Shown here: positions 1-51,378 of the stretch, piece by piece
Position numbering within the stretch: position 1 is the stretch's first letter
Layout of the letters: every line of letters begins with the position of its first letter
Source of the DNA: an uncultured bacterium
GTDB taxonomy: Bacteria; Patescibacteriota; Minisyncoccia; Phycocordibacterales; CAIZLB01
Assembly (NCBI GenBank): GCA_903848795.1
Contig: CAINHC010000006.1
Location: 1 to 51,378, forward strand
Length of the DNA: 51,378 bases
Reading direction: 5' to 3'
The notes under the pieces: model-generated
Seen by the model: only the letters and a program-made list of their open reading frames with translations
What the model was told of the DNA's origin: nothing
The model's database searches: none
Program-made: the position numbers and the translations under genes

Positions 1-84
1 CAATCTGAGTGTAACCCTTTCTTTTGAGCAAATGAATTTCGTCACGATCGACCTTCGTTAATCGCTTCTGTTTCTTTTTTTCAT
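1..84 (-). pseudogene. Possible IS30-type transposase N-terminal fragment (cut by window edge)
   Basis: Read on the minus strand, the first ~84 bases encode an open stretch including KRLTKVDRDEIHLLKRKGY, which resembles the N-terminal helix-turn-helix of IS30-family transposases (the 'T..ER..I..L...G.S...IA' pattern). Only about 27 codons are inside the window. No in-frame ATG is visible, although an ATG in another frame lies at 84-82 behind a -10-like TATAAT, so the start may be frameshifted or use a rare codon. The family call rests on a short motif and is tentative. Confidence 0.35.
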
Positions 85-165
85 ATAAAAATTATAGCAG
101 AAAATCAGAGAAAAATATTAAAACTTAAGTTCGAGTTGCATTTAAGTTAGTAATAATCATTTATT

Positions 166-1263
166 ATGAAAAACAAAAAAATAATTATCGGAGTATTGGT
201 TTTGATACTGATTATCGTGGGAGCTGTCTCTTACGGCAATAGTAACAAGTCTGTAGGTAATAATAAAATAAAGGTTGGAGTAGTTCTGCCGCTTTCAGGA
301 CAATATGCTGTATTTGGCGATAGTGTTAAAAACTCCATGGAAATGAGTCTTAAAGACTTGCCAAACAAAGAAAACGTAGAACTTGTTTTTGAAGATGATC
401 AATTTGACGCAAAGAAGGCTTTGTCTGCCTATAATAAGTTACAATCTATAGACAATGTCGACATCGTGGTGGCGCTATCCAGTCCTTCGTTGGAGGCAAT
501 AAAACCTGTCATTAATAAAACGGACGAATTGATGCTTACAGTTGGAAATGAATCATCTGTCGAAAAGGATAATGTCTTCGAGATAATCCCTTGGGCAGCG
601 GGTTTGTTTAAGGATTTAGGAAAGGAAGTTACTGGAAAATACAAAAAAGTTGCGATTGTTTATGCAGCTGATTCACAAGTGTATATCGTAGATAAGAACT
701 TCTTGGTTGAAGGAATGGATGGCAAGCAGGATTATATCGAAGTACCGATAGCATCAAATTCAGACGTTAGAACAGAAGTTTCTAAAATGCTTGAAGAAGG
801 AGTTGATTCATTTACCCTGCTGATTGCTCCAGATCAGGGTGTAAAATTCTTAAACGAAGTCACGAATCAATCTAAGGGTAAAAGACCTCAAATAATCTGT
901 GATGGTAACATTGAGCTTACAATCGGAGAATATTTGAAGAAGGGAGTAAGCGCAGATAAATTTGAAGGATGTCTATCAACCATGATTGCCGATAACACAA
1001 ATAAGGATTATCTACAAAGATACAAGCAAGCTTACAATTCAGAACCAAACTTCCTTGGAGTTTATGGATATGATGCTGTGCAAGTTATCGGAAAAGTTCT
1101 TGCAAGTAAAGACAAGAAGGATTGGAAGTCAACACTTGAAAAGGATGGACTATCAATTGATGGAATGTCTGGAAAGATTACCTTCGATAAGACAGGATCT
1201 AGAACACTGATAAGTGAACTACATATCTTTAAGGATGGAAAGTTTGTGAAGTTCGATAAGTAG
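166..1263 (+). CDS. Branched-chain amino-acid-type ABC transporter substrate-binding protein (first copy)
   Basis: This is a type I periplasmic-binding-fold receptor of the LivJ/LivK group (365 aa). It should capture a small ligand (amino acid or similar) outside the membrane and deliver it to the LivF/G/H-type importer encoded further along. The N-terminus has a short basic stretch and one hydrophobic segment (about residues 5-23). There is no lipobox Cys, so it looks membrane-anchored rather than a lipoprotein, which suits a cell without an outer membrane. The mature part opens with KVGVVLPLSGQYAVFG, the characteristic first strand and loop of this family, and later has FLGVYGYDAVQV, typical of the C-terminal lobe. 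It is followed by a strong hairpin terminator. A paralogue lies on the opposite strand at 1906-3015. The ligand cannot be read from sequence. Confidence 0.88.
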   Translation: MKNKKIIIGVLVLILIIVGAVSYGNSNKSVGNNKIKVGVVLPLSGQYAVFGDSVKNSMEMSLKDLPNKENVELVFEDDQFDAKKALSAYNKLQSIDNVDIVVALSSPSLEAIKPVINKTDELMLTVGNESSVEKDNVFEIIPWAAGLFKDLGKEVTGKYKKVAIVYAADSQVYIVDKNFLVEGMDGKQDYIEVPIASNSDVRTEVSKMLEEGVDSFTLLIAPDQGVKFLNEVTNQSKGKRPQIICDGNIELTIGEYLKKGVSADKFEGCLSTMIADNTNKDYLQRYKQAYNSEPNFLGVYGYDAVQVIGKVLASKDKKDWKSTLEKDGLSIDGMSGKITFDKTGSRTLISELHIFKDGKFVKFDK

Positions 1264-1316
1264 TTTGAAACCATGGGTACAGTACTTGGAACATTGCCTA
1301 AAAATTTAAAAAGTGA

Positions 1317-1347
1317 AACCGGCTACCTTATGGAGGGGGTGCCGGTT
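1317..1347. terminator. Bidirectional hairpin terminator
   Basis: Inverted repeat AACCGGC ... GCCGGTT, followed by TTTTGGG on the plus strand and by a T-rich tract on the minus strand. It sits between the convergent binding-protein gene (166-1263) and the minus-strand unknown gene (1375-1752) and can serve both. Confidence 0.7.
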
Positions 1348-1374
1348 TTGGGTTGGGTGATGATTGGTGACTGC

Positions 1375-1752
1375 TTACTTTGCCCCAGCTTCTTCTTCGA
1401 TGATTTTCCAAAAAAGCTGAAGCTGATCATTGAGTACACTAGCGGGTGGTATGGTGTCCAGGAGGATTTTGGTGGGGGCGAATGATCTATTTTGCGCCTC
1501 TTTTGCAATAAGCCAACATAAATTTGGGTTAACCATAGCTTCTTCGGGTTGCAATTTCCCGAGTGTGCTGATTAACATCATAAATGCTTCCTCCGCTTGT
1601 CTTGCCTGAACTATTTCGGGGTTAACTGTGCCTTGGTCATCAACCTGCGTCTGTTCTTCGGGCAAGTCGGTGGCCAAAGCTAGGATGGCTCTGAACTTCT
1701 CCTCATCGCACATGCTCTTAGCGTTAAGAATGCCTATCAATTTGTTCTTCAT
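1375..1752 (-). CDS. Orphan protein of unknown function, 125 aa
   Basis: I do not recognise this protein. It is soluble, acidic and predicted mostly helical, with no Cys cluster and no membrane segment. It starts MKNKLIGILNAKSMCDEEKF and has a Glu/Gln-rich middle (LPEEQTQVDDQ). It is visibly GC-richer than the neighbouring transporter genes and stands alone with a shared terminator at its 3' end, like several other single-gene islets in this window (11.6, 24.9, 29.5, 32.6, 39.8, 44.4 kb). The reading frame and clean termination support a real gene. No function is proposed. Confidence 0.6.
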   Translation of the reverse strand: MKNKLIGILNAKSMCDEEKFRAILALATDLPEEQTQVDDQGTVNPEIVQARQAEEAFMMLISTLGKLQPEEAMVNPNLCWLIAKEAQNRSFAPTKILLDTIPPASVLNDQLQLFWKIIEEEAGAK

Positions 1753-1821
1753 GGTTGTATTTTCTGGGGTTCGGTTTGTACTGGTCAGGATAAATATAAC
1801 ATTAAACTAAAAGATGTAAAT

Positions 1822-1846
1822 AACAAAAACCTCGGATGCCCGAGGG
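1822..1846 (-). terminator. Terminator of the second binding-protein gene
   Basis: Stem CCTCGG (1830-1835) / CCGAGG (1840-1845) with a 4-nt loop. On the minus strand it is followed by GTTTTTGTTA, about 60 nt beyond the stop of the gene at 1906-3015. Confidence 0.6.
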
Positions 1847-1901
1847 TTCTGTGTATGCACATATTTGTCTAAAATTACATCACGTTATTTGACGTTTGCA
1901 C

Positions 1902-1914
1902 GGGGTCAGACCCC
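1902..1914. repeat. GGGGTCAGACCCC palindrome overlapping a stop codon
   Basis: This is a 13-bp palindrome of the same family as those at 8692, 17945, 28451, 28528, 39587 and 42121. On the minus strand it supplies the last codons and the TGA stop of the gene at 1906-3015 (ending ..PFGV), so the repeat forms the end of that protein. Confidence 0.7.
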
Positions 1915-3015
1915 AAAAGGCAATCTCTCGACAACTTTCATCTCACCGCCTTCAATCTTCTTGATTGTCAGGTTTGGAATCACCACTCCTTTATTATCAA
2001 ACTTAAGATGTCCGCTCGCTCCTATTTCATCTGTCTTTTTAAGACTTGAAATCCAGGCGCTTTTATCTTTGTTGTAATTCTCCATGTATACCATGAAGGC
2101 ATCGTATCCGAAGTCTGATGTGAATCCAGGGTCTTTTCCAATCACCGCCTTGTATTCATCGATAAACTTTTGATTTGCTTGTGCTTCAGGAACAATTGTT
2201 ATCGCTCCGTTTAGCTTATTCAAATCACCAAGTTGATCTTTGTAATATTGAATACCTGTGTTGATTTGAATGTCGTAAATCAATTGAGTATTTTTGGGTA
2301 CAAGTGGCAAAAGCTCCTTTGTAAGTATTGCACCATTCTCAGGTGTCATGAAGAAGACGATTGCTGTTGGTTTCAATCCCGCAATTTTTGTTGCATCAGT
2401 TTTAAGCGAACCTTTTTCTGATGAAGCAATGAATTCCGTTGTCTCACCCTTGAAGTTTGCTCTGAATTCTTTCGAGAAAGATTCCTGTGCAGCATCCTTT
2501 GAGTGCACAACTACAATGTTACTTTTATCGAAGTTTACACCTTGAAGATAGTTTGCATATTTATTCCAAACACCATCGTTTCCGAGTGTGATTTGAAAAA
2601 CATTGTCATCGGTTACATTATTTGCTTGAAAGAATCCCATCATGATTGGGTAGGGAAGAGTTTGGCTAGGAGTGTAAATTGCATCCATTGTACTTGTGAA
2701 TGTATTTATCATTCCATCTACCTTATCCACCTCACTTAGCTTTTTGAATGCACTAAGTCCTTTGGTCGCCTCTCCACCATCATTCTCAATTACGAGTTCC
2801 ACTGTGTTTCCAGTTTTCTTCTCATAAGTAACTTTGGCGGTTTTGATACCATTGACGAAGTTTTCACCAACAGCACCGAAGTCCCCAGATAGGGGAGCGA
2901 TAACCCCAATCTTTAGAGTCTTTGGATTATATGCAGTACTTCTGTTGTTAATACCTATCACCGCGATAATCACAATTACTATGATTGTCAGTATTCCTAT
3001 AATTTTTTTATTCAT
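1906..3015 (-). CDS. Branched-chain amino-acid-type ABC transporter substrate-binding protein (second copy)
   Basis: A 369-aa receptor of the LivJ/LivK family and a diverged paralogue of the product of 166-1263. It has an N-terminal hydrophobic anchor (about residues 4-23), then KIGVIAPLSGDFGAVGE, the signature of the first lobe, and DFGYDAFMVY near the C-terminus. As in its paralogue no lipobox Cys is seen. It is transcribed away from the TrmB-like regulator at 3204, and their ~190-bp divergent region is a plausible control point. Two receptors for one permease set usually means two ligands or affinities (inference). The last residues are encoded by a dispersed GGGGTC-type palindrome, so the original C-terminus may have been altered by repeat insertion. 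Confidence 0.87.
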   Translation of the reverse strand: MNKKIIGILTIIVIVIIAVIGINNRSTAYNPKTLKIGVIAPLSGDFGAVGENFVNGIKTAKVTYEKKTGNTVELVIENDGGEATKGLSAFKKLSEVDKVDGMINTFTSTMDAIYTPSQTLPYPIMMGFFQANNVTDDNVFQITLGNDGVWNKYANYLQGVNFDKSNIVVVHSKDAAQESFSKEFRANFKGETTEFIASSEKGSLKTDATKIAGLKPTAIVFFMTPENGAILTKELLPLVPKNTQLIYDIQINTGIQYYKDQLGDLNKLNGAITIVPEAQANQKFIDEYKAVIGKDPGFTSDFGYDAFMVYMENYNKDKSAWISSLKKTDEIGASGHLKFDNKGVVIPNLTIKKIEGGEMKVVERLPFGV

Positions 3016-3168
3016 AATTTTATTTTTGTTCCGCTTTTAATATCGCGGTTTGGTTAATTAGTAATGGGTTAATTATAGGGGATTGATTTGACATGGTCTA
3101 TAAAACTGTGTCATTAAGATTATTTACTAATAATACGGCCTTACAGGGCTATATTTCATCATATACAA

Positions 3169-3197
3169 TTGACTAAAAATTAGTTATTTGCTATATT
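3169..3197 (+). promoter_or_regulatory. Promoter of the TrmB-like regulator (leaderless)
   Basis: TTGACT (3169-3174), 17-bp spacer, TATATT (3192-3197). Transcription would begin at about 3204, which is the A of the ATG, so the mRNA should be leaderless. Confidence 0.65.
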
Positions 3198-3203
3198 TAA
3201 TAC

Positions 3204-4037
3204 ATGAATTGGCATAGCAAAACATTCAAAATACTTGGATTAACCAAGACTGAAATTGAGGTGCTTAAAGCCTTAGACCTAGCAAAAAGCCCACAAGACA
3301 TCAAAAGACTCACGGGATTATCTCGTACGGGTATTTTATATGTGCTGGAGAAGTTAATGGATAAGGGTCTGGTTGAACATGTGAAGGTTGGCAAAAGGTC
3401 GGTTTATATTGCGATTGGTAAAAAAGAATTGTCGTCCAAGTTTAAAGATGTGTTTGATGAGATAAATATCGAATCAAAAAGCACTGGCGAATTACGTGGT
3501 GCCAGAGTTAAGACTTCTAAAGAAAATGAGTTTATTATTCACGTTGGCGCCAAAGAAATTGTCCCAGCATATCAGCGAATTGCATCGGTAAATAAAAATG
3601 AGCGTATTAAAGCGATTCAGCATCACAAGTCGTGGATGGAACTTCAGGATAAGGTTAGCAAAGATCAACTGGTTGATTTCAATAGGTCCATTGTTAAGAA
3701 TCATTTGATATTGGATGGAATGCTCAATGAATCTGCCTATGACTCATATTTGCTAGAAATAAAGAAAGACCCAAGAAAAAATAAAGAAACGGTGGAGAGT
3801 TTGAGTGGAAGAATGGCGGACTATACGGTTTTTCCTAATAATTTCTTTAATCATAATTGTGAAGTCTGGTTATTCAAAAGCACTGCACTCTTGATTAATT
3901 GGCATGAGGAAGTGGCAATCGAAATTACAAACAAGAGCATGGCGTTATTTCTTTCCGACATGTTTGAGTTTGTGAAGGCTGGGGGCAGGAAGATTGATCA
4001 CAATAAGGCGATACGAGGGGTGATGGAGAGGGTTTAG
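3204..4037 (+). CDS. TrmB-like helix-turn-helix transcriptional regulator
   Basis: A 277-aa protein whose first ~75 residues form a winged helix-turn-helix of the TrmB/MarR-like kind: LGLTKTEIEVLKALDLAKSP, then RLTGLSRTGILYVLEKLMDKGL and a basic wing (HVKVGKRSVYIAIGKKEL). The remaining ~200 residues match no domain I can name. They could be a ligand-sensing domain, as in TrmB regulators that sense sugars or other transported solutes. It is transcribed divergently from the second binding-protein gene, so local control of the uptake locus is the simplest hypothesis. The start is supported by a consensus promoter that places the transcript start at the ATG. Confidence 0.7.
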   Translation: MNWHSKTFKILGLTKTEIEVLKALDLAKSPQDIKRLTGLSRTGILYVLEKLMDKGLVEHVKVGKRSVYIAIGKKELSSKFKDVFDEINIESKSTGELRGARVKTSKENEFIIHVGAKEIVPAYQRIASVNKNERIKAIQHHKSWMELQDKVSKDQLVDFNRSIVKNHLILDGMLNESAYDSYLLEIKKDPRKNKETVESLSGRMADYTVFPNNFFNHNCEVWLFKSTALLINWHEEVAIEITNKSMALFLSDMFEFVKAGGRKIDHNKAIRGVMERV

Positions 4038-4089
4038 GTTTTGACTGCACGACATATCGCATTCAAAATCTAAATTTGTAATAATTATG

Positions 4090-4101
4090 ACGAATATTCG
4101 T
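4090..4101. promoter_or_regulatory. Palindromic operator candidate before the MazE-tail gene
   Basis: ACGAATATTCGT is a perfect 12-bp palindrome 11 bp upstream of the ATG at 4112, directly before a TATATA -10-like box. The position suggests an operator. The regulator is unknown, since the adjacent protein lacks a DNA-binding domain. Confidence 0.4.
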
Positions 4102-4111
4102 TTTATATATT

Positions 4112-4315
4112 ATGAATAAGAAAAAAATTATCAAAGTTAGACCAGTATACACACTTGAGGAAATGGTAAAAAAGATGAAGAAGTCTAAATCAAAACAACA
4201 CTCAGAGATTGATTGGGGGCCAGATGTTGGTGAAGAGATTGTGGAATGGGATGATAAAGAGGCCCTTGAAAACAACCTTAAGGCCCACAAAAGCCATAAA
4301 AAGAAGGCAAATTAG
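4112..4315 (+). CDS. Orphan MazE-type antitoxin tail (no DNA-binding domain)
   Basis: This 67-aa protein contains PVYTLEEMVKKM (about residues 11-22) and EIDWGPDVGEE (about 33-43). These match in order and spacing the C-terminal toxin-wrapping segment of MazE antitoxins (E. coli MazE: PVFTLAELV ... NIDWGEP..KEVW). The N-terminal AbrB/MazE swapped-hairpin DNA-binding domain is absent: only ~7 residues precede the motif and the upstream sequence does not encode it. The C-terminus is a short Lys/His-rich tail. No MazF/PemK toxin lies beside it; the next gene is a pRiA4b ORF-3-like protein. It may neutralise a toxin encoded elsewhere, or it may be a repurposed fragment. The motif match is seen; the role is inference. 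Confidence 0.6.
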   Translation: MNKKKIIKVRPVYTLEEMVKKMKKSKSKQHSEIDWGPDVGEEIVEWDDKEALENNLKAHKSHKKKAN

Positions 4316-4343
4316 GTATTGTGTCAATGCCTGCAGAACCGAT

Positions 4344-4372
4344 TTGCATAGATAATCGTTCATGATTATAAT
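4344..4372 (+). promoter_or_regulatory. Promoter of the pRiA4b ORF-3-like gene (leaderless)
   Basis: TTGCAT (4344-4349), 17-bp spacer, TATAAT (4367-4372). The transcript start would fall 2-3 nt before the ATG at 4382. Confidence 0.65.
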
Positions 4373-4381
4373 TGTAGTATT

Positions 4382-5623
4382 ATGAATAAACTTAAAAATT
4401 GGGGGCCAAAAGAGAAGGATGGTGTTAAGAAAAATCATGGTGATGTAACGAGTAAAATAAAGCTATTTCAATTTAAAATAACCTTAGATCATGCTTCTCC
4501 AAAAATTTGGCGTAGAATATTAGTACCGTCAGATTATAATTTTTTTGAATTGCATTCAGCAATTCAAGGGGCAATGTCTGGTTGGATTGACTACCATCTT
4601 CACTCTTTTTATATCGCTCAAAAGGGAACGACTAGGCCAATATCTATTAAATTTCCTGATCCAGAGGGAAGTATTTTTGAAGATGATGGTGATTATTTAG
4701 ATGAACGAAAAGAAAAAATTGCTGATTATTTTGGTGTTAAAATAAAACAATGTAAATATTGTTATGATTTTGGTGATAGTTGGGATCACACTATCTTATT
4801 TGAACGTGAAATTGATGGAGATTCAAAAGAGGATTATCCAAAATGTATTGTTGGAGAGAACGCTTGTCCTCCAGAAGATTGTGGAGGAGTGTGGGGTTAT
4901 GAAGATTTGAAAAAGATATTGAAAAAACCAAAACATCCAGAATATGAAGATAGACTTGATTGGCTTATGATGGATGAGGATGATAAATTTGATCCAACTC
5001 ATTTTGATATTAATGAGGTTTGTTTTGAAGACCCAAAGGAAAAACTTAAAGATTTTGAGAAACAGTTTGGCATCAAGTCCATTGTCAGCCGTAGTAGTAA
5101 GGGTGGGGGCAAAAAGAAGAAAAACAAAAAGCTAGAAGGTGATTCTGAGTTTGATGATGCTGATGATAATTTTGAAATCAGGCAGGAGGAAGGGATAATT
5201 TCACCTTATAATGATAAACCTCATAAAAAAGACAAAAAAGACATATCAGCAGAAATTAAAAGATTGGCTGCAAAAAAAATAGACAAGGGTGGTGTCTGGG
5301 AAATATCTCAGAGTTCTAGTAAAATGTCTAATATGTTGTTTGGTGCTGGTGGTATAAAATATGTTATGAATTTAATTGTACATAGAGATTCCTATTTTGT
5401 TTTTCACATGGCGATATCAGCTTCAGGAGATGTAGAGGAATTTAAAAAAATATTTCTACAGGCAATTGAGAAAAATCAAGCTATACCAGAAATACTTCTC
5501 ACGGATGATTTGAAGATTGTAGAACAACTGAAGGAAATCGCTGATGCTTTTGGTTTTGAGATCAAAAAGGAAAAGCTTAAGGCTGTACCCGCGGTTCTCC
5601 GTGATATGAACAAGATGTTCTAA
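4382..5623 (+). CDS. pRiA4b ORF-3-like protein with extra C-terminal domain
   Basis: Residues ~28-215 form a plasmid pRiA4b ORF-3-like domain (the fold also called IS1096 TnpR-like). The hallmarks are present: FQFKITLDHASPKIWRRI, FFELHSAIQGAMSGW, CYDFGDSWDHTI, and the Cys/Gly cluster CPPEDCGGVWGYEDL. A Lys/acid-rich linker (about 235-300) joins this to a second domain of ~110 residues (GGVWEISQSSSKMS ... PEILLTDDLKIVEQL ... KLKAVPAVLRDM). That second part resembles the uncharacterised DUF6930-type domain often found in such proteins; this assignment is tentative. pRiA4b-like proteins are common in plasmids and mobile regions and their activity is unknown. It has its own leaderless promoter. 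Confidence 0.8.
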   Translation: MNKLKNWGPKEKDGVKKNHGDVTSKIKLFQFKITLDHASPKIWRRILVPSDYNFFELHSAIQGAMSGWIDYHLHSFYIAQKGTTRPISIKFPDPEGSIFEDDGDYLDERKEKIADYFGVKIKQCKYCYDFGDSWDHTILFEREIDGDSKEDYPKCIVGENACPPEDCGGVWGYEDLKKILKKPKHPEYEDRLDWLMMDEDDKFDPTHFDINEVCFEDPKEKLKDFEKQFGIKSIVSRSSKGGGKKKKNKKLEGDSEFDDADDNFEIRQEEGIISPYNDKPHKKDKKDISAEIKRLAAKKIDKGGVWEISQSSSKMSNMLFGAGGIKYVMNLIVHRDSYFVFHMAISASGDVEEFKKIFLQAIEKNQAIPEILLTDDLKIVEQLKEIADAFGFEIKKEKLKAVPAVLRDMNKMF

Positions 5624-5720
5624 TAAAATTGAAAATTCCTTTTTGAAATGCAACTTATAACCAAAATAAGAGATTTATAGCCATTTTAGTCCCAAATCCA
5701 TAATAAACTGCACTTTTCAT

Positions 5721-5780
5721 AGACCTAAGTCTATAAAAACCACAACTTTTCCTTGACTTAAGTCTAGGTTTTGGTATAAT
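5721..5780 (+). promoter_or_regulatory. Promoter with paired CTTAAGTCTA operator-like repeats
   Basis: The -35 TTGACT (5753-5758), 16-bp spacer and -10 TATAAT (5775-5780) precede the AAA ATPase. Two near-identical partly palindromic sites, AGACCTAAGTCTA (5721-5733) and TGACTTAAGTCTA (5754-5766), lie 33 bp apart, about three helical turns. The second overlaps the -35 box. This is the geometry expected for a repressor that binds cooperatively. Confidence 0.55.
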
Positions 5781-5789
5781 ATGGCTATT

Positions 5790-6917
5790 ATGTATAAGCG
5801 AACCCTAGAGGATACAATCAAGAAAAATCTGTTTAATAACAAGATTATTATACTGTATGGTCCAAGACAGGTTGGTAAAACAACTTTAGTCAAGAAAATA
5901 TTTGATGATTTTGATGGAGAAAAAGCATATATACAATGTGATATTCCGTCACAGAGAAAACAAATTGCAGAACCGGAGCCGTCAAAAATAATGGAGTATT
6001 TTAAGGGTAAAAAGTTGATAATAATTGATGAGGCACAGTTAGTTGAAAATATCGGTGTGGTGCTTAAAACTTTTTTCGATACATATCCAGAGGTGCAAAT
6101 TATTGCCACTGGTTCATCTTCATTTGATTTAGCAAATAAGATTAGAGAACCTTTAACTGGTAGAGCATATGAGTATATGCTTTATCCGCTGTCAGTTGAA
6201 GAAATAATTGAAAATGAAAGCTATTCTGATTTTCTTTCAAAACAAGATATCTATATGAGTTATGGATTCTATCCTGGTCTAATAAATAAGAATAACGATG
6301 AAAAAGAACAATATTTATCAATGCTTCAAAATAATACTTTCTATAAAGACATTTTGACTCTTGAAAATATCAAAAAGCCAAAGGTGTTGGAGAACCTAAT
6401 CCTTTTGCTTGCTCAAAATATTGGATCAGATTTAAATACAAATAATATTGCTAAAGATATACAGACTGATAACAAGACTGTGGATAGATATCTAAATATT
6501 TTAGAAAAGATGTTTGTTATTTATAGACTATATGGATATTCAAATAACTTAGCTAATGAGATAAGAAAAGGTTATAAGGTATATTTTACAGACATTGGAA
6601 TTAGAAACAGTGTCTTGAATGATTACAATACAGTGGGCAATAGAATGGATACTGGTGGGCTATTTGAAAACTTTGTAATAAGTGAGAGAATAAAATATTT
6701 ATCAAATAATGGAACTATTTGTAATAAGTTTTTCTGGAGAGACAAAAAACAAAATGAAGTGGATTATATTGAAGTTAGAAATGGTGATGTAAATGCATAT
6801 GAGTTTAAATATGGCGATAGAAATAGTAAGTCTATAAACATATTTAAAGATACGTATCCGCAGGCGGATGCAAAGATAATTAGTAAAGATAATTATTTAG
6901 ATATAGTTAAGTCTTAA
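5790..6917 (+). CDS. AAA-family ATPase with DUF4143 domain
   Basis: This is a DNA/protein-handling ATPase of the AAA_14 plus DUF4143 type, common in bacteria and archaea but of undefined cellular role. Walker A is GPRQVGKTT (about residues 24-32), Walker B is LIIIDEAQL (about 76-84), and the sensor is ATGSSSF. The C-terminal half has the DUF4143 pattern: VDRYLNILEKMFVIYRL, YFTDIGIRNSVL, GGLFENFVISE, and a nuclease-like FFWRDKKQNEVDYIE ... YEFKYG. The ATG at 5790 is preferred over 5781 because the -10 box ends at 5780 and transcription would start at about 5787, after the first ATG. Its promoter carries a duplicated palindromic site. Confidence 0.85.
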   Translation: MYKRTLEDTIKKNLFNNKIIILYGPRQVGKTTLVKKIFDDFDGEKAYIQCDIPSQRKQIAEPEPSKIMEYFKGKKLIIIDEAQLVENIGVVLKTFFDTYPEVQIIATGSSSFDLANKIREPLTGRAYEYMLYPLSVEEIIENESYSDFLSKQDIYMSYGFYPGLINKNNDEKEQYLSMLQNNTFYKDILTLENIKKPKVLENLILLLAQNIGSDLNTNNIAKDIQTDNKTVDRYLNILEKMFVIYRLYGYSNNLANEIRKGYKVYFTDIGIRNSVLNDYNTVGNRMDTGGLFENFVISERIKYLSNNGTICNKFFWRDKKQNEVDYIEVRNGDVNAYEFKYGDRNSKSINIFKDTYPQADAKIISKDNYLDIVKS

Positions 6918-6926
6918 TCTTTGTAC

Positions 6927-6937
6927 TATAATATAAT
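6927..6937 (+). promoter_or_regulatory. -10 box(es) of livG (leaderless)
   Basis: Two overlapping TATAAT boxes (6927-6932 and 6932-6937) end 2-7 nt before the ATG at 6940. The first places the transcript start at the ATG. No good -35 box is seen. Confidence 0.5.
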
Positions 6938-6939
6938 CA

Positions 6940-7674
6940 ATGTCCACATTAAAACTTCATAACTTCAATAAGCACTTCTATGGCGTCAAGGCAGTAAATG
7001 GTCTTAGCCTTGAATTCGAGTCTGGCAAGATAACGGGGCTGGTTGGCCCAAACGGGTCTGGTAAGTCAACACTCATTAATCTAATTACAGGTGTCATTCC
7101 AAAAGACTCCGGCACAATATTCATCGCTGATGGATTTAAGACGGATAAAATAAGGGCACAAGATATGTATGATTATAAAATAACTCGTACATTTCAAAAC
7201 GTTAGGGTGTTTGAACAAATGAGCGTTCTTGATAATTTGATGGTTGTATTGACTCATAGAAACGCCCTCGGTGCGCTATTCGAAAGAAAGAAAAATTTAT
7301 ATGAAGATAGAACAATTGCGATTTTGGAAAAACTTGATATTTCCGAAAAGAAACATGAGCTTGCGGTGAATCTTTCATATGGGCAAAGAAAACTTTTAGA
7401 GATTGGTAGGGCGATAGCGATGGATTCTGATATTATTCTTTTCGATGAGCCTTACGCCGGATTATTTAAAGAAATGATAAAGAAAGTCTCAGAAATAATT
7501 AAAGAATTAAGAGAAGCGGGGAAAACTGTAATTCTAGTTGAGCATAATATGGAAATTATTAGAGACCTTTGCGATACGGTTGTTGTACTTGATGCTGGGG
7601 AGTTGCTGGCGCATGGTAAGCCGGAGACTGTCTTGAAGCAACGAGATGTGGTAGATGCGTATTTGGGGGAGTAG
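6940..7674 (+). CDS. livG: Branched-chain amino-acid-type ABC transporter ATPase, LivG
   Basis: A 244-aa cytoplasmic ATPase that powers a HAAT-family importer. Walker A is GPNGSGKST (36-44), the signature is LSYGQ (145-149) in the LivG-specific form LSYGQRKLLEIGRAIA, Walker B is IILFDEP (165-171), and the H-loop is ILVEHNMEII. The TRTFQNVRVFEQMSVLDNL segment after the Q-loop is typical of LivG. It is separated by ~290 bp from livF, unusually far for this pair, and that gap contains three perfect or near-perfect palindromes. Both ATPases read as intact. Confidence 0.92.
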   Translation: MSTLKLHNFNKHFYGVKAVNGLSLEFESGKITGLVGPNGSGKSTLINLITGVIPKDSGTIFIADGFKTDKIRAQDMYDYKITRTFQNVRVFEQMSVLDNLMVVLTHRNALGALFERKKNLYEDRTIAILEKLDISEKKHELAVNLSYGQRKLLEIGRAIAMDSDIILFDEPYAGLFKEMIKKVSEIIKELREAGKTVILVEHNMEIIRDLCDTVVVLDAGELLAHGKPETVLKQRDVVDAYLGE

Positions 7675-7689
7675 TTGTTTATTTTTTAT

Positions 7690-7798
7690 CGCATCGAATT
7701 CGATGCGGTTAGAGCTAAAAGTACAATAACACAACATGGTACGGCCATCCTAAAGGGGTGCAAATGATCCCCTTTAAACTGGTCGAATTCGACCTGTT
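7690..7798. promoter_or_regulatory. Three palindromes in the livG-livF gap
   Basis: CGCATCGAATTCGATGCG (7690-7707) and GGTCGAATTCGACC (7781-7794) are perfect palindromes sharing the core TCGAATTCGA. Between them TAAAGGGG/CCCCTTTA (7751-7758 with 7769-7776) can form an 8-bp hairpin. None is followed by a T-run in the plus direction, so they read as operator-like or RNA-structural sites rather than classical terminators. The rest of the gap (to 7960) holds no convincing gene. Confidence 0.5.
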
Positions 7799-7960
7799 TA
7801 AAATGTGTATGATAATTAATTTTAATTGGATTTCTAATATTACGGAATTATGTAAGATTAGAAATATGTCTATACATAATGTATATAAAGCATGTTTCAA
7901 GATTAGTGCTTTTTGTATTTATCCCATATTTAAGTTAAAATATAAGTAACAAAACATCAC

Positions 7961-8686
7961 ATGAAAGAAAACGAAAATCTCTTAAGATTGGAAGATATAC
8001 ATGTCCACTACGGTGGAGTCAAAGCTTTGGACGGTGCAACGGTTTACCTAAACGATGGAGAGATCTTGGCTCTGATGGGTCCAAATGGTGCAGGTAAATC
8101 CACTATTCTAAAAGCCCTATTTGGTATCGCTCCAGTGACAAAGGGAGAGATTTATTATTATGGTGAAAGAATTTATCCAGTACCACATGAGATTGTTGAG
8201 CGTGGAATTTCTTTTGTACCACAAGGAAGACAAATCTTTAAATCTCTCACCGTCCTCGAGAACCTAGAAATGGGAGGCTTTTCCATAAACAGTAGAGCCG
8301 TTTTGAAATCAAATATTGAAGCAGTTCTCGATCTTTTCCCAGACCTTAGGAAAAAACTAAAAGTTCCTGCAAAGAACCTTTCAGGAGGACAACAACAAAT
8401 GGTGGCAATTGCAAGAGGTTTGGTCACAACTCCAAAAGTTTTACTTCTTGATGAGCCGTCACTTGGTTTGTCACCAAAGGTGGTGAAGGAGGTTTTTGCA
8501 AAGATAAAAGAAATTAATCAAAAGCATGGCACATCCATTATGATTGTTGAGCATAATTTGCAATCGGTATTGGAAATTGTGGATCGGGCGTACCTTTTGG
8601 ATAAGGGTCAGGTTGTGGCAAATGACACGCCACAGCATATTATTTCTTCAGGATTATTAGAAAAGGTATTTTTGGCACATAAATAA
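7961..8686 (+). CDS. livF: Branched-chain amino-acid-type ABC transporter ATPase, LivF
   Basis: A 241-aa partner ATPase to LivG. Walker A is GPNGAGKST (40-48), the signature is LSGGQQQMVAIARGL (140-154), Walker B is VLLLDEPSLGL (160-170), and the H-loop is IMIVEHNLQ. The FVPQGRQIFKSLTVLENLEMG stretch is diagnostic for LivF. The gene ends 5 nt before a GGGGTCAGGCCCC module that carries the promoter-like sequence for livH. Length and motifs are normal for the family. Confidence 0.93.
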   Translation: MKENENLLRLEDIHVHYGGVKALDGATVYLNDGEILALMGPNGAGKSTILKALFGIAPVTKGEIYYYGERIYPVPHEIVERGISFVPQGRQIFKSLTVLENLEMGGFSINSRAVLKSNIEAVLDLFPDLRKKLKVPAKNLSGGQQQMVAIARGLVTTPKVLLLDEPSLGLSPKVVKEVFAKIKEINQKHGTSIMIVEHNLQSVLEIVDRAYLLDKGQVVANDTPQHIISSGLLEKVFLAHK

Positions 8687-8691
8687 ACTTT

Positions 8692-8735
8692 GGGGTCAGG
8701 CCCCGTGTGTGAGACAAAAAACATGTTATAATATC
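8692..8735 (+). repeat. GGGGTCAGGCCCC promoter module (livF-livH)
   Basis: GGGGTCAGGCCCC (8692-8704) starts 5 nt after the livF stop. It is followed by an A-rich spacer and an extended -10 box TGTTATAAT, the same order as at 17945, 28451 and 39587. It should drive livH from a start ~80 nt upstream of its ATG. Confidence 0.65.
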
Positions 8736-8768
8736 AATAAAATTAAACAACAAAAAATACTTTTTGAA

Positions 8769-8802
8769 CGGGGCAGTCGCCACTACGATCGAGGATTGCC
8801 CG
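8769..8802 (+). promoter_or_regulatory. Leader hairpin before livH, related to 30.8 kb
   Basis: The run CGGGGCAGTCG ... GATCGAGGATTGCCCG can fold with GGGCA/TGCCC as the closing stem in the livH leader. The same CGGGGCAGTCG ... ATGATCGAGGAT block recurs at 30799-30824, upstream of the Mpl-type ligase gene, so it is a repeat and not a livH-specific element. Confidence 0.45.
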
Positions 8803-8819
8803 ACCTTAAATAAAACAAA

Positions 8820-9695
8820 ATGAACTCAATAATTCCACAACTCATCGTCAATAGTATAATCGCAGGGTCAATATACTCACTTGTTGCGCTTGGATTCAAC
8901 TTAATCTTTGGTACCACAAAATTTTTCAATATCAATCATGGTGTGGTTTCAACCATAGCGGGATACACCGTTTTTTCTTTGGCAAAAAATCATGGAATGG
9001 ATATTTGGTTGGCAATAATTATTGCGGTAATCTTCACTGGGTTTGTTGGATATTTATCTGAGAAATTTGTCTTCTTGAAAATGAGAGAAAAGCGAGCATC
9101 CGGAATGGTGATGCTTGTTGCCTCGCTCGGCCTATTTACCGCACTTCAAGCGATTATTGCAATTATCTTCACAAGTCAATTCCAAACAATCTCAACAAAC
9201 TTTGGTGAGTCAAAAGTTTATAATATCTTTGGTGGAATTATAACTGAGACCCAGCTCATTATTTTGGCTGCTGCAATTTTGATAACCGCAGTGCTTGGTC
9301 TTTCGATGAAATATACTAAGTTTGGAAAGGCTGTGAAGGCGATTAGCGATGACGTGGAGGTTGCAAAGATTGTTGGAATTAACGCGAATAAAATTATCGC
9401 CAAGGTCTTTTTTATAGGATCGATGATCGCTGGTGTTGCTGGAATTGCGATTGGATTTGATACTGGAATTGAACCGACTATGGGAATGAATCTGTTGTTG
9501 AAAGGAGTTATAGCTTCAATTATTGGGGGTGTTGGAAACGTTTATGGTGGAGTTCTGGGAGCATTCTTCTTGGGGTTTGTTGAGAACTTTGGTATTTGGA
9601 AAATTTCTGGAGAATGGAAAGACGCCATTGCATTTGGCGTCTTAATCCTGTTTCTAATATTTAAGCCGGGAGGAATAATGGGGAAGAAGGGATAG
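8820..9695 (+). CDS. livH: Branched-chain amino-acid-type ABC transporter permease, LivH
   Basis: A 291-aa multi-spanning inner-membrane permease (about eight hydrophobic segments). The LivH signature GFNLIFGTTKFFNINHGVV (residues ~23-41) and the cytoplasmic coupling region AVKAISDDVEVAKIVGIN are present, and GGVGNVYGGVLGAFFLGFVE closes the core. It is the only permease of this type in the window. The usual partner LivM is not seen between the two binding proteins and the nitroreductase, so the channel may be a LivH homodimer or LivM may lie elsewhere. Expression probably comes from the repeat-borne promoter upstream. It ends at a bidirectional terminator. Confidence 0.9.
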   Translation: MNSIIPQLIVNSIIAGSIYSLVALGFNLIFGTTKFFNINHGVVSTIAGYTVFSLAKNHGMDIWLAIIIAVIFTGFVGYLSEKFVFLKMREKRASGMVMLVASLGLFTALQAIIAIIFTSQFQTISTNFGESKVYNIFGGIITETQLIILAAAILITAVLGLSMKYTKFGKAVKAISDDVEVAKIVGINANKIIAKVFFIGSMIAGVAGIAIGFDTGIEPTMGMNLLLKGVIASIIGGVGNVYGGVLGAFFLGFVENFGIWKISGEWKDAIAFGVLILFLIFKPGGIMGKKG

Positions 9696-9715
9696 TTAAA
9701 ATTTTAACAAAAAAT

Positions 9716-9740
9716 CCACATCGATTGATGTGGTTTTTTT
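9716..9740. terminator. Bidirectional terminator between livH and nitroreductase
   Basis: CCACATCGATTGATGTGG (9716-9733) followed by seven T on the plus strand and by ATTTTTTGTT on the minus strand. It sits between convergent genes. Confidence 0.85.
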
Positions 9741-9762
9741 GTGTTTCGTTTAGTTTAATTTA

Positions 9763-10407
9763 TTATTTCTCAATAACCACCTCTTCCTTTGCAAATCTAA
9801 CTTTCTTATAATTTGCAGATTCATCAGTTGAAGATCTGTATCCAATTGGACACATCAATACTGATTCAAGACCAAGTGCGGCAAGGTCTAGAATTTCATC
9901 CACCTTCTTACTATCGAAACCCTCCATTGGACACGCGTCTATCTTTTCAATTGCACATGCTGTAAGAAGTGTTCCAAGGGCGATGTAAGCTTGCTTTGCA
10001 GACCAGTTCTTTACTGCTTCAACTCCACCTTTCTCTGTTTTTGTTTTGATAGCACCCTTCATCATTTGGCTGTAGCCTTCAAGATTTGCAACATCAACTC
10101 CGCGGGTTGTTGAAACTAGGTTGATAAATTTATCAACATACGCCTCATCAACATCCTTTTTTATTGCAAGAATTAATAGATGTGAAGCATCAGTTGTTTG
10201 GGTTTGACCCCATGAAGCATCCTTGATTTGTGATCTTAGACCTTGGTCTTTTACCACAATAATTTTCCAAGGTTGTAGCCCATAAGAAGAAGCTGAAAGG
10301 CTTGTTGTGTCGATAAGGTTGTTAACCTGCTCGTCGCTAAGTTTCTTTTCTGTATCAAATGCTTTTGTGGCGTATCTCCAATTCATTGCGTCTAATATTT
10401 GTGTCAT
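9763..10407 (-). CDS. Nitroreductase-family NAD(P)H-dependent FMN oxidoreductase
   Basis: A 214-aa cytoplasmic flavoprotein of the NfsB-like nitroreductase family. It opens with ILDAMNWRYATKAFDTEKKLSDEQVNNLID (Arg/Lys FMN contacts), followed by SASSYGLQPWKIIVVKD (the FMN-binding 'S.S..G.QPW' motif). The late segments QAYIALGTLLTACAIEKIDACPMEGFDSKKVDEIL and GLESVLMCPIGYR form the substrate/FMN pocket and C-terminal core. Such enzymes reduce nitro compounds or quinones at the cost of NAD(P)H. The physiological substrate is unknown. It is convergent with livH and monocistronic. Confidence 0.9.
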   Translation of the reverse strand: MTQILDAMNWRYATKAFDTEKKLSDEQVNNLIDTTSLSASSYGLQPWKIIVVKDQGLRSQIKDASWGQTQTTDASHLLILAIKKDVDEAYVDKFINLVSTTRGVDVANLEGYSQMMKGAIKTKTEKGGVEAVKNWSAKQAYIALGTLLTACAIEKIDACPMEGFDSKKVDEILDLAALGLESVLMCPIGYRSSTDESANYKKVRFAKEEVVIEK

Positions 10408-10536
10408 ATTTTTATTGTGGCAATTGCTTACCTTTAATTTATTAATTAATAATGTTTAGATATTATATAGGTGATGTCTATAAAAAACAAAGGAAAAATA
10501 GTAAAAAAGTGGAACAAAGTGTGTTAGAATGTTTGC

Positions 10537-10707
10537 ATGAGTAGAAAAACTTTAATTTATATATCTATGGTTGTTGGGACGACGCTTGGGGGTTATGTCC
10601 CGTTGCTTTGGGGTGACACATTTTTTTCCTTAACCTCTGTGATACTAACAGCTATCGGTGGATTCCTGGGAATTTATATTGGATTTAAGATTAGCCAGAA
10701 TTTGTAA
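10537..10707 (+). CDS. Small two-helix membrane protein, 56 aa
   Basis: An uninterrupted 57-codon frame starts at an ATG 8 nt after a -10-like TTAGAAT. It encodes MSRKTLIYISMVVGTTLGGY, a short polar turn with WGD, then a second hydrophobic segment rich in Gly (ILTAIGGFLGIYIGFKI). The layout is two transmembrane helices with a short loop. Small Gly-rich two-helix proteins of this kind are frequent in CPR genomes, in my experience of the group. No function is known to me. Confidence 0.55.
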   Translation: MSRKTLIYISMVVGTTLGGYVPLLWGDTFFSLTSVILTAIGGFLGIYIGFKISQNL

Positions 10708-10828
10708 GGTTAGCAATCTACTTTATCCGATGACTCTATTGACTTATTATTGAATGTATATTACTGTTTTTGTATGTAAGTACATTCGTTGGTTAGTTGC
10801 CAACAAAACAACAAAAAATGACAGTGTT

Positions 10829-11404
10829 ATGAATAATGGACTATTAGTAGGAAAAAAAGCATTAAAGCTTGCGTTGAAGGAATGTTTGGTGGCATGGTCT
10901 GAACAGGAAAAAATTGATTTCTATGGGGTACAGTCGGGTGTCTTCATTACAATTAATTTTTGTGAAAAGCTTAAAAAGCGAATTACAGATTCGATAGTGT
11001 GGGAAGATTCTCCTATAATTGATAATGAAATCAGGGGTTTGTTAAAATGTAAAATTACCAAGGAACCTAGGATCATTCTTGAGGAGATGCTAAGATCTGG
11101 CGCCAGAGAGATTACAGAAGAAATGATTGGTAAACTGATAAGTGAAGGAAAGCTTCACGCTAAGAAAGGTGTATTAGGGCCGGTTTTTTTAAAATCTAGT
11201 ACTCACAACAAGGCATCTAACCTAAATTGCCTTTTGGTCCGGCTAAGGCTTCCTTATCGGATAAGTTCTATTCAGTCTCCTGATGGCCCATATCGATTAT
11301 GTAGAGTTAAGTTAGTCAAAAAGACTCTATGTCGAAAAAGTAAAGTAAGTAATCTCGTAATTACAGGAACTATAAAGATTAGAGGAGCTAGGAAAATAAA
11401 TTAA
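10829..11404 (+). CDS. Unknown protein, ~191 aa
   Basis: I do not recognise this protein. The frame is open from 10754, but a TTGACT (10739-10744), 17-bp spacer, TACTGT (10762-10767) promoter-like pair would start transcription after that ATG, so the ATG at 10829 (MNNGLLVGKKALKLALKECL) is preferred. The N-terminal ~110 residues look helical and acidic (CEKLKKRITDSIVWEDSP; ILEEMLRSGAREITEEMIGKL). The C-terminal ~75 residues are basic and beta-like (RLRLPYRISSI ... VKLVKKTLCRKSKVSNL). It ends at a clear terminator. The basic tail might contact nucleic acid, but that is only a suggestion. Confidence 0.5.
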   Translation: MNNGLLVGKKALKLALKECLVAWSEQEKIDFYGVQSGVFITINFCEKLKKRITDSIVWEDSPIIDNEIRGLLKCKITKEPRIILEEMLRSGAREITEEMIGKLISEGKLHAKKGVLGPVFLKSSTHNKASNLNCLLVRLRLPYRISSIQSPDGPYRLCRVKLVKKTLCRKSKVSNLVITGTIKIRGARKIN

Positions 11405-11431
11405 GGCTTGGTATCCTGGAAGTTACTAATT

Positions 11432-11470
11432 AGACCCAAAGAGTTCAATTCTCTAGGGTCTTCTTTTTTA
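11432..11470 (+). terminator. Terminator of the 10829-11404 gene
   Basis: Stem GACCCAAAGAG / CTCTAGGGTC around AATT-rich loop bases, followed by TTCTTTTTT. Confidence 0.75.
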
Positions 11471-11526
11471 ATTTAATAGAGCATATTTATGAAACTCATG
11501 TTCTAAAATTCATGTTCTAAAATTCG

Positions 11527-11555
11527 TTGACGAATAATATCATGTATGATATAAA
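11527..11555 (+). promoter_or_regulatory. Promoter with 16-bp palindromic operator (copy A)
   Basis: TTGACG (11527-11532), 17-bp spacer, TATAAA (11550-11555). The palindrome ATATCATGTATGATAT (11537-11552) fills the spacer and overlaps the -10. The same architecture occurs at 29386-29414. Transcription would start near 11562, giving a ~73-nt leader that begins with a hairpin (GGCCA ... TGGCC). Confidence 0.65.
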
Positions 11556-11634
11556 AAATAGCTGGCCATGGTTGGTCAGTTGGCCCATGCGGGCTGTTCT
11601 TGTTCGTTTTAAATTCTAAACTTAAATTAATCAC

Positions 11635-11991
11635 ATGTTTAGTCAAATTAAGATAAGACTGTCATCGAGTGGCTTTATCGCTGAGCTTGAGGAAATGATA
11701 AAGCACAATCAAGTATCTCCCGTGCTAACGGAGGTTTTGAAGACACTCATTGAGCGGAGACAGTCTAAGCGAAAGCGTGCCCTTACTGATTTACCTCTAA
11801 TGACCTACGAACTTCGGAGCGTTATTATGGTAGAAACTGACGAGGGACGAATTATGCTCGATGGCGAGTGTTTCCAACTTCTTGTCGTAATATCAGAATG
11901 TTCGTCTAAACCACCGAGACTCAAAATGGTTAGGACCGAGTGTCCATCGTGTGTTGTACTACCAGTATCTATGTGGGTGGCACAAGATTGA
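11635..11991 (+). CDS. Orphan protein of unknown function, 118 aa
   Basis: I do not recognise this protein. It has a helical N-terminal half with a basic patch (EVLKTLIERRQSKRKRA) and a beta-like C-terminal half with CPSC (about residues 105-108). No membrane segment is visible. It is a GC-richer single-gene islet with its own operator-bearing promoter and its own GC-rich terminator. The promoter/operator is shared with the serine-hydrolase gene at 29510, so the two are probably under the same regulator. The reading frame is real-looking because it is bracketed by both signals; the function is open. Confidence 0.55.
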   Translation: MFSQIKIRLSSSGFIAELEEMIKHNQVSPVLTEVLKTLIERRQSKRKRALTDLPLMTYELRSVIMVETDEGRIMLDGECFQLLVVISECSSKPPRLKMVRTECPSCVVLPVSMWVAQD

Positions 11992-11997
11992 CTATTA

Positions 11998-12067
11998 CCC
12001 CCGCGCTTCATTTCACTTTTCTTCCTTTATTGGATGAAGAGGACTGAGGATTGCGGGGGCTTTCTTA
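11998..12067 (+). terminator. Long-stem terminator
   Basis: CCCCCGC (11998-12004) pairs with GCGGGGG (12053-12059) and is followed by CTTTCTTATTT. The intervening ~48 nt has weaker internal pairing. Confidence 0.65.
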
Positions 12068-12107
12068 TTTATTAGTTTTTTTTAAATTAATTTGGTGGTT
12101 AAGATTT

Positions 12108-12160
12108 GGAAGAATCGTCCAAACGACGATTTGGGAGAATCTTCCACTCGGTGGTATAAT
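12108..12160 (+). promoter_or_regulatory. Hairpin/operator and -10 box before hpf
   Basis: GGAAG-AATCGTC (12108-12119) pairs with GACGATT (12125-12131) and CTTCC (12141-12145), immediately upstream of TATAAT (12155-12160). The palindrome covers the -35 area, as an operator would. The leader to the ATG at 12190 is ~23 nt. Confidence 0.5.
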
Positions 12161-12189
12161 AGATTCGTTACTAATTAATCGACAAAAAT

Positions 12190-12540
12190 ATGAAAATCAT
12201 CACAAAAGGTATAAATATCAATATCACCGAATCAGTCGAAGATTATCTTTACAAAAAGTTGTCTTCTGTCGAGAAATTTATTCATGATGATACAAAGGTT
12301 GAGGTTGAATTGGAGAAGACAACCAATCACCATAAGGCGGGAGACATATTTAGAGCTGAGGCACATATTTGGAACAATGGAAAAATAGTCAAGGCTGAAA
12401 AAACTTCTGCCAATATGTATTCATCCATCGATTTAATACAAGAAGAACTATTTAACATTTTATCTAATAAAAAAGATAAAAAAATTACTTTATTTAGAAA
12501 AGGTGCACAGAAGATTAAGAATATTTTTAAGAGGGGATAG
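12190..12540 (+). CDS. hpf: Ribosome hibernation-promoting factor (short HPF/RaiA family)
   Basis: A 116-aa protein of the S30AE (HPF/YfiA) fold that sits in the decoding/tRNA channel of the 30S subunit and silences ribosomes under stress. Seen are MKIITKGININITESVEDYLYKKLSSVEKF (helix 1), the strand EVELEKTTNHHKAGDIFRAEAHI and KAEKTSANMYSSIDLIQEEL (helix 2). The basic C-terminal tail (LFRKGAQKIKNIFKRG) is consistent with rRNA contact. The length is that of the short form, without the dimerising C-terminal domain of long HPF. A palindrome overlaps its promoter, and it ends at a bidirectional terminator. Confidence 0.9.
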   Translation: MKIITKGININITESVEDYLYKKLSSVEKFIHDDTKVEVELEKTTNHHKAGDIFRAEAHIWNNGKIVKAEKTSANMYSSIDLIQEELFNILSNKKDKKITLFRKGAQKIKNIFKRG

Positions 12541-12609
12541 ATTGTGACAGCAATGGTGACCACGTGAGGATAGTCCAAATTGATTCGGAGTCAAATATTG
12601 ATCAAAAAT

Positions 12610-12648
12610 AAATACACCTTGTGCTTAGCTCGGTGTATTTATTTTTTG
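12610..12648. terminator. Bidirectional terminator between hpf and fmt
   Basis: AATACACC (12611-12618) / GGTGTATT (12632-12639) followed by TATTTTTTG. An A-rich tract on the other side gives a U-run for the minus-strand fmt transcript. Confidence 0.8.
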
Positions 12649-12650
12649 CT

Positions 12651-13589
12651 TTATTTTCTCCCAATACTCTGCAAAAATGAATTCCACATCATCATACCTC
12701 CACCTTCGGGAACAACACGAGTAATTTGTAATTGATGTTCTACTTCTTTGTTCTCATGCCAAAATGCTTCTTTGATTACTACTCTAATCTTTTTATTTTC
12801 CCCCTTGATTATTTTGTCTGCAAAGAAATATGTTCCTGGCCATTCCTCGAACGCTCTGATTTTTAAAATGTTTTTTCTTTGTTCTTCTGGTTTTGAAAGC
12901 CACGGATTAATTAGGCCGTCTTCTTTTTTAATCTTTTTTGTAAATGTTGCCAATTCATGTTTTTGCTCCTTTAGTTTTAGTTCGCCTGCAATATAGGCAT
13001 CAATATTTTCTGCAATCAAACGCGCGCCTATATTGGCTGTGATTAATTCCAGTTCAGAGTATCCCGTTGGCCACTCTGCGATTTCTGCGATATCAACATC
13101 CTCATGCGCGAAGATTGGTCCGTGATCCATTTCTTTGTCCATCTTAATAATTGTGACTGCAGTTTTGTTTTGATCATTAAGTATTGTGAATTGAAGTGGT
13201 GCGGCGCCGCGTAGTTCTGGAAGCTTCGATGGATGAATATTTAGCGCTCCAAATTCTGGGATTTCTAAGAATCGCTCTGGAATTATTTTTCCATAAGAGG
13301 CTACGATAAAAATTTTTGGTTGCTCTTTCAAATATGATTTGATTTCTTCATAAGCATCATCATTTAGTTTTGCAAACTCAAGGCAGGGGATATGATGGTC
13401 CTGGCCCCAGACTTTTGTTGGGTTTGGAGTTAATTCCAGCTTTCTTCCTTGTGGCTTATCTGGAACAGTGATTATTACATTAGGTGTGATTCCGTAATTG
13501 CGAAGTGCATTCAATACCTTCACAGACATCAGAGATGATCCGAAAAAATATAATGGGTAGTGTGATGGTTTTTGTTCTTGGTTTGTCAT
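12651..13589 (-). CDS. fmt: Methionyl-tRNA formyltransferase
   Basis: A 312-aa enzyme that formylates Met-tRNA(fMet) from 10-formyl-THF for translation initiation. The catalytic core is present: ALNIHPSKLPELRGAAPLQ (Asn117 and His119 by this numbering) and the later KMDKEMDHGPIFA, carrying the active-site Asp. The C-terminal ~100 residues correspond to the tRNA-binding OB-like domain (ENKKIRVVIKEAFWHENKE). It is encoded ~50 bp downstream of peptide deformylase on the same strand. This is the classic def-fmt pairing, so one module adds and removes the N-formyl group. Confidence 0.92.
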   Translation of the reverse strand: MTNQEQKPSHYPLYFFGSSLMSVKVLNALRNYGITPNVIITVPDKPQGRKLELTPNPTKVWGQDHHIPCLEFAKLNDDAYEEIKSYLKEQPKIFIVASYGKIIPERFLEIPEFGALNIHPSKLPELRGAAPLQFTILNDQNKTAVTIIKMDKEMDHGPIFAHEDVDIAEIAEWPTGYSELELITANIGARLIAENIDAYIAGELKLKEQKHELATFTKKIKKEDGLINPWLSKPEEQRKNILKIRAFEEWPGTYFFADKIIKGENKKIRVVIKEAFWHENKEVEHQLQITRVVPEGGGMMMWNSFLQSIGRK

Positions 13590-13642
13590 GGTTTTTATTT
13601 TAATTGAGGCGGAGCATATTTATGATTTTGTATGTATGCCTT

Positions 13643-14344
13643 TTAATTTAAAACTTCCTCCGGTTCAAATTCTCTAACGTCTTTTGCTTTGTCGATAAAA
13701 AGAATTCCATTTAGGTGATCCACTTCATGTTGAAAAATGTGAGAAAGTAATCCGCTTGCTCCTCTTGTAAAAGAATTTCCTTCTCTGTCTAGTGCTTTTA
13801 TTGTAACTCTAAGTGAGCGTTGTACTTTTCCATAGAACCATCGAACGGAGAGACATCCTTCGCCGTCCATCCATTTTTTATCTTTTGAGGTTTTTATTAT
13901 TTGCGGGTTGATGCAGACGAGATCCGGTGGAATAATTATTTTGTGTTTTTTCTTTTTCTTCTCAGCTTCCATTAAGGCATCTCTATCGTCATCGTTTAGA
14001 AATATTTTTCCTGAGACCATGAATAGCTGAAGGGGGACCCCAACTTGAGGCGCCGCCAGACCAACGCCGTCAATTTGCTGTGCCAGCATTTTACTCATAT
14101 GAGAAATCAAGTTTTGAACATATTCTCCTTTGATTTCAGTATTAGGAATCGGAGTGGAGGCCATTCGAAGCGCTGGATGGTCCTCCATTACAATCTTATT
14201 TTCAGGCTTGAAGTGTTGGAAGATCGGATTTTTGTTTATGTCTAAATGACTAGCTAATTTATCTAGATCACCCTTAAGTAATTTACCTTGGGTAGCTTCT
14301 GCTTTTGCTTGTAAAATTTGTTTAATAACATTAGTTTTCTTCAT
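13643..14344 (-). CDS. def: Peptide deformylase (extended form)
   Basis: A metalloenzyme that removes the formyl group from nascent proteins. All three motifs are present: GVGLAAPQVG (93-102), EGCLS (162-166, metal Cys) and QHEVDH (205-210, the HExxH metal site). At 233 aa it is longer than typical (~160-190). The excess is an N-terminal extension of ~50 residues and a Lys/Glu-rich loop (about 115-136, DDDDRDALMEAEKKKKKH-like) between motifs 1 and 2. The extension's role is unknown; it could contact the ribosome. It lies immediately upstream of fmt on the minus strand. Confidence 0.92.
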   Translation of the reverse strand: MKKTNVIKQILQAKAEATQGKLLKGDLDKLASHLDINKNPIFQHFKPENKIVMEDHPALRMASTPIPNTEIKGEYVQNLISHMSKMLAQQIDGVGLAAPQVGVPLQLFMVSGKIFLNDDDRDALMEAEKKKKKHKIIIPPDLVCINPQIIKTSKDKKWMDGEGCLSVRWFYGKVQRSLRVTIKALDREGNSFTRGASGLLSHIFQHEVDHLNGILFIDKAKDVREFEPEEVLN

Positions 14345-14598
14345 TTTGTGTAGTGTTTATGTCCAATGGTTGTAGTTTAGCACTCTCAACATGAAGTTTC
14401 AACGTCATACACTGGGTCACCCAATACTTTATCCATAGCTTCTAATGATCATTTGTATAAATATAAGCCTTGGAATTATTACCCCAATTAGTAAAATTGA
14501 CGGAAAAAGCGTCAACTTTTCATAATAGGGTGAAAAAGTTCTGATAATGATTTTTAAAAACCCCTCTAATTCTCGTGGCGGGCGTTTGACATAGCTCG

Positions 14599-16683
14599 CT
14601 ATAACAAACTCTCTGGATGTACACTAACTGTAAACTCAGGTGGAAGGCTCGTCAAAATATCTCGTAATTCCTCATCTGGCCAGAGTTTTGGCGACATTGA
14701 AATTAACATGTGTAAAATGGAACGGCCTCCAACTGAAGGAATAAAGGCGGGGAAGATTACCGGGTTCCATTTCTCAAGCCAAACTTGTAACTTACCCATT
14801 TCCTTTGCGGCAGTTCCTTTATCTGCTTCGATTGTGATTTTGATGAAGGTTGCAAATGGTGGGTAGGAGAGTGCCTTTCTATCTGCGATTTCTGATTTAT
14901 AAAAATCGTTTAAGTTTCCACTTTGAATATATCCCAAAAGTGGGTGAGTGGCGTTTCTTGATTGAATTAACAAATATTCTTCCGCAAGAGTTTGTGCCTG
15001 AAGTAGAATGTGACAAATTCTTTCATTGATTCGGAAGTCTGGAAGGGAGAATAGACTGTCCATCGATGCGATGGCCACATGCTTTATGGGCTTCAAATAA
15101 TTTAAAGAAAATTCTGTTCCGACTAAAATTCCATCAGAACTCTCGTTGAATTTTTTGGCGATATCTCTTGCTTGTTTGTCTGTGCTTGCGGTATCTCTGT
15201 CTAATCTAAAGATTGGCCTATTGGGAAAACGCTTTTTTGTTTCCTCGTATATTGTGTCTGATCCAATTCCAAGCGTTATCAATTTCCAGCTTGTGCAATT
15301 TTTGCAACCTTCAAGTGCTGTTCTTTCTCGTCCACAATGATGGCATAGGAAGTATCTTTTGCTTTCTACTTTAGAATTATGCAAAACAACGGGCGCCTCA
15401 CAAACGGAGCAGGTTACTGTTGTTCCGCAGTCTCCACAAACTGTTTGTGGAGCAAGTCCGCGACGAGCAGTGAAGATTATGATTTTTTCCTTTTTCTTGC
15501 CAGCGTATTCGACTTGAGACTCTAATTCTTCGGAATAAATCAAGTTATTCTTCGAATTTATTTTATCTTTTTCCTTCTTTGCCTTTTCTTTTCGAATAGG
15601 CTCGGACATGTCTACAACAATTGTGTTGGGGCGCTTTTCAATTCGCATCGAAATAGGGAAGAAATCAAAGACTTCACCGCGCTCTCTTCTGTATAATGTC
15701 TCTACTCGCAAAAGTATGTCTCCATAAATTAGGCGAGCCTTTAATTCTTTTGACCACTTTTGAAATAAGTATCTATAATCAAAAAGCGGCTTAAACATTG
15801 TGATGTAGCTTCTCGATGATTCTCTCTCAACAACAATCGTTGCAATATCTTCTCTCGGAAGTCCAACAAAAGATGGCGTTGTGATTAGAGCGATAGTGTG
15901 AGGCTCGTTTAGTGCCTTTCCCCAAATCTCTACTTGCTTCTTTTTATTTATCCCACCGTGAAGTAGATAAGCGTAGTCGCTGATTCCACGAGAAAGTTCC
16001 TCGTAAATTTCTTCAGCTGAATTTACTGTTGGAGCGATAATGATGACTGATTTTCTTTTTGCGAATTCCTCGCGAATGATACTTTTGTATGTACCGTATC
16101 TGTCAGTTGTGTTCGTTTGAAAGACGAAGATGTCGCGAGAAGATGGTTGGCCGGTGAAGCCGTCGTCGTCATCCTCATCCATAGCTATTCCTCCGATTCT
16201 TGCGCTTGCACCTGCGCCGCCATCTTTTTCATCACCTTTGTTAGCGTCCCGTGTTTCAGATTCCTTTTCAGTGGAGCTTTTTGCTTTTTTACTAATTGCT
16301 TCCTCGGCATAAATTAATGCACATTCTGGAATAATAGTTTTTATGATTGAACCAATTGGATATGCAAATTCTTTTGAAACAGCTTGGCATGCTTTGATAA
16401 GAGAAGGGGAGACGGCGGTGATTGTTTTTTTGGATTCAATTTTTCTTGCTATGAAATCTGCATTTTTGATATCGGCTTTTGATTCTGTTGCGTTCATGCA
16501 ACTCTCAACAAGCGCCAATATATTTTTATTTCTAAACGGAACGTAGATGATTGAACCGGCCGAGAAATTATGGGGAGCCCAATAGGTTAGGGTTGCTTTG
16601 AAGTTAGATCTCTGAATTGGGTGAACGGTTAGAATATACACACCTAAATCATCGCAGAAAATTGGGTTTTTTTCAATAGGCAA
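14599..16683 (-). CDS. priA: PriA-like primosomal protein with degenerate helicase motifs
   Basis: A 694-aa homologue of replication-restart protein PriA. The eight zinc-binding Cys of the PriA insertion are intact (C416, C419, C425, C428, C447, C450, C460, C463). The region VGTEFSLNYLKPIKHVAIASMDSLFSLPDFRINERI matches the PriA motif V/VI neighbourhood. The ATPase motifs are not intact: Walker A (normally TGSGKT) reads NTTDRYGT (191-198), the DEEH box reads VERES (285-289), and the motif VI arginines (GRAGR) are replaced by QTLAEE. An acidic/Gly-rich linker (about 135-182) precedes the helicase core. It probably binds forks or partners without unwinding DNA (inference). The start is TTG at 16683, since an in-frame stop lies two codons upstream and no early ATG exists. 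Confidence 0.8.
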   Translation of the reverse strand: MPIEKNPIFCDDLGVYILTVHPIQRSNFKATLTYWAPHNFSAGSIIYVPFRNKNILALVESCMNATESKADIKNADFIARKIESKKTITAVSPSLIKACQAVSKEFAYPIGSIIKTIIPECALIYAEEAISKKAKSSTEKESETRDANKGDEKDGGAGASARIGGIAMDEDDDDGFTGQPSSRDIFVFQTNTTDRYGTYKSIIREEFAKRKSVIIIAPTVNSAEEIYEELSRGISDYAYLLHGGINKKKQVEIWGKALNEPHTIALITTPSFVGLPREDIATIVVERESSRSYITMFKPLFDYRYLFQKWSKELKARLIYGDILLRVETLYRRERGEVFDFFPISMRIEKRPNTIVVDMSEPIRKEKAKKEKDKINSKNNLIYSEELESQVEYAGKKKEKIIIFTARRGLAPQTVCGDCGTTVTCSVCEAPVVLHNSKVESKRYFLCHHCGRERTALEGCKNCTSWKLITLGIGSDTIYEETKKRFPNRPIFRLDRDTASTDKQARDIAKKFNESSDGILVGTEFSLNYLKPIKHVAIASMDSLFSLPDFRINERICHILLQAQTLAEEYLLIQSRNATHPLLGYIQSGNLNDFYKSEIADRKALSYPPFATFIKITIEADKGTAAKEMGKLQVWLEKWNPVIFPAFIPSVGGRSILHMLISMSPKLWPDEELRDILTSLPPEFTVSVHPESLL

Positions 16684-16697
16684 TTTTTATGCGTAAA

Positions 16698-16767
16698 AAT
16701 TGTGCCAAAATCAGCAGATTTTGGCCAAAGTGCAAGCGTGCAAATCGTGTCGAAATCAGCAGATTTT
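16698..16767. repeat. Tandem AGCA-loop hairpins upstream of priA
   Basis: Two direct copies of a 25-bp unit (16698-16722 and 16743-16767, 3 differences, period 45) contain AAATCAGCAGATTT. The first folds as GCCAAAATC-AGCA-GATTTTGGC (16704-16725). The loop and flanks (TCAGCAGA) recur in the foldback elements at 24.6, 25.5 and 49.3 kb. Confidence 0.65.
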
Positions 16768-16895
16768 ACTTAAGATAAAGCATTGAGATAAATCGAAATC
16801 CCGGCATAAATGACGGGATTTCTCGGAGCCTTTCGGCGCTTTGTATCTAAATAATATCAAAAATTAGAGTGATGTCAATCAACCCATTCGTCAAG

Positions 16896-16924
16896 TTGTA
16901 AAAAAGGCCGACGTGCCTTATTAT
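16896..16924 (+). promoter_or_regulatory. Promoter of the first mreB (leaderless)
   Basis: TTGTAA (16896-16901), 17-bp spacer, TATTAT (16919-16924). The transcript start is predicted at the ATG at 16931, which decides the start against the upstream ATG at 16913. Confidence 0.55.
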
Positions 16925-16930
16925 ATAGCC

Positions 16931-17944
16931 ATGGCACTATTTTCTAAAAAGCTCGGGATTGACCTTGGAACTTCTAACACCTTGGTTTTTCTTCCTGGGC
17001 GTGGAATCGTTCTGAACGAGCCTTCTGTTGTTGCCGTCTCTGAACAAGATAATCAAATCTTGGCTGTTGGAATTGATGCAAAAGACATGATTGGAAAGAC
17101 TCCCGACAACATCATTGCATATAGACCAATGCGTGACGGTGTGATTGCTGATTACAGAGTGACCGAGGCGATGCTTCGATATTTTATAAATAAGGCCTTG
17201 GGACGATGGAATATTTGGAAGCCTGACGTGATGGTCTCCGTCCCAGCTGGTGTTACTTCCACTGAGCGCCGTGCGGTTGTTGAAGCTGCAATCAAAGCCG
17301 GCGCAAAGAATGCGTACGTTGTGAAGGAGCCAATTCTTGCTGCAATCGGTGCGGGAATTTCTATTCAAGAGCCAAATGGTCATATGATTGTGGACATTGG
17401 CGGAGGAACAACTGACGTTGCCGTGATTTCTTTGGGGGGAATTGTGACTTGTAACTCTGTGAAGTGTGCGGGTAATAGAATAGACCAAGCAATTGCAGAT
17501 TACATCAAGAAAACTTACAACCTCGCAATTGGTGACAAGACAGCGGAGGAGATGAAGATAAATGTTGGATCAGCTGTAACAATGGATGATGAACTTTCTA
17601 TGACGATCAAGGGGCGTGATTTTCTTACCGGCCTTCCTCGTTCCGTTGAAATTAAAACAAATGAAGTGGTGAAGGCTGTTGCAAAAGAATTGCGTGAAAT
17701 GATTAAAGCGATTAAAGACGTTTTGCAAGAGACACCACCAGAGCTTGCATCAGACATTATCGATAACGGAATTATAATGACAGGAGGCTCTTCACAGTTG
17801 CGTAATTTGCCAGAGCTTGTTTATAGAAGAACTGGAGTTAAGGCGAAGCTTGCAGATGATCCGCTATACTGTGTTGCAAAGGGAACGGGAATCGCGCTTG
17901 AGCACTTGAATACTTACAAGAAGAGTATAATTGCGAAGAGGTAA
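16931..17944 (+). CDS. mreB: MreB-type actin homologue (orphan copy)
   Basis: A 337-aa bacterial actin that polymerises under the membrane and positions peptidoglycan synthesis. Phosphate-1 is GIDLGTSNTLVF, phosphate-2 is IVDIGGGTTDVAVISLGG, and the adenosine motif is GIIMTGGSSQLRNL. The AAIGAG and RSVEIKTNEV regions also match MreB. The N-terminus MALFSKKLG is the usual short membrane-binding start. This copy is not beside mreC/mreD. A second MreB (34914-35978) sits in the canonical cluster. The gene runs without gap into a GGGGTCAGGCCCC module that promotes the next gene. Confidence 0.92.
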   Translation: MALFSKKLGIDLGTSNTLVFLPGRGIVLNEPSVVAVSEQDNQILAVGIDAKDMIGKTPDNIIAYRPMRDGVIADYRVTEAMLRYFINKALGRWNIWKPDVMVSVPAGVTSTERRAVVEAAIKAGAKNAYVVKEPILAAIGAGISIQEPNGHMIVDIGGGTTDVAVISLGGIVTCNSVKCAGNRIDQAIADYIKKTYNLAIGDKTAEEMKINVGSAVTMDDELSMTIKGRDFLTGLPRSVEIKTNEVVKAVAKELREMIKAIKDVLQETPPELASDIIDNGIIMTGGSSQLRNLPELVYRRTGVKAKLADDPLYCVAKGTGIALEHLNTYKKSIIAKR

Positions 17945-17985
17945 GGGGTCAGGCCCCGTATGGGGTACAAAAAACGTGTTGTAAT
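17945..17985 (+). repeat. GGGGTCAGGCCCC promoter module (mreB-HAD)
   Basis: The palindrome (17945-17957) begins at the base after the mreB stop codon. Then come GTATGGGGTACAAAAAACG and an extended -10 TGTTGTAAT, and the next ATG is at 17995. It is the same module as at 8692 and 28451. Confidence 0.65.
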
Positions 17986-17994
17986 ATTTTAAAT

Positions 17995-18564
17995 ATGTAT
18001 AAAGCTATAATTTTTGATTTTTTTGGAGTGATGGTATCTGATATGTATATCGATTGGATAAATGAAAACAATCTCAGTCATTTAATTCCAGAATTAAAAG
18101 AAAATTATTTTAAAAGATCTGATAAAGGAGAAATTTCTAAATTTGAATTACATAATCATCTTGCTAGCTTGGTTAATAGACCTCTTTTGCAAGTTGAAAC
18201 TGAACTAAAAAGTTTTCTGATTATAAATAATGAGTTGGTGGATTATATTAAAACCATAAAACCAAAGTTTAAAATCGCATTATGTAGTAATGCTCCGACT
18301 GATTTTGTGGAAGATTTTTTGAAAGAATCTAATTTGAATTTATTGTTTGATGAAGTGGTGATTTCAAGTAGGCTTGGGATAAGAAAGCCTGATAGGGATA
18401 TTTTTGATAAGACACTAGGTTTATTAGGGATTGGTGCCAAGGACGCTGTTTTTGTTGATGATACATTAGAAAATATTGAGTCTGCAAGGCTTCTAGGTAT
18501 CAAATCGATATTATTTACTGATTTTAAAAGCTTCGAGAAGGACTTATTAGAATGTGGTTTTTAG
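17995..18564 (+). CDS. HAD-superfamily hydrolase (phosphatase-like)
   Basis: A 189-aa cytoplasmic HAD enzyme with a small helical cap. Motif I is FDFFGVM (residues ~7-13): the second Asp of DxD is replaced (DFFG), as in some haloacid-dehalogenase/epoxide-hydrolase-type members. Motif II is ALCSNA, the motif III Lys is in GIRKPD, and motif IV is FVDDTLENIESA. The substrate is unknown. It heads a run with the carbamoyltransferase (19-bp gap), an unknown protein (4-bp gap) and a pol III delta'-like gene (1-bp gap), driven by the repeat-borne promoter immediately upstream. Confidence 0.85.
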   Translation: MYKAIIFDFFGVMVSDMYIDWINENNLSHLIPELKENYFKRSDKGEISKFELHNHLASLVNRPLLQVETELKSFLIINNELVDYIKTIKPKFKIALCSNAPTDFVEDFLKESNLNLLFDEVVISSRLGIRKPDRDIFDKTLGLLGIGAKDAVFVDDTLENIESARLLGIKSILFTDFKSFEKDLLECGF

Positions 18565-18582
18565 TGATATAATTAAAATACT

Positions 18583-20298
18583 ATGTATCTAGGAATTAAC
18601 GCATATTCGCATGATAGCAGCGCTTGTCTAATTGACGGTATGGGAAAAATCATTGCTGCAGTTGAAGAAGAACGTTTTACTGGGAAAAAGCACGACTCAT
18701 CTTTTCCTGTTAATTCAATCAAGTATTGTTTATCCGAAGCGAAAATTAGTAGCTTGGACTTGAAAGGTATTGGGTATGCTTGGCATCCCAGGGATATGTT
18801 TTTTAAAAGAATAATTAAAGAATATTTATTTGAATATCCTGCAACTTGGCCTGCATTTAAAAATAGCTTAAGGAAATTATGGTACTCACTTTTTATAAAG
18901 AGAGATTTTGAAAAGTATATTGGTAAACTAAACTCAGATGCAGTCTTGAGATATTACAATCATCACACAGCTCACGTGGCTTCGGCTTTTTATGCATCTG
19001 GTTTTGACGAAGCTACCTTCTTTACATTAGATGGTAGAGGTGAATATCAGACTGGTATTTGGGGAAAGATGAATTATGAAAAAAAAATAGATTTAATGGG
19101 TAGTATTCACCATCCAAATTCATTGGGTAATCTTTGGTGTGCGGTAAGTGAATATTGCGGTTTTAAACCAGGTTGGCACAAGGCTGGAACTACAATGGCC
19201 TTTGCCTCGTTGGGTAAGCCAATATATATGGATAAATTTGAGAAAATTGTAAATTTTTATCCCGAGAAAAAAAGTGATTGGCTAAAGATAGATACAAAAT
19301 ATTTTGACAATAGAGATGGGGTAGGACATATTAAAACAGAGTTTGAGAAACTCTTTGAAGAAGAAAGTTGTGAACACGGGATGGATAAACAAATCCATAG
19401 AGATGTCGCCGCGACACTCCAAACTTTTACTGAAAAAGTAATTGTTGAAAAATTAAATGAAGTTTATTTGCAAACAAAGATTCCAAAGCTTGTCATGGCT
19501 GGCGGGGTTTGTCTGAATTCCGTTGCAAATGCTCTTGTGCTTGAAAAAACTCCCTTCAAAGAAATTTTTATTCAACCCGCTTCACATGATGCAGGTTTAT
19601 GCATCGGCTCTGCATATCTTTTGCAACAGGAGTTCAGTAAACAAAATAAGCCTGAACCAATGGAGAATGCATGCTTTGGTCCGGAATTTTCCGATGAAGA
19701 AATTGAATCTGAGTTAGTTAAAGAAAATAGTAGGATAGAGTTTGTAAAAGTGAGCGATATTCAACTTAAGGTGGCAAATCTAATTCATGAAGGTAATATC
19801 GTGGCTTGGTTTCAGGGAAGAATGGAATACGGTCCAAGGGCTTTAGGATCCAGAAGTATATTAGCTTCAGCTAGCAAAAAGGAGATGATTGATAAATTAA
19901 ATAAGGTTAAACACAGAGAGTCTTTTAGACCTTTTGCTATATCTATACTTGAAGACATGAAAAATGAATGGCTAGTTAAGGGTTATAAGTCACCATTCAT
20001 GTTAATCGTCGAAGCTATAAAACCAAATTTGAAGGACATTGTTCCAGCCGCTCAGCATGTAGATGGAAGTGTGAGAACTCAAACAGTTAACGAAATGGAT
20101 AATGGTTTATATTATAAGTTACTTAAGAATTATTATGATATAAGCAAAGTACCTTTATTTATTAACACGTCTTTTAATATAAAAGGTAAACCAATTGTAT
20201 TGTCTCCAAAAGACGGAATAGAAGCCTTCTTGGATTCAGAAATTGACTATTTAGCAATAGGCTCATATCTTGTTAATAAGAAGAATGTGGTAATATAA
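18583..20298 (+). CDS. NodU/CmcH-family O-carbamoyltransferase
   Basis: A 571-aa cytoplasmic enzyme of the TobZ/NodU/CmcH family that transfers carbamoyl from carbamoyl phosphate (via carbamoyl-AMP) to a hydroxyl, typically of a sugar or secondary metabolite. Residues MYLGINAYSHDSSACLI and AAVEEERFTGKKHD start the YrdC-like/Kae1-like part. NHHTAHVASAFYASGF and FTLDGRGE follow, and the C-terminal domain has MEYGPRALGSRSILA, HRESFRPFAI and PLFINTSFNIKGKP. All landmark motifs are intact. In CPR such enzymes occur in surface-glycan loci. Here the partners are a HAD hydrolase and an unknown 151-aa protein. An extended -10 (TGATATAAT, 18565-18573) may add a second promoter. Confidence 0.9.
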   Translation: MYLGINAYSHDSSACLIDGMGKIIAAVEEERFTGKKHDSSFPVNSIKYCLSEAKISSLDLKGIGYAWHPRDMFFKRIIKEYLFEYPATWPAFKNSLRKLWYSLFIKRDFEKYIGKLNSDAVLRYYNHHTAHVASAFYASGFDEATFFTLDGRGEYQTGIWGKMNYEKKIDLMGSIHHPNSLGNLWCAVSEYCGFKPGWHKAGTTMAFASLGKPIYMDKFEKIVNFYPEKKSDWLKIDTKYFDNRDGVGHIKTEFEKLFEEESCEHGMDKQIHRDVAATLQTFTEKVIVEKLNEVYLQTKIPKLVMAGGVCLNSVANALVLEKTPFKEIFIQPASHDAGLCIGSAYLLQQEFSKQNKPEPMENACFGPEFSDEEIESELVKENSRIEFVKVSDIQLKVANLIHEGNIVAWFQGRMEYGPRALGSRSILASASKKEMIDKLNKVKHRESFRPFAISILEDMKNEWLVKGYKSPFMLIVEAIKPNLKDIVPAAQHVDGSVRTQTVNEMDNGLYYKLLKNYYDISKVPLFINTSFNIKGKPIVLSPKDGIEAFLDSEIDYLAIGSYLVNKKNVVI

Positions 20299-20302
20299 AA
20301 AT

Positions 20303-20758
20303 ATGATAATAGAACCAGATTTATATACAATAATGAGAGGTAGTTCAGAGGATTTAAATGCTTTTTTGAATTCTGATAAAATTGAGCTTGGAGGTTATGC
20401 AACAAGCTTTGTATCATCAGATGATTTTAAAACTTCAAACAGTGATGAGATTATTAATATTAGATTGGTAGGTTTTGACAAAGATCTATTGATAAGTGAA
20501 ATACTTTCTGAAATAGAGAAAGGGGGATATAAATTACCCGAAGCGGAAGATACTATTTGGTTTGGTGTTAAATACTCTGAAGTTCAAAGTAAGTTTCCTG
20601 TAGCCTTTCTTCATAATCCATGGGTTAGACCAGAGACTGGAGGCAAAAATGTTTTAATCTTAAGAAACTATGGAGATAAAAATTATTTGCATATGCACCT
20701 TTTTGATAGTAGGTGGTATTCTCATATTCGGTTTGCGGTAATAGAAACAAATAAATAA
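20303..20758 (+). CDS. Unknown protein in the carbamoyltransferase operon, 151 aa
   Basis: I do not recognise this protein. It is predicted soluble alpha/beta, with an aromatic-rich C-terminal half: IWFGVKYSEVQSKFPVAFL, NPWVRPETGG and YLHMHLFDSRWYSHI. The conserved-looking His/Trp/Arg residues could be a binding site. It starts 4 bp after the carbamoyltransferase and is 1 bp from the holB-like gene, so it is surely co-transcribed. It may act on the same substrate as the carbamoyltransferase (inference from position only). Confidence 0.6.
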   Translation: MIIEPDLYTIMRGSSEDLNAFLNSDKIELGGYATSFVSSDDFKTSNSDEIINIRLVGFDKDLLISEILSEIEKGGYKLPEAEDTIWFGVKYSEVQSKFPVAFLHNPWVRPETGGKNVLILRNYGDKNYLHMHLFDSRWYSHIRFAVIETNK

Positions 20759-20759
20759 A

Positions 20760-21539
20760 ATGAAACTCAACCACCACGCATACATAATAGAAAAGGTTTC
20801 TGATGACGGCCACGGTGCCATCCTCAATTTCATTTCTCAAATTTTGGAAATTGAAAAGGATCCGCATTCATCGCCGAACTTTTTGCATATAAAAAGTAAT
20901 CAATTAAGTGTGGATGACGCGGGGAAGTTGGTGGCGTTCAATTCACAAAAATCTTTTGGACAAAATGGTGGGGGAAATAAAGTTGCGCTAATTGAAATAA
21001 ATGGAGCGGGGCATCAGGCACAGAATGCATTGCTTAAAACATTGGAGGAGCCATTTCCTAATACATATTTTTTCATAACGATTTCTTCCGTTTCTTTGTT
21101 GTTAACAACAATTAAATCTAGAGTTGAGACTTACAGCCTAGTAGATTTCTTGGAGAAATTTAATCTCTCTGGTGTTGGCACAAAGGATGGTGCGACGGCT
21201 CTCGGGCAAGGACACGAATCTGAAGACGGAACCATCTCAATAAAAATCGTAAAACATTTCCTCGGTGCCGGTCTAGCTGAGCGAATGGAAATTGCAAAGA
21301 AGATGGCGGAAGATGCCGGAAAAGAAGGGGAGGATGACTCATCAAAACTCTTTCAATTTTTGCATGACATAGAGATTATCCTCAAAAGTCTCGAAAAAAC
21401 AAAATTAAATAGACATCTGAGTAAGGAGGAGCTTAAGACCCTAATTACAGTTAGAGAGTATTTTGCCGATGGAGGCGCCTCCAAAAAGATGCTTTTGGAG
21501 TATTTGGCCCTAAAGCTTCCAATTTTGAAAAATCTGTAG
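20760..21539 (+). CDS. holB: DNA polymerase III delta'-like clamp-loader subunit
   Basis: A 259-aa divergent clamp-loader ATPase-fold protein. The segment KVALIEINGAGHQAQNALLKTLEEPFPNTYFFITIS followed by LLTTIKSRVETY is the hallmark region of DnaX/HolB (the 'A.NALLKTLEEPP....FIL.T.....LL.TI.SR' pattern). There is no Walker A, as in delta' subunits that do not hydrolyse ATP. The N-terminus is shorter than in typical HolB, and an acidic stretch is inserted near residues 140-160. Its place at the end of a carbamoyltransferase run appears to be operon economy and not a functional link. Confidence 0.75.
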   Translation: MKLNHHAYIIEKVSDDGHGAILNFISQILEIEKDPHSSPNFLHIKSNQLSVDDAGKLVAFNSQKSFGQNGGGNKVALIEINGAGHQAQNALLKTLEEPFPNTYFFITISSVSLLLTTIKSRVETYSLVDFLEKFNLSGVGTKDGATALGQGHESEDGTISIKIVKHFLGAGLAERMEIAKKMAEDAGKEGEDDSSKLFQFLHDIEIILKSLEKTKLNRHLSKEELKTLITVREYFADGGASKKMLLEYLALKLPILKNL

Positions 21540-21648
21540 AAACCTAATAAAAACCTATAGAAATCAAGCTGAAAAGGGCTCATCAATATCGCGCTTTCAG
21601 GCTAATTTTAATAAACAACAACTTTCAGCACGAATCAAGCCCGTCGCA

Positions 21649-21676
21649 TTGTTATTGTTAGCATATGTGGTATACT
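21649..21676 (+). promoter_or_regulatory. Promoter of the RRM-protein gene
   Basis: TTGTTA (21649-21654), 16-bp spacer, TATACT (21671-21676). The predicted leader is ~95 nt, exceptionally long for this genome. Confidence 0.5.
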
Positions 21677-21730
21677 GTGAGAGTTCGTAGTATCTCAATA
21701 GGCCAGCGGAGTTTCCTGTGTGGTTGGCGG

Positions 21731-21755
21731 AAGGAGGTCGGCTATGGACGATTAA
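21731..21755 (+). promoter_or_regulatory. Consensus Shine-Dalgarno in front of a 3-codon upstream ORF
   Basis: AAGGAGGT (21731-21738) lies 5 nt before ATG-GAC-GAT-TAA (21744-21755), out of frame with and 22 nt before the RRM gene's ATG. Most genes in this window have no such site, so this strong SD in the leader of an RNA-binding protein may be a control element. An unstructured CA-rich stretch separates it from the main start. Confidence 0.5.
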
Positions 21756-21777
21756 AAGTAACGCAACACACACAAAA

Positions 21778-22125
21778 ATGGAGAAAAAGTTATATATCGG
21801 AAACCTTGCTTGGACAACAACAACAGAAAGTCTTAAAGCAGCGTTTTCAAAGGCTGGAGAAGTAGTAGACGCTATCGTTATGACAGAGAAGATGAGTGGA
21901 CGTTCACGTGGATTCGGATTTGTCACAATGGCAACCGATGAAGCAACAGACGCTGCTATCGCTATGTGGAACGAACAAGATCTTGAAGGAAGAAACCTTG
22001 TAGTTAACAGAGCTCGTCCTAAGACAGATACTCCTATGGGAGCACCAAGAAGAGATTTTGGTGGAAGAGGAAATGATCGCGGTGGAGACAGAGGTGGAGA
22101 CCGTGGTTTTAGAAGAGACTACTAA
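21778..22125 (+). CDS. RRM-domain RNA-binding protein with Gly/Arg tail
   Basis: A 115-aa protein with one RNA recognition motif (residues ~3-80). RNP2 is KLYIGNLAW and RNP1 is RGFGFVTM (the usual K/R-G-F-G-F-V form). The C-terminal ~30 residues are an RGG-like tail (GGRGNDRGGDRGGDRGFRRD). It resembles the cyanobacterial and proteobacterial Rbp cold-response proteins and probably acts as an RNA chaperone. The start at 21778 is set by the MEKKLYIGNL alignment; the upstream in-frame ATG at 21718 would add a non-RRM extension overlapping the leader. Its long leader includes a decoy-like SD/mini-ORF, suggesting autoregulation or temperature control (inference). Confidence 0.9.
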   Translation: MEKKLYIGNLAWTTTTESLKAAFSKAGEVVDAIVMTEKMSGRSRGFGFVTMATDEATDAAIAMWNEQDLEGRNLVVNRARPKTDTPMGAPRRDFGGRGNDRGGDRGGDRGFRRDY

Positions 22126-22159
22126 TCTTTAGCTAGATTTAGAATAATCGTCTAATAAC

Positions 22160-22198
22160 AAAAAAGCGCCAAAGCAGAAATGCTCGGCGCTTTTTTGT
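22160..22198 (+). terminator. Terminator of the RRM gene
   Basis: AAAAAAGCGCC ... GGCGCTTTTTT, a strong GC stem with an A-run before and a T-run after, so it can work in both directions. Confidence 0.85.
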
Positions 22199-22238
22199 TT
22201 GGGTGGTTTTTAGAATATTGAGACGTGTGAATCTTATG

Positions 22239-22523
22239 CTATTGAGTCCCTAAAGTAGTATTTTCATATCCCATATCTATCTCGGCTCGTTTAGTCAAAT
22301 TATTTTTTCCGCCTGGTCTAAAATTCATATTTATATCCTGAGCATATTTTGCAGCACTATCTTTATCTTTTAAAGCGTATAGAGTTTCTTCTAGTAGATC
22401 TCTAAGCCATTCTGCGCTAGTGGTACCAGCCACGTACCAAGAAAGAAGTGAACTTATTGTGCTAACATCTTCAGGTGTCGGCTCTGTTTCTACTACCTCT
22501 ACATTATTTTCTGGTGTTGTCAT
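22239..22523 (-). CDS. Unknown small acidic protein, 94 aa
   Basis: I do not recognise this protein. It has an acidic, probably disordered start (PENNVEVVETEPTPEDV), then helices (ISSLLSWYVAG, AEWLRDLLEETLYALKDKDSAAKYAQDI) and a polar tail. No membrane segment or Cys is visible. It is monocistronic on the minus strand between typA and the RRM gene, with ~190 bp of AT-rich sequence before its start region and typA's stop. Confidence 0.5.
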   Translation of the reverse strand: MTTPENNVEVVETEPTPEDVSTISSLLSWYVAGTTSAEWLRDLLEETLYALKDKDSAAKYAQDINMNFRPGGKNNLTKRAEIDMGYENTTLGTQ

Positions 22524-22711
22524 GTTTTTAATTTAATTTTTAATATCCATATTGTAAACTAAATGGTTTTTTTTGCAACCTCAACTCACCACCTTAATAC
22601 TACTGCTATTTTGGTTATTTCAATGGTTTTAATAATTTATTTCAAAATCACGTGTTTATCATATAAATCACTACAATAGGGTTGTTTTCTAGTGTATGTT
22701 TTAGGATTGAA

Positions 22712-24502
22712 CTATTTCGTAATCCCTTTCTCCGCTCTCTCTCTTCCTGTCTTTGTCAAAAACTTTTTACGTAGTCTTGCTGAAGTTGGTGTGATTTCTA
22801 GATATTCATCTTCACACATTATTTCAAGTCCTCTTTCAATTGTAACCTCAAGTGCTGGGGCAAGATAAATTGTCTCATCAGTTCCTGAGGCACGCATGTT
22901 TGTAAGTTGCTTTCCTTTAGTTGGGTTAACTTCCATTTCTTCTCCCTTAGATGTATTTCCAATAACCATTCCCGCATAAACTTCAGTTCCAGGAGCAACA
23001 TAAAGTGTTCCTCTATCTTGTAGGTTACCAAGTGCAAAGTGTAGTACCTTTCCACTTTCCATTGAAATCATAGATCCAACTGCTCTTTTCTCAATTGTAC
23101 CAACGTGAGGTCTGAAGTCTTCAAAACGGGAAGACATAATTCCTTCTCCTCTTGTGTCGATAACGAATTGACTTCTATAACCAAGAAGGCCACGAGTTGG
23201 GATATCAAATGTCATTCTTGTAATACCGCCATGGTCCTTCATTGAAGTCATGATTCCTTTTCTTCTTCCAAGCTTATCAATAACAGCACCTGAGAATTCA
23301 CTTGGTGTGTCAATAACAACTTCTTCAAAAGGCTCACATTTTTCTCCATCGATTTCTTTTATAATAACTTCAGGTTGAGAAACTTGTAGTTCATATCCTT
23401 CACGACGCATTTGTTCAAGTAGAACGGCGATGTGCAGTTCTCCACGTCCGTAGACCTTAAGAACATCAGCTTGATCAAAATCAACATGAAGACCAACGTT
23501 AACCTCGAGCTCTTTTTCTAATCTATCTCTGATTTGACGTCCTGTAACATATTTACCTTCTCTACCCGCAAAAGGAGAATCGTTAACAAGAAAACCAAGA
23601 GAAATTGTTGGCTCATCAATTTTAATGGAAGGCAATGGCTCTGTATCTTCTTTATCAGTAATTGTTTCTCCGATAAAGATATCAGAAAGTCCAGCAATCA
23701 TCACAACATCGCCAGAATATGCTTCCTTAACTTCTTTTCTTGAAAGACCATCGAATGTGAAAAGCTTTGTGATTCTACCAGTTCTTGTTTCTCCAGTATC
23801 TTTTTTAATAAACAAAGTTTGACCCATTTTAAGAGTTCCAGTCCAAATACGAGTAACGGCCATTCTTCCTAGGAAGTTATCGTAAGCAAGGTTGAAAGGT
23901 TGAGCTTCAAGAGTTTCCTCGGGTGCACTCTTTGCAGGAGGAACTTCTTTTATAATAGTATCGAGTAGGGGATCTAGGTTTACGAATTCATCCTCAAGAT
24001 TTAGCTTCGCCTTTCCTTCACGACCAATACAATAGACCATAGGGAAGTCTAATTGATGGTCTTGGGCACCAAGTTCAATGAAAAGCTCTAATATTTCATC
24101 ATGAACTCTAGTTGGGTTTGCAGCTGGCTTATCGAGTTTATTAAGAACCACGATAGGTTTAAGTCCAAGCTCAAGAGATTTTTTAAGTACGAAACGAGTT
24201 TGGGGCATTGGTCCTTCTTGTGCATCCACAATCAAAAGCACACAGTCAATTGATCTTAAGACGCGCTCTACCTCTGATCCAAAGTCGGCGTGACCTGGTG
24301 TGTCGATAACATTGACTTTTGTTCCTTTGTACTCAAATGAGGCGTTTTTGGCATATATAGTAATACCACGCTCAAGTTCAATGGCGTTAGAGTCCATAGA
24401 AACTGCATCTTTGACAGCTCCTGTGTATTTCATAATGGCGTCAACGATGGTTGTTTTACCGTGGTCAACGTGGGCGATAATCGCGATGTTTCGTATTTGC
24501 AT
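22712..24502 (-). CDS. typA: Translational GTPase TypA/BipA
   Basis: A 596-aa ribosome-associated GTPase of the EF-G-like group that helps 50S assembly and stress adaptation. G1 is AHVDHGKTT (residues 10-18), the switch II DTPGHADF follows, and NKLDKP is the NKxD motif. The domain II signature AVTRIWTGTLKMGQ, the BipA-specific ERGITI and KEIDGEKCEPFE segments, and the C-terminal SGKVLHFALGNLQDRG stretch are all present. Length and order are normal. The gene is transcribed away from the foldback element at 24551-24660, which starts ~50 bp before its ATG. Confidence 0.95.
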   Translation of the reverse strand: MQIRNIAIIAHVDHGKTTIVDAIMKYTGAVKDAVSMDSNAIELERGITIYAKNASFEYKGTKVNVIDTPGHADFGSEVERVLRSIDCVLLIVDAQEGPMPQTRFVLKKSLELGLKPIVVLNKLDKPAANPTRVHDEILELFIELGAQDHQLDFPMVYCIGREGKAKLNLEDEFVNLDPLLDTIIKEVPPAKSAPEETLEAQPFNLAYDNFLGRMAVTRIWTGTLKMGQTLFIKKDTGETRTGRITKLFTFDGLSRKEVKEAYSGDVVMIAGLSDIFIGETITDKEDTEPLPSIKIDEPTISLGFLVNDSPFAGREGKYVTGRQIRDRLEKELEVNVGLHVDFDQADVLKVYGRGELHIAVLLEQMRREGYELQVSQPEVIIKEIDGEKCEPFEEVVIDTPSEFSGAVIDKLGRRKGIMTSMKDHGGITRMTFDIPTRGLLGYRSQFVIDTRGEGIMSSRFEDFRPHVGTIEKRAVGSMISMESGKVLHFALGNLQDRGTLYVAPGTEVYAGMVIGNTSKGEEMEVNPTKGKQLTNMRASGTDETIYLAPALEVTIERGLEIMCEDEYLEITPTSARLRKKFLTKTGRERAEKGITK

Positions 24503-24550
24503 AATTGAGGGTTCATTTAACCACGGATTTTATATTAAGGCAATCATACG

Positions 24551-24660
24551 CCAGAAACAAGGAGAACCACCCCATAAGAGAACGCCAGTTTTCTGCTGAA
24601 AACTGGCTCTGCTCACTGCAGTTCGCAAGTCTCTTATGGGGTGGTTCTCCTTGTTTTTGG
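24551..24660 (-). repeat. Foldback element E1 (110 bp)
   Basis: Arms of 30 bp (24551-24580 and 24631-24660) are inverted copies with one mismatch. The 50-nt interior contains a second hairpin, GCCAGTTTTC / GAAAACTGGC, with a 4-nt apical loop. Read on the minus strand, the whole element aligns with E2 at 25466-25569. The core differences between them are compensatory, so the structure itself is conserved. Confidence 0.85.
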
Positions 24661-24816
24661 AATACAGGATTAGATTAATATGGTTACCTTCATGATTTAT
24701 TAACCTCGAGGTGGTGGGCGCGTCCAAGGTGTTGAACCATTACGAGGGGATTGACGGATTGACATAATATGGTATATTCATGCCAGCAATTGGACCTTAC
24801 AAAACGTTGTCTCTTG

Positions 24817-24866
24817 ACTGCATCTTTGAGGATATCGATTACTCTACGTATCCTGAAAGATGCAGT
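24817..24866 (+). promoter_or_regulatory. Strong leader hairpin before the orphan gene at 24917
   Basis: ACTGCATCTTT (24817-24827) pairs with AAAGATGCAGT (24856-24866), and AGGATA pairs with TATCCT inside it. There is one opposed G-G between the two helices. It lies in the ~137-nt leader and is followed by an unstructured CAA-rich run up to the ATG. Confidence 0.6.
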
Positions 24867-24916
24867 TACAAACTATAGACTGTACATCAATACAACAAAC
24901 AACAACAACGATAACC

Positions 24917-25309
24917 ATGAAACTGACAACACAACTACTAGCCGCCTTCATCGGTGGCCAATTTGAAGTTCAAAACACCGACGAGAAGTACATCTATCGA
25001 GGTGAAATCAAAACGGCGGAGGTTGTGGGCGGGGAATTGTCCATGACCTTCAGTTGGATGGCTAGAGGTGAAGGTTTTCCACCTATCCCCACAGGGTGGG
25101 TCAATGAAAGTAATCTCACTTACGAAGCCAGTCTCGGGGACTACGCCTACATCGCCAGCGATATCGGACCCGGCCGTGAAGGTGGCGACAATCGTCTCTG
25201 TATTCATTCAACACTCATCGGCGAGTTGGGTGTGTTTTATCCACCTAACGGAAGTAAGCTCGACCCAACAAGAGTCAAAGGGCTCGAGTTGGGTGCCACA
25301 GTCAAATAA
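24917..25309 (+). CDS. Orphan protein of unknown function, 130 aa
   Basis: I do not recognise this protein. The ATG at 24917 (MKLTTQLLAAFIGGQFEVQN) is chosen over 24860 because the latter lies inside the leader hairpin. It is a beta-rich soluble protein with a WMARG and a Gly-rich ASDIGPGREGGDNR segment. The start could hint at a weak signal but has no clear cleavage site. Composition is far GC-richer than the core genes (32 of 60 bases are G or C at 25021-25080, against 22 of 60 at 37141-37200 in mrdA). It is flanked on both sides by members of the same foldback family and has its own terminator, so it looks like an inserted cassette. Confidence 0.55.
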   Translation: MKLTTQLLAAFIGGQFEVQNTDEKYIYRGEIKTAEVVGGELSMTFSWMARGEGFPPIPTGWVNESNLTYEASLGDYAYIASDIGPGREGGDNRLCIHSTLIGELGVFYPPNGSKLDPTRVKGLELGATVK

Positions 25310-25327
25310 CCCAACCTCCACCTCAAC

Positions 25328-25390
25328 CCCGTCGAGAAGAAGTCACGCACTTGTTGCGTGGCCCACATCTCGTGCGGGGCTTTTTCTTTT
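25328..25390 (+). terminator. Branched GC-rich terminator
   Basis: An outer stem pairs CCCCG with CGGGG and, one base in, CGAGA with TCTCG. An inner hairpin CACGC ... GCGTG sits between, followed by CTTTTTCTTTTTT. Confidence 0.75.
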
Positions 25391-25465
25391 TTCAATTTTC
25401 AATTTTATTTACAATCTTATGGATTGTTTGTATCAATTTTTTAGAAAAGTTTTTACTAAACATGT

Positions 25466-25569
25466 GGACAAGAAATATATCCCATTAAAGAGCCTTGCGA
25501 GTTGCAACGAGCAGAGCCAATTCTCAGCAGAGAATTGGCGTGCTCTTTAATGGGATATATTTCTTGTCC
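25466..25569 (+). repeat. Foldback element E2 (104 bp)
   Basis: Perfect 28-bp inverted arms (25466-25493 and 25542-25569) enclose a 48-nt interior with the hairpin GCCAATTCTC / GAGAATTGGC around an AGCA loop, plus the small palindrome GTTGCAAC. It is homologous to E1 in the opposite orientation. Confidence 0.88.
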
Positions 25570-25618
25570 GTGTATATATGGAAAACTTTCCAAAAAATAT
25601 GATATAATACTTCCAAGT

Positions 25619-27154
25619 ATGAAAATAAATATGAAAAAGTTTTGGTCTGTCTTGAAATTAAAGAAAGTGTATATTTCTATAATTGTAATTATTCTTGCAA
25701 TTGTTCTATATAAATCATTTTCCACTAATTCTTCCACTGAAACTATAATCACTCTTGCGCCCACCACTTTTGTCCAAGAAGTCTCTGTGACTGGAAAAGT
25801 ACAAGCTGCTAATAATGTGGATATGGGTTTTGAGGCAGTTGGTAGAGTCGCTAATGTAAACGCTAAAGTGGGTCAGCAGGTCAAAAAAGGTGACCTTCTA
25901 GTTTCTCTTGCAAATGGCGATGCTTACGGAACAGTTTTACAACGTCAAGCTAATTTGGATGATATTGTAAACGGAGCTCGTAAGGAAGATATTTCTATAG
26001 CAGAATCTGATGTTCAGTCTGCTCAATCCACATTAGACCAAAACACTCAGTCTTTAGTTGATAAAATTAAGGAAGTTTATTCTGTTGTTGATGATGCGAT
26101 GAAAACAAAAGCTGACCAATTATTTACAAACCCTAGAACTGTTAATCCAGAAGTTATTGTATTCAATAATGGACGTGATGATTTTTTCAATTTAAAAATT
26201 TCTATAGATGCGAAGAGAGTTAAGCTTGGTGAAAATCTTAATGCTCTTTCGCTAAAAAATGCATCGCTATCGGTTGCAAATTTAAGTGAAGATTATATTA
26301 ATCAAACCAGAGATACTCTTACATTAGCTAAGTCTCTCTTGGATGATTTATCAATGGTTGCTTCCTCTGTACAAGTTAATGGTGGAGTTACTCAAGCAAC
26401 GGTAGATGGGTATAAAAATAGCATATCGTTAGCTCGAACTTCAGTTAATGCCGAGGCGCTTAGTCTAACAATGGCGGAGCAAAGTTATAATGTAAGTAAG
26501 TCAGGACTAGAGAGAGCAAGACAACAACTATCATTAAAGAAAGCTGGTGCTACCTCGGATGAGATTAGGGCCGCTCAAGCACAACTTCAATCTGCACGAG
26601 CTGTTCTTGCGAAGACTTTAATTTCTGCTCCATTTGATGGAATAGTTACAAAAATGGATGCTAAAGAAGGGGAGAGTGTAAATCTTGGATCTACTTATGT
26701 ATCGATGATAAGCGCAGCAAACTTTGAAGTTGAAAGTTATGTTTCTGAATCTGATATTGCAAAAGTAAAAGTTAGTCAACCGGCAAGAATTACTCTTGAT
26801 ACTTATGGTAAGGATGTAATTTTCCCAGCAACGGTTTATGAAGTTGATCCAGCAGAAACCGTGGTTGATGGTGTAACAACTTACAAGATTAAATTATCTT
26901 TTAATCAAGCGGATGATAGAATTAAATCTGGAATGACCGCAAATATTACTATTGAGACATCCAATAAGCCATCAACTTTTGTTGTGCCACAGGAGGCATT
27001 GTTCTTAAATGCTGGGGAGAAAATGGTGACAGTTGATCAGGGTGGAAAGAGAATTGATAAAAAAGTTGAGACAGGTGGGCTAAACGCCAACGGGGAAATC
27101 GAAATTATCTCTGGATTGGTTGCTGGTGAGAGGATTGTTGTCAAAGGTAAATAA
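25619..27154 (+). CDS. HlyD/MacA-type membrane-fusion (adaptor) protein
   Basis: A 511-aa adaptor with one N-terminal membrane helix (about residues 18-35) and a large extracytoplasmic part. It shows the barrel-sandwich halves (VGRVANVNAKVGQQVKKGDLLVSL early, TLISAPFDGIVTKMDAKEGESVNLGS late), a long helical hairpin between them, and beta-barrel/membrane-proximal domains (VSQPARITLDTYGKDVIFPATV; FVVPQEALF). The adaptor normally links an inner-membrane ABC transporter to an exit duct. With no outer membrane expected it may instead gate substrates at the cell surface. The ATG at 25619 is favoured because TATAAT lies at 25603-25608. It is followed at 15 bp by the permease and then by an ATPase. 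Confidence 0.88.
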   Translation: MKINMKKFWSVLKLKKVYISIIVIILAIVLYKSFSTNSSTETIITLAPTTFVQEVSVTGKVQAANNVDMGFEAVGRVANVNAKVGQQVKKGDLLVSLANGDAYGTVLQRQANLDDIVNGARKEDISIAESDVQSAQSTLDQNTQSLVDKIKEVYSVVDDAMKTKADQLFTNPRTVNPEVIVFNNGRDDFFNLKISIDAKRVKLGENLNALSLKNASLSVANLSEDYINQTRDTLTLAKSLLDDLSMVASSVQVNGGVTQATVDGYKNSISLARTSVNAEALSLTMAEQSYNVSKSGLERARQQLSLKKAGATSDEIRAAQAQLQSARAVLAKTLISAPFDGIVTKMDAKEGESVNLGSTYVSMISAANFEVESYVSESDIAKVKVSQPARITLDTYGKDVIFPATVYEVDPAETVVDGVTTYKIKLSFNQADDRIKSGMTANITIETSNKPSTFVVPQEALFLNAGEKMVTVDQGGKRIDKKVETGGLNANGEIEIISGLVAGERIVVKGK

Positions 27155-27169
27155 TAGATATTAAACAGA

Positions 27170-28444
27170 ATGCTTCCAACAAAGAAAAATATAAATATAT
27201 GGCGCGTCGGTTTTTTCCTAGCATATAGGCAAATTAAGCGTGCCAATCTATGGACGACAATCTTAATTGTCGCCGTGATGGCGCTTACATTCTTAAACCT
27301 GGTTGTAGTAAATGGAGTGCTGGTTGGTCTTATTCAAGGTGCTGTTCAGTCCCACAGAGAAAGAGGAAGCGGGGATATTGCGATTACAAAATTAACTCAA
27401 AAAACAGAAGTTGAAAAAACTGAAGATATTTTAAATGTTTTGAGTGGTTTATCTCAAGTTAAAGATGTTGCGACTCGATACGTTGGATCTGGTTCTATTA
27501 ATGCGGATTATAGAAGAAAGTTAAGACAAGATGAAGTGCCTAATAAGGTAGCCGCAACGATTGCTGGAATTGATCCAATTAATGAGGATAAGATTAACGG
27601 ATTGTCGAAATATATTAAAGAAGGAACGTACCTTCAAGAAAACGATACTGATGGAATAATTCTTGGAGCTACTCTTCTCTATAAATACACACCTGTTGAT
27701 TCGGCCGGATTTGCTACACTTAAAGACGTAAACATTGGCGATAAATTGAAGATTACGGTTGGTAAAAATTCTAAAGAAGTTATTTTGCGTGGAATTATAA
27801 AAACAAAAGTTGATACAAATGACTTTAGAATATTTATGATTGAAAGTGAGGCAAAAAAGTTGATTGGAAGAAATGATGTGAATGCGGATGAAATATTTGT
27901 TAAATTAAAAGACGGCTCAACAATTGACGACGCAGCAAGAGTTCAACAAATTCTATTTAATAATAATTTTGACGATGGAGCAAAAATTCAAACATGGCTT
28001 GAGGCACAGCCAAAATTCTTGAAGGACATCATGTCGACCTTTGCACTTTTGGGAAATATGATTGGTTCAATTGGTATTGCCGTTGCGTCAATTACAATAT
28101 TTATTGTGATTTTCGTTAATGCTATTACTCGTAAAAAGTTCATTGGAATTTTGAAGGGAATTGGAATTGATTCAAAGTCAATTGAAATTTCTTATGTTCT
28201 CCAGTCAATTTTTTATGCATTGACTGGGTCTGTAATTGGCTTCGCAATTTTATACGGATTTCTGGTGCCATTTGTCGATGCTCATCCAATCAATTTTCCA
28301 TTCAGTGATGGTATAATTTATGCACCAGTTTCTGGCACGCTTGTTAGGGCTGTTATTTTGATGATTACAACGGTGATTGCTGGATACATTCCCGCAAGAA
28401 TTATTGTTAAAAAGAACACGTTGGATTCAATATTAGGAAGATGA
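27170..28444 (+). CDS. MacB/FtsX-type ABC transporter permease
   Basis: A 424-aa membrane protein with the FtsX/MacB layout. One N-terminal helix (TTILIVAVMALTFLNLVVV) is followed by a large extracytoplasmic domain (about residues 55-285). Three helices then cluster at the C-terminus (IGSIGIAVASITIFIVIFVNAI; GFAILYGFLVPFV; AVILMITTVIAGYIPARI), with the coupling segment TRKKFIGILKGIGIDSKSIE. It ends with the PARIIVKKNTLDSILGR-type tail usual in this family. With the adaptor upstream and the ATPase downstream it forms a three-gene export system for peptides, lipids or drugs; the substrate is not deducible. Confidence 0.87.
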   Translation: MLPTKKNINIWRVGFFLAYRQIKRANLWTTILIVAVMALTFLNLVVVNGVLVGLIQGAVQSHRERGSGDIAITKLTQKTEVEKTEDILNVLSGLSQVKDVATRYVGSGSINADYRRKLRQDEVPNKVAATIAGIDPINEDKINGLSKYIKEGTYLQENDTDGIILGATLLYKYTPVDSAGFATLKDVNIGDKLKITVGKNSKEVILRGIIKTKVDTNDFRIFMIESEAKKLIGRNDVNADEIFVKLKDGSTIDDAARVQQILFNNNFDDGAKIQTWLEAQPKFLKDIMSTFALLGNMIGSIGIAVASITIFIVIFVNAITRKKFIGILKGIGIDSKSIEISYVLQSIFYALTGSVIGFAILYGFLVPFVDAHPINFPFSDGIIYAPVSGTLVRAVILMITTVIAGYIPARIIVKKNTLDSILGR

Positions 28445-28450
28445 TAATAA

Positions 28451-28540
28451 GGGGTCAGGCCCCGTGCATGGCGCGGAAAAGGTGTTGTAATATTCAAAAA
28501 CTACACAACAAAAATTGCCTTATGCACGGGGCCTGACCCC
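28451..28540 (+). repeat. Complete GGGGTCAGGCCCC intergenic module with inverted ends
   Basis: The left end GGGGTCAGGCCCCGTGCAT (28451-28469) is a perfect inverted copy of the right end (28522-28540). Between them is an extended -10 box TGTTGTAAT followed by an A-rich stretch. The module fills nearly the whole gap between the permease stop (28444) and the ATPase ATG (28551). Confidence 0.8.
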
Positions 28541-28550
28541 CAACAAAAAC

Positions 28551-29312
28551 ATGAATAAGAAAAAACATAACAATATAAAAAACGATGGAGCAGAGACCAG
28601 TATTCTTATTGGTGATTCATGGAAGAAAAAGGTCACAAAAACGGGTGACTATATAATCAGTACAAAAAGTTTGAAAAAGAGTTTCGTGGATGGTCTCAAG
28701 GAAACTACGGTCCTTAAGGGTGTTGATTTGAATATTAAAAGTGGAGAGTTTATCTCTATAATGGGTCGCTCAGGTGCAGGGAAAAGTACACTTCTTTATC
28801 AGATAAGTTTGCTTGACCATCCAACATCTGGAGAAATTATCATTGATGGACTCAATGCTCACAACCTTTCAAGTGAAGATAGAGTGAAGTTTAGATTACA
28901 TAAGTTGGGCTATGTTTTTCAAGATTATGCACTTCTGCCGGACTTAACGGCTGGAGAGAATGTTGCTGTACCTCTAATTATGCAGGGATATAATAAAGAA
29001 GAAGCTTATAAAATTGCACAGGAACAATTAGCAGAAGTGGGGCTTGAGACAAAGTTTAATAACTTGCCAGCAAAACTCTCTGGTGGAGAACAACAAAGAG
29101 TTTCTATTGCGCGGGCCATCGCTCACTCTCCAACAATCCTATTCGCAGATGAACCAACTGCTAACTTGGATAATGAATCATCTGAAATGGTCATGCAAAT
29201 ATTTAAAAAGCTACACAAAAAAGGGCAAACTATTGTGATGGTTACTCATGAGGAGGAATATGGAAGTTTTACAGATAGAGTTATTAAGATGAGTGATGGA
29301 TTAATTGTATAA
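28551..29312 (+). CDS. MacB/LolD-type ABC transporter ATPase
   Basis: A 253-aa ATPase of the MacB/LolD subgroup. Walker A is GRSGAGKST (72-80), the Q-loop is YVFQDYALLPDLTAGENV, the signature is LSGGEQQRVSIARAI, Walker B is ILFADEPTANLD, and the H-loop is IVMVTHEEEYG. A ~35-residue N-terminal extension (NNIKNDGAETSILIGDSW) precedes the nucleotide-binding domain. The ATG at 28551, 10 nt after the repeat's right end, is preferred; the upstream ATG at 28515 is inside the repeat. The same hairpin-10 nt-ATG spacing occurs before ftsL. It is the energising subunit for the permease upstream. Confidence 0.92.
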   Translation: MNKKKHNNIKNDGAETSILIGDSWKKKVTKTGDYIISTKSLKKSFVDGLKETTVLKGVDLNIKSGEFISIMGRSGAGKSTLLYQISLLDHPTSGEIIIDGLNAHNLSSEDRVKFRLHKLGYVFQDYALLPDLTAGENVAVPLIMQGYNKEEAYKIAQEQLAEVGLETKFNNLPAKLSGGEQQRVSIARAIAHSPTILFADEPTANLDNESSEMVMQIFKKLHKKGQTIVMVTHEEEYGSFTDRVIKMSDGLIV

Positions 29313-29385
29313 AGCTCATTCATTTATTTAATAATAATATAAGGCCTGCACCCTCTACGTATATGGTATGGTGTGGATATTATTA

Positions 29386-29414
29386 TTGAATAAATATATC
29401 ATATATGATATAAA
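29386..29414 (+). promoter_or_regulatory. Promoter with 16-bp palindromic operator (copy B)
   Basis: TTGAAT (29386-29391), 17-bp spacer, TATAAA (29409-29414). The perfect palindrome ATATCATATATGATAT (29396-29411) occupies the spacer exactly as in copy A (11527-11555). The leader to 29510 is ~90 nt. Just upstream, ATTTATT-type arms (29324-29342 and 29378-29396) form an inverted repeat. Confidence 0.68.
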
Positions 29415-29509
29415 AAATGTAGACGCTTGTAGTGTCTGTCTAGGCAGTGTGCCCAAATAGATTTAAACAAAAAAGAACAAAAAAACAAACAAAACAGAAT
29501 CCAAGAATC

Positions 29510-30694
29510 ATGAATACATTACATGAAGTTAGTTATTTGAATGGAGTTGGAGATCAATTTCATGCACTTCTGTCTGCGCAAGCTTGCGCACGTCGTCAGT
29601 GTAGTGGGGCTAGTATTGGAATAGTTAAGGGATCGGAGTTTACAACTTATTCAGCGGGGTTTCATTCCTCCTGTGGTGTTGGAGTTGGAGTCAAGGTTTC
29701 TCCACCCTCACTTTTTGATAGTGCTTCGATTACTAAAGCCATTCCAATTGCGCTCCTCGTTCTGTGGGCAGTCACAGAGAAGCACATTGCCCTTGAGACC
29801 AAGATCTCAGTCTTCTTCCCGAGGCTCCGAGTTGAACATGGAGAATGTCCGACGATTAAAGACCTCCTCACTTATGCCTGTAGATTTGATCTTGATTTTA
29901 TCGAGTCACCTTACACGGGATACGGAGATGCAGATGTGTTGCTTGATAAAATTTTGTCTGCCAACGTCACAACTCTGCATACTAGATCATATGGAAATTA
30001 CCCTCCAATATTTCTCGGGGTAATTCTTGAGAAGATAACGGGGGGAACAATTCAACAATTATCTAGGGAAGTAATCTTTGATCCGCTAGGGATAACTTCT
30101 GCAACCTTCAGCCCACCTGATGATCCAAGTCTTGTGGTGCAGACGGAGATCATGGATCGACACACAAAAGAACCTCGCCGTAGCGGGGTTCACGATGAAC
30201 TGACTGTCGCTATTGGTGGTAGACCTGGGTCGGCCGGACTCTTTGTTAACACGAGTGATCTACTGCGAGTACAACGTTTCTTGCTCAATATGGGTTCGAT
30301 TGGTACTAGGCAGATTATTGCTCCAGAATTGATTCGAGAAATCGGGAAAAATCAATTCAAACAGGACGATGGATTTGGTCTCGGCTTTGGATTGTGGTCG
30401 GTTTTTTCTAAGGGGTATGATGATGATGGGGTTGAACTCCGTGGTCTCGATCCTCGCATGCTTCAAGACGCCTATTTTAAGCTAGGATTTACAGGATGTG
30501 GTGTTTTCATTTTTCCAAGGTGTGACCTTGGGGTGGTGATTAACACGAATTACATTCACCCAGCTTGGAGGGGTAGCTCGCTTTGGATTAACTGGTTCAG
30601 ATGGGTCGTTGTAATGACGGCTCTAACGGGCGCTGTGCCAAGTAGTGCTAAAATACTCTGGAACGGCGCAGACTTGAATATGTCTAAGGTGTAG
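29510..30694 (+). CDS. Beta-lactamase-fold serine hydrolase (class C / DD-peptidase-like)
   Basis: A 394-aa protein of the class C beta-lactamase/esterase family. The catalytic SxxK is SITK (73-76, in FDSASITKAIP), the YxN motif is YGN (161-163) followed by the family helix IFLGVILEKITGG, and GGRPGSAGLFVNTSDLLRV corresponds to the strand and helix before the third motif. HPAWRG is a candidate HxG-type third motif. There is no signal peptide, so it appears cytoplasmic, which argues for an esterase or peptidase rather than wall remodelling. The start at 29510 follows the leader. It is a GC-richer single-gene islet with the operator-bearing promoter shared with the unknown gene at 11635 and a perfect-stem terminator. 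Substrate unknown. Confidence 0.85.
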   Translation: MNTLHEVSYLNGVGDQFHALLSAQACARRQCSGASIGIVKGSEFTTYSAGFHSSCGVGVGVKVSPPSLFDSASITKAIPIALLVLWAVTEKHIALETKISVFFPRLRVEHGECPTIKDLLTYACRFDLDFIESPYTGYGDADVLLDKILSANVTTLHTRSYGNYPPIFLGVILEKITGGTIQQLSREVIFDPLGITSATFSPPDDPSLVVQTEIMDRHTKEPRRSGVHDELTVAIGGRPGSAGLFVNTSDLLRVQRFLLNMGSIGTRQIIAPELIREIGKNQFKQDDGFGLGFGLWSVFSKGYDDDGVELRGLDPRMLQDAYFKLGFTGCGVFIFPRCDLGVVINTNYIHPAWRGSSLWINWFRWVVVMTALTGAVPSSAKILWNGADLNMSKV

Positions 30695-30718
30695 ACCCCC
30701 ACCTAGAACCCAAACAAA

Positions 30719-30758
30719 ATGGCGCAGTCCCTAGAGGGGGCTGCGCCATCGTTCATTC
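30719..30758 (+). terminator. Terminator of the serine-hydrolase gene
   Basis: TGGCGCAG (30720-30727) / CTGCGCCA (30741-30748), then TCGTTCATTCT. Confidence 0.7.
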
Positions 30759-30798
30759 TAATAAAACAATACTAGACCATATTTTTTACAAAATATAC

Positions 30799-30879
30799 GG
30801 GGCAGTCGACACCATGATCGAGGATCACCCAGTAGGTGATCCTGCTGAATCACCCAGTAGGTGATCCTGCTGAATCACC
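30799..30879. repeat. CGGGGCAGTCG block plus 25-bp tandem hairpins
   Basis: A block shared with the livH leader (30799-30824) runs into 2.2 tandem units of period 25: ATCACCCAGTAGGTGAT (30824-30840, 30849-30865), each followed by CCTGCTGA. Each 17-mer is itself a hairpin. The same unit forms the arms of the foldback at 49233-49346. Confidence 0.7.
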
Positions 30880-30930
30880 TGACCCTAGGCCACCCTTGCG
30901 TATGTTTTTCTATTTTTATACACTTAGTAA

Positions 30931-32463
30931 ATGTTTAATGAATATTACGAGACAAAATTGCTTAAGAAAAATCATCCAGAGTTACGTGTTATCAATCGCC
31001 AAAATATTGATATAATGAATTGTAAAAAAATTCATATCATCGGAGTTTGTGGAACAGCGATGGGAACGTGTGCATTAATGCTCCGCGATTCCGGTTTTGA
31101 TGTAACCGGATCGGACGTCTCGTTCTGGCCACCAATGGGACCGCTTCTAAAATTGAAGGGCGTAAAAATATTTGAAGGATGGGATGCTAGTTACATTGAG
31201 GATGATGTGGATTTAATTGTTGTGGGTAATGCATGCGCACCAGATCATATTGAAGTAATTGAGGCAATCAGGAAAAATAAGCCATTAATTTCCATGCCAG
31301 AAATTATGGGGCAATATTATGTAGGGAGTGATAAAGAATCTTTTGCTGTCTGTGGTACTCATGGAAAAACTACAACAACAGGGCTCTTGGCATATGTTCT
31401 ATCTGAAATTGAAGAAGACCCAACATATTTGATTGGTGGTGTAATGCAAAATTACATTTCAAAAGTTGATAAAGAAAAAACCATTGAAGGCACAAGTCAT
31501 CATGTGGGGAAGGGGAAATATGCAGTGTTTGAAGGGGATGAATACGATACTTCTTTTTTCGATGCAAGGCCAAAGTTTCTACACTATCGTCCTGCGTATT
31601 CCATTATTACCTCTGTAGAATGGGATCATATTGATATTTATCCTGACGTCCCAACATATACAAAAGCCTTCGAGCATTTAATACAAATAACGGAAAAGGG
31701 ACTTGTCATTTCTGATGAATATCCGCTACTAAATAAATTAATTTTAAATACACAACACAAGGCCAAGGTTTTAGTTTATGGAATGACAAACACTGCGGAC
31801 TTATATCCAGTTCTGAAAAAGATTGATACGGAAGGCCAGCACTTTGAATTATTTATCAAAGGAGAATCATATGGAGATTATGTTGTGCCGATGTATGGTG
31901 AATACAATATGCTTAATGCTGTTTCTGTATTGGGAGTAATGCACTTAGCTAATATTGATATAAAAAGTGAAAAAGTCTGTGAAGCCATTTCAAGTTTTCC
32001 TGGAATGAAGAGGAGACAAGAAATTGTTTTTAAGAATAATGATTTTGTTATAATCGATGATTTTGCTCATCATCCAACAGCTGTTGCTGAAACAGTTAAG
32101 GGTATTAAAGAGAGATTTCTAAAGAGAAGAATCGTTGCTGTATTTGAACCGAGATCAAGTACAAGTCGCCGTAAAATATTTGAGCACACTTATCCAATTG
32201 CACTTGCGGAGGCTGATATAATTGGTATAAAAATTCCACCATTTAAAGCAGAGGTTGATTCTGGTCAGGACTTACTTGATCCACAAGTTGTGAAAGAAGA
32301 AACTGAGAAATTGGGTAAAACAGTGATACTTGCAAGTACTGCTTTGGAGCTATCTGATTTAATAATTCCCATCTTAAAATCAGGAGATGTAATAGTCGTG
32401 ATGAGTAATGGTTCATTTGATGGAATACATAAGTTGATTGAGGATGGGGTTTTGGGTAGATAG
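30931..32463 (+). CDS. mpl: Mpl-type UDP-N-acetylmuramate:peptide ligase
   Basis: A 510-aa Mur ligase. The Rossmann-like start IHIIGVCGTAMGTCALML and SDVSFWPPMGPLL match Mpl better than MurC. The P-loop is GTHGKTTTT (142-150), the central EGDEYDTSFFDARPKFLHYRP is diagnostic of Mpl, and the C-terminal domain has AHHPTAVAETV and FEPRSSTSRR. Mpl attaches recycled tripeptide (or tetrapeptide) to UDP-MurNAc; in a CPR cell it could stand in for MurC. TATACA at 30917-30922 puts the transcript start at 30931. The later ATG at 31015 is closer to the family's normal start, and the first 28 residues are not alignable, so either start is possible. Confidence 0.85.
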   Translation: MFNEYYETKLLKKNHPELRVINRQNIDIMNCKKIHIIGVCGTAMGTCALMLRDSGFDVTGSDVSFWPPMGPLLKLKGVKIFEGWDASYIEDDVDLIVVGNACAPDHIEVIEAIRKNKPLISMPEIMGQYYVGSDKESFAVCGTHGKTTTTGLLAYVLSEIEEDPTYLIGGVMQNYISKVDKEKTIEGTSHHVGKGKYAVFEGDEYDTSFFDARPKFLHYRPAYSIITSVEWDHIDIYPDVPTYTKAFEHLIQITEKGLVISDEYPLLNKLILNTQHKAKVLVYGMTNTADLYPVLKKIDTEGQHFELFIKGESYGDYVVPMYGEYNMLNAVSVLGVMHLANIDIKSEKVCEAISSFPGMKRRQEIVFKNNDFVIIDDFAHHPTAVAETVKGIKERFLKRRIVAVFEPRSSTSRRKIFEHTYPIALAEADIIGIKIPPFKAEVDSGQDLLDPQVVKEETEKLGKTVILASTALELSDLIIPILKSGDVIVVMSNGSFDGIHKLIEDGVLGR

Positions 32464-32559
32464 CTTTTTCTGTTGAGATAAAATAATGATCGTACTAATC
32501 TAGCATCCCTTTGTGTTCAGGCTACTGAACATAGTTGACACTTAATTAACTCTTTCGTT

Positions 32560-32586
32560 GTGTTAATTTTGTACGTGTGGTATAAA
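32560..32586 (+). promoter_or_regulatory. Promoter of the orphan gene at 32596
   Basis: A TTGTGT box, 17-bp spacer and TATAAA (32581-32586) place the start of transcription 2-3 nt before the ATG at 32596. Confidence 0.5.
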
Positions 32587-32595
32587 GCTACTCAG

Positions 32596-32967
32596 ATGAC
32601 AACTAAAGCAGATACCTGCGAAAAGTTATGGAGATTACTTTTTGCTGATAATAATGCTCGTTATCCAGAGAGACAGCTTTCATCGATAAAGTTTCGAATA
32701 ATCAAATGGACTAAAGCTGAATACGGCGACGTTGTGACTTTAAATGGCGGCGAGATATGGGGTGGCAAATTAAAGTCCCATCCCTTCTGGCTACTATGCA
32801 ATGGCCGTAGAGTCCTTTTGGATTCGCTGAAGGAGCAATTTGACGCAGGTCAAATCGTTCTCGAGCTAGTCTTTGATTTGGATGCGAGTTATCTCGTTGT
32901 CCTAGTTAATGGAGAGCTTGATTCTGTACGTTCGTTCAATTATTTACTACATCCTCGGAAGGCTTAG
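32596..32967 (+). CDS. Orphan protein of unknown function, 123 aa
   Basis: I do not recognise this protein. It is predicted soluble alpha/beta with a helical start (KLWRLLFADNNARYPERQL) and beta-strands after (VVTLNGGEIWGGKL, FWLLCNGRRVLLDSL, IVLELVFDLDASYLVVLVNG). The ATG at 32596 is preferred because a -10 box ends at 32586; the upstream ATG-less extension from 32560 would overlap the promoter. It is another GC-richer islet gene with its own perfect 8-bp-stem terminator, inserted between the Mpl-type ligase and frr. Confidence 0.55.
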   Translation: MTTKADTCEKLWRLLFADNNARYPERQLSSIKFRIIKWTKAEYGDVVTLNGGEIWGGKLKSHPFWLLCNGRRVLLDSLKEQFDAGQIVLELVFDLDASYLVVLVNGELDSVRSFNYLLHPRKA

Positions 32968-32995
32968 CGCTCTGCACTGAGCATCAATCTCCAAC

Positions 32996-33045
32996 CCGCC
33001 CGGCAACCTGATGAAAAGGGAAGCCGGGCGTTCATCGTTCTGTAT
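32996..33045 (+). terminator. Terminator of the orphan gene at 32596
   Basis: CGCCCGGC (32997-33004) / GCCGGGCG (33023-33030), then a T-rich run. Confidence 0.75.
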
Positions 33046-33127
33046 TTTAATATAATTCTCTGTTAATTATCTGTTGTTAATTATCTGTTTTACCAAACCC
33101 GCCCCTTGTGATATCATTGTGAGTATT

Positions 33128-33679
33128 ATGACATACGATTTTTCTTCATTTAAACAAAAAACAAAGGGAACAGAGGAATGGCTGGTAAAAGAATTAGCCG
33201 GGGTACGAACTGGTAGAGCAACTGTTTCATTTCTTGACGGGGTAAAGGTTGATTCTTATGGTAGTGCAATGCATCTTTCTGGTGTTGCTAGTCTAAATAC
33301 TGAGGACCCAAGGACGATCAGAATTACTCCATGGGATAGAAGTCAAACTCAAGCAATTGAAAAAGCAATTAACTTGGCAGATTTAGGTGTTGCAGTGAGT
33401 GTTGATGATAAAGGGCTTCGCGTTATCTTTCCAGAACTAACTGGAGAGAGAAGACAGCAACTTGCAAAGATAGCTAAGCAAAAGCTTGAGGAATCAAAAA
33501 TCGCTCTTAGAAGAGAAAGAGGAGATATTTCTGATGATTTGAATAAAAAGAAAAAGGAAGGGGAAATGAGTGAGGATGAAATGACAAGATCAAAAATAGA
33601 AATGGAAAAAATCGTAAAGGAATGCGAAGCGCGACTAGAAGAAGCTTATGCAAAGAAGGAAAGCGAGATCCTAATTTAA
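33128..33679 (+). CDS. frr: Ribosome recycling factor
   Basis: A 183-aa protein that splits post-termination ribosomes with EF-G. Seen are the start FSSFKQKTKGTEEWLVKELAGVRTGRAT, the domain II core DPRTIRITPWDRSQTQAIEKAI, and the long helices RQQLAKIAKQKLEESKIALRRER and KKKKEGEMSEDEMTRSKIEMEKI. Length is normal. The ATG at 33128 is set by alignment; the open frame upstream to 33074 is not part of the family. It is 17 bp ahead of rseP, with which it is commonly linked. Confidence 0.95.
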   Translation: MTYDFSSFKQKTKGTEEWLVKELAGVRTGRATVSFLDGVKVDSYGSAMHLSGVASLNTEDPRTIRITPWDRSQTQAIEKAINLADLGVAVSVDDKGLRVIFPELTGERRQQLAKIAKQKLEESKIALRRERGDISDDLNKKKKEGEMSEDEMTRSKIEMEKIVKECEARLEEAYAKKESEILI

Positions 33680-33696
33680 TACATAATAAATAATAG

Positions 33697-34845
33697 ATGA
33701 TATCAACCACAATAATTTTTCTACTGGTTCTAACTTTACTTATTGCCGTCCATGAGATGGGGCACTTCCTAGCTGCAAAACTCTTCAAGATTAGAGTAGA
33801 CAATTTCGCTATCGGATTCCCACCAAGGCTTGTTAGTAAGATGATTGGCAAGACAAGATTCTCAATTAATCTAGTTCCACTTGGCGGATATGTCACAATT
33901 CATGGTGAAAACCCAGAGGATAGTGTGACTCATGATAGTATTTTGGCAAAACCAAAGTGGCAACAAATTATTGTACTAATTGCCGGCGTTACTTTTAATG
34001 TTATTCTAGCCTATATTTTCCTCGTTGCAACTTTAATGTTCGGTACAAAAGTCTCTGTCGATACATTCCCTGGAGAAGTTGTTCGTGATCCAAAGCTAAT
34101 TATTACAATGGTGGCACCTGGTTCACCAGCAGACCTCATTGGTATTAAGGCAGGGGACGAAATACTTTCAATTTCAAATGGTAAAGATTTATTTGCAAGT
34201 ACAACGCTCTCAACATTAAATGTTCAAAAAGCTATCTCCACTGCTGAGTCTAACGTTTCTGTGACTGTCAAAAGATCATCACTGCTCACTGTGGATAGTG
34301 GACAATCAAAAAGTACATCAACCATAGAGAGAACTAAAGATGAAGCTGTCGCTTATAGATTTGTTCCAGTAACTGGAATTGTTCAAGGTAAAAAGGCGGC
34401 TGGAATTTCTATGGACATGATAGGGGAGGCAAAGCTTGGATTTTTTAAATCCTTCTACTATGCAGGAATTCAAACTTATAGTTTGTTAGAAAATATTACA
34501 GTGGGACTTGCTGGATTTATTGGAAATATTTTCATCGGAAAAGGAAGTCTTAAGGAAGTAACAGGTCCAGTTGGAATTGCAAATGTTGTAGGAAATTCTG
34601 CAAAGACCGGCGTTGCTGAGCTCCTAATGATTATCGCTGTAATTTCTGCAAACCTTGCTGTTATTAACATGGTACCATTCCCAGCTCTTGACGGAGGTAG
34701 GGTTGTTGTGGTGATTTTAGAAGCCATAATCAGACGCCCAATTAATGCAAAAATCATTGGATGGGTAAACGGCATAGGTTTTATACTCCTTATTGGCTTG
34801 ATGCTTGTGGTGACCTTCAAGGATGTGTTTTACATGTTTAAATAG
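33697..34845 (+). CDS. rseP: RseP-family site-2 intramembrane metalloprotease
   Basis: A 382-aa membrane zinc protease that cleaves transmembrane substrates inside the bilayer. The zinc site is HEMGH (19-23) in the first membrane helix. The family motif RVDNFAIGFPPRL follows, a PDZ domain lies near residues 125-175 (APGSPADLIGIKAGDEILSIS), and the second active-site segment is INMVPFPALDGGRV with the zinc-binding Asp. The last helix is at the C-terminus. In CPR the substrate is unknown; anti-sigma factor or signal-peptide cleavage are the family's roles. It leads into mreB with ~70 bp between. Confidence 0.92.
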   Translation: MISTTIIFLLVLTLLIAVHEMGHFLAAKLFKIRVDNFAIGFPPRLVSKMIGKTRFSINLVPLGGYVTIHGENPEDSVTHDSILAKPKWQQIIVLIAGVTFNVILAYIFLVATLMFGTKVSVDTFPGEVVRDPKLIITMVAPGSPADLIGIKAGDEILSISNGKDLFASTTLSTLNVQKAISTAESNVSVTVKRSSLLTVDSGQSKSTSTIERTKDEAVAYRFVPVTGIVQGKKAAGISMDMIGEAKLGFFKSFYYAGIQTYSLLENITVGLAGFIGNIFIGKGSLKEVTGPVGIANVVGNSAKTGVAELLMIIAVISANLAVINMVPFPALDGGRVVVVILEAIIRRPINAKIIGWVNGIGFILLIGLMLVVTFKDVFYMFK

Positions 34846-34913
34846 GCGTTCTATTATAGCTCGTGACAAGTTGATTATAGTCTATATTTTATATAGAATG
34901 GGCCTTATAAATC

Positions 34914-35978
34914 ATGTTCAAAAATATCAAAGACAAATTTCTAAAGATGACTTCCAATGAGATCGGTATTGATCTTGGTACAGCTAATACTCTTGTCTAT
35001 GTTTCTGGAAGAGGGGTTATAATTAATGAACCATCTGTTGTTGCGGTGAATCAAAAAACCGGAAGAGTTGTTGCGGTTGGTGCACAAGCAAAGGCAATGC
35101 TTGGAAGAACTCCAGGTCACATCGTCGCAGTTCGACCAATTGTTGATGGAGTTATTTCTGATTTTGAAGTAACAGAAGAAATGCTTTCTTATTTAATTAA
35201 AAAAGCAGAAGAGCTATCCAAAAAAATGCTTGGTCCAAAAGTTGTTGTTGGAGTTCCTTATGGAGTTACAAACGTGGAGCGTCGCGCTGTAAGAGACGCT
35301 GCAAGAAATGCTGGCGCAAGAGAAGTTCATATTATTGAGGAACCTATGGCAGCTGCAATTGGTATAAGACTACCAGTTAGAGAAGCTACAGGAAGTATGA
35401 TTGTGGATATCGGAGGAGGTACAACGGATATTGCTGTGATTTCTTTGGGTGGAATTGTTCGTGCAAAGAATCTAAAAGTTGCCGGAGATAAATTAAATAG
35501 TGATATAATGTCTTATATCAGAAATGAATTTAAAATTCTGATTGGGGAGAAGACAGCAGAGGATTTGAAGATTGCCATCGCGACTGTGATAGAGCATAAA
35601 CCAGCGCTTGAAGCTGCGATAAGAGGGCGAGATTTGGTTACTGGTCTTCCTCGTGAAGTAATCGTAACTGACTCTGATATTAGAGAAGCTATCGGTCCGT
35701 CAATGGACACTTTTCTAGAATCGGTTAAGGAAGTCCTAGAGACCACTCCACCTGAAATACTTGCTGATGTTATGAGAAATGGAATCCATCTTGCTGGAGG
35801 TGGGGCACTCATTAGGGGGCTTCCTGAAGTCTTGTCAAAGTATGTTGGTATTCCCGTTCATGTTGCTGATGATCCGCTTACTGCCGTAGCAAGGGGTGCT
35901 GGTATAATATTAGAGGATATGGATGTGTTTGAGGAAATGCTAATTCAAAATGAAGATGAGCTACCTACTAGGAAATAA
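34914..35978 (+). CDS. mreB: MreB-type actin homologue (cluster copy)
   Basis: A 354-aa bacterial actin. Phosphate-1 is GIDLGTANTLVYVSGRG, phosphate-2 is IVDIGGGTTDIAVISLGG, and the adenosine motif is GIHLAGGGALIRGL. All MreB positions are intact and the C-terminus is longer than in the first copy. It is followed with a 29-bp overlap by mreC, then by a short MreD-like protein and PBP2, the standard elongation set without RodA in view. Having two mreB genes, one inside and one outside the cluster, suggests two filament systems or a heteropolymer. Confidence 0.94.
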   Translation: MFKNIKDKFLKMTSNEIGIDLGTANTLVYVSGRGVIINEPSVVAVNQKTGRVVAVGAQAKAMLGRTPGHIVAVRPIVDGVISDFEVTEEMLSYLIKKAEELSKKMLGPKVVVGVPYGVTNVERRAVRDAARNAGAREVHIIEEPMAAAIGIRLPVREATGSMIVDIGGGTTDIAVISLGGIVRAKNLKVAGDKLNSDIMSYIRNEFKILIGEKTAEDLKIAIATVIEHKPALEAAIRGRDLVTGLPREVIVTDSDIREAIGPSMDTFLESVKEVLETTPPEILADVMRNGIHLAGGGALIRGLPEVLSKYVGIPVHVADDPLTAVARGAGIILEDMDVFEEMLIQNEDELPTRK

Positions 35979-36759
35979 ATATAATTCTAATTCGAAAAAA
36001 TCTTTCAGTAAAACGCAATTTATTGGATTGTTAGTTTTGTTTATCGTTTGTGTCTTACTTTATCTGTTTGCTGGTAAATCGTTAATAAGTACAGTTCAAA
36101 ATGTTAGAGCATATGTGGTAAATGGTTCAAATGAGCCAAGATTTATTCCAAGAAATTTAGCAGAGCAGGCATTAATTAAATCTTTACAGACCGAAAATGA
36201 GTATTTAAGGTCCTTGCTTGGTAAAACACCCGATGATTCTAATATGATTTTAGCGGGAGTAATCGAGCGCCCTCCAAGAACACCATATGATTCCCTTGTT
36301 ATCGATATTGGTTCTGATCAAGACATCTTGGAGGGAGATATGGTATTTTCTGATAGTGTATATGCAATCGGCATGATTTCTTCTGTTTCAAGTCATACTT
36401 CAACAGTTACATTGTTTTCTTCAGCTGGACAAAAGATCGACGCTCTAATTAATTCTCCAATAGAGGGGGTTAAGGATGATTCGGGTGTTGGCACAAGTAC
36501 AGTCAAGGCAAAAATTAAAGACACTTTGAATCCAGTAGTTGCTGAAGGTCAAGGTGGAGGAAACTTTTATATTAAACTACCAAAAAATATTCAAGTTAAA
36601 GTTGGTGATCCTGTTGTTTGGCCGTCGACTGAAACAATTTTGCTTGGTGCGGTCGAGATTATTAATTCTGGTGAAGGTGAAGCCTATTCTCAGCTTCGCT
36701 TTAAAAGCCCTATTAATATGAACTCTCTACGATATGTTCAAGTCAAAAAGGTTTTATAG
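35950..36759 (+). CDS. mreC: Cell-shape protein MreC
   Basis: A 269-aa bitopic membrane protein that couples MreB to wall synthases. It has one helix near residues 20-40 (FIGLLVLFIVCVLLYLFAG), a coiled-coil with ALIKSLQTENEYLRSLLG, then the two beta-barrel halves (LAGVIERPPRTPYDSLVIDIGSDQDI; GDPVVWPSTETILLGAVEII). The start overlaps the mreB end; ATGs at 35950 and 35956 are both possible. It overlaps mreD by 26 bp, so the three genes are probably translationally coupled. Confidence 0.9.
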   Translation: MKMSYLLGNKYNSNSKKSFSKTQFIGLLVLFIVCVLLYLFAGKSLISTVQNVRAYVVNGSNEPRFIPRNLAEQALIKSLQTENEYLRSLLGKTPDDSNMILAGVIERPPRTPYDSLVIDIGSDQDILEGDMVFSDSVYAIGMISSVSSHTSTVTLFSSAGQKIDALINSPIEGVKDDSGVGTSTVKAKIKDTLNPVVAEGQGGGNFYIKLPKNIQVKVGDPVVWPSTETILLGAVEIINSGEGEAYSQLRFKSPINMNSLRYVQVKKVL

Positions 36760-37009
36760 CGGACTGATAATATTTGTTTCAATATTCACTCTCAGTTGGT
36801 GGGTGCCATTGATACTGTCTATAATTGCATCATGGTTCTATCTTTATTATGAAGCAATAATTTTCGGATTCCTTTTGGATTTGTTATATAGAAGCGATCT
36901 GTTTGTTACCTTTTATGGTAGACACATCCATCTCTTTTTTACCATACTAATGACAGTGATTGTAATTTTGTTTAGATTAATTAAAAAGCGCGTTAGGTTT
37001 TATTCATAA
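36734..37009 (+). CDS. mreD: Short MreD-like membrane protein
   Basis: A 91-aa, highly hydrophobic protein in the mreD position between mreC and mrdA. It has about three membrane segments (LIIFVSIFTLSWWVPLILSIIASWFYLY, AIIFGFLLDLLY, LFFTILMTVIVILFRLI). The GFLLDLLY segment corresponds to the G..LDL part of MreD. At 91 residues it is much shorter than typical MreD (~160). Naming relies on position and topology. Confidence 0.7.
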   Translation: MFKSKRFYSGLIIFVSIFTLSWWVPLILSIIASWFYLYYEAIIFGFLLDLLYRSDLFVTFYGRHIHLFFTILMTVIVILFRLIKKRVRFYS

Positions 37010-37074
37010 TAAATTGGCTTAAATTTGTTTAATCTATAATAAATTATCAATAATAAAGTCTATCTAGAATTAAA

Positions 37075-38985
37075 ATGTTCAAAAGAAAAAGAAGATCATC
37101 TAAAAATGCAGAGATAAACCCAGAAGATATATTTTTGGATTCTTCTAACTTGCCACACTTTGATACAGATCAATTTGAGGGAAGAATCGAAAAGCCTATA
37201 CCTTTGAAAAATATAATTATTGCAGGGTGCGTCTTTGCTGTCGTTGCTGTTTTATATATTTATCAAATAGCAAATATTCAGATTTCACAAGGGGAAAGTT
37301 TCAGAAAAACTGCAGAAAATAATCACCTCGATCACAGCTTAATTTTTGCAGAACGTGGCGCAATTATGGATAGATATGGAAAGCTTTTGGCATGGAACAA
37401 GATTGATGAAAATCAGACGGAATTTTCTCTAAGGTCTTATCGGGAAAACGCGGGTACTCACAATTTGCTTGGTTATGTTAAGTATCCTCAAAAAGATAAA
37501 TCGGGATTTTATTATAATACAGAGCTAAAGGGTGCCGATGGGGCTGAAAAATATTTTAATAATAATCTATTGGGTCAAAACGGTATCAAGATTGTTGAGA
37601 CGGACGTTCATGGAAAGATATACCCAGGAAGCCTTATTAAGCCCACAGTCAATGGTTCGGACCTTATACTGACAATTGATGCCAAACTGCAAGAAGCCCT
37701 TTATTCGGCCATTAAAGACATTGCTGGGCGTTCTGGATTCAAGAGTGGGGCAGGAGTTATAATGGATGTAAATACGGGGGAAATATTGAGTAGTGTATCT
37801 TTTCCAGAGTATGATAGTAATGTGATGACGGATGGTAGTGATGCTGAAAAGATCAATGGTTATTTATCTAATAGCTCTAACTTATTCTTGGACAGAGTTA
37901 GCGACGGTCTTTACACTCCAGGATCTATCATCAAGCCATTCTTTGCGCTAGCTGCACTTAATGAAGGAATTATTTCACCTGATAAGCAAATCGAAAGTAC
38001 AGGACAATTGAAGGTTCCAAACCCATATCAGCCAGGAGAGTTTACAATTTTTAAAGACTGGAAAATTAATGGTTGGACTGATATGAGAAAAGCCATCGCT
38101 GTTTCTTCTGACGTTTATTTTTATGAGATTGGTGGAGGATTTCCAGGGCAAAAAGGTCTTGGAATTGATAGAATAGACAAATACTCTAGAATTTTTGGTT
38201 TTGGTTCATCTGTTGCAAATAATTATTTTAATGGAAAGGCTGGTGTCATTCCAAATCAAGAATGGAAAAAAGAAAACTTCAATGGAGATATTTGGAGAAT
38301 CGGAGATACATACCACACCGCAATTGGACAATATGGTTTTCAAGTGACACCTATTCAAACTGTTAGAGCGGTTTCTGCTATCGCAAACGGGGGATACTTA
38401 GTTACTCCAACCTTGAATATGGCTTCTACGACATCTGAATACACAGCGCAGGGTATGCAAAGAGATGCTAGTGTTTTAAGCGAATTTGGTTTGCAGGATC
38501 AAAGACAGGTTCAAAATAAAATTGGTATAGATAAGGCAAGCTATTTCAATGTGGTGCGAGAGGGGATGAGAATGGCTGTGACTGATGGAACGATGAAGCC
38601 ATTGAATGTTCCTTATGTAAAAATTGCTGGCAAAACTGGAACAGCTCAACTTGGAACACTTAAAAAATATATTAACTCTTGGTCCGTTGGTTTCTGGCCA
38701 GCAGAAAAACCAAGATATGCTTTTGTAATGATGATGGAGCACGGTCCTAGTGATGCAACTTATGGAGCAACATCTGTTATGCGGTTATTGTTAGATTGGA
38801 TGAATATTTATGCAAAGCAATATTTCTTGGATTATGTCCCACCTAAGGTTGAAACAATACCAGCTCCAACGGACTCAGCATCGCCTGCGGAATCTGGTAG
38901 TAGTACAGATAATACTCAAATTGATAGTAGCGGTATCAGTACAAGTACGATTAATGGGCTAAATGAAATAGAGAGGGTAAATTAG
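37075..38985 (+). CDS. mrdA: Penicillin-binding protein 2 (elongation transpeptidase)
   Basis: A 636-aa class B PBP that crosslinks side-wall peptidoglycan. There is one membrane helix (about 46-65) and the N-terminal pedestal with AERGAIMDRYGKLLAWN. The transpeptidase motifs are SIIK (284-287), SSD (344-346, in the SxN position) and KTGT (520-523). The SxN motif carries Asp in place of Asn, which is seen in PBP2-type enzymes. The C-terminal ~50 residues are a Ser/Thr/Pro-rich tail (APTDSASPAESGSSTDNTQ), probably disordered outside the cell. It follows the mreBCD genes, as usual. Confidence 0.93.
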   Translation: MFKRKRRSSKNAEINPEDIFLDSSNLPHFDTDQFEGRIEKPIPLKNIIIAGCVFAVVAVLYIYQIANIQISQGESFRKTAENNHLDHSLIFAERGAIMDRYGKLLAWNKIDENQTEFSLRSYRENAGTHNLLGYVKYPQKDKSGFYYNTELKGADGAEKYFNNNLLGQNGIKIVETDVHGKIYPGSLIKPTVNGSDLILTIDAKLQEALYSAIKDIAGRSGFKSGAGVIMDVNTGEILSSVSFPEYDSNVMTDGSDAEKINGYLSNSSNLFLDRVSDGLYTPGSIIKPFFALAALNEGIISPDKQIESTGQLKVPNPYQPGEFTIFKDWKINGWTDMRKAIAVSSDVYFYEIGGGFPGQKGLGIDRIDKYSRIFGFGSSVANNYFNGKAGVIPNQEWKKENFNGDIWRIGDTYHTAIGQYGFQVTPIQTVRAVSAIANGGYLVTPTLNMASTTSEYTAQGMQRDASVLSEFGLQDQRQVQNKIGIDKASYFNVVREGMRMAVTDGTMKPLNVPYVKIAGKTGTAQLGTLKKYINSWSVGFWPAEKPRYAFVMMMEHGPSDATYGATSVMRLLLDWMNIYAKQYFLDYVPPKVETIPAPTDSASPAESGSSTDNTQIDSSGISTSTINGLNEIERVN

Positions 38986-39064
38986 GCTAAAGTCAATGTA
39001 AACTACGCATTATAGACTTATTTATAGGCGTAAAACCATACTATATTTTTACGATTTTCTGGTC

Positions 39065-39093
39065 TTGTCAAGATGTGGTAAATGGTTTATACT
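39065..39093 (+). promoter_or_regulatory. Promoter of greA
   Basis: TTGTCA (39065-39070), 17-bp spacer, TATACT (39088-39093). The start of transcription is ~14 nt before the ATG at 39114, excluding the upstream in-frame ATG at 39075. Confidence 0.65.
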
Positions 39094-39113
39094 TTGCGTC
39101 TTATTTAAAAAAT

Positions 39114-39578
39114 ATGTCATCAAAAGATTATTTATCAAAAGCGCGATTCGATGAGTTAAAGGGAGAACTTGAAACACTGAAGACTGTTAAGCGTCAAGAA
39201 ATTGCGCAAAATCTTGAGTTTGCAAAAGCCCTTGGGGATTTGTCGGAGAATGCTGAATACAATGAAGCACGTGAAGCGCAAGCTACACTGGAGGATAGAA
39301 TTTCTCAGATAGAGAATGTTCTTACTCATGCCCAGATTATTGAATCACATCACAGCGATAAGGTGGAGATTGGTTCTGTAGTTCATGTTAAAACATCCTT
39401 GAGTAAGACCGAAAAGGTTTACACTCTTGTTGGATCAGAAGATGCTGATATGTCAGCTGGCAAGATCTCATTCAAATCTCCTGTTGGTCAAGCTCTACTT
39501 GGAAAGAAGAAAGGAGACAAATTCAAATTCACAACTCCAGCTGGGGAGGCGGATTATCATATAATTTCTATCGAATAG
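39114..39578 (+). CDS. greA: Transcription elongation factor GreA
   Basis: A 154-aa protein that enters the RNA polymerase secondary channel and stimulates cleavage of backtracked RNA. The N-terminal coiled coil has the acidic tip GDLSENAEYNEAREAQ, the hallmark with the catalytic Asp/Glu pair. The C-terminal domain carries GSVVHVKTS, ISFKSPVGQALLGKKKGDKFKFTTPAG. Length and motifs are typical. The gene ends 8 bp before a diverged GGGGTCTGACACC module. Confidence 0.95.
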   Translation: MSSKDYLSKARFDELKGELETLKTVKRQEIAQNLEFAKALGDLSENAEYNEAREAQATLEDRISQIENVLTHAQIIESHHSDKVEIGSVVHVKTSLSKTEKVYTLVGSEDADMSAGKISFKSPVGQALLGKKKGDKFKFTTPAGEADYHIISIE

Positions 39579-39586
39579 GGGAATAG

Positions 39587-39632
39587 GGGTCTGACACCAT
39601 ACGCGACAAAAAATATGTGTTCTAATTTGTAA
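39587..39632 (+). repeat. Diverged GGGGTC promoter module downstream of greA
   Basis: GGGGTCTGACACC, then an A-rich spacer and TGTTCTAAT, repeat the order palindrome - spacer - extended -10 found at 8692, 17945 and 28451. Here no plus-strand gene follows; the next gene is convergent. This copy is therefore positioned like a relic or terminator-linked copy. Confidence 0.5.
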
Positions 39633-39676
39633 CTTTATAGACATACAAACACATTAGGTAAACAAAAAAAACAAAG

Positions 39677-39707
39677 GCGCATCCTTGCAAAGGATACGCT
39701 TTTTTTG
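39677..39707. terminator. Bidirectional terminator between greA and orphan gene
   Basis: GCG-ATCCTT / AAGGAT-CGC stem with one C-A mismatch, followed by TTTTTTTG on the plus strand and by a T-run on the minus strand. Confidence 0.75.
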
Positions 39708-39751
39708 TTGTGACACGAAGTTGTGGAATCGCGGTGAGGAAGTTACGTTGA

Positions 39752-40201
39752 TCACGTAGATCCAATTTCATGAACGTAATCCCAAAAACATTCTTTGTTT
39801 GGGCACTGAAGCATCTCAACCTTGGCAACTTCCCATTTGATTATTTTGGGATCTCTTATCCAGGTCCGGAAATTGACAACAGGTTTGGTCCATGTTGTCT
39901 TTTCCAGAAAAACTGTTGTACGACTTTTCGGCTCGAATTTATCAATTTTACCTATGGCCCATCTTGCTGATTGGCCTTTTTTGACTTTGATGGTCGTCTT
40001 GCCGTTGGGGTTGCTAAAACGGAATGTGTACCTTGTCTTTACGAATTTGTCTGTTTTAGTCATGTGGCTTATTGCCTTGACATCTGCAGCGTTCATCAGA
40101 CGCTTCTTTGTTGCGGGCTTCTCTCCCGCTTTTAGTTCGCGCCTAAAGAGTGTAACTGGTGATGTCGGTGGAATCGTTGTGTTGGTCGGTGATGTTGGCA
40201 T
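39752..40201 (-). CDS. Orphan basic protein of unknown function, 149 aa
   Basis: I do not recognise this protein. The first ~20 residues are Pro/Thr-rich (TSPTNTTIPPTSPVT). The rest is strongly basic with beta-like segments (TRYTFRFSNPNGKTTIKVKKGQSARWAIGKID; TVFLEKTTWTKPVVNFRTWI) and ends with CPNKEC (about residues 133-138). The CxxxxC pair could be a single metal or disulfide site. It is convergent with greA and upstream of the mraZ operator region. It is another GC-richer islet gene. Confidence 0.5.
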   Translation of the reverse strand: MPTSPTNTTIPPTSPVTLFRRELKAGEKPATKKRLMNAADVKAISHMTKTDKFVKTRYTFRFSNPNGKTTIKVKKGQSARWAIGKIDKFEPKSRTTVFLEKTTWTKPVVNFRTWIRDPKIIKWEVAKVEMLQCPNKECFWDYVHEIGST

Positions 40202-40360
40202 ATCTTATGTCGGCTGATTGTTGGGGTTGTTGGTTATCTGTTGGCTGGTTTTTACACATCAAAATTGTCGGAAAAAACACTCCGCATCACTTTGGAATGT
40301 GCTTCTGCTTGAAATACTACAATAATAAAAAGTTATACACAACTTTTTTCTAAAATGTGT

Positions 40361-40412
40361 TTGCAAGTGTGTAGTAAGTGGTATAAAATGGTAGATAAGT
40401 GGGAAATAGTGG
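40361..40412 (+). promoter_or_regulatory. MraZ operator overlapping the mraZ promoter
   Basis: Four TGG-containing repeats occur at 40379, 40389, 40400 and 40410 (spacing 10, 11, 10), in the form AAGTGGT/AGTGGGA. This is the direct-repeat geometry known for MraZ binding sites upstream of dcw clusters. A -35 TTGCAA (40361-40366) and a -10 TATAAA (40382-40387) overlap the array, so MraZ can block its own promoter. Confidence 0.75.
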
Positions 40413-40473
40413 TAAGGAACAGAAACTGAGAAAGAGATAGATTTTAAGCCATAAAAACCATGGAAAAAAGAAT

Positions 40474-40917
40474 ATGCTAATCGGAGAATATACACACAGC
40501 CAGGATGACAAAAAAAGAATCTCTTTACCTGCCAAATTCAAGAAAGAGATTGGCAAAAAGGTTGTTATTACTCATGGACTTGATAACTGTTTGTTTATGT
40601 TTGGAATTAAGGAATGGGTGAAGATTTCTGAGAAGCTAGGTTCGCTTTCCATGGGGCAGGCAAGTAGCAGAGGATTCAATAGAATGTTTTTGGGAGGAGC
40701 GGTAGAAGTTGATGTTGATAGCGTTGGAAGAATCCTAATTCCAGATTTTCTAAGAGAGCATGCAGGGCTTTCTGATAAGGTCGGAAAAGTGGTTTTCACT
40801 GGCGTGTACAACAAAGTTGAAATTTGGGATGAATTGCGTTGGAAGAATTACAAAGTGGAGAATTTGAAGCATGTCGATGATATTGCTGAGAAATTAGGAG
40901 AATTCGGAGTAATTTAA
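40474..40917 (+). CDS. mraZ: Transcriptional regulator MraZ
   Basis: A 147-aa AbrB-like ring-forming repressor of the division/cell-wall cluster. The two repeats each carry the DxxGR-type core: DDKKRISLPAKFKKE and DSVGRILIPDFLREH, joined by the FGIKEWVKI segment. The start (MLIGEYTHSQDDKKRISLP) fits the family. It is directly followed (5 bp) by rsmH, then ftsL and ftsI, the classic order. The upstream TGG repeat array is its expected operator. Confidence 0.95.
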   Translation: MLIGEYTHSQDDKKRISLPAKFKKEIGKKVVITHGLDNCLFMFGIKEWVKISEKLGSLSMGQASSRGFNRMFLGGAVEVDVDSVGRILIPDFLREHAGLSDKVGKVVFTGVYNKVEIWDELRWKNYKVENLKHVDDIAEKLGEFGVI

Positions 40918-40922
40918 TCGAT

Positions 40923-42041
40923 ATGACAAAACGTAAAACATCAAAGGGGAAGGGGCAGGGATCGGGCAGGGGTAGTAATAGCTGGAAAAAACAGAATGGA
41001 CCTAGGAAGGAATTCGTTAAAGTTGAATTCACTAGACACATGCCAGTTCTTTTACAATCTGTGTTGGAACAATTGGGCTTAAAGAAAGGTCAGATTTTTG
41101 TTGATTGCAACTTGGGTGACGGTGGACATAGCGAAGAGCTTGCAAAATTAATGGACGGCGATATCACAATTGCAGGATTTGATTTGGATCAAGATGCAAT
41201 TGCAAGAGCTAAGGCTAACTTTGAAATAGCTTTCAAAGATTTGCAAAAGAAGCCAAATATCATTTTCATTAATGACAACTTCAGAAATCTAACAAAAGCA
41301 CTGGATGAGAAGGGGGTTAGCAAAGCAGATGCAATACTTTATGATCTTGGACTCAGCTCTTATGAGCTCGAAGAAAGTGGTAGGGGATTTAGTTTTAAAA
41401 AGGATGAACCTCTAATTATGACTTTTTCAAACAAAAGAGATGGTGGGTCCGAAGGTGAAGGTGAAGGTGAAGGCGATGGCGTAGGCGAGACGGCGAGTGC
41501 AATCAGCGAATACTCAGGCGCAGACGCAAATGGCGCTGACAGCGTCCAATTCACCGCAGAAGACATCATCAATGATTGGGATGAAGAAAACATCAGAACA
41601 ATCATTGAGTCCTACGGAGAAGATAAATTTGCATGGAAGATTGCCAAGGGGATTGTTAAGGCAAGAGTATTGGAGAGAATCACTTCCACTTCAAAGCTTG
41701 CAGAGATAATCAAACAATCCGTTCCTGGCTTTGTAAGATTCGGCAAGACTCATCCAGCGACAAAGACCTTTCAAGCTCTTAGAATCGCAATTAACGATGA
41801 ATTAAACGCATTAAATGAGACTCTTCCACAAGCGATAAATAAATTAAATGCAGGAGGAAGGCTGGTGGTCATCTCATATCACAGCTTGGAGGACAGAATT
41901 GTTAAGAACTTTTTTAAGAAATTTGAAGAAGAGGAAGAAGGAAAGATTTTAACAAAGAGACCAATTGTTCCAACAGAGGACGAAACGGATATAAATCCAA
42001 GAGCAAGAAGCGCAAAGATGCGCGTGTTTCAAAAGAAATAA
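40923..42041 (+). CDS. rsmH: 16S rRNA m4C1402 methyltransferase RsmH with acidic insertion
   Basis: A 372-aa SAM-dependent methyltransferase that N4-methylates C1402 in the ribosomal P site. Seen are HMPVLLQSVLEQL, the SAM motif VDCNLGDGGHSE, DLGLSSYELEESGRGFSF, the helical domain ending TFQALRIAINDELNAL, and VISYHSLEDRIVKNFF. It is longer than the usual ~300-310 aa. One reason is a basic N-terminal extension (residues 1-30). The other is an acidic insert (about 171-209, GSEGEGEGEGDG then ASAISEYSGADANG) in place of the short loop before TAEDIINDW. The insert's DNA contains a GGTGAA triplet-pair microsatellite (41454-41472). Confidence 0.93.
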   Translation: MTKRKTSKGKGQGSGRGSNSWKKQNGPRKEFVKVEFTRHMPVLLQSVLEQLGLKKGQIFVDCNLGDGGHSEELAKLMDGDITIAGFDLDQDAIARAKANFEIAFKDLQKKPNIIFINDNFRNLTKALDEKGVSKADAILYDLGLSSYELEESGRGFSFKKDEPLIMTFSNKRDGGSEGEGEGEGDGVGETASAISEYSGADANGADSVQFTAEDIINDWDEENIRTIIESYGEDKFAWKIAKGIVKARVLERITSTSKLAEIIKQSVPGFVRFGKTHPATKTFQALRIAINDELNALNETLPQAINKLNAGGRLVVISYHSLEDRIVKNFFKKFEEEEEGKILTKRPIVPTEDETDINPRARSAKMRVFQKK

Positions 42042-42120
42042 ATCGCGGGTTGATGCGGCAATATGGCGGTATTACAGGAAAGATTACAAAGCATTACAAC
42101 ATAAAAATTAATAAATAACT

Positions 42121-42133
42121 GGGGCCTGACCCC
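42121..42133 (+). repeat. GGGGCCTGACCCC palindrome 10 nt before ftsL
   Basis: This is the right-end form of the dispersed module. It is placed exactly as before the ATPase gene at 28551: palindrome, then a CAAAACAAAC-like linker, then ATG. Confidence 0.7.
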
Positions 42134-42142
42134 AAAACAAAC

Positions 42143-42466
42143 ATGACAACCGTAACAAATACAATAAACAAAATCGACAGACTATCAGTAACATTATTTT
42201 GGTCAATGCTTTCGATTTTGATTGTCCTTGTAGGCGCTTATGGATATATGGTTAATACTACAGTTTGGAATGCATTTAATAAGGATAAGGCTGAAGCTGA
42301 AATTGTTGCTTTGAATTCAAAGCTGGGAGATTTGGAGTTTCAATATATGTCACTTTCTAATAGCGTTTCAATAGATAAGGCATATGAATTAGGTTTTCAA
42401 AACGCAGTTGGTAAAACACAATTCGCATCTCGTGAATTTGTCGCAAAGAATGTTGCAATGAAGTAG
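42143..42466 (+). CDS. ftsL: FtsL-like division protein
   Basis: A 107-aa bitopic protein in the ftsL position. It has one membrane helix (about residues 17-37, LFWSMLSILIVLVGAYGYMV) followed by a coiled-coil-like segment (KDKAEAEIVALNSKLGDLEFQYMSL) and a short polar end. FtsL proteins share little sequence, so the call rests on topology, size and synteny between rsmH and ftsI. It would help recruit and activate the septal synthase. Confidence 0.75.
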   Translation: MTTVTNTINKIDRLSVTLFWSMLSILIVLVGAYGYMVNTTVWNAFNKDKAEAEIVALNSKLGDLEFQYMSLSNSVSIDKAYELGFQNAVGKTQFASREFVAKNVAMK

Positions 42467-42487
42467 GAATGAAGTAAAATAGAAGTA

Positions 42488-44311
42488 ATGCTAAAATCTA
42501 GAATTAGATTCATCTCGATCGCAATAATTTGTTTTGCATTATTACTTTTTGCAAAGCTATACATGTTGCAAATTGTTAACACAGATACCTATAGACAAAA
42601 GGCTGATAGACAATATCAAAAGCCCTCAACAGATTTCAATCGAGGGACTATTTTCTTTTCACAAAAAGATGGAACACAAATTTCAGCAGCCTCACTAAAG
42701 ACGGGGTTTGTTTTGGCGATGAAGCCAAACTTGGTTAAGGCAGGTGGGGCGGAGAAAATTTATAAGCAAATCGCTACATTGATCCCCGATTTAGATCACG
42801 ATGATTTTATCACAAAGGTTAATAAAACAGATGATCCTTATGAAGAGATCAGAAAGAAGGTTGATCAAGATACTGGTGAGAAGCTAAATAAGCTCAAGCT
42901 CCCCGGTATAACACTTTATCAAGATAAATGGAGATATTATCCAGGAGGCTCTCTTGCGTCCAATGTGCTCGGGTTTATGGGCTATAAAGGTAATGAATTT
43001 GCAGGTAGGTATGGGCTTGAGAGAACATATGATGATGTTTTAAGTAGAAAGCAATCAAATGCTTATGCTAACTTCTTTGTGGAGACTTTTTCTAATATTA
43101 AAAAGACCGTGATTGATGGCGAGACCCCAGAAGGAGATATTGTCACAACAATTGAGCCAAAGACGCAGGCCTATATTGAAGAGATGATTACTAAGATTAA
43201 TAATCAATATTCTTCAGAACGAACTGGTGCAATTATTATGAATCCGCAGACAGGGGACATATATGCCATGGGACTTAGTCCATCCTTTGATCCAAATGAT
43301 TTGAAAAATGTTAAAGACACTGCACTTTTCAGAAACGACCTTGTTGAAAGTGCTTATGAAATGGGATCTATTATGAAGCCGTTGACGATGTCAGCGGGGG
43401 TTGATTTGGGTTTAGTTAATTCTCAAACAACCTATAACGATACAGGCTCTGCGACTTTTAATAATAAAACAATATCTAACTTTGATAAAAAAGGTAGAGG
43501 TACAATTACACTTCAATGTGCATTAGCAAAATCTCTGAATACCGGGTTTGCTTTTGTTGAGCAAAAAGTTGGGAATGCAAATTTCGGTGGATATTTTATG
43601 AAGTATGGACTAGGTGATAAAACAGGAATTGATTTGCCGAATGAAGCATCCGGTTTGATTTCAAATATTAAACCACCAAGAGATATTGATATTGAATATG
43701 TTACAGCCGCATTTGGACAGGGAATTTCTGTAACTCCAATTGAGGTTGTCCATGCATTTTCTGCTATTGCAAATGGAGGTTTAATGGTTAAACCGAGACT
43801 AGTAAAGGAAATAGATTATAAGATTGGAACATCAAAAAAGATTCCAGTTCAATTTGATGCAAGAGTTATCAAAGAAGATTCTGCTCTTGAGGTTGTGAAT
43901 ATGATGGTTAATAATTTTGATACCTCACTCAAGAATGGTTTATATAAAAATCCAAATTATACTATTGCAGTAAAGACAGGTACAGCGCAGGTGGTTAGAG
44001 GAGGGAAGGGCTATGCAGACAATATTTATTTACACTCATTCATTGGATTTTTACCCGCCTACAATCCTCAGTTTTTGGTATTTATTTATACAGTTAATCC
44101 AAAGGGGGTAAGTTACTCATCTGATACATTGGCAATCCCGTTTATTGATCTTTCGAAGTTCTTGATTAGCTATTATCAGGTGGCGCCAGATAGAGCGCCG
44201 GAGGGGCAGAGCGTGGCGGGTGCAAGTGCGACAAGTACAGGCGGAGCTTCATTAGCAGGAAAAATGGCTCCGTTAAATAAACCAGCGCCAAATGGGAAGA
44301 ATTGTATATAG
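42488..44311 (+). CDS. ftsI: Division transpeptidase PBP3 (FtsI)
   Basis: A 607-aa class B PBP that crosslinks septal peptidoglycan. There is one membrane helix (about 7-28) and a pedestal with FNRGTIFFSQKDG and YYPGGSLASNVLGFMGYKG. The catalytic motifs are SIMK (294-297), SLN (349-351) and KTGTAQ (496-501). The family phrase AFGQGISVTPIEVVHAFSAIANGG is present. The C-terminal ~35 residues are Ala/Ser/Gly-rich. It is encoded 21 bp after ftsL. Confidence 0.94.
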   Translation: MLKSRIRFISIAIICFALLLFAKLYMLQIVNTDTYRQKADRQYQKPSTDFNRGTIFFSQKDGTQISAASLKTGFVLAMKPNLVKAGGAEKIYKQIATLIPDLDHDDFITKVNKTDDPYEEIRKKVDQDTGEKLNKLKLPGITLYQDKWRYYPGGSLASNVLGFMGYKGNEFAGRYGLERTYDDVLSRKQSNAYANFFVETFSNIKKTVIDGETPEGDIVTTIEPKTQAYIEEMITKINNQYSSERTGAIIMNPQTGDIYAMGLSPSFDPNDLKNVKDTALFRNDLVESAYEMGSIMKPLTMSAGVDLGLVNSQTTYNDTGSATFNNKTISNFDKKGRGTITLQCALAKSLNTGFAFVEQKVGNANFGGYFMKYGLGDKTGIDLPNEASGLISNIKPPRDIDIEYVTAAFGQGISVTPIEVVHAFSAIANGGLMVKPRLVKEIDYKIGTSKKIPVQFDARVIKEDSALEVVNMMVNNFDTSLKNGLYKNPNYTIAVKTGTAQVVRGGKGYADNIYLHSFIGFLPAYNPQFLVFIYTVNPKGVSYSSDTLAIPFIDLSKFLISYYQVAPDRAPEGQSVAGASATSTGGASLAGKMAPLNKPAPNGKNCI

Positions 44312-44391
44312 TTTGTGTATGTAGTTTGTGATATTGACTCTTTCAGTAATAAATGTCACTATATCTGCGGATCAGATGATTCCTTTATACC

Positions 44392-45087
44392 ATGCAACGT
44401 TATGTAAATCCAAACATGTCGGGCTGCCCTTGTCGTACAATCGGTAGCATTCACAATCCGCATCATTCACACCTAACCTCGGAGGGATGCGAAAGAATCG
44501 ATCGAGGAAAGATTGAGTACTTTCACCCTAGAGAAATTAGACTAAAGCTGGGTCAAAATTTGGGAGAAAGAGTGTTTGATCACTCCTACTGTCCAAGAAC
44601 TATCAAGGAAAAAATAGCCACAGGGATGGCAGATAATATCCCAATCAGATCGGGATGGATTGATGTTATGAAAAAACCTAATCATGGAAACATTAATTTA
44701 TTTTGTGTTCCAACTAGGATCTCAGTGCAGTTATTGGCTGAGGTATATGACAGCATGTTCACAGATTTGTCTGGCTTGTGTAAGGAGGGGGATATTCCAC
44801 CTCGTCCAGTTCACAGGGAACCTATTTGGAATTGGTTTGTTGTTTCTCGTAACACAAGACCGATTTCTTCCGGGGACATGTCCTTGCCAGGCGCGCTGAT
44901 GTCACATTTCTTCTATCGTAAATCAACAGGAAGAAACTTGTTCCATTCCAATCGTTTGGTTTGCAACGATAGACATGGTAGACGTGTCGTTGTGAATATT
45001 GATAATGATGGCATGGTTTCCATCCCAAAATGTGAGTGCCCTCCAGGAGGAGACTCTCACATTCATGGGGTGCTGTTGTCTAGATAG
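44392..45087 (+). CDS. Orphan Cys/His-rich protein of unknown function, 231 aa
   Basis: I do not recognise this protein. It is rich in Cys and His: CPCRTIG near the start, NPHHSHLTSEGC, and CECPPGGDSHIHG at the end. These residues could bind metal. The middle has RLKLGQNLGERVFDHSYCPRTI and a possible beta-sandwich (LFCVPTRISVQLL). No signal peptide or membrane segment is seen. It stands alone, is GC-richer than ftsI upstream, and has a perfect 10-bp-stem terminator. Confidence 0.55.
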   Translation: MQRYVNPNMSGCPCRTIGSIHNPHHSHLTSEGCERIDRGKIEYFHPREIRLKLGQNLGERVFDHSYCPRTIKEKIATGMADNIPIRSGWIDVMKKPNHGNINLFCVPTRISVQLLAEVYDSMFTDLSGLCKEGDIPPRPVHREPIWNWFVVSRNTRPISSGDMSLPGALMSHFFYRKSTGRNLFHSNRLVCNDRHGRRVVVNIDNDGMVSIPKCECPPGGDSHIHGVLLSR

Positions 45088-45157
45088 AAGATACAGGTGG
45101 AATGTGTGGGTATATTGTTCCCCATGATTCCAATTAAGTAAAACGGTCAAAAGATGA

Positions 45158-45190
45158 CCCGGCGCCATAGATGGCGCCGGGATTTGTTTC
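45158..45190 (+). terminator. Perfect 10-bp-stem terminator
   Basis: CCCGGCGCCA (45158-45167), loop TAGA, TGGCGCCGGG (45172-45181), then ATTTGTTTCC. Confidence 0.7.
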
Positions 45191-45328
45191 CTCAGACCGC
45201 CCTTATTTGTAGTGATTCTGTGTGTGGGTATAAAATCATTTGTTTGCATACTTCAAGTCAGAATCAATCTCGTTGATATTGATAAATATCAAATTTTGTG
45301 CGATATTAGTATAGTTAAGTTAAATAAC

Positions 45329-45400
45329 GGCCCTATCGTCTAACGGTTAGGACATTGCCTTCTCAAGGCAGTAATCAGAGTTCGATTCTCTGTAGGGTCA
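45329..45400 (+). tRNA. tRNA-Glu(CTC)
   Basis: The 72-nt cloverleaf has acceptor GGCCCTA / TAGGGTC, a D-arm of the tRNA-Glu type (GTCTAACGGTTAGGAC), anticodon stem TTGCC / GGCAG with loop TTCTCAA (anticodon CTC), a T-arm CAGAG-TTCGATT-CTCTG, and discriminator A. No CCA is encoded, so it must be added after transcription. Confidence 0.95.
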
Positions 45401-45511
45401 CAGAATATAATGAGCGAAGCGAATATATATTCGTGATGTCGCAGTACTCAATATTTTCGAGCTTTGCGAAGAAAATATGCTTGTACCGGCGACGCACAAC
45501 GAGTGAACGTC

Positions 45512-45540
45512 GTGAATGTTGTGAACTTCTGTGGTACAAT
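45512..45540 (+). promoter_or_regulatory. Repeat-borne promoter (copy A), GTGAATGTTGTGAAC type
   Basis: GTGAATGTTGTGAAC, then TTCTG and TGGTACAAT (an extended -10). Almost the same sequence lies at 49344-49372. In both cases the start codon is 35-36 nt after the first base. Confidence 0.55.
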
Positions 45541-45547
45541 TTAATAT

Positions 45548-46411
45548 ATGAAAAATACACAAAAAGGATTCATTGTTCCAATGCTAATTGGGATTATTGC
45601 CTTATTAATTGTAGGGGGTGGAGCTTATGTTTATTTGAATCAGCAACCAAAAATTATAGTTGCAAATCAGATTGAAAATAATATTGCAACAACAACTAAA
45701 ATTAATTCTCCTATAAAGACAAGCGGTACTCCCTCAAATAATCAGATAGTTTCTTCAGTACAAGATCAAGTTTCAACCAAAAACCAAATTGTTGCTAGAT
45801 ATGCTGGAATTAGTTTTGACATATCTGAGCTAAGAATAGCGGCTGAAATTATTAGATCTAAGACTGGCAGTTATGTATCTTTATGTAAAAATGGTTTTTT
45901 TGACACATCTGTGTCTCCAGAAGTTCAGTCAAAGGTGCAGGATATTTTAACAAGACAAGGAGCTGATACACAATTGAAAGCCAGACTTTCTTGTGCTTCA
46001 AATAAAGATAGATTTGCTTTTCAAGTTGAATTTATTCCAAATTACAGTCTACCTGTTGGGCAATCATCTATAATCTGTATGGATGGTGTATCGTCTGGTT
46101 TTGATTCTAGGTTAAATCTAAAAACATACTCTTGTGAGCCTACAGCTATCACTCAATATCCTCCACACATTGATTCGGTCACCCCAATTGTTGATATAAA
46201 CGGCAATATGCAATTTACTGTCACGGGAACTGGATTTACAGGTTCAAGACCGTATGTTGATGGACAAGGTGCAACATACAGTGCGGATAGTCTCACGGAT
46301 ACTACAATCCTTTTGATTTCAGTAAAGCAACTTTCTACTTCTGGTAAGCATTCAGTCTATTTAATAAATTCAGCAGGACAAAAAAGTAATATAGTCGATT
46401 TTACTAAATAA
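45548..46411 (+). CDS. Membrane-anchored pilin-like surface protein with IPT/TIG-like domain
   Basis: A 287-aa protein. The start KNTQKGFIVPMLIGIIALLIVGGGAYVYL resembles a type IV prepilin leader (G before F, then a ~20-residue helix), though the usual Glu5 is absent. After a Thr/Asn/Ser-rich linker, residues ~85-200 form a Cys-containing (four Cys) globular domain starting ARYAGISFDISELRIAAE, with similarity to minor-pilin globular parts. The last ~85 residues look like an IPT/TIG immunoglobulin-like domain (PHIDSVTPIVDINGNMQFTVTGTGFTGS ... HSVYLINSAGQKSN). It is probably exposed on the cell surface, perhaps on a pilus. Confidence 0.65.
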   Translation: MKNTQKGFIVPMLIGIIALLIVGGGAYVYLNQQPKIIVANQIENNIATTTKINSPIKTSGTPSNNQIVSSVQDQVSTKNQIVARYAGISFDISELRIAAEIIRSKTGSYVSLCKNGFFDTSVSPEVQSKVQDILTRQGADTQLKARLSCASNKDRFAFQVEFIPNYSLPVGQSSIICMDGVSSGFDSRLNLKTYSCEPTAITQYPPHIDSVTPIVDINGNMQFTVTGTGFTGSRPYVDGQGATYSADSLTDTTILLISVKQLSTSGKHSVYLINSAGQKSNIVDFTK

Positions 46412-46499
46412 TAAATAAAGTGACTTGTATATAATATGGAGGTCAGTAAGAAACAGTCATACTTAGTCCTTTGGTACTTACTTTAATTTCATCTCTGTA

Positions 46500-46590
46500 A
46501 CTCGAAAGTTCGGAAAGCCACGTCTTGGGGTCACCATTTAGAGGGCAGGAGAAAACGCACGAAAGGGGTGCGGTGTTCAACTATTTCATG
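46500..46590 (+). ncRNA. Possible structured RNA or IS-linked repeat with AAAGCCACGTCTTGGG core
   Basis: A GC-rich segment upstream of the IS200-type element contains several possible hairpins (for example GCAC-GAAAGG-GGTGC near 46557-46571). Its 16-nt core AAAGCCACGTCTTGGG (46514-46529) is identical to 49204-49219. No ORF covers it. The RNA assignment is a suggestion only. Confidence 0.3.
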
Positions 46591-46603
46591 TTATAACTCG
46601 TTT

Positions 46604-47155
46604 CCCTGTGGTCTCTGCCACAGGGACGATGTAGGAAAGCTTGAAAACCCTCGGTTTTCATCTATACTTGTCTCATGACTAAGAAAGGATGGCACTGCGC
46701 TTATGATACTCACTATCACATCGTGTTTCCCGTTAAATATCGGAAGTCTTTGCTCTCCGACAGTATATCTAATGCAATTAAGGAAATTTCAAAAGAATTG
46801 GAACAAAGATATGAATTAGAAATCGAAAGTATTGGTACCGACGGTGATCATATCCATCTTCTAACATCATTCCATCCCAAATACTCAATCGGAGATTTCG
46901 TACGACTATACAAAAGCATAACCGCCAAACAGGTATTTTTGAAATTTCCTGAAGTGAAGAAAGACCTCTGGGGTGGAGAATTCTGGACAGATGGATATTA
47001 TGCATCTACTGTCGGAGAGAAAGCAAACTGGTCTGTGGTAGAGAGATATGTGAAGAATCAAGGGAAACATGATGTGAATTTAAAAATATGGTAAGATATA
47101 TATTATTAACAACCTGTCATGAGCCCGCTGATACCCTGCGGTCTCTGCCGCAGGG
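46604..47155 (+). mobile_element. IS200-type element (IS200/IS605 family)
   Basis: A single tnpA gene is flanked by near-identical end hairpins: left CCCTGTGG-TCTCTG-CCACAGGG (46604-46625) and right CCCTGCGG-TCTCTG-CCGCAGGG (47134-47155). One base pair differs and is compensated. These are the subterminal hairpins bound by Y1 transposases; the actual cleavage sites lie outside them and cannot be fixed from one copy. No tnpB is present. Confidence 0.8.
46675..47094 (+). CDS. tnpA: IS200/IS605-family transposase TnpA (Y1)
   Basis: A 139-aa HUH-type single-strand transposase. The metal-binding pair is HIHLL (in GTDGDHIHLLTSF), and the catalytic Tyr is in VVERYVKNQGK near the C-terminus. The start WHCAYDTHYHIVFPVKYRK is the family's standard opening. 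All residues needed for activity are visible, so the element may be mobile. It encodes no accessory TnpB. Confidence 0.95.
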   Translation: MTKKGWHCAYDTHYHIVFPVKYRKSLLSDSISNAIKEISKELEQRYELEIESIGTDGDHIHLLTSFHPKYSIGDFVRLYKSITAKQVFLKFPEVKKDLWGGEFWTDGYYASTVGEKANWSVVERYVKNQGKHDVNLKIW

Positions 47156-47170
47156 TAATTCATTTTAAGA

Positions 47171-48424
47171 ATGTATAATGAAAATAAATTTACTGAACCT
47201 AGGGAGGCCGAGCAAATAGAAACTATTTCGAATCATGAATCAAAACAAGAGGCTCTGAATCAGAAAATAAATCAAAAAGCTGATTATATAATAGCGATCA
47301 GGAATACTATCTTTAATAATAGAAATTCATCTGCGGAAGATTTCAGTAACATGTTAAATGATTGTTTTGAGGCTTTTGTGATGGATTGTGATCAAAAGGT
47401 GCTTCAGAGGATTAGTAAATATTTTGATACCAAGGAACAACTCGAACAAGAAACTGAAGCTGTAGATGCCGTATCTGAGACTAAAGAAGAATTTGATAAA
47501 ATCATCCAAGATTCTGATGTGTCATTTGTTCAACATATGTTGCAAGCTCAAACGAATCTCGTTTCAAAAAGAAAGATAGTTGAAGAATATGAAGCTCTTA
47601 ATGAAGAAGATAGAAAAGAAAAGGTTATTCTAAGTGTTCGTGATAAACTAATTCATAGTGATGGTATTTCAGATGAGTGGCTTAATAATCCGCATGCACT
47701 AGACATGTTAGGTATTGAGGTGGTATGTAATGGGATATCACTGGATATATATTTTTCAGAGAATAATTGGGTAAAGGCAGTTAAAAAACACACTAAGTCA
47801 CAGGGTCGACATTTTTCGAATACCCCAATTAATATAATCTTAAAAAGTGAGGATTATGATGGTTCTGAAGAGACAAGAATGCATGAAGAAATGCATAGTA
47901 TTTTTGAAACTCTATCTTTGGATTGTAAATACGATGGTGAGGTCAGGGACTTAATGAGAAGTCGTGTTGAAGAGATTGCTCCAATTATAAGGAAGGCACC
48001 TGATAGTGAATTAGCAAAACAAAAAAGAGGGGAACTTGAAAGTTACTTATTAAGTTTCTTCGGTAGTTTAACTGATGAGCTTTTTGCTGACATTGAAGAA
48101 TATCGACATACCGGAAAAGCACCCACGTACGAAGCGTATATTACTTCTCAAATAAGAATGAGTCTTGGGCCATATCTTAGACAAGGTTTACCCAGAGATC
48201 TTGGTTTGGATGGTAAAAAACTTGCTGATGAATACTCGAGAGTTTGTGGAGAAACTCTACAAATACTCAAGGAAGTTTACGATGGTGGATTAAAGAATGA
48301 TATTATAGACAAAGTTCAGGCAGCCATAGTCTTATTTCCAAATGATATTAGAAAAGCAAAACGATTCATTGACTGGCTTGCGCATTCTTCGATATTAAGT
48401 AAAATTAATAATCATGGATGTTGA
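47171..48424 (+). CDS. Predicted zinc metalloprotease-like protein of unknown role, 417 aa
   Basis: Most of this soluble, helical protein is unknown to me. It carries RMHEEMHSIFE, a HExxH zinc-site motif (His238, Glu239, His242), preceded by a beta-strand (NTPINIILKSEDYD). A plausible third ligand lies in DELFADIEE (about 302-310), the spacing of gluzincin-like proteases. The first ~150 residues are charged and helical. There is no signal peptide, so it would act in the cytoplasm. It overlaps the methyltransferase by 11 bp and lies just after the IS200-type element. Possible roles are a stress or toxin-like protease; neither is proven. Confidence 0.6.
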   Translation: MYNENKFTEPREAEQIETISNHESKQEALNQKINQKADYIIAIRNTIFNNRNSSAEDFSNMLNDCFEAFVMDCDQKVLQRISKYFDTKEQLEQETEAVDAVSETKEEFDKIIQDSDVSFVQHMLQAQTNLVSKRKIVEEYEALNEEDRKEKVILSVRDKLIHSDGISDEWLNNPHALDMLGIEVVCNGISLDIYFSENNWVKAVKKHTKSQGRHFSNTPINIILKSEDYDGSEETRMHEEMHSIFETLSLDCKYDGEVRDLMRSRVEEIAPIIRKAPDSELAKQKRGELESYLLSFFGSLTDELFADIEEYRHTGKAPTYEAYITSQIRMSLGPYLRQGLPRDLGLDGKKLADEYSRVCGETLQILKEVYDGGLKNDIIDKVQAAIVLFPNDIRKAKRFIDWLAHSSILSKINNHGC

Positions 48425-49139
48425 CTATAAAGCAGATTTTGAAAAGTTTCTATCATTCACAAATGAGAAGAAGGTTTTGTTGGATGAAATAGTAAAAGAA
48501 ATCAAGAAGAATAATGCAGAATCTCTACTAGATATTGGTGCAGGTAACGGTCTGCTTGCAATACCCTTATCGAAGGAAATTAAAAGGTATGTTGCTGTTG
48601 AGTCTAAAACTAAGTTTGTTGAGAAATTAACACAAGAGGGTCTTACAGTTTATGAAGGATCTTTTCCTATCGATATAAATGACTCATATGACATTACTCT
48701 TTCCTCGCATGCGCTATCGTATAATCAAGAAATATACATACAATACATTAATAAAGCACTTGAATTACTTAATCCAGGTGGAATATTTATCTTTATTACA
48801 TTTAGGAGTCAAGAAGATGATTGGACAAGTTTATTAAAGGATCTTGGAATTCAGCAAATGGATCACAATCGCGTATGTTTTAATTCAATTATAGAATTAC
48901 TGCATAAACGTTCAGGATCAGTTACTACAAGGAAAATTAAGACTTCACTAGATACTTCGGCGATAGAAGATATGGTAGATGCATTGGCTTTTGTTTACCA
49001 TGGTGGCAATTTTGAACAAAAGACAAAATTCATGAGTTTACGAGAAAAACTAGTTAAAATACTAAATTCAAAATATAAAACAGAAGAAGGGTACAGTTTC
49101 CCATTTCAACATCATTTTGTGGTTACCAAAAATAATTGA
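48414..49139 (+). CDS. Class I SAM-dependent methyltransferase
   Basis: A 241-aa cytoplasmic methyltransferase. Motif I is LLDIGAGNGLLAIPL (38-52), the acidic end of strand 2 is YVAVESKTKFVEKL, motif IV is DITLSSHAL, and the following strand is GGIFIFITFRS. The C-terminal ~90 residues are not assignable, so the substrate is open (small molecule, lipid or protein). Its start overlaps the metalloprotease-like gene by 11 bp, so the two are translationally coupled and probably work in one pathway. Confidence 0.8.
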   Translation: MDVDYKADFEKFLSFTNEKKVLLDEIVKEIKKNNAESLLDIGAGNGLLAIPLSKEIKRYVAVESKTKFVEKLTQEGLTVYEGSFPIDINDSYDITLSSHALSYNQEIYIQYINKALELLNPGGIFIFITFRSQEDDWTSLLKDLGIQQMDHNRVCFNSIIELLHKRSGSVTTRKIKTSLDTSAIEDMVDALAFVYHGGNFEQKTKFMSLREKLVKILNSKYKTEEGYSFPFQHHFVVTKNN

Positions 49140-49203
49140 TTTCAGATCAATGAAAGTTGATTAATTACAGATAAAATGAAATAATTATGGCTAATTAATT
49201 CGA

Positions 49204-49346
49204 AAAGCCACGTCTTGGGCTCCCTATTTGTCCACCCAGTAGGTGATTTTGCTAAATCAAGAGCGTAGCTATTGGATACAAATAGCAGTACCTTTAGGTG
49301 GTCACTAGAGGTGAACATGCGATTCAGCAGAATCGCCTACTGGGTG
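49204..49346. repeat. Foldback element E3 with AAAGCCACGTCTTGGG flank
   Basis: Arms of 26 bp (49233-49258 and 49321-49346) are inverted copies with three differences, two of them G-T wobbles. They carry the CACCCAGTAGGTG unit of the 30.8-kb repeat and an AGCA-loop hairpin (GATTC-AGCA-GAATC). The 62-nt interior contains GCTATT ... AAATAGC. The 16-nt core shared with 46514-46529 lies just left of the arm. Confidence 0.75.
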
Positions 49347-49372
49347 AATGTTGTGAACGTCTGTGATATAGT
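49344..49372 (+). promoter_or_regulatory. Repeat-borne promoter (copy B), GTGAATGTTGTGAAC type
   Basis: GTGAATGTTGTGAAC, GTC and TGTGATATAGT. It is near-identical to 45512-45540 and overlaps the right end of E3. It precedes the ATG at 49379. Confidence 0.5.
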
Positions 49373-49378
49373 TCTGAT

Positions 49379-49805
49379 ATGAAAACTCTACTAATAGATT
49401 TTGATGGTACACTTTGTCATGACAGGTTTTGGAGAAGTTTGGAACCAGAGTTGTCACAAAAAGTTCAACAATATCTTTTTCTATCTGATAAAACTATGGT
49501 GAAAGATTGGATGAATGGCGTCTATACTTCCGAGGACATAAATAAGTTGTTGTCAGACAGTTTAGGCATCAACTATGAATTTTTGTGGAACCTGTTTGTA
49601 AAAGATTGTCAAAACATGCATGTGGATGAGACTGTACTTAGTAGAATAAAGGAGTTAAGGAAAGATTATAAAATTATTCTGATCACCGATAATATGGATT
49701 GTTTCGATAGATTTACTGTCCCTGCACTTAAACTCGATGATTATTTTGATGCGGTAGTGAACTCATTCAATGAACAAACATCAAAGAATGAAAATGAAGG
49801 ACAAC
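49379..49805 (+). pseudogene. HAD-superfamily hydrolase, 5' part cut by an IS1634-like insertion
   Basis: The first ~142 codons encode a HAD enzyme: motif I LIDFDGTLCHD (Asp7, Asp9), a helical cap, and motif II ILITDNMD. The frame then enters the IS left end and stops after ~15 foreign codons (LPTYRPLLKSQTSAL). Motifs III and IV (Lys and the paired Asp) are missing and must lie beyond the right edge of the window, if they persist. The gene should be non-functional as it stands. Confidence 0.8.
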
Positions 49806-51377
49806 TCCCGACTTATCGCCCCCTTCTAAAATCTCAAACCTCCGCCTTGTGAAATAAGGGTTGTTTGAAAAAAAGAGCCAAAATTGTTGCACTAAGGGTA
49901 TAATATTGTAATGAATTTCAAAGTAAGAGAGGTAAAAACCAAGAGTGGTAAGACTGCTGTGCAGGTCTACGTTTTAAATAATAGGAAAAGAAACATATTG
50001 AAGCATATTGGTAGTGGAAATACAAAGTCTGAAATACAAGACTTAAAAGAACAAGCTTTCAATTGGATACAAGAAGAGATAAGCAAAAATGGTTTGTTCA
50101 AAGATGGAGAAGATTCATTCACAAAGAATTATGAGTATATAAATGTTAATTACAATTTTGCTTATACATTTTTAAGTGAGACCTTTGATAAATTTAAGTT
50201 TAATAATCATACAAAGAAACTTTTCAAGGATTTGTGTATTGCTCAAATACTAGAACCATCTTCCAAGAGACAAAACATTCTGTTTCTAGAAAGATTTTTT
50301 GAGATCAAACATAATCTAAATAATCTGTATGAATACCTCTCTGTATATGATGACAATCTAAAAGAGAATATTGAGAAGGAAGTAATTGAAATAGCCCAAA
50401 GAGAATTTAAATTTGATTTTTCTTTTGTATTGTACGATGTAACTACATTGTATTTTGAATCATTCAAAAATGATGAATTTAAGAAACCTGGATTTTCTAA
50501 AGACCACAAGCATAATCAACCACAGATAGTAATAGGGCTGATTGTCACAAAAGAGGGCTTCCCTGTGCATTATGAGGTGTTTAAGGGTAATACGTTTGAA
50601 GGTAACACCTTCTTGCCAATAGTGCTTGATTTTAAAAACAAACATAAAATTGAGAGTCTGACTGTAGTTGCAGATAGTGCCATGTTCTCCAAACTCAATT
50701 TAGATAATTTAAAAGATAATGGAATAAATTACATAATAGGAGCTAGGTTGTTAAATCAGAAGAAAGAAATGTTGGACAGAATAGATGGTGAGATAAAAAG
50801 AATACATGGTAACAGTATAAGAATTGGTGATTTGATAGTGGAATATAGTGATACAAGATTTATAAAAGACAAAAGAGATACGGAGAAGCAAATTGAGAAA
50901 GCCAAACAATATGAGAATGTGAAGACAAGTAAGATAACAAAACTTAAATTCTTAAAGAATGACAAGATAAAGTATTTTGTAGACCAAGATTTGATAGACA
51001 AGAATACAAAACTACTTGGCCTAAAAGGCTACGTTACAAATTTAAAATTGCCGAACATACAGATAATAGACTATTATCACAATCTTTTTAAAGTAGAACA
51101 TGCCTTCAGAATATCAAAATCTGATTTGGAGATGAGACCAATATATCACCACAAAGAGAATTCAATCAAAAACCATATATTAATGTGTTTTGTTTGTTTA
51201 TCCATCTCAGTGTATTTAGAGCTATTAAATGGCAGGTCTATAAAATCCATAGTTACACTCATTAAGAGTGTAACGGATGCCAAAATACATAACGTAAGGA
51301 CTGGCAAGGTGTTCTTTGCACGGAGTGAAGTTAGTGAGGAGATTAAGAAATTGTTGCACTAAACCGATAAGTCGGGA
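49806..51377 (+). mobile_element. Complete IS1634-like insertion sequence
   Basis: Perfect 13-bp terminal inverted repeats TCCCGACTTATCG (49806-49818) and CGATAAGTCGGGA (51365-51377) enclose one intact transposase gene. A 15-bp direct repeat AAATTGTTGCACTAA lies just inside each end (49881-49895 and 51348-51362), the right copy forming the 3' end of the gene. The window ends one base after the element, so the target duplication cannot be tested. It interrupts the HAD gene. Confidence 0.9.
49911..51362 (+). CDS. IS1634-family DDE transposase
   Basis: A 483-aa transposase of the IS4-like superfamily, IS1634 branch. It opens with VREVKTKSGKTAVQVYVLNNRKRNILKHIG. The DDE core is LYDVTTLYFE (first Asp), LTVVADSAMFSK (second Asp) and the late YYHNLFKVEHAFRISKSDLEMRPIYHH region, which holds the catalytic Glu (VEHAFR) and the Y(2)R(3)E-type signature. 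The phrase HNQPQIVIGLIVTKEGFPVHYEVFKGNTFE is typical. TATAAT (49899-49904) lies 6 nt before the ATG, giving a leaderless transcript. The frame is intact and likely active. Confidence 0.93.
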   Translation: MNFKVREVKTKSGKTAVQVYVLNNRKRNILKHIGSGNTKSEIQDLKEQAFNWIQEEISKNGLFKDGEDSFTKNYEYINVNYNFAYTFLSETFDKFKFNNHTKKLFKDLCIAQILEPSSKRQNILFLERFFEIKHNLNNLYEYLSVYDDNLKENIEKEVIEIAQREFKFDFSFVLYDVTTLYFESFKNDEFKKPGFSKDHKHNQPQIVIGLIVTKEGFPVHYEVFKGNTFEGNTFLPIVLDFKNKHKIESLTVVADSAMFSKLNLDNLKDNGINYIIGARLLNQKKEMLDRIDGEIKRIHGNSIRIGDLIVEYSDTRFIKDKRDTEKQIEKAKQYENVKTSKITKLKFLKNDKIKYFVDQDLIDKNTKLLGLKGYVTNLKLPNIQIIDYYHNLFKVEHAFRISKSDLEMRPIYHHKENSIKNHILMCFVCLSISVYLELLNGRSIKSIVTLIKSVTDAKIHNVRTGKVFFARSEVSEEIKKLLH

Positions 51378-51378
51378 A

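Follow-up and report, generated by a model that had tools for sequence, protein, structure and literature searches.

Several described systems resemble the folded sequences reported here. REP and REPIN sequences, with their RAYT (Y1) partners, are short, intergenic, palindromic, multi-copy and non-autonomous and often lie near gene ends, and bacterial MITEs such as Correia, ERIC and RUP are dispersed, non-autonomous foldbacks of about 100 bp; our element resembles both in these respects. Two-way intrinsic terminators likewise carry an A-tract, a stem and a T-tract on both strands and are situated just past stop codons, while attC sites are imperfect hairpins in which structure weighs more than sequence. 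Finally, template switches are reported to copy nearby DNA in inverted orientation and to create and maintain a perfect hairpin in a single event, thereby mimicking compensatory mutation (PMC8794818; PMC8604942).

The window, i.e., the whole 51,378-nt stretch of DNA analysed here, contains two elements, E1 and E2, which an earlier note on this sequence had described as foldbacks with similar cores and long paired arms. Their coordinates, cores and arms were all reproduced. The features of the locus are as follows.

24551–24660, minus strand: element E1, whole (outer stem, H1 and H2), about 50 bp upstream of the typA start
24630–24660, minus strand: E1 5' arm (element orientation), 31 positions, 30 of them Watson–Crick paired with 24551–24581
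24551–24581, minus strand: E1 3' arm (element orientation), pairing with the E1 5' arm
24609–24628, minus strand: E1 hairpin H1, UUGC.GA.AC-UGCA-GU.GA.GCAG, with a tandem G.A internal loop (covariation)
24584–24607, minus strand: E1 hairpin H2, loop AGCA (core comparison, fold and covariation)
25466–25569, plus strand: element E2, whole, upstream of the HlyD-like gene
25466–25493, plus strand: E2 5' arm, 28 of 28 positions Watson–Crick paired with 25542–25569
25542–25569, plus strand: E2 3' arm, pairing with the E2 5' arm
25495–25514, plus strand: E2 hairpin H1, UUGC.GA.GU-UGCA-AC.GA.GCAG (covariation)
25516–25539, plus strand: E2 hairpin H2, loop AGCA (core comparison, fold and covariation)
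25396–25453, no strand assigned: decayed inverted copy of 25582–25637, in register with the E2 arms but external to them (score 25, against 13 at the 99% quantile of controls); partly recovered also as inverted pair I1
25582–25637, plus strand: apparently copied host sequence, containing the -10 box TATAAT (25603–25608) and the start codon (25619) of the HlyD-like gene
25619–27154, plus strand: gene for an HlyD-type membrane-fusion protein, downstream of E2 (Pfam PF16576; context, outside the element)
22712–24502, minus strand: typA/bipA, downstream of E1 (Pfam BipA_C; context)

Both cores are 48 nt long and are enclosed by arms of 31 bp in E1 (30 Watson–Crick) and 28 bp in E2 (all Watson–Crick). 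The eight differences between the cores, recognised earlier as four base-pair swaps, were again found to form such swaps, with H2 and the apical H1 stem contributing two each, and the junction-closing pair adds a fifth (A-T in E1, C-G in E2). Regarding fold stability, both elements gave a z-score of about -13 and none of 200 dinucleotide shuffles was as stable, ruling out chance as the origin of either fold.

Both elements belong to a family of short folded repeats, dispersed and non-autonomous, that had not been described before. The earlier note had proposed a covariance-model search, which returned homologues in many genomes and established that the core covariation is real. Together with BLAST, it identified 10 additional copies in the source genome (1.02 Mb), with E-values, to be taken as rough, from 1e-24 to 4e-15, bringing the number there to 12, E1 and E2 included; the model was built from an alignment of 11 of these 12 copies. 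The model found the family in 19 of 31 genomes (the source and its relatives), in 64 of the 148 genomes sampled from the order, in about 17 genomes of other orders of the same class, and in one genome outside the class. The sampled genomes, one per species and mostly metagenome assemblies, ranged from 0.4 to 1.2 Mb, sizes in keeping with the Patescibacteria named in the earlier note. In the scan of 148 genomes, the number of copies varied among related genomes from 0 to at least 27; since only part of each genome's candidates was scored in the large scans, the copy numbers are minima, and absence stands for no copy found. An exact search of a public species collection with the core type of this genus returned only records of uncultured bacteria, mostly with lake- or pond-type sample names. 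The failure of the earlier note to match a known family also holds against Rfam 15, where the matches were weak, mostly to microRNA hairpins, and none reached the gathering score. Likewise, no match was found in the literature on inverted target duplication, mobile hairpins, repeats in these bacteria or terminator-targeting elements. If the assignment is right, a large unannotated repeat family would be present across some 40% of the genomes of the order.

All good copies form a three-way junction composed of an outer stem of about 20–30 bp and the hairpins H1 and H2. In the source genus, H1 reads UUGC-GA-RY-UGCA-RY-GA-GCAG, with a tandem G.A loop interrupting the stem; in other genera its apical part is longer (e.g., GGGC GACUG GCCC) and the tandem G.A is almost always retained. 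H2 is a 10-bp hairpin, usually with the loop AGCA and in many genera with one bulged A; between it and H1, some copies have an additional hairpin. The covariation of the core is overwhelming. Across 80 copies, 97.1% of 2860 cells were paired, both-sided changes occurred in 35 of 36 pairs, and 964 cells were double-changed; shuffles gave 259 such cells and slid controls about 200. The invariant bases are those of the loops, the G.A pairs and the junction, and the stem sequences vary. On the element strand, G-U outnumbered A-C by 126 to 2 in H1 (mostly one near-invariant U-G pair), by 25 to 7 in H2 and by 63 to 30 in the arms. Because of this excess, and because the tandem G.A would be a T.C mismatch on the opposite strand, the element's own strand is read as the folded one. 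It would more likely act as RNA than as single-stranded DNA; covariation with tolerance of G-U on one strand is what was found, as in structured RNAs, and single-stranded DNA is also compatible with it.

Some copies show additional structural features. Tandem G.A mismatches, the same motif as in H1, occur 5–6 bp from the core in the outer stems of independent subfamilies, in G148 (e.g., L227, L222, L223 and L291) and in G018 (L042, L060, L107, L108 and L113). The extra hairpin between H1 and H2 (TGATTTCCGTTCCCCATAAGGAAATCA-like) is common to L033, L032, L077, L058, L078, L065 (2312–2417) and L081. The copy at L027 in the source genome is orthologous to that at L078 and does not have this hairpin, suggesting that parts of the core may be exchanged between copies. 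Other arrangements with AGCA loops were also observed. One hairpin type (GGTGATTCAGCAGGATCACCTACTGGGTGA-like) is situated at about 30835–30879 (minus strand, in tandem), at 49318–49337 (plus strand) and at about 5534–5553 of L009, and a further arrangement of two adjacent hairpins (ATTTTT..CGTAAAAAT, then an AGCA-loop hairpin) is situated at about 16684–16726 (plus strand) and on the minus strand of L010 at an offset of about 4313 (C31).

The copies are intergenic. In the source genus, many are located directly upstream of a promoter and oriented like the next gene; in other genera, the 3' side of the element adjoins the stop codon of an antisense gene, and in 35 of 64 cases this stop and the inner end of the arm are separated by 20–29 nt. 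At orthologous loci of sister species (upstream of typA in G000, G003 and G002; L054/L063/L038; L029/L076), the flanks align well and the arms differ in sequence, with pairing kept. Conversely, 55 pairs of cores at non-orthologous sites, within and between genomes, are at least 95% identical, many of them 100%, hairpin stems included; in these pairs, likeness was 0.83 over the innermost 6 nt of the arms and 0.44 over the outer 12 nt, compared with 0.31 in unrelated pairs. For instance, G148 bears six near-identical cores with about 10 bp of inner arm in common, followed by unique arms of varying length that are almost all perfectly complementary. Since cores that are 95–100% identical carry unrelated arms, we read the arms as remade at each site. 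Near-identical cores with unrelated arms also occur in different families (G014 L098 and G045 L204, 100%; G026 L106 and G148 L216, 98%), suggesting that the core may move horizontally. As a counter-example, several related copies in G031, G018 and G026 also share part of their outer arms, so some arms may travel or descend together with the core.

The arms themselves are about 95% or more Watson–Crick, with few wobbles. Pairing stays at about 90% or more out to some 20 bp and then falls, and the outer 5' end is A-rich, and hence the outer 3' end T-rich, as in two-way terminators. When copies were selected by core sequence only, arms were present at 28 of 28 places and reached at least 15 bp at 27 of them, the lone exception having degenerate 13-nt arms beside a contig edge. 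Elements aside, inverted repeats reaching 18 bp number no more than a handful in the 1.03 Mb of G004, so chance landing in pre-existing long palindromes is unlikely. This genome contains about 28 hairpins with arms of 16–18 bp, many of them terminator-like, and those of at least 21 bp are almost absent apart from an element itself.

The pairing in part extends beyond the arms. For each copy, the sequence upstream of the arms was compared to the reverse complement of the sequence downstream of them, with the 99% quantile of mismatched-pair controls as the cut-off. Inverted homology exceeded this quantile in 27 of 147 copies, where about 1.5 would be expected, and all 27 were in register with the arms; in direct orientation only 1 of 147 did so, and longer direct flank repeats were not enriched. 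Alignments starting at the inner arm end often extend over 80–110 nt. At E2, the segments 25396–25453 and 25582–25637 are each separated from the arms by a 12-nt gap, and the upstream flank mirrors, in decayed form, the HlyD-like gene's promoter and first codons. Likewise, the downstream promoter and first codons are mirrored upstream at L032, and the 3' end of an antisense gene (C-terminal coding DNA) is mirrored at L097 and L057. Overlap with coding sequence, blurred by spurious ORFs, favoured neither direction of copying. The arms thus derive, at least in part, from host DNA. Identical cores with unrelated paired arms, taken with homology that reaches promoter and coding DNA, indicate that local inverted copying accounts for at least part of the pairing.

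We therefore favour, with moderate confidence, a mobile structured core, with local DNA copied into arms through snap-back or a template switch. What moves would be a structured core of about 55 nt, comprising H1 with its tandem G.A loop, H2 and the fixed junction bases, which would carry a short inner stem of roughly 6–12 bp between sites and apparently between bacterial families. At a new site, local DNA beside the core would be copied in inverted orientation onto its other side. The inner stem would snap back and a DNA end primed there would copy its own flank, either during insertion or soon after, by a replication template switch at the hairpin. Arms that are long, perfectly paired and particular to the site would result; the inverted copy would afterwards decay in its outermost part, and the inner 20–30 bp would stay paired through repeated copying, selection or both. 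Inverted copying by template switch would thus account for the unique arms, the near-perfect Watson–Crick pairing and the homology overshooting the arms. It leaves unexplained the tandem G.A preserved in covarying stems, so the core must be maintained by structural selection or recent descent. From the comparison of copies we infer that the core transposes, that the snap-back step falls at one of the two moments named, and that the element may have a role as a two-way transcription terminator or insulator; its composition and position, as judged from sequence only, fit those of intrinsic terminators.

A bolder version, possible but on the whole unlikely, is that these repeats represent a new class of mobile element in ultra-small bacteria, in which the ~55-nt core would join a host DNA end and self-prime, so that an inverted target duplication forms the arms instead of a direct target-site duplication. 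It would be moved by a host enzyme or one yet to be recognised and would pass between families of the class. If the favoured explanation is right, this would be the first mobile repeat known to us with arms copied from the target at each landing. It would also show that covariation that looks compensatory can stem from copying and need not reflect selection, in a natural system whose many replicate events allow the two to be separated.

The strongest competing explanation, which we nevertheless consider unlikely, is a stationary RNA, or a terminator or insulator, under selection, with the core as a conserved recognition structure and stems that diverge by compensatory mutation. Such an element would occupy sites common to several species of the genus while its arms diverge yet stay paired, as observed, but would hardly be expected to carry unrelated arms on cores that are identical, both hairpins included. 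Wobbles are few in the arms, although G-U does exceed A-C, and the A-rich outer 5' side and the antisense stop codons 20–29 nt from the core (35/64), both reminiscent of a two-way terminator, must be set against inverted homology that reaches promoter and coding DNA and against a copy number running from 0 to at least 27 between related genomes. Also in its favour is the tandem G.A kept within a covarying stem, a loop that pure copying would erase. The earlier note had taken its compensatory differences as selection on structure. For the core this agrees with a structure-conserved, covarying family, whereas compensated changes in the arms need not signal selection.

An improbable alternative is a mobile core with a specific preference for the loops of terminator hairpins already present, in which case the host terminator's stem, with its A- and T-tracts, would provide the outer arms. 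The empty sites bear both on this and on the favoured explanation. The closest genomes diverge by roughly 4–25% at these loci, and sites were compared between species. G004, which was searched whole, has an ordinary terminator at the L027 site and a terminator-like hairpin at the L025 site, and neither arm is clearly present in host DNA at empty sites, so either flank could have served as the template. Several of its apparent empty sites are secondary losses (e.g., the L032 site), a possible remnant of the inverted copy is found at the E2 site, and its empty sites in general can be secondary losses. The distance from core to stop codon would suit a terminator loop, and so would the hairpins of G004 with 16–18 bp arms, but many arms are 20–30 bp long, well past the shared part, and hairpins of 21 bp or more are almost absent from that genome. 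Additionally, several recent arms have no A- or T-tract (G148 L221, L225 and L230), and homology into coding or promoter DNA is left unexplained.

At 8840–8950 of L128 in G004, a 3' half-element (CGGCGTG plus the 3' arm) is situated where G000 and G003 have full copies, which we read as direct evidence of loss by partial deletion. In G148, the copy at about 620–725 of L216 lies between a -35-like TTGACA and the start of an apparent tmRNA gene (GGGGATGA...), and G083 has no element there; the G083 sites matching G148 copies are only about 70–75% identical. Many sites are common across the source genus, so movement there would be infrequent.

Regarding enzymes, the short palindromic core, the conserved loops and the dispersed, intergenic copies could suggest that a Y1 (HUH) transposase mobilises the element as single-stranded DNA in the manner of REP/REPIN or IS200/IS605, with H1 and H2 as the recognised DNA hairpins. 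This seems very improbable, given that Y1_Tnp (PF01797) was not found in the many-copy genomes G011, G014 and G026 and did occur in G022 and G030, two genomes that yielded no element; that a REP-type foot tetranucleotide was not seen, the fixed bases being in loops and junctions; and that REPs have no locus-specific arms. The reverse transcriptase domain PF00078, to be expected if the family were a SINE-like retroelement served in trans, was not found in the copy-bearing genomes G002, G011, G019, G020, G024, G027 and G028, a pattern compatible with a reverse transcriptase since lost. Both enzymes were rejected as obligatory partners, having gone undetected in several genomes with copies. Like integron integrase, neither tracks the presence of the element, which counts against the mobile core.

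We give practically no credence to attC-like recombination sites bounding gene cassettes, for although two copies flank an orphan gene and are imperfect hairpins with conserved unpaired bases, integron integrase (TIGR02249) exceeded its curated cut-off in none of the 31 genomes, it is the centre that is conserved and the arms that vary, opposite to the layout of attC, and the other copies examined sit singly and dispersed. The comparison to the ends of a cassette made in the earlier note was therefore abandoned, as was the cassette idea in general. E1 orthologues in other species are located upstream of typA with different neighbouring genes, and G004, without both elements, has an unrelated gene at the place of the orphan gene (24917–25309; no Pfam match), so gene exchange at this place does not require the elements. 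The leader of the orphan gene (24817–24866) has a hairpin of its own (ACTGCATCTTTGAGGATA ... TATCCTGAAAGATGCAGT), and similar leaders precede unrelated small genes, namely a 106-aa gene at the same locus in G004 (L146) and a 98-aa gene (L143), as well as a 52-aa gene near L028 and a 348-aa gene at the G003 typA locus (L036). Between typA and the HlyD gene, a shared leader seems to be followed by a variable gene.

When compared to the described systems, the family differs from each of them. The attC consensus is absent from the element, and conserved and variable parts are reversed. REP stems are conserved in sequence and bear a GTAG/CGTC-type tag, whereas our element has a two-hairpin junction core and site-specific arms, and Y1 genes do not track its copies. 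The terminal repeats of MITEs are identical in every copy, in contrast to ends that differ per site (outer arms 0.44 alike against a background of 0.31), and no matching transposase was found as a MITE-type partner. The stems of ordinary two-way terminators are shorter and enclose no conserved 50-nt core with a pair of inner hairpins. Lastly, the published template-switch hairpins are single mutations at unrelated sites (PMC8794818; PMC8604942), whereas in the present family every event is centred on one conserved core.
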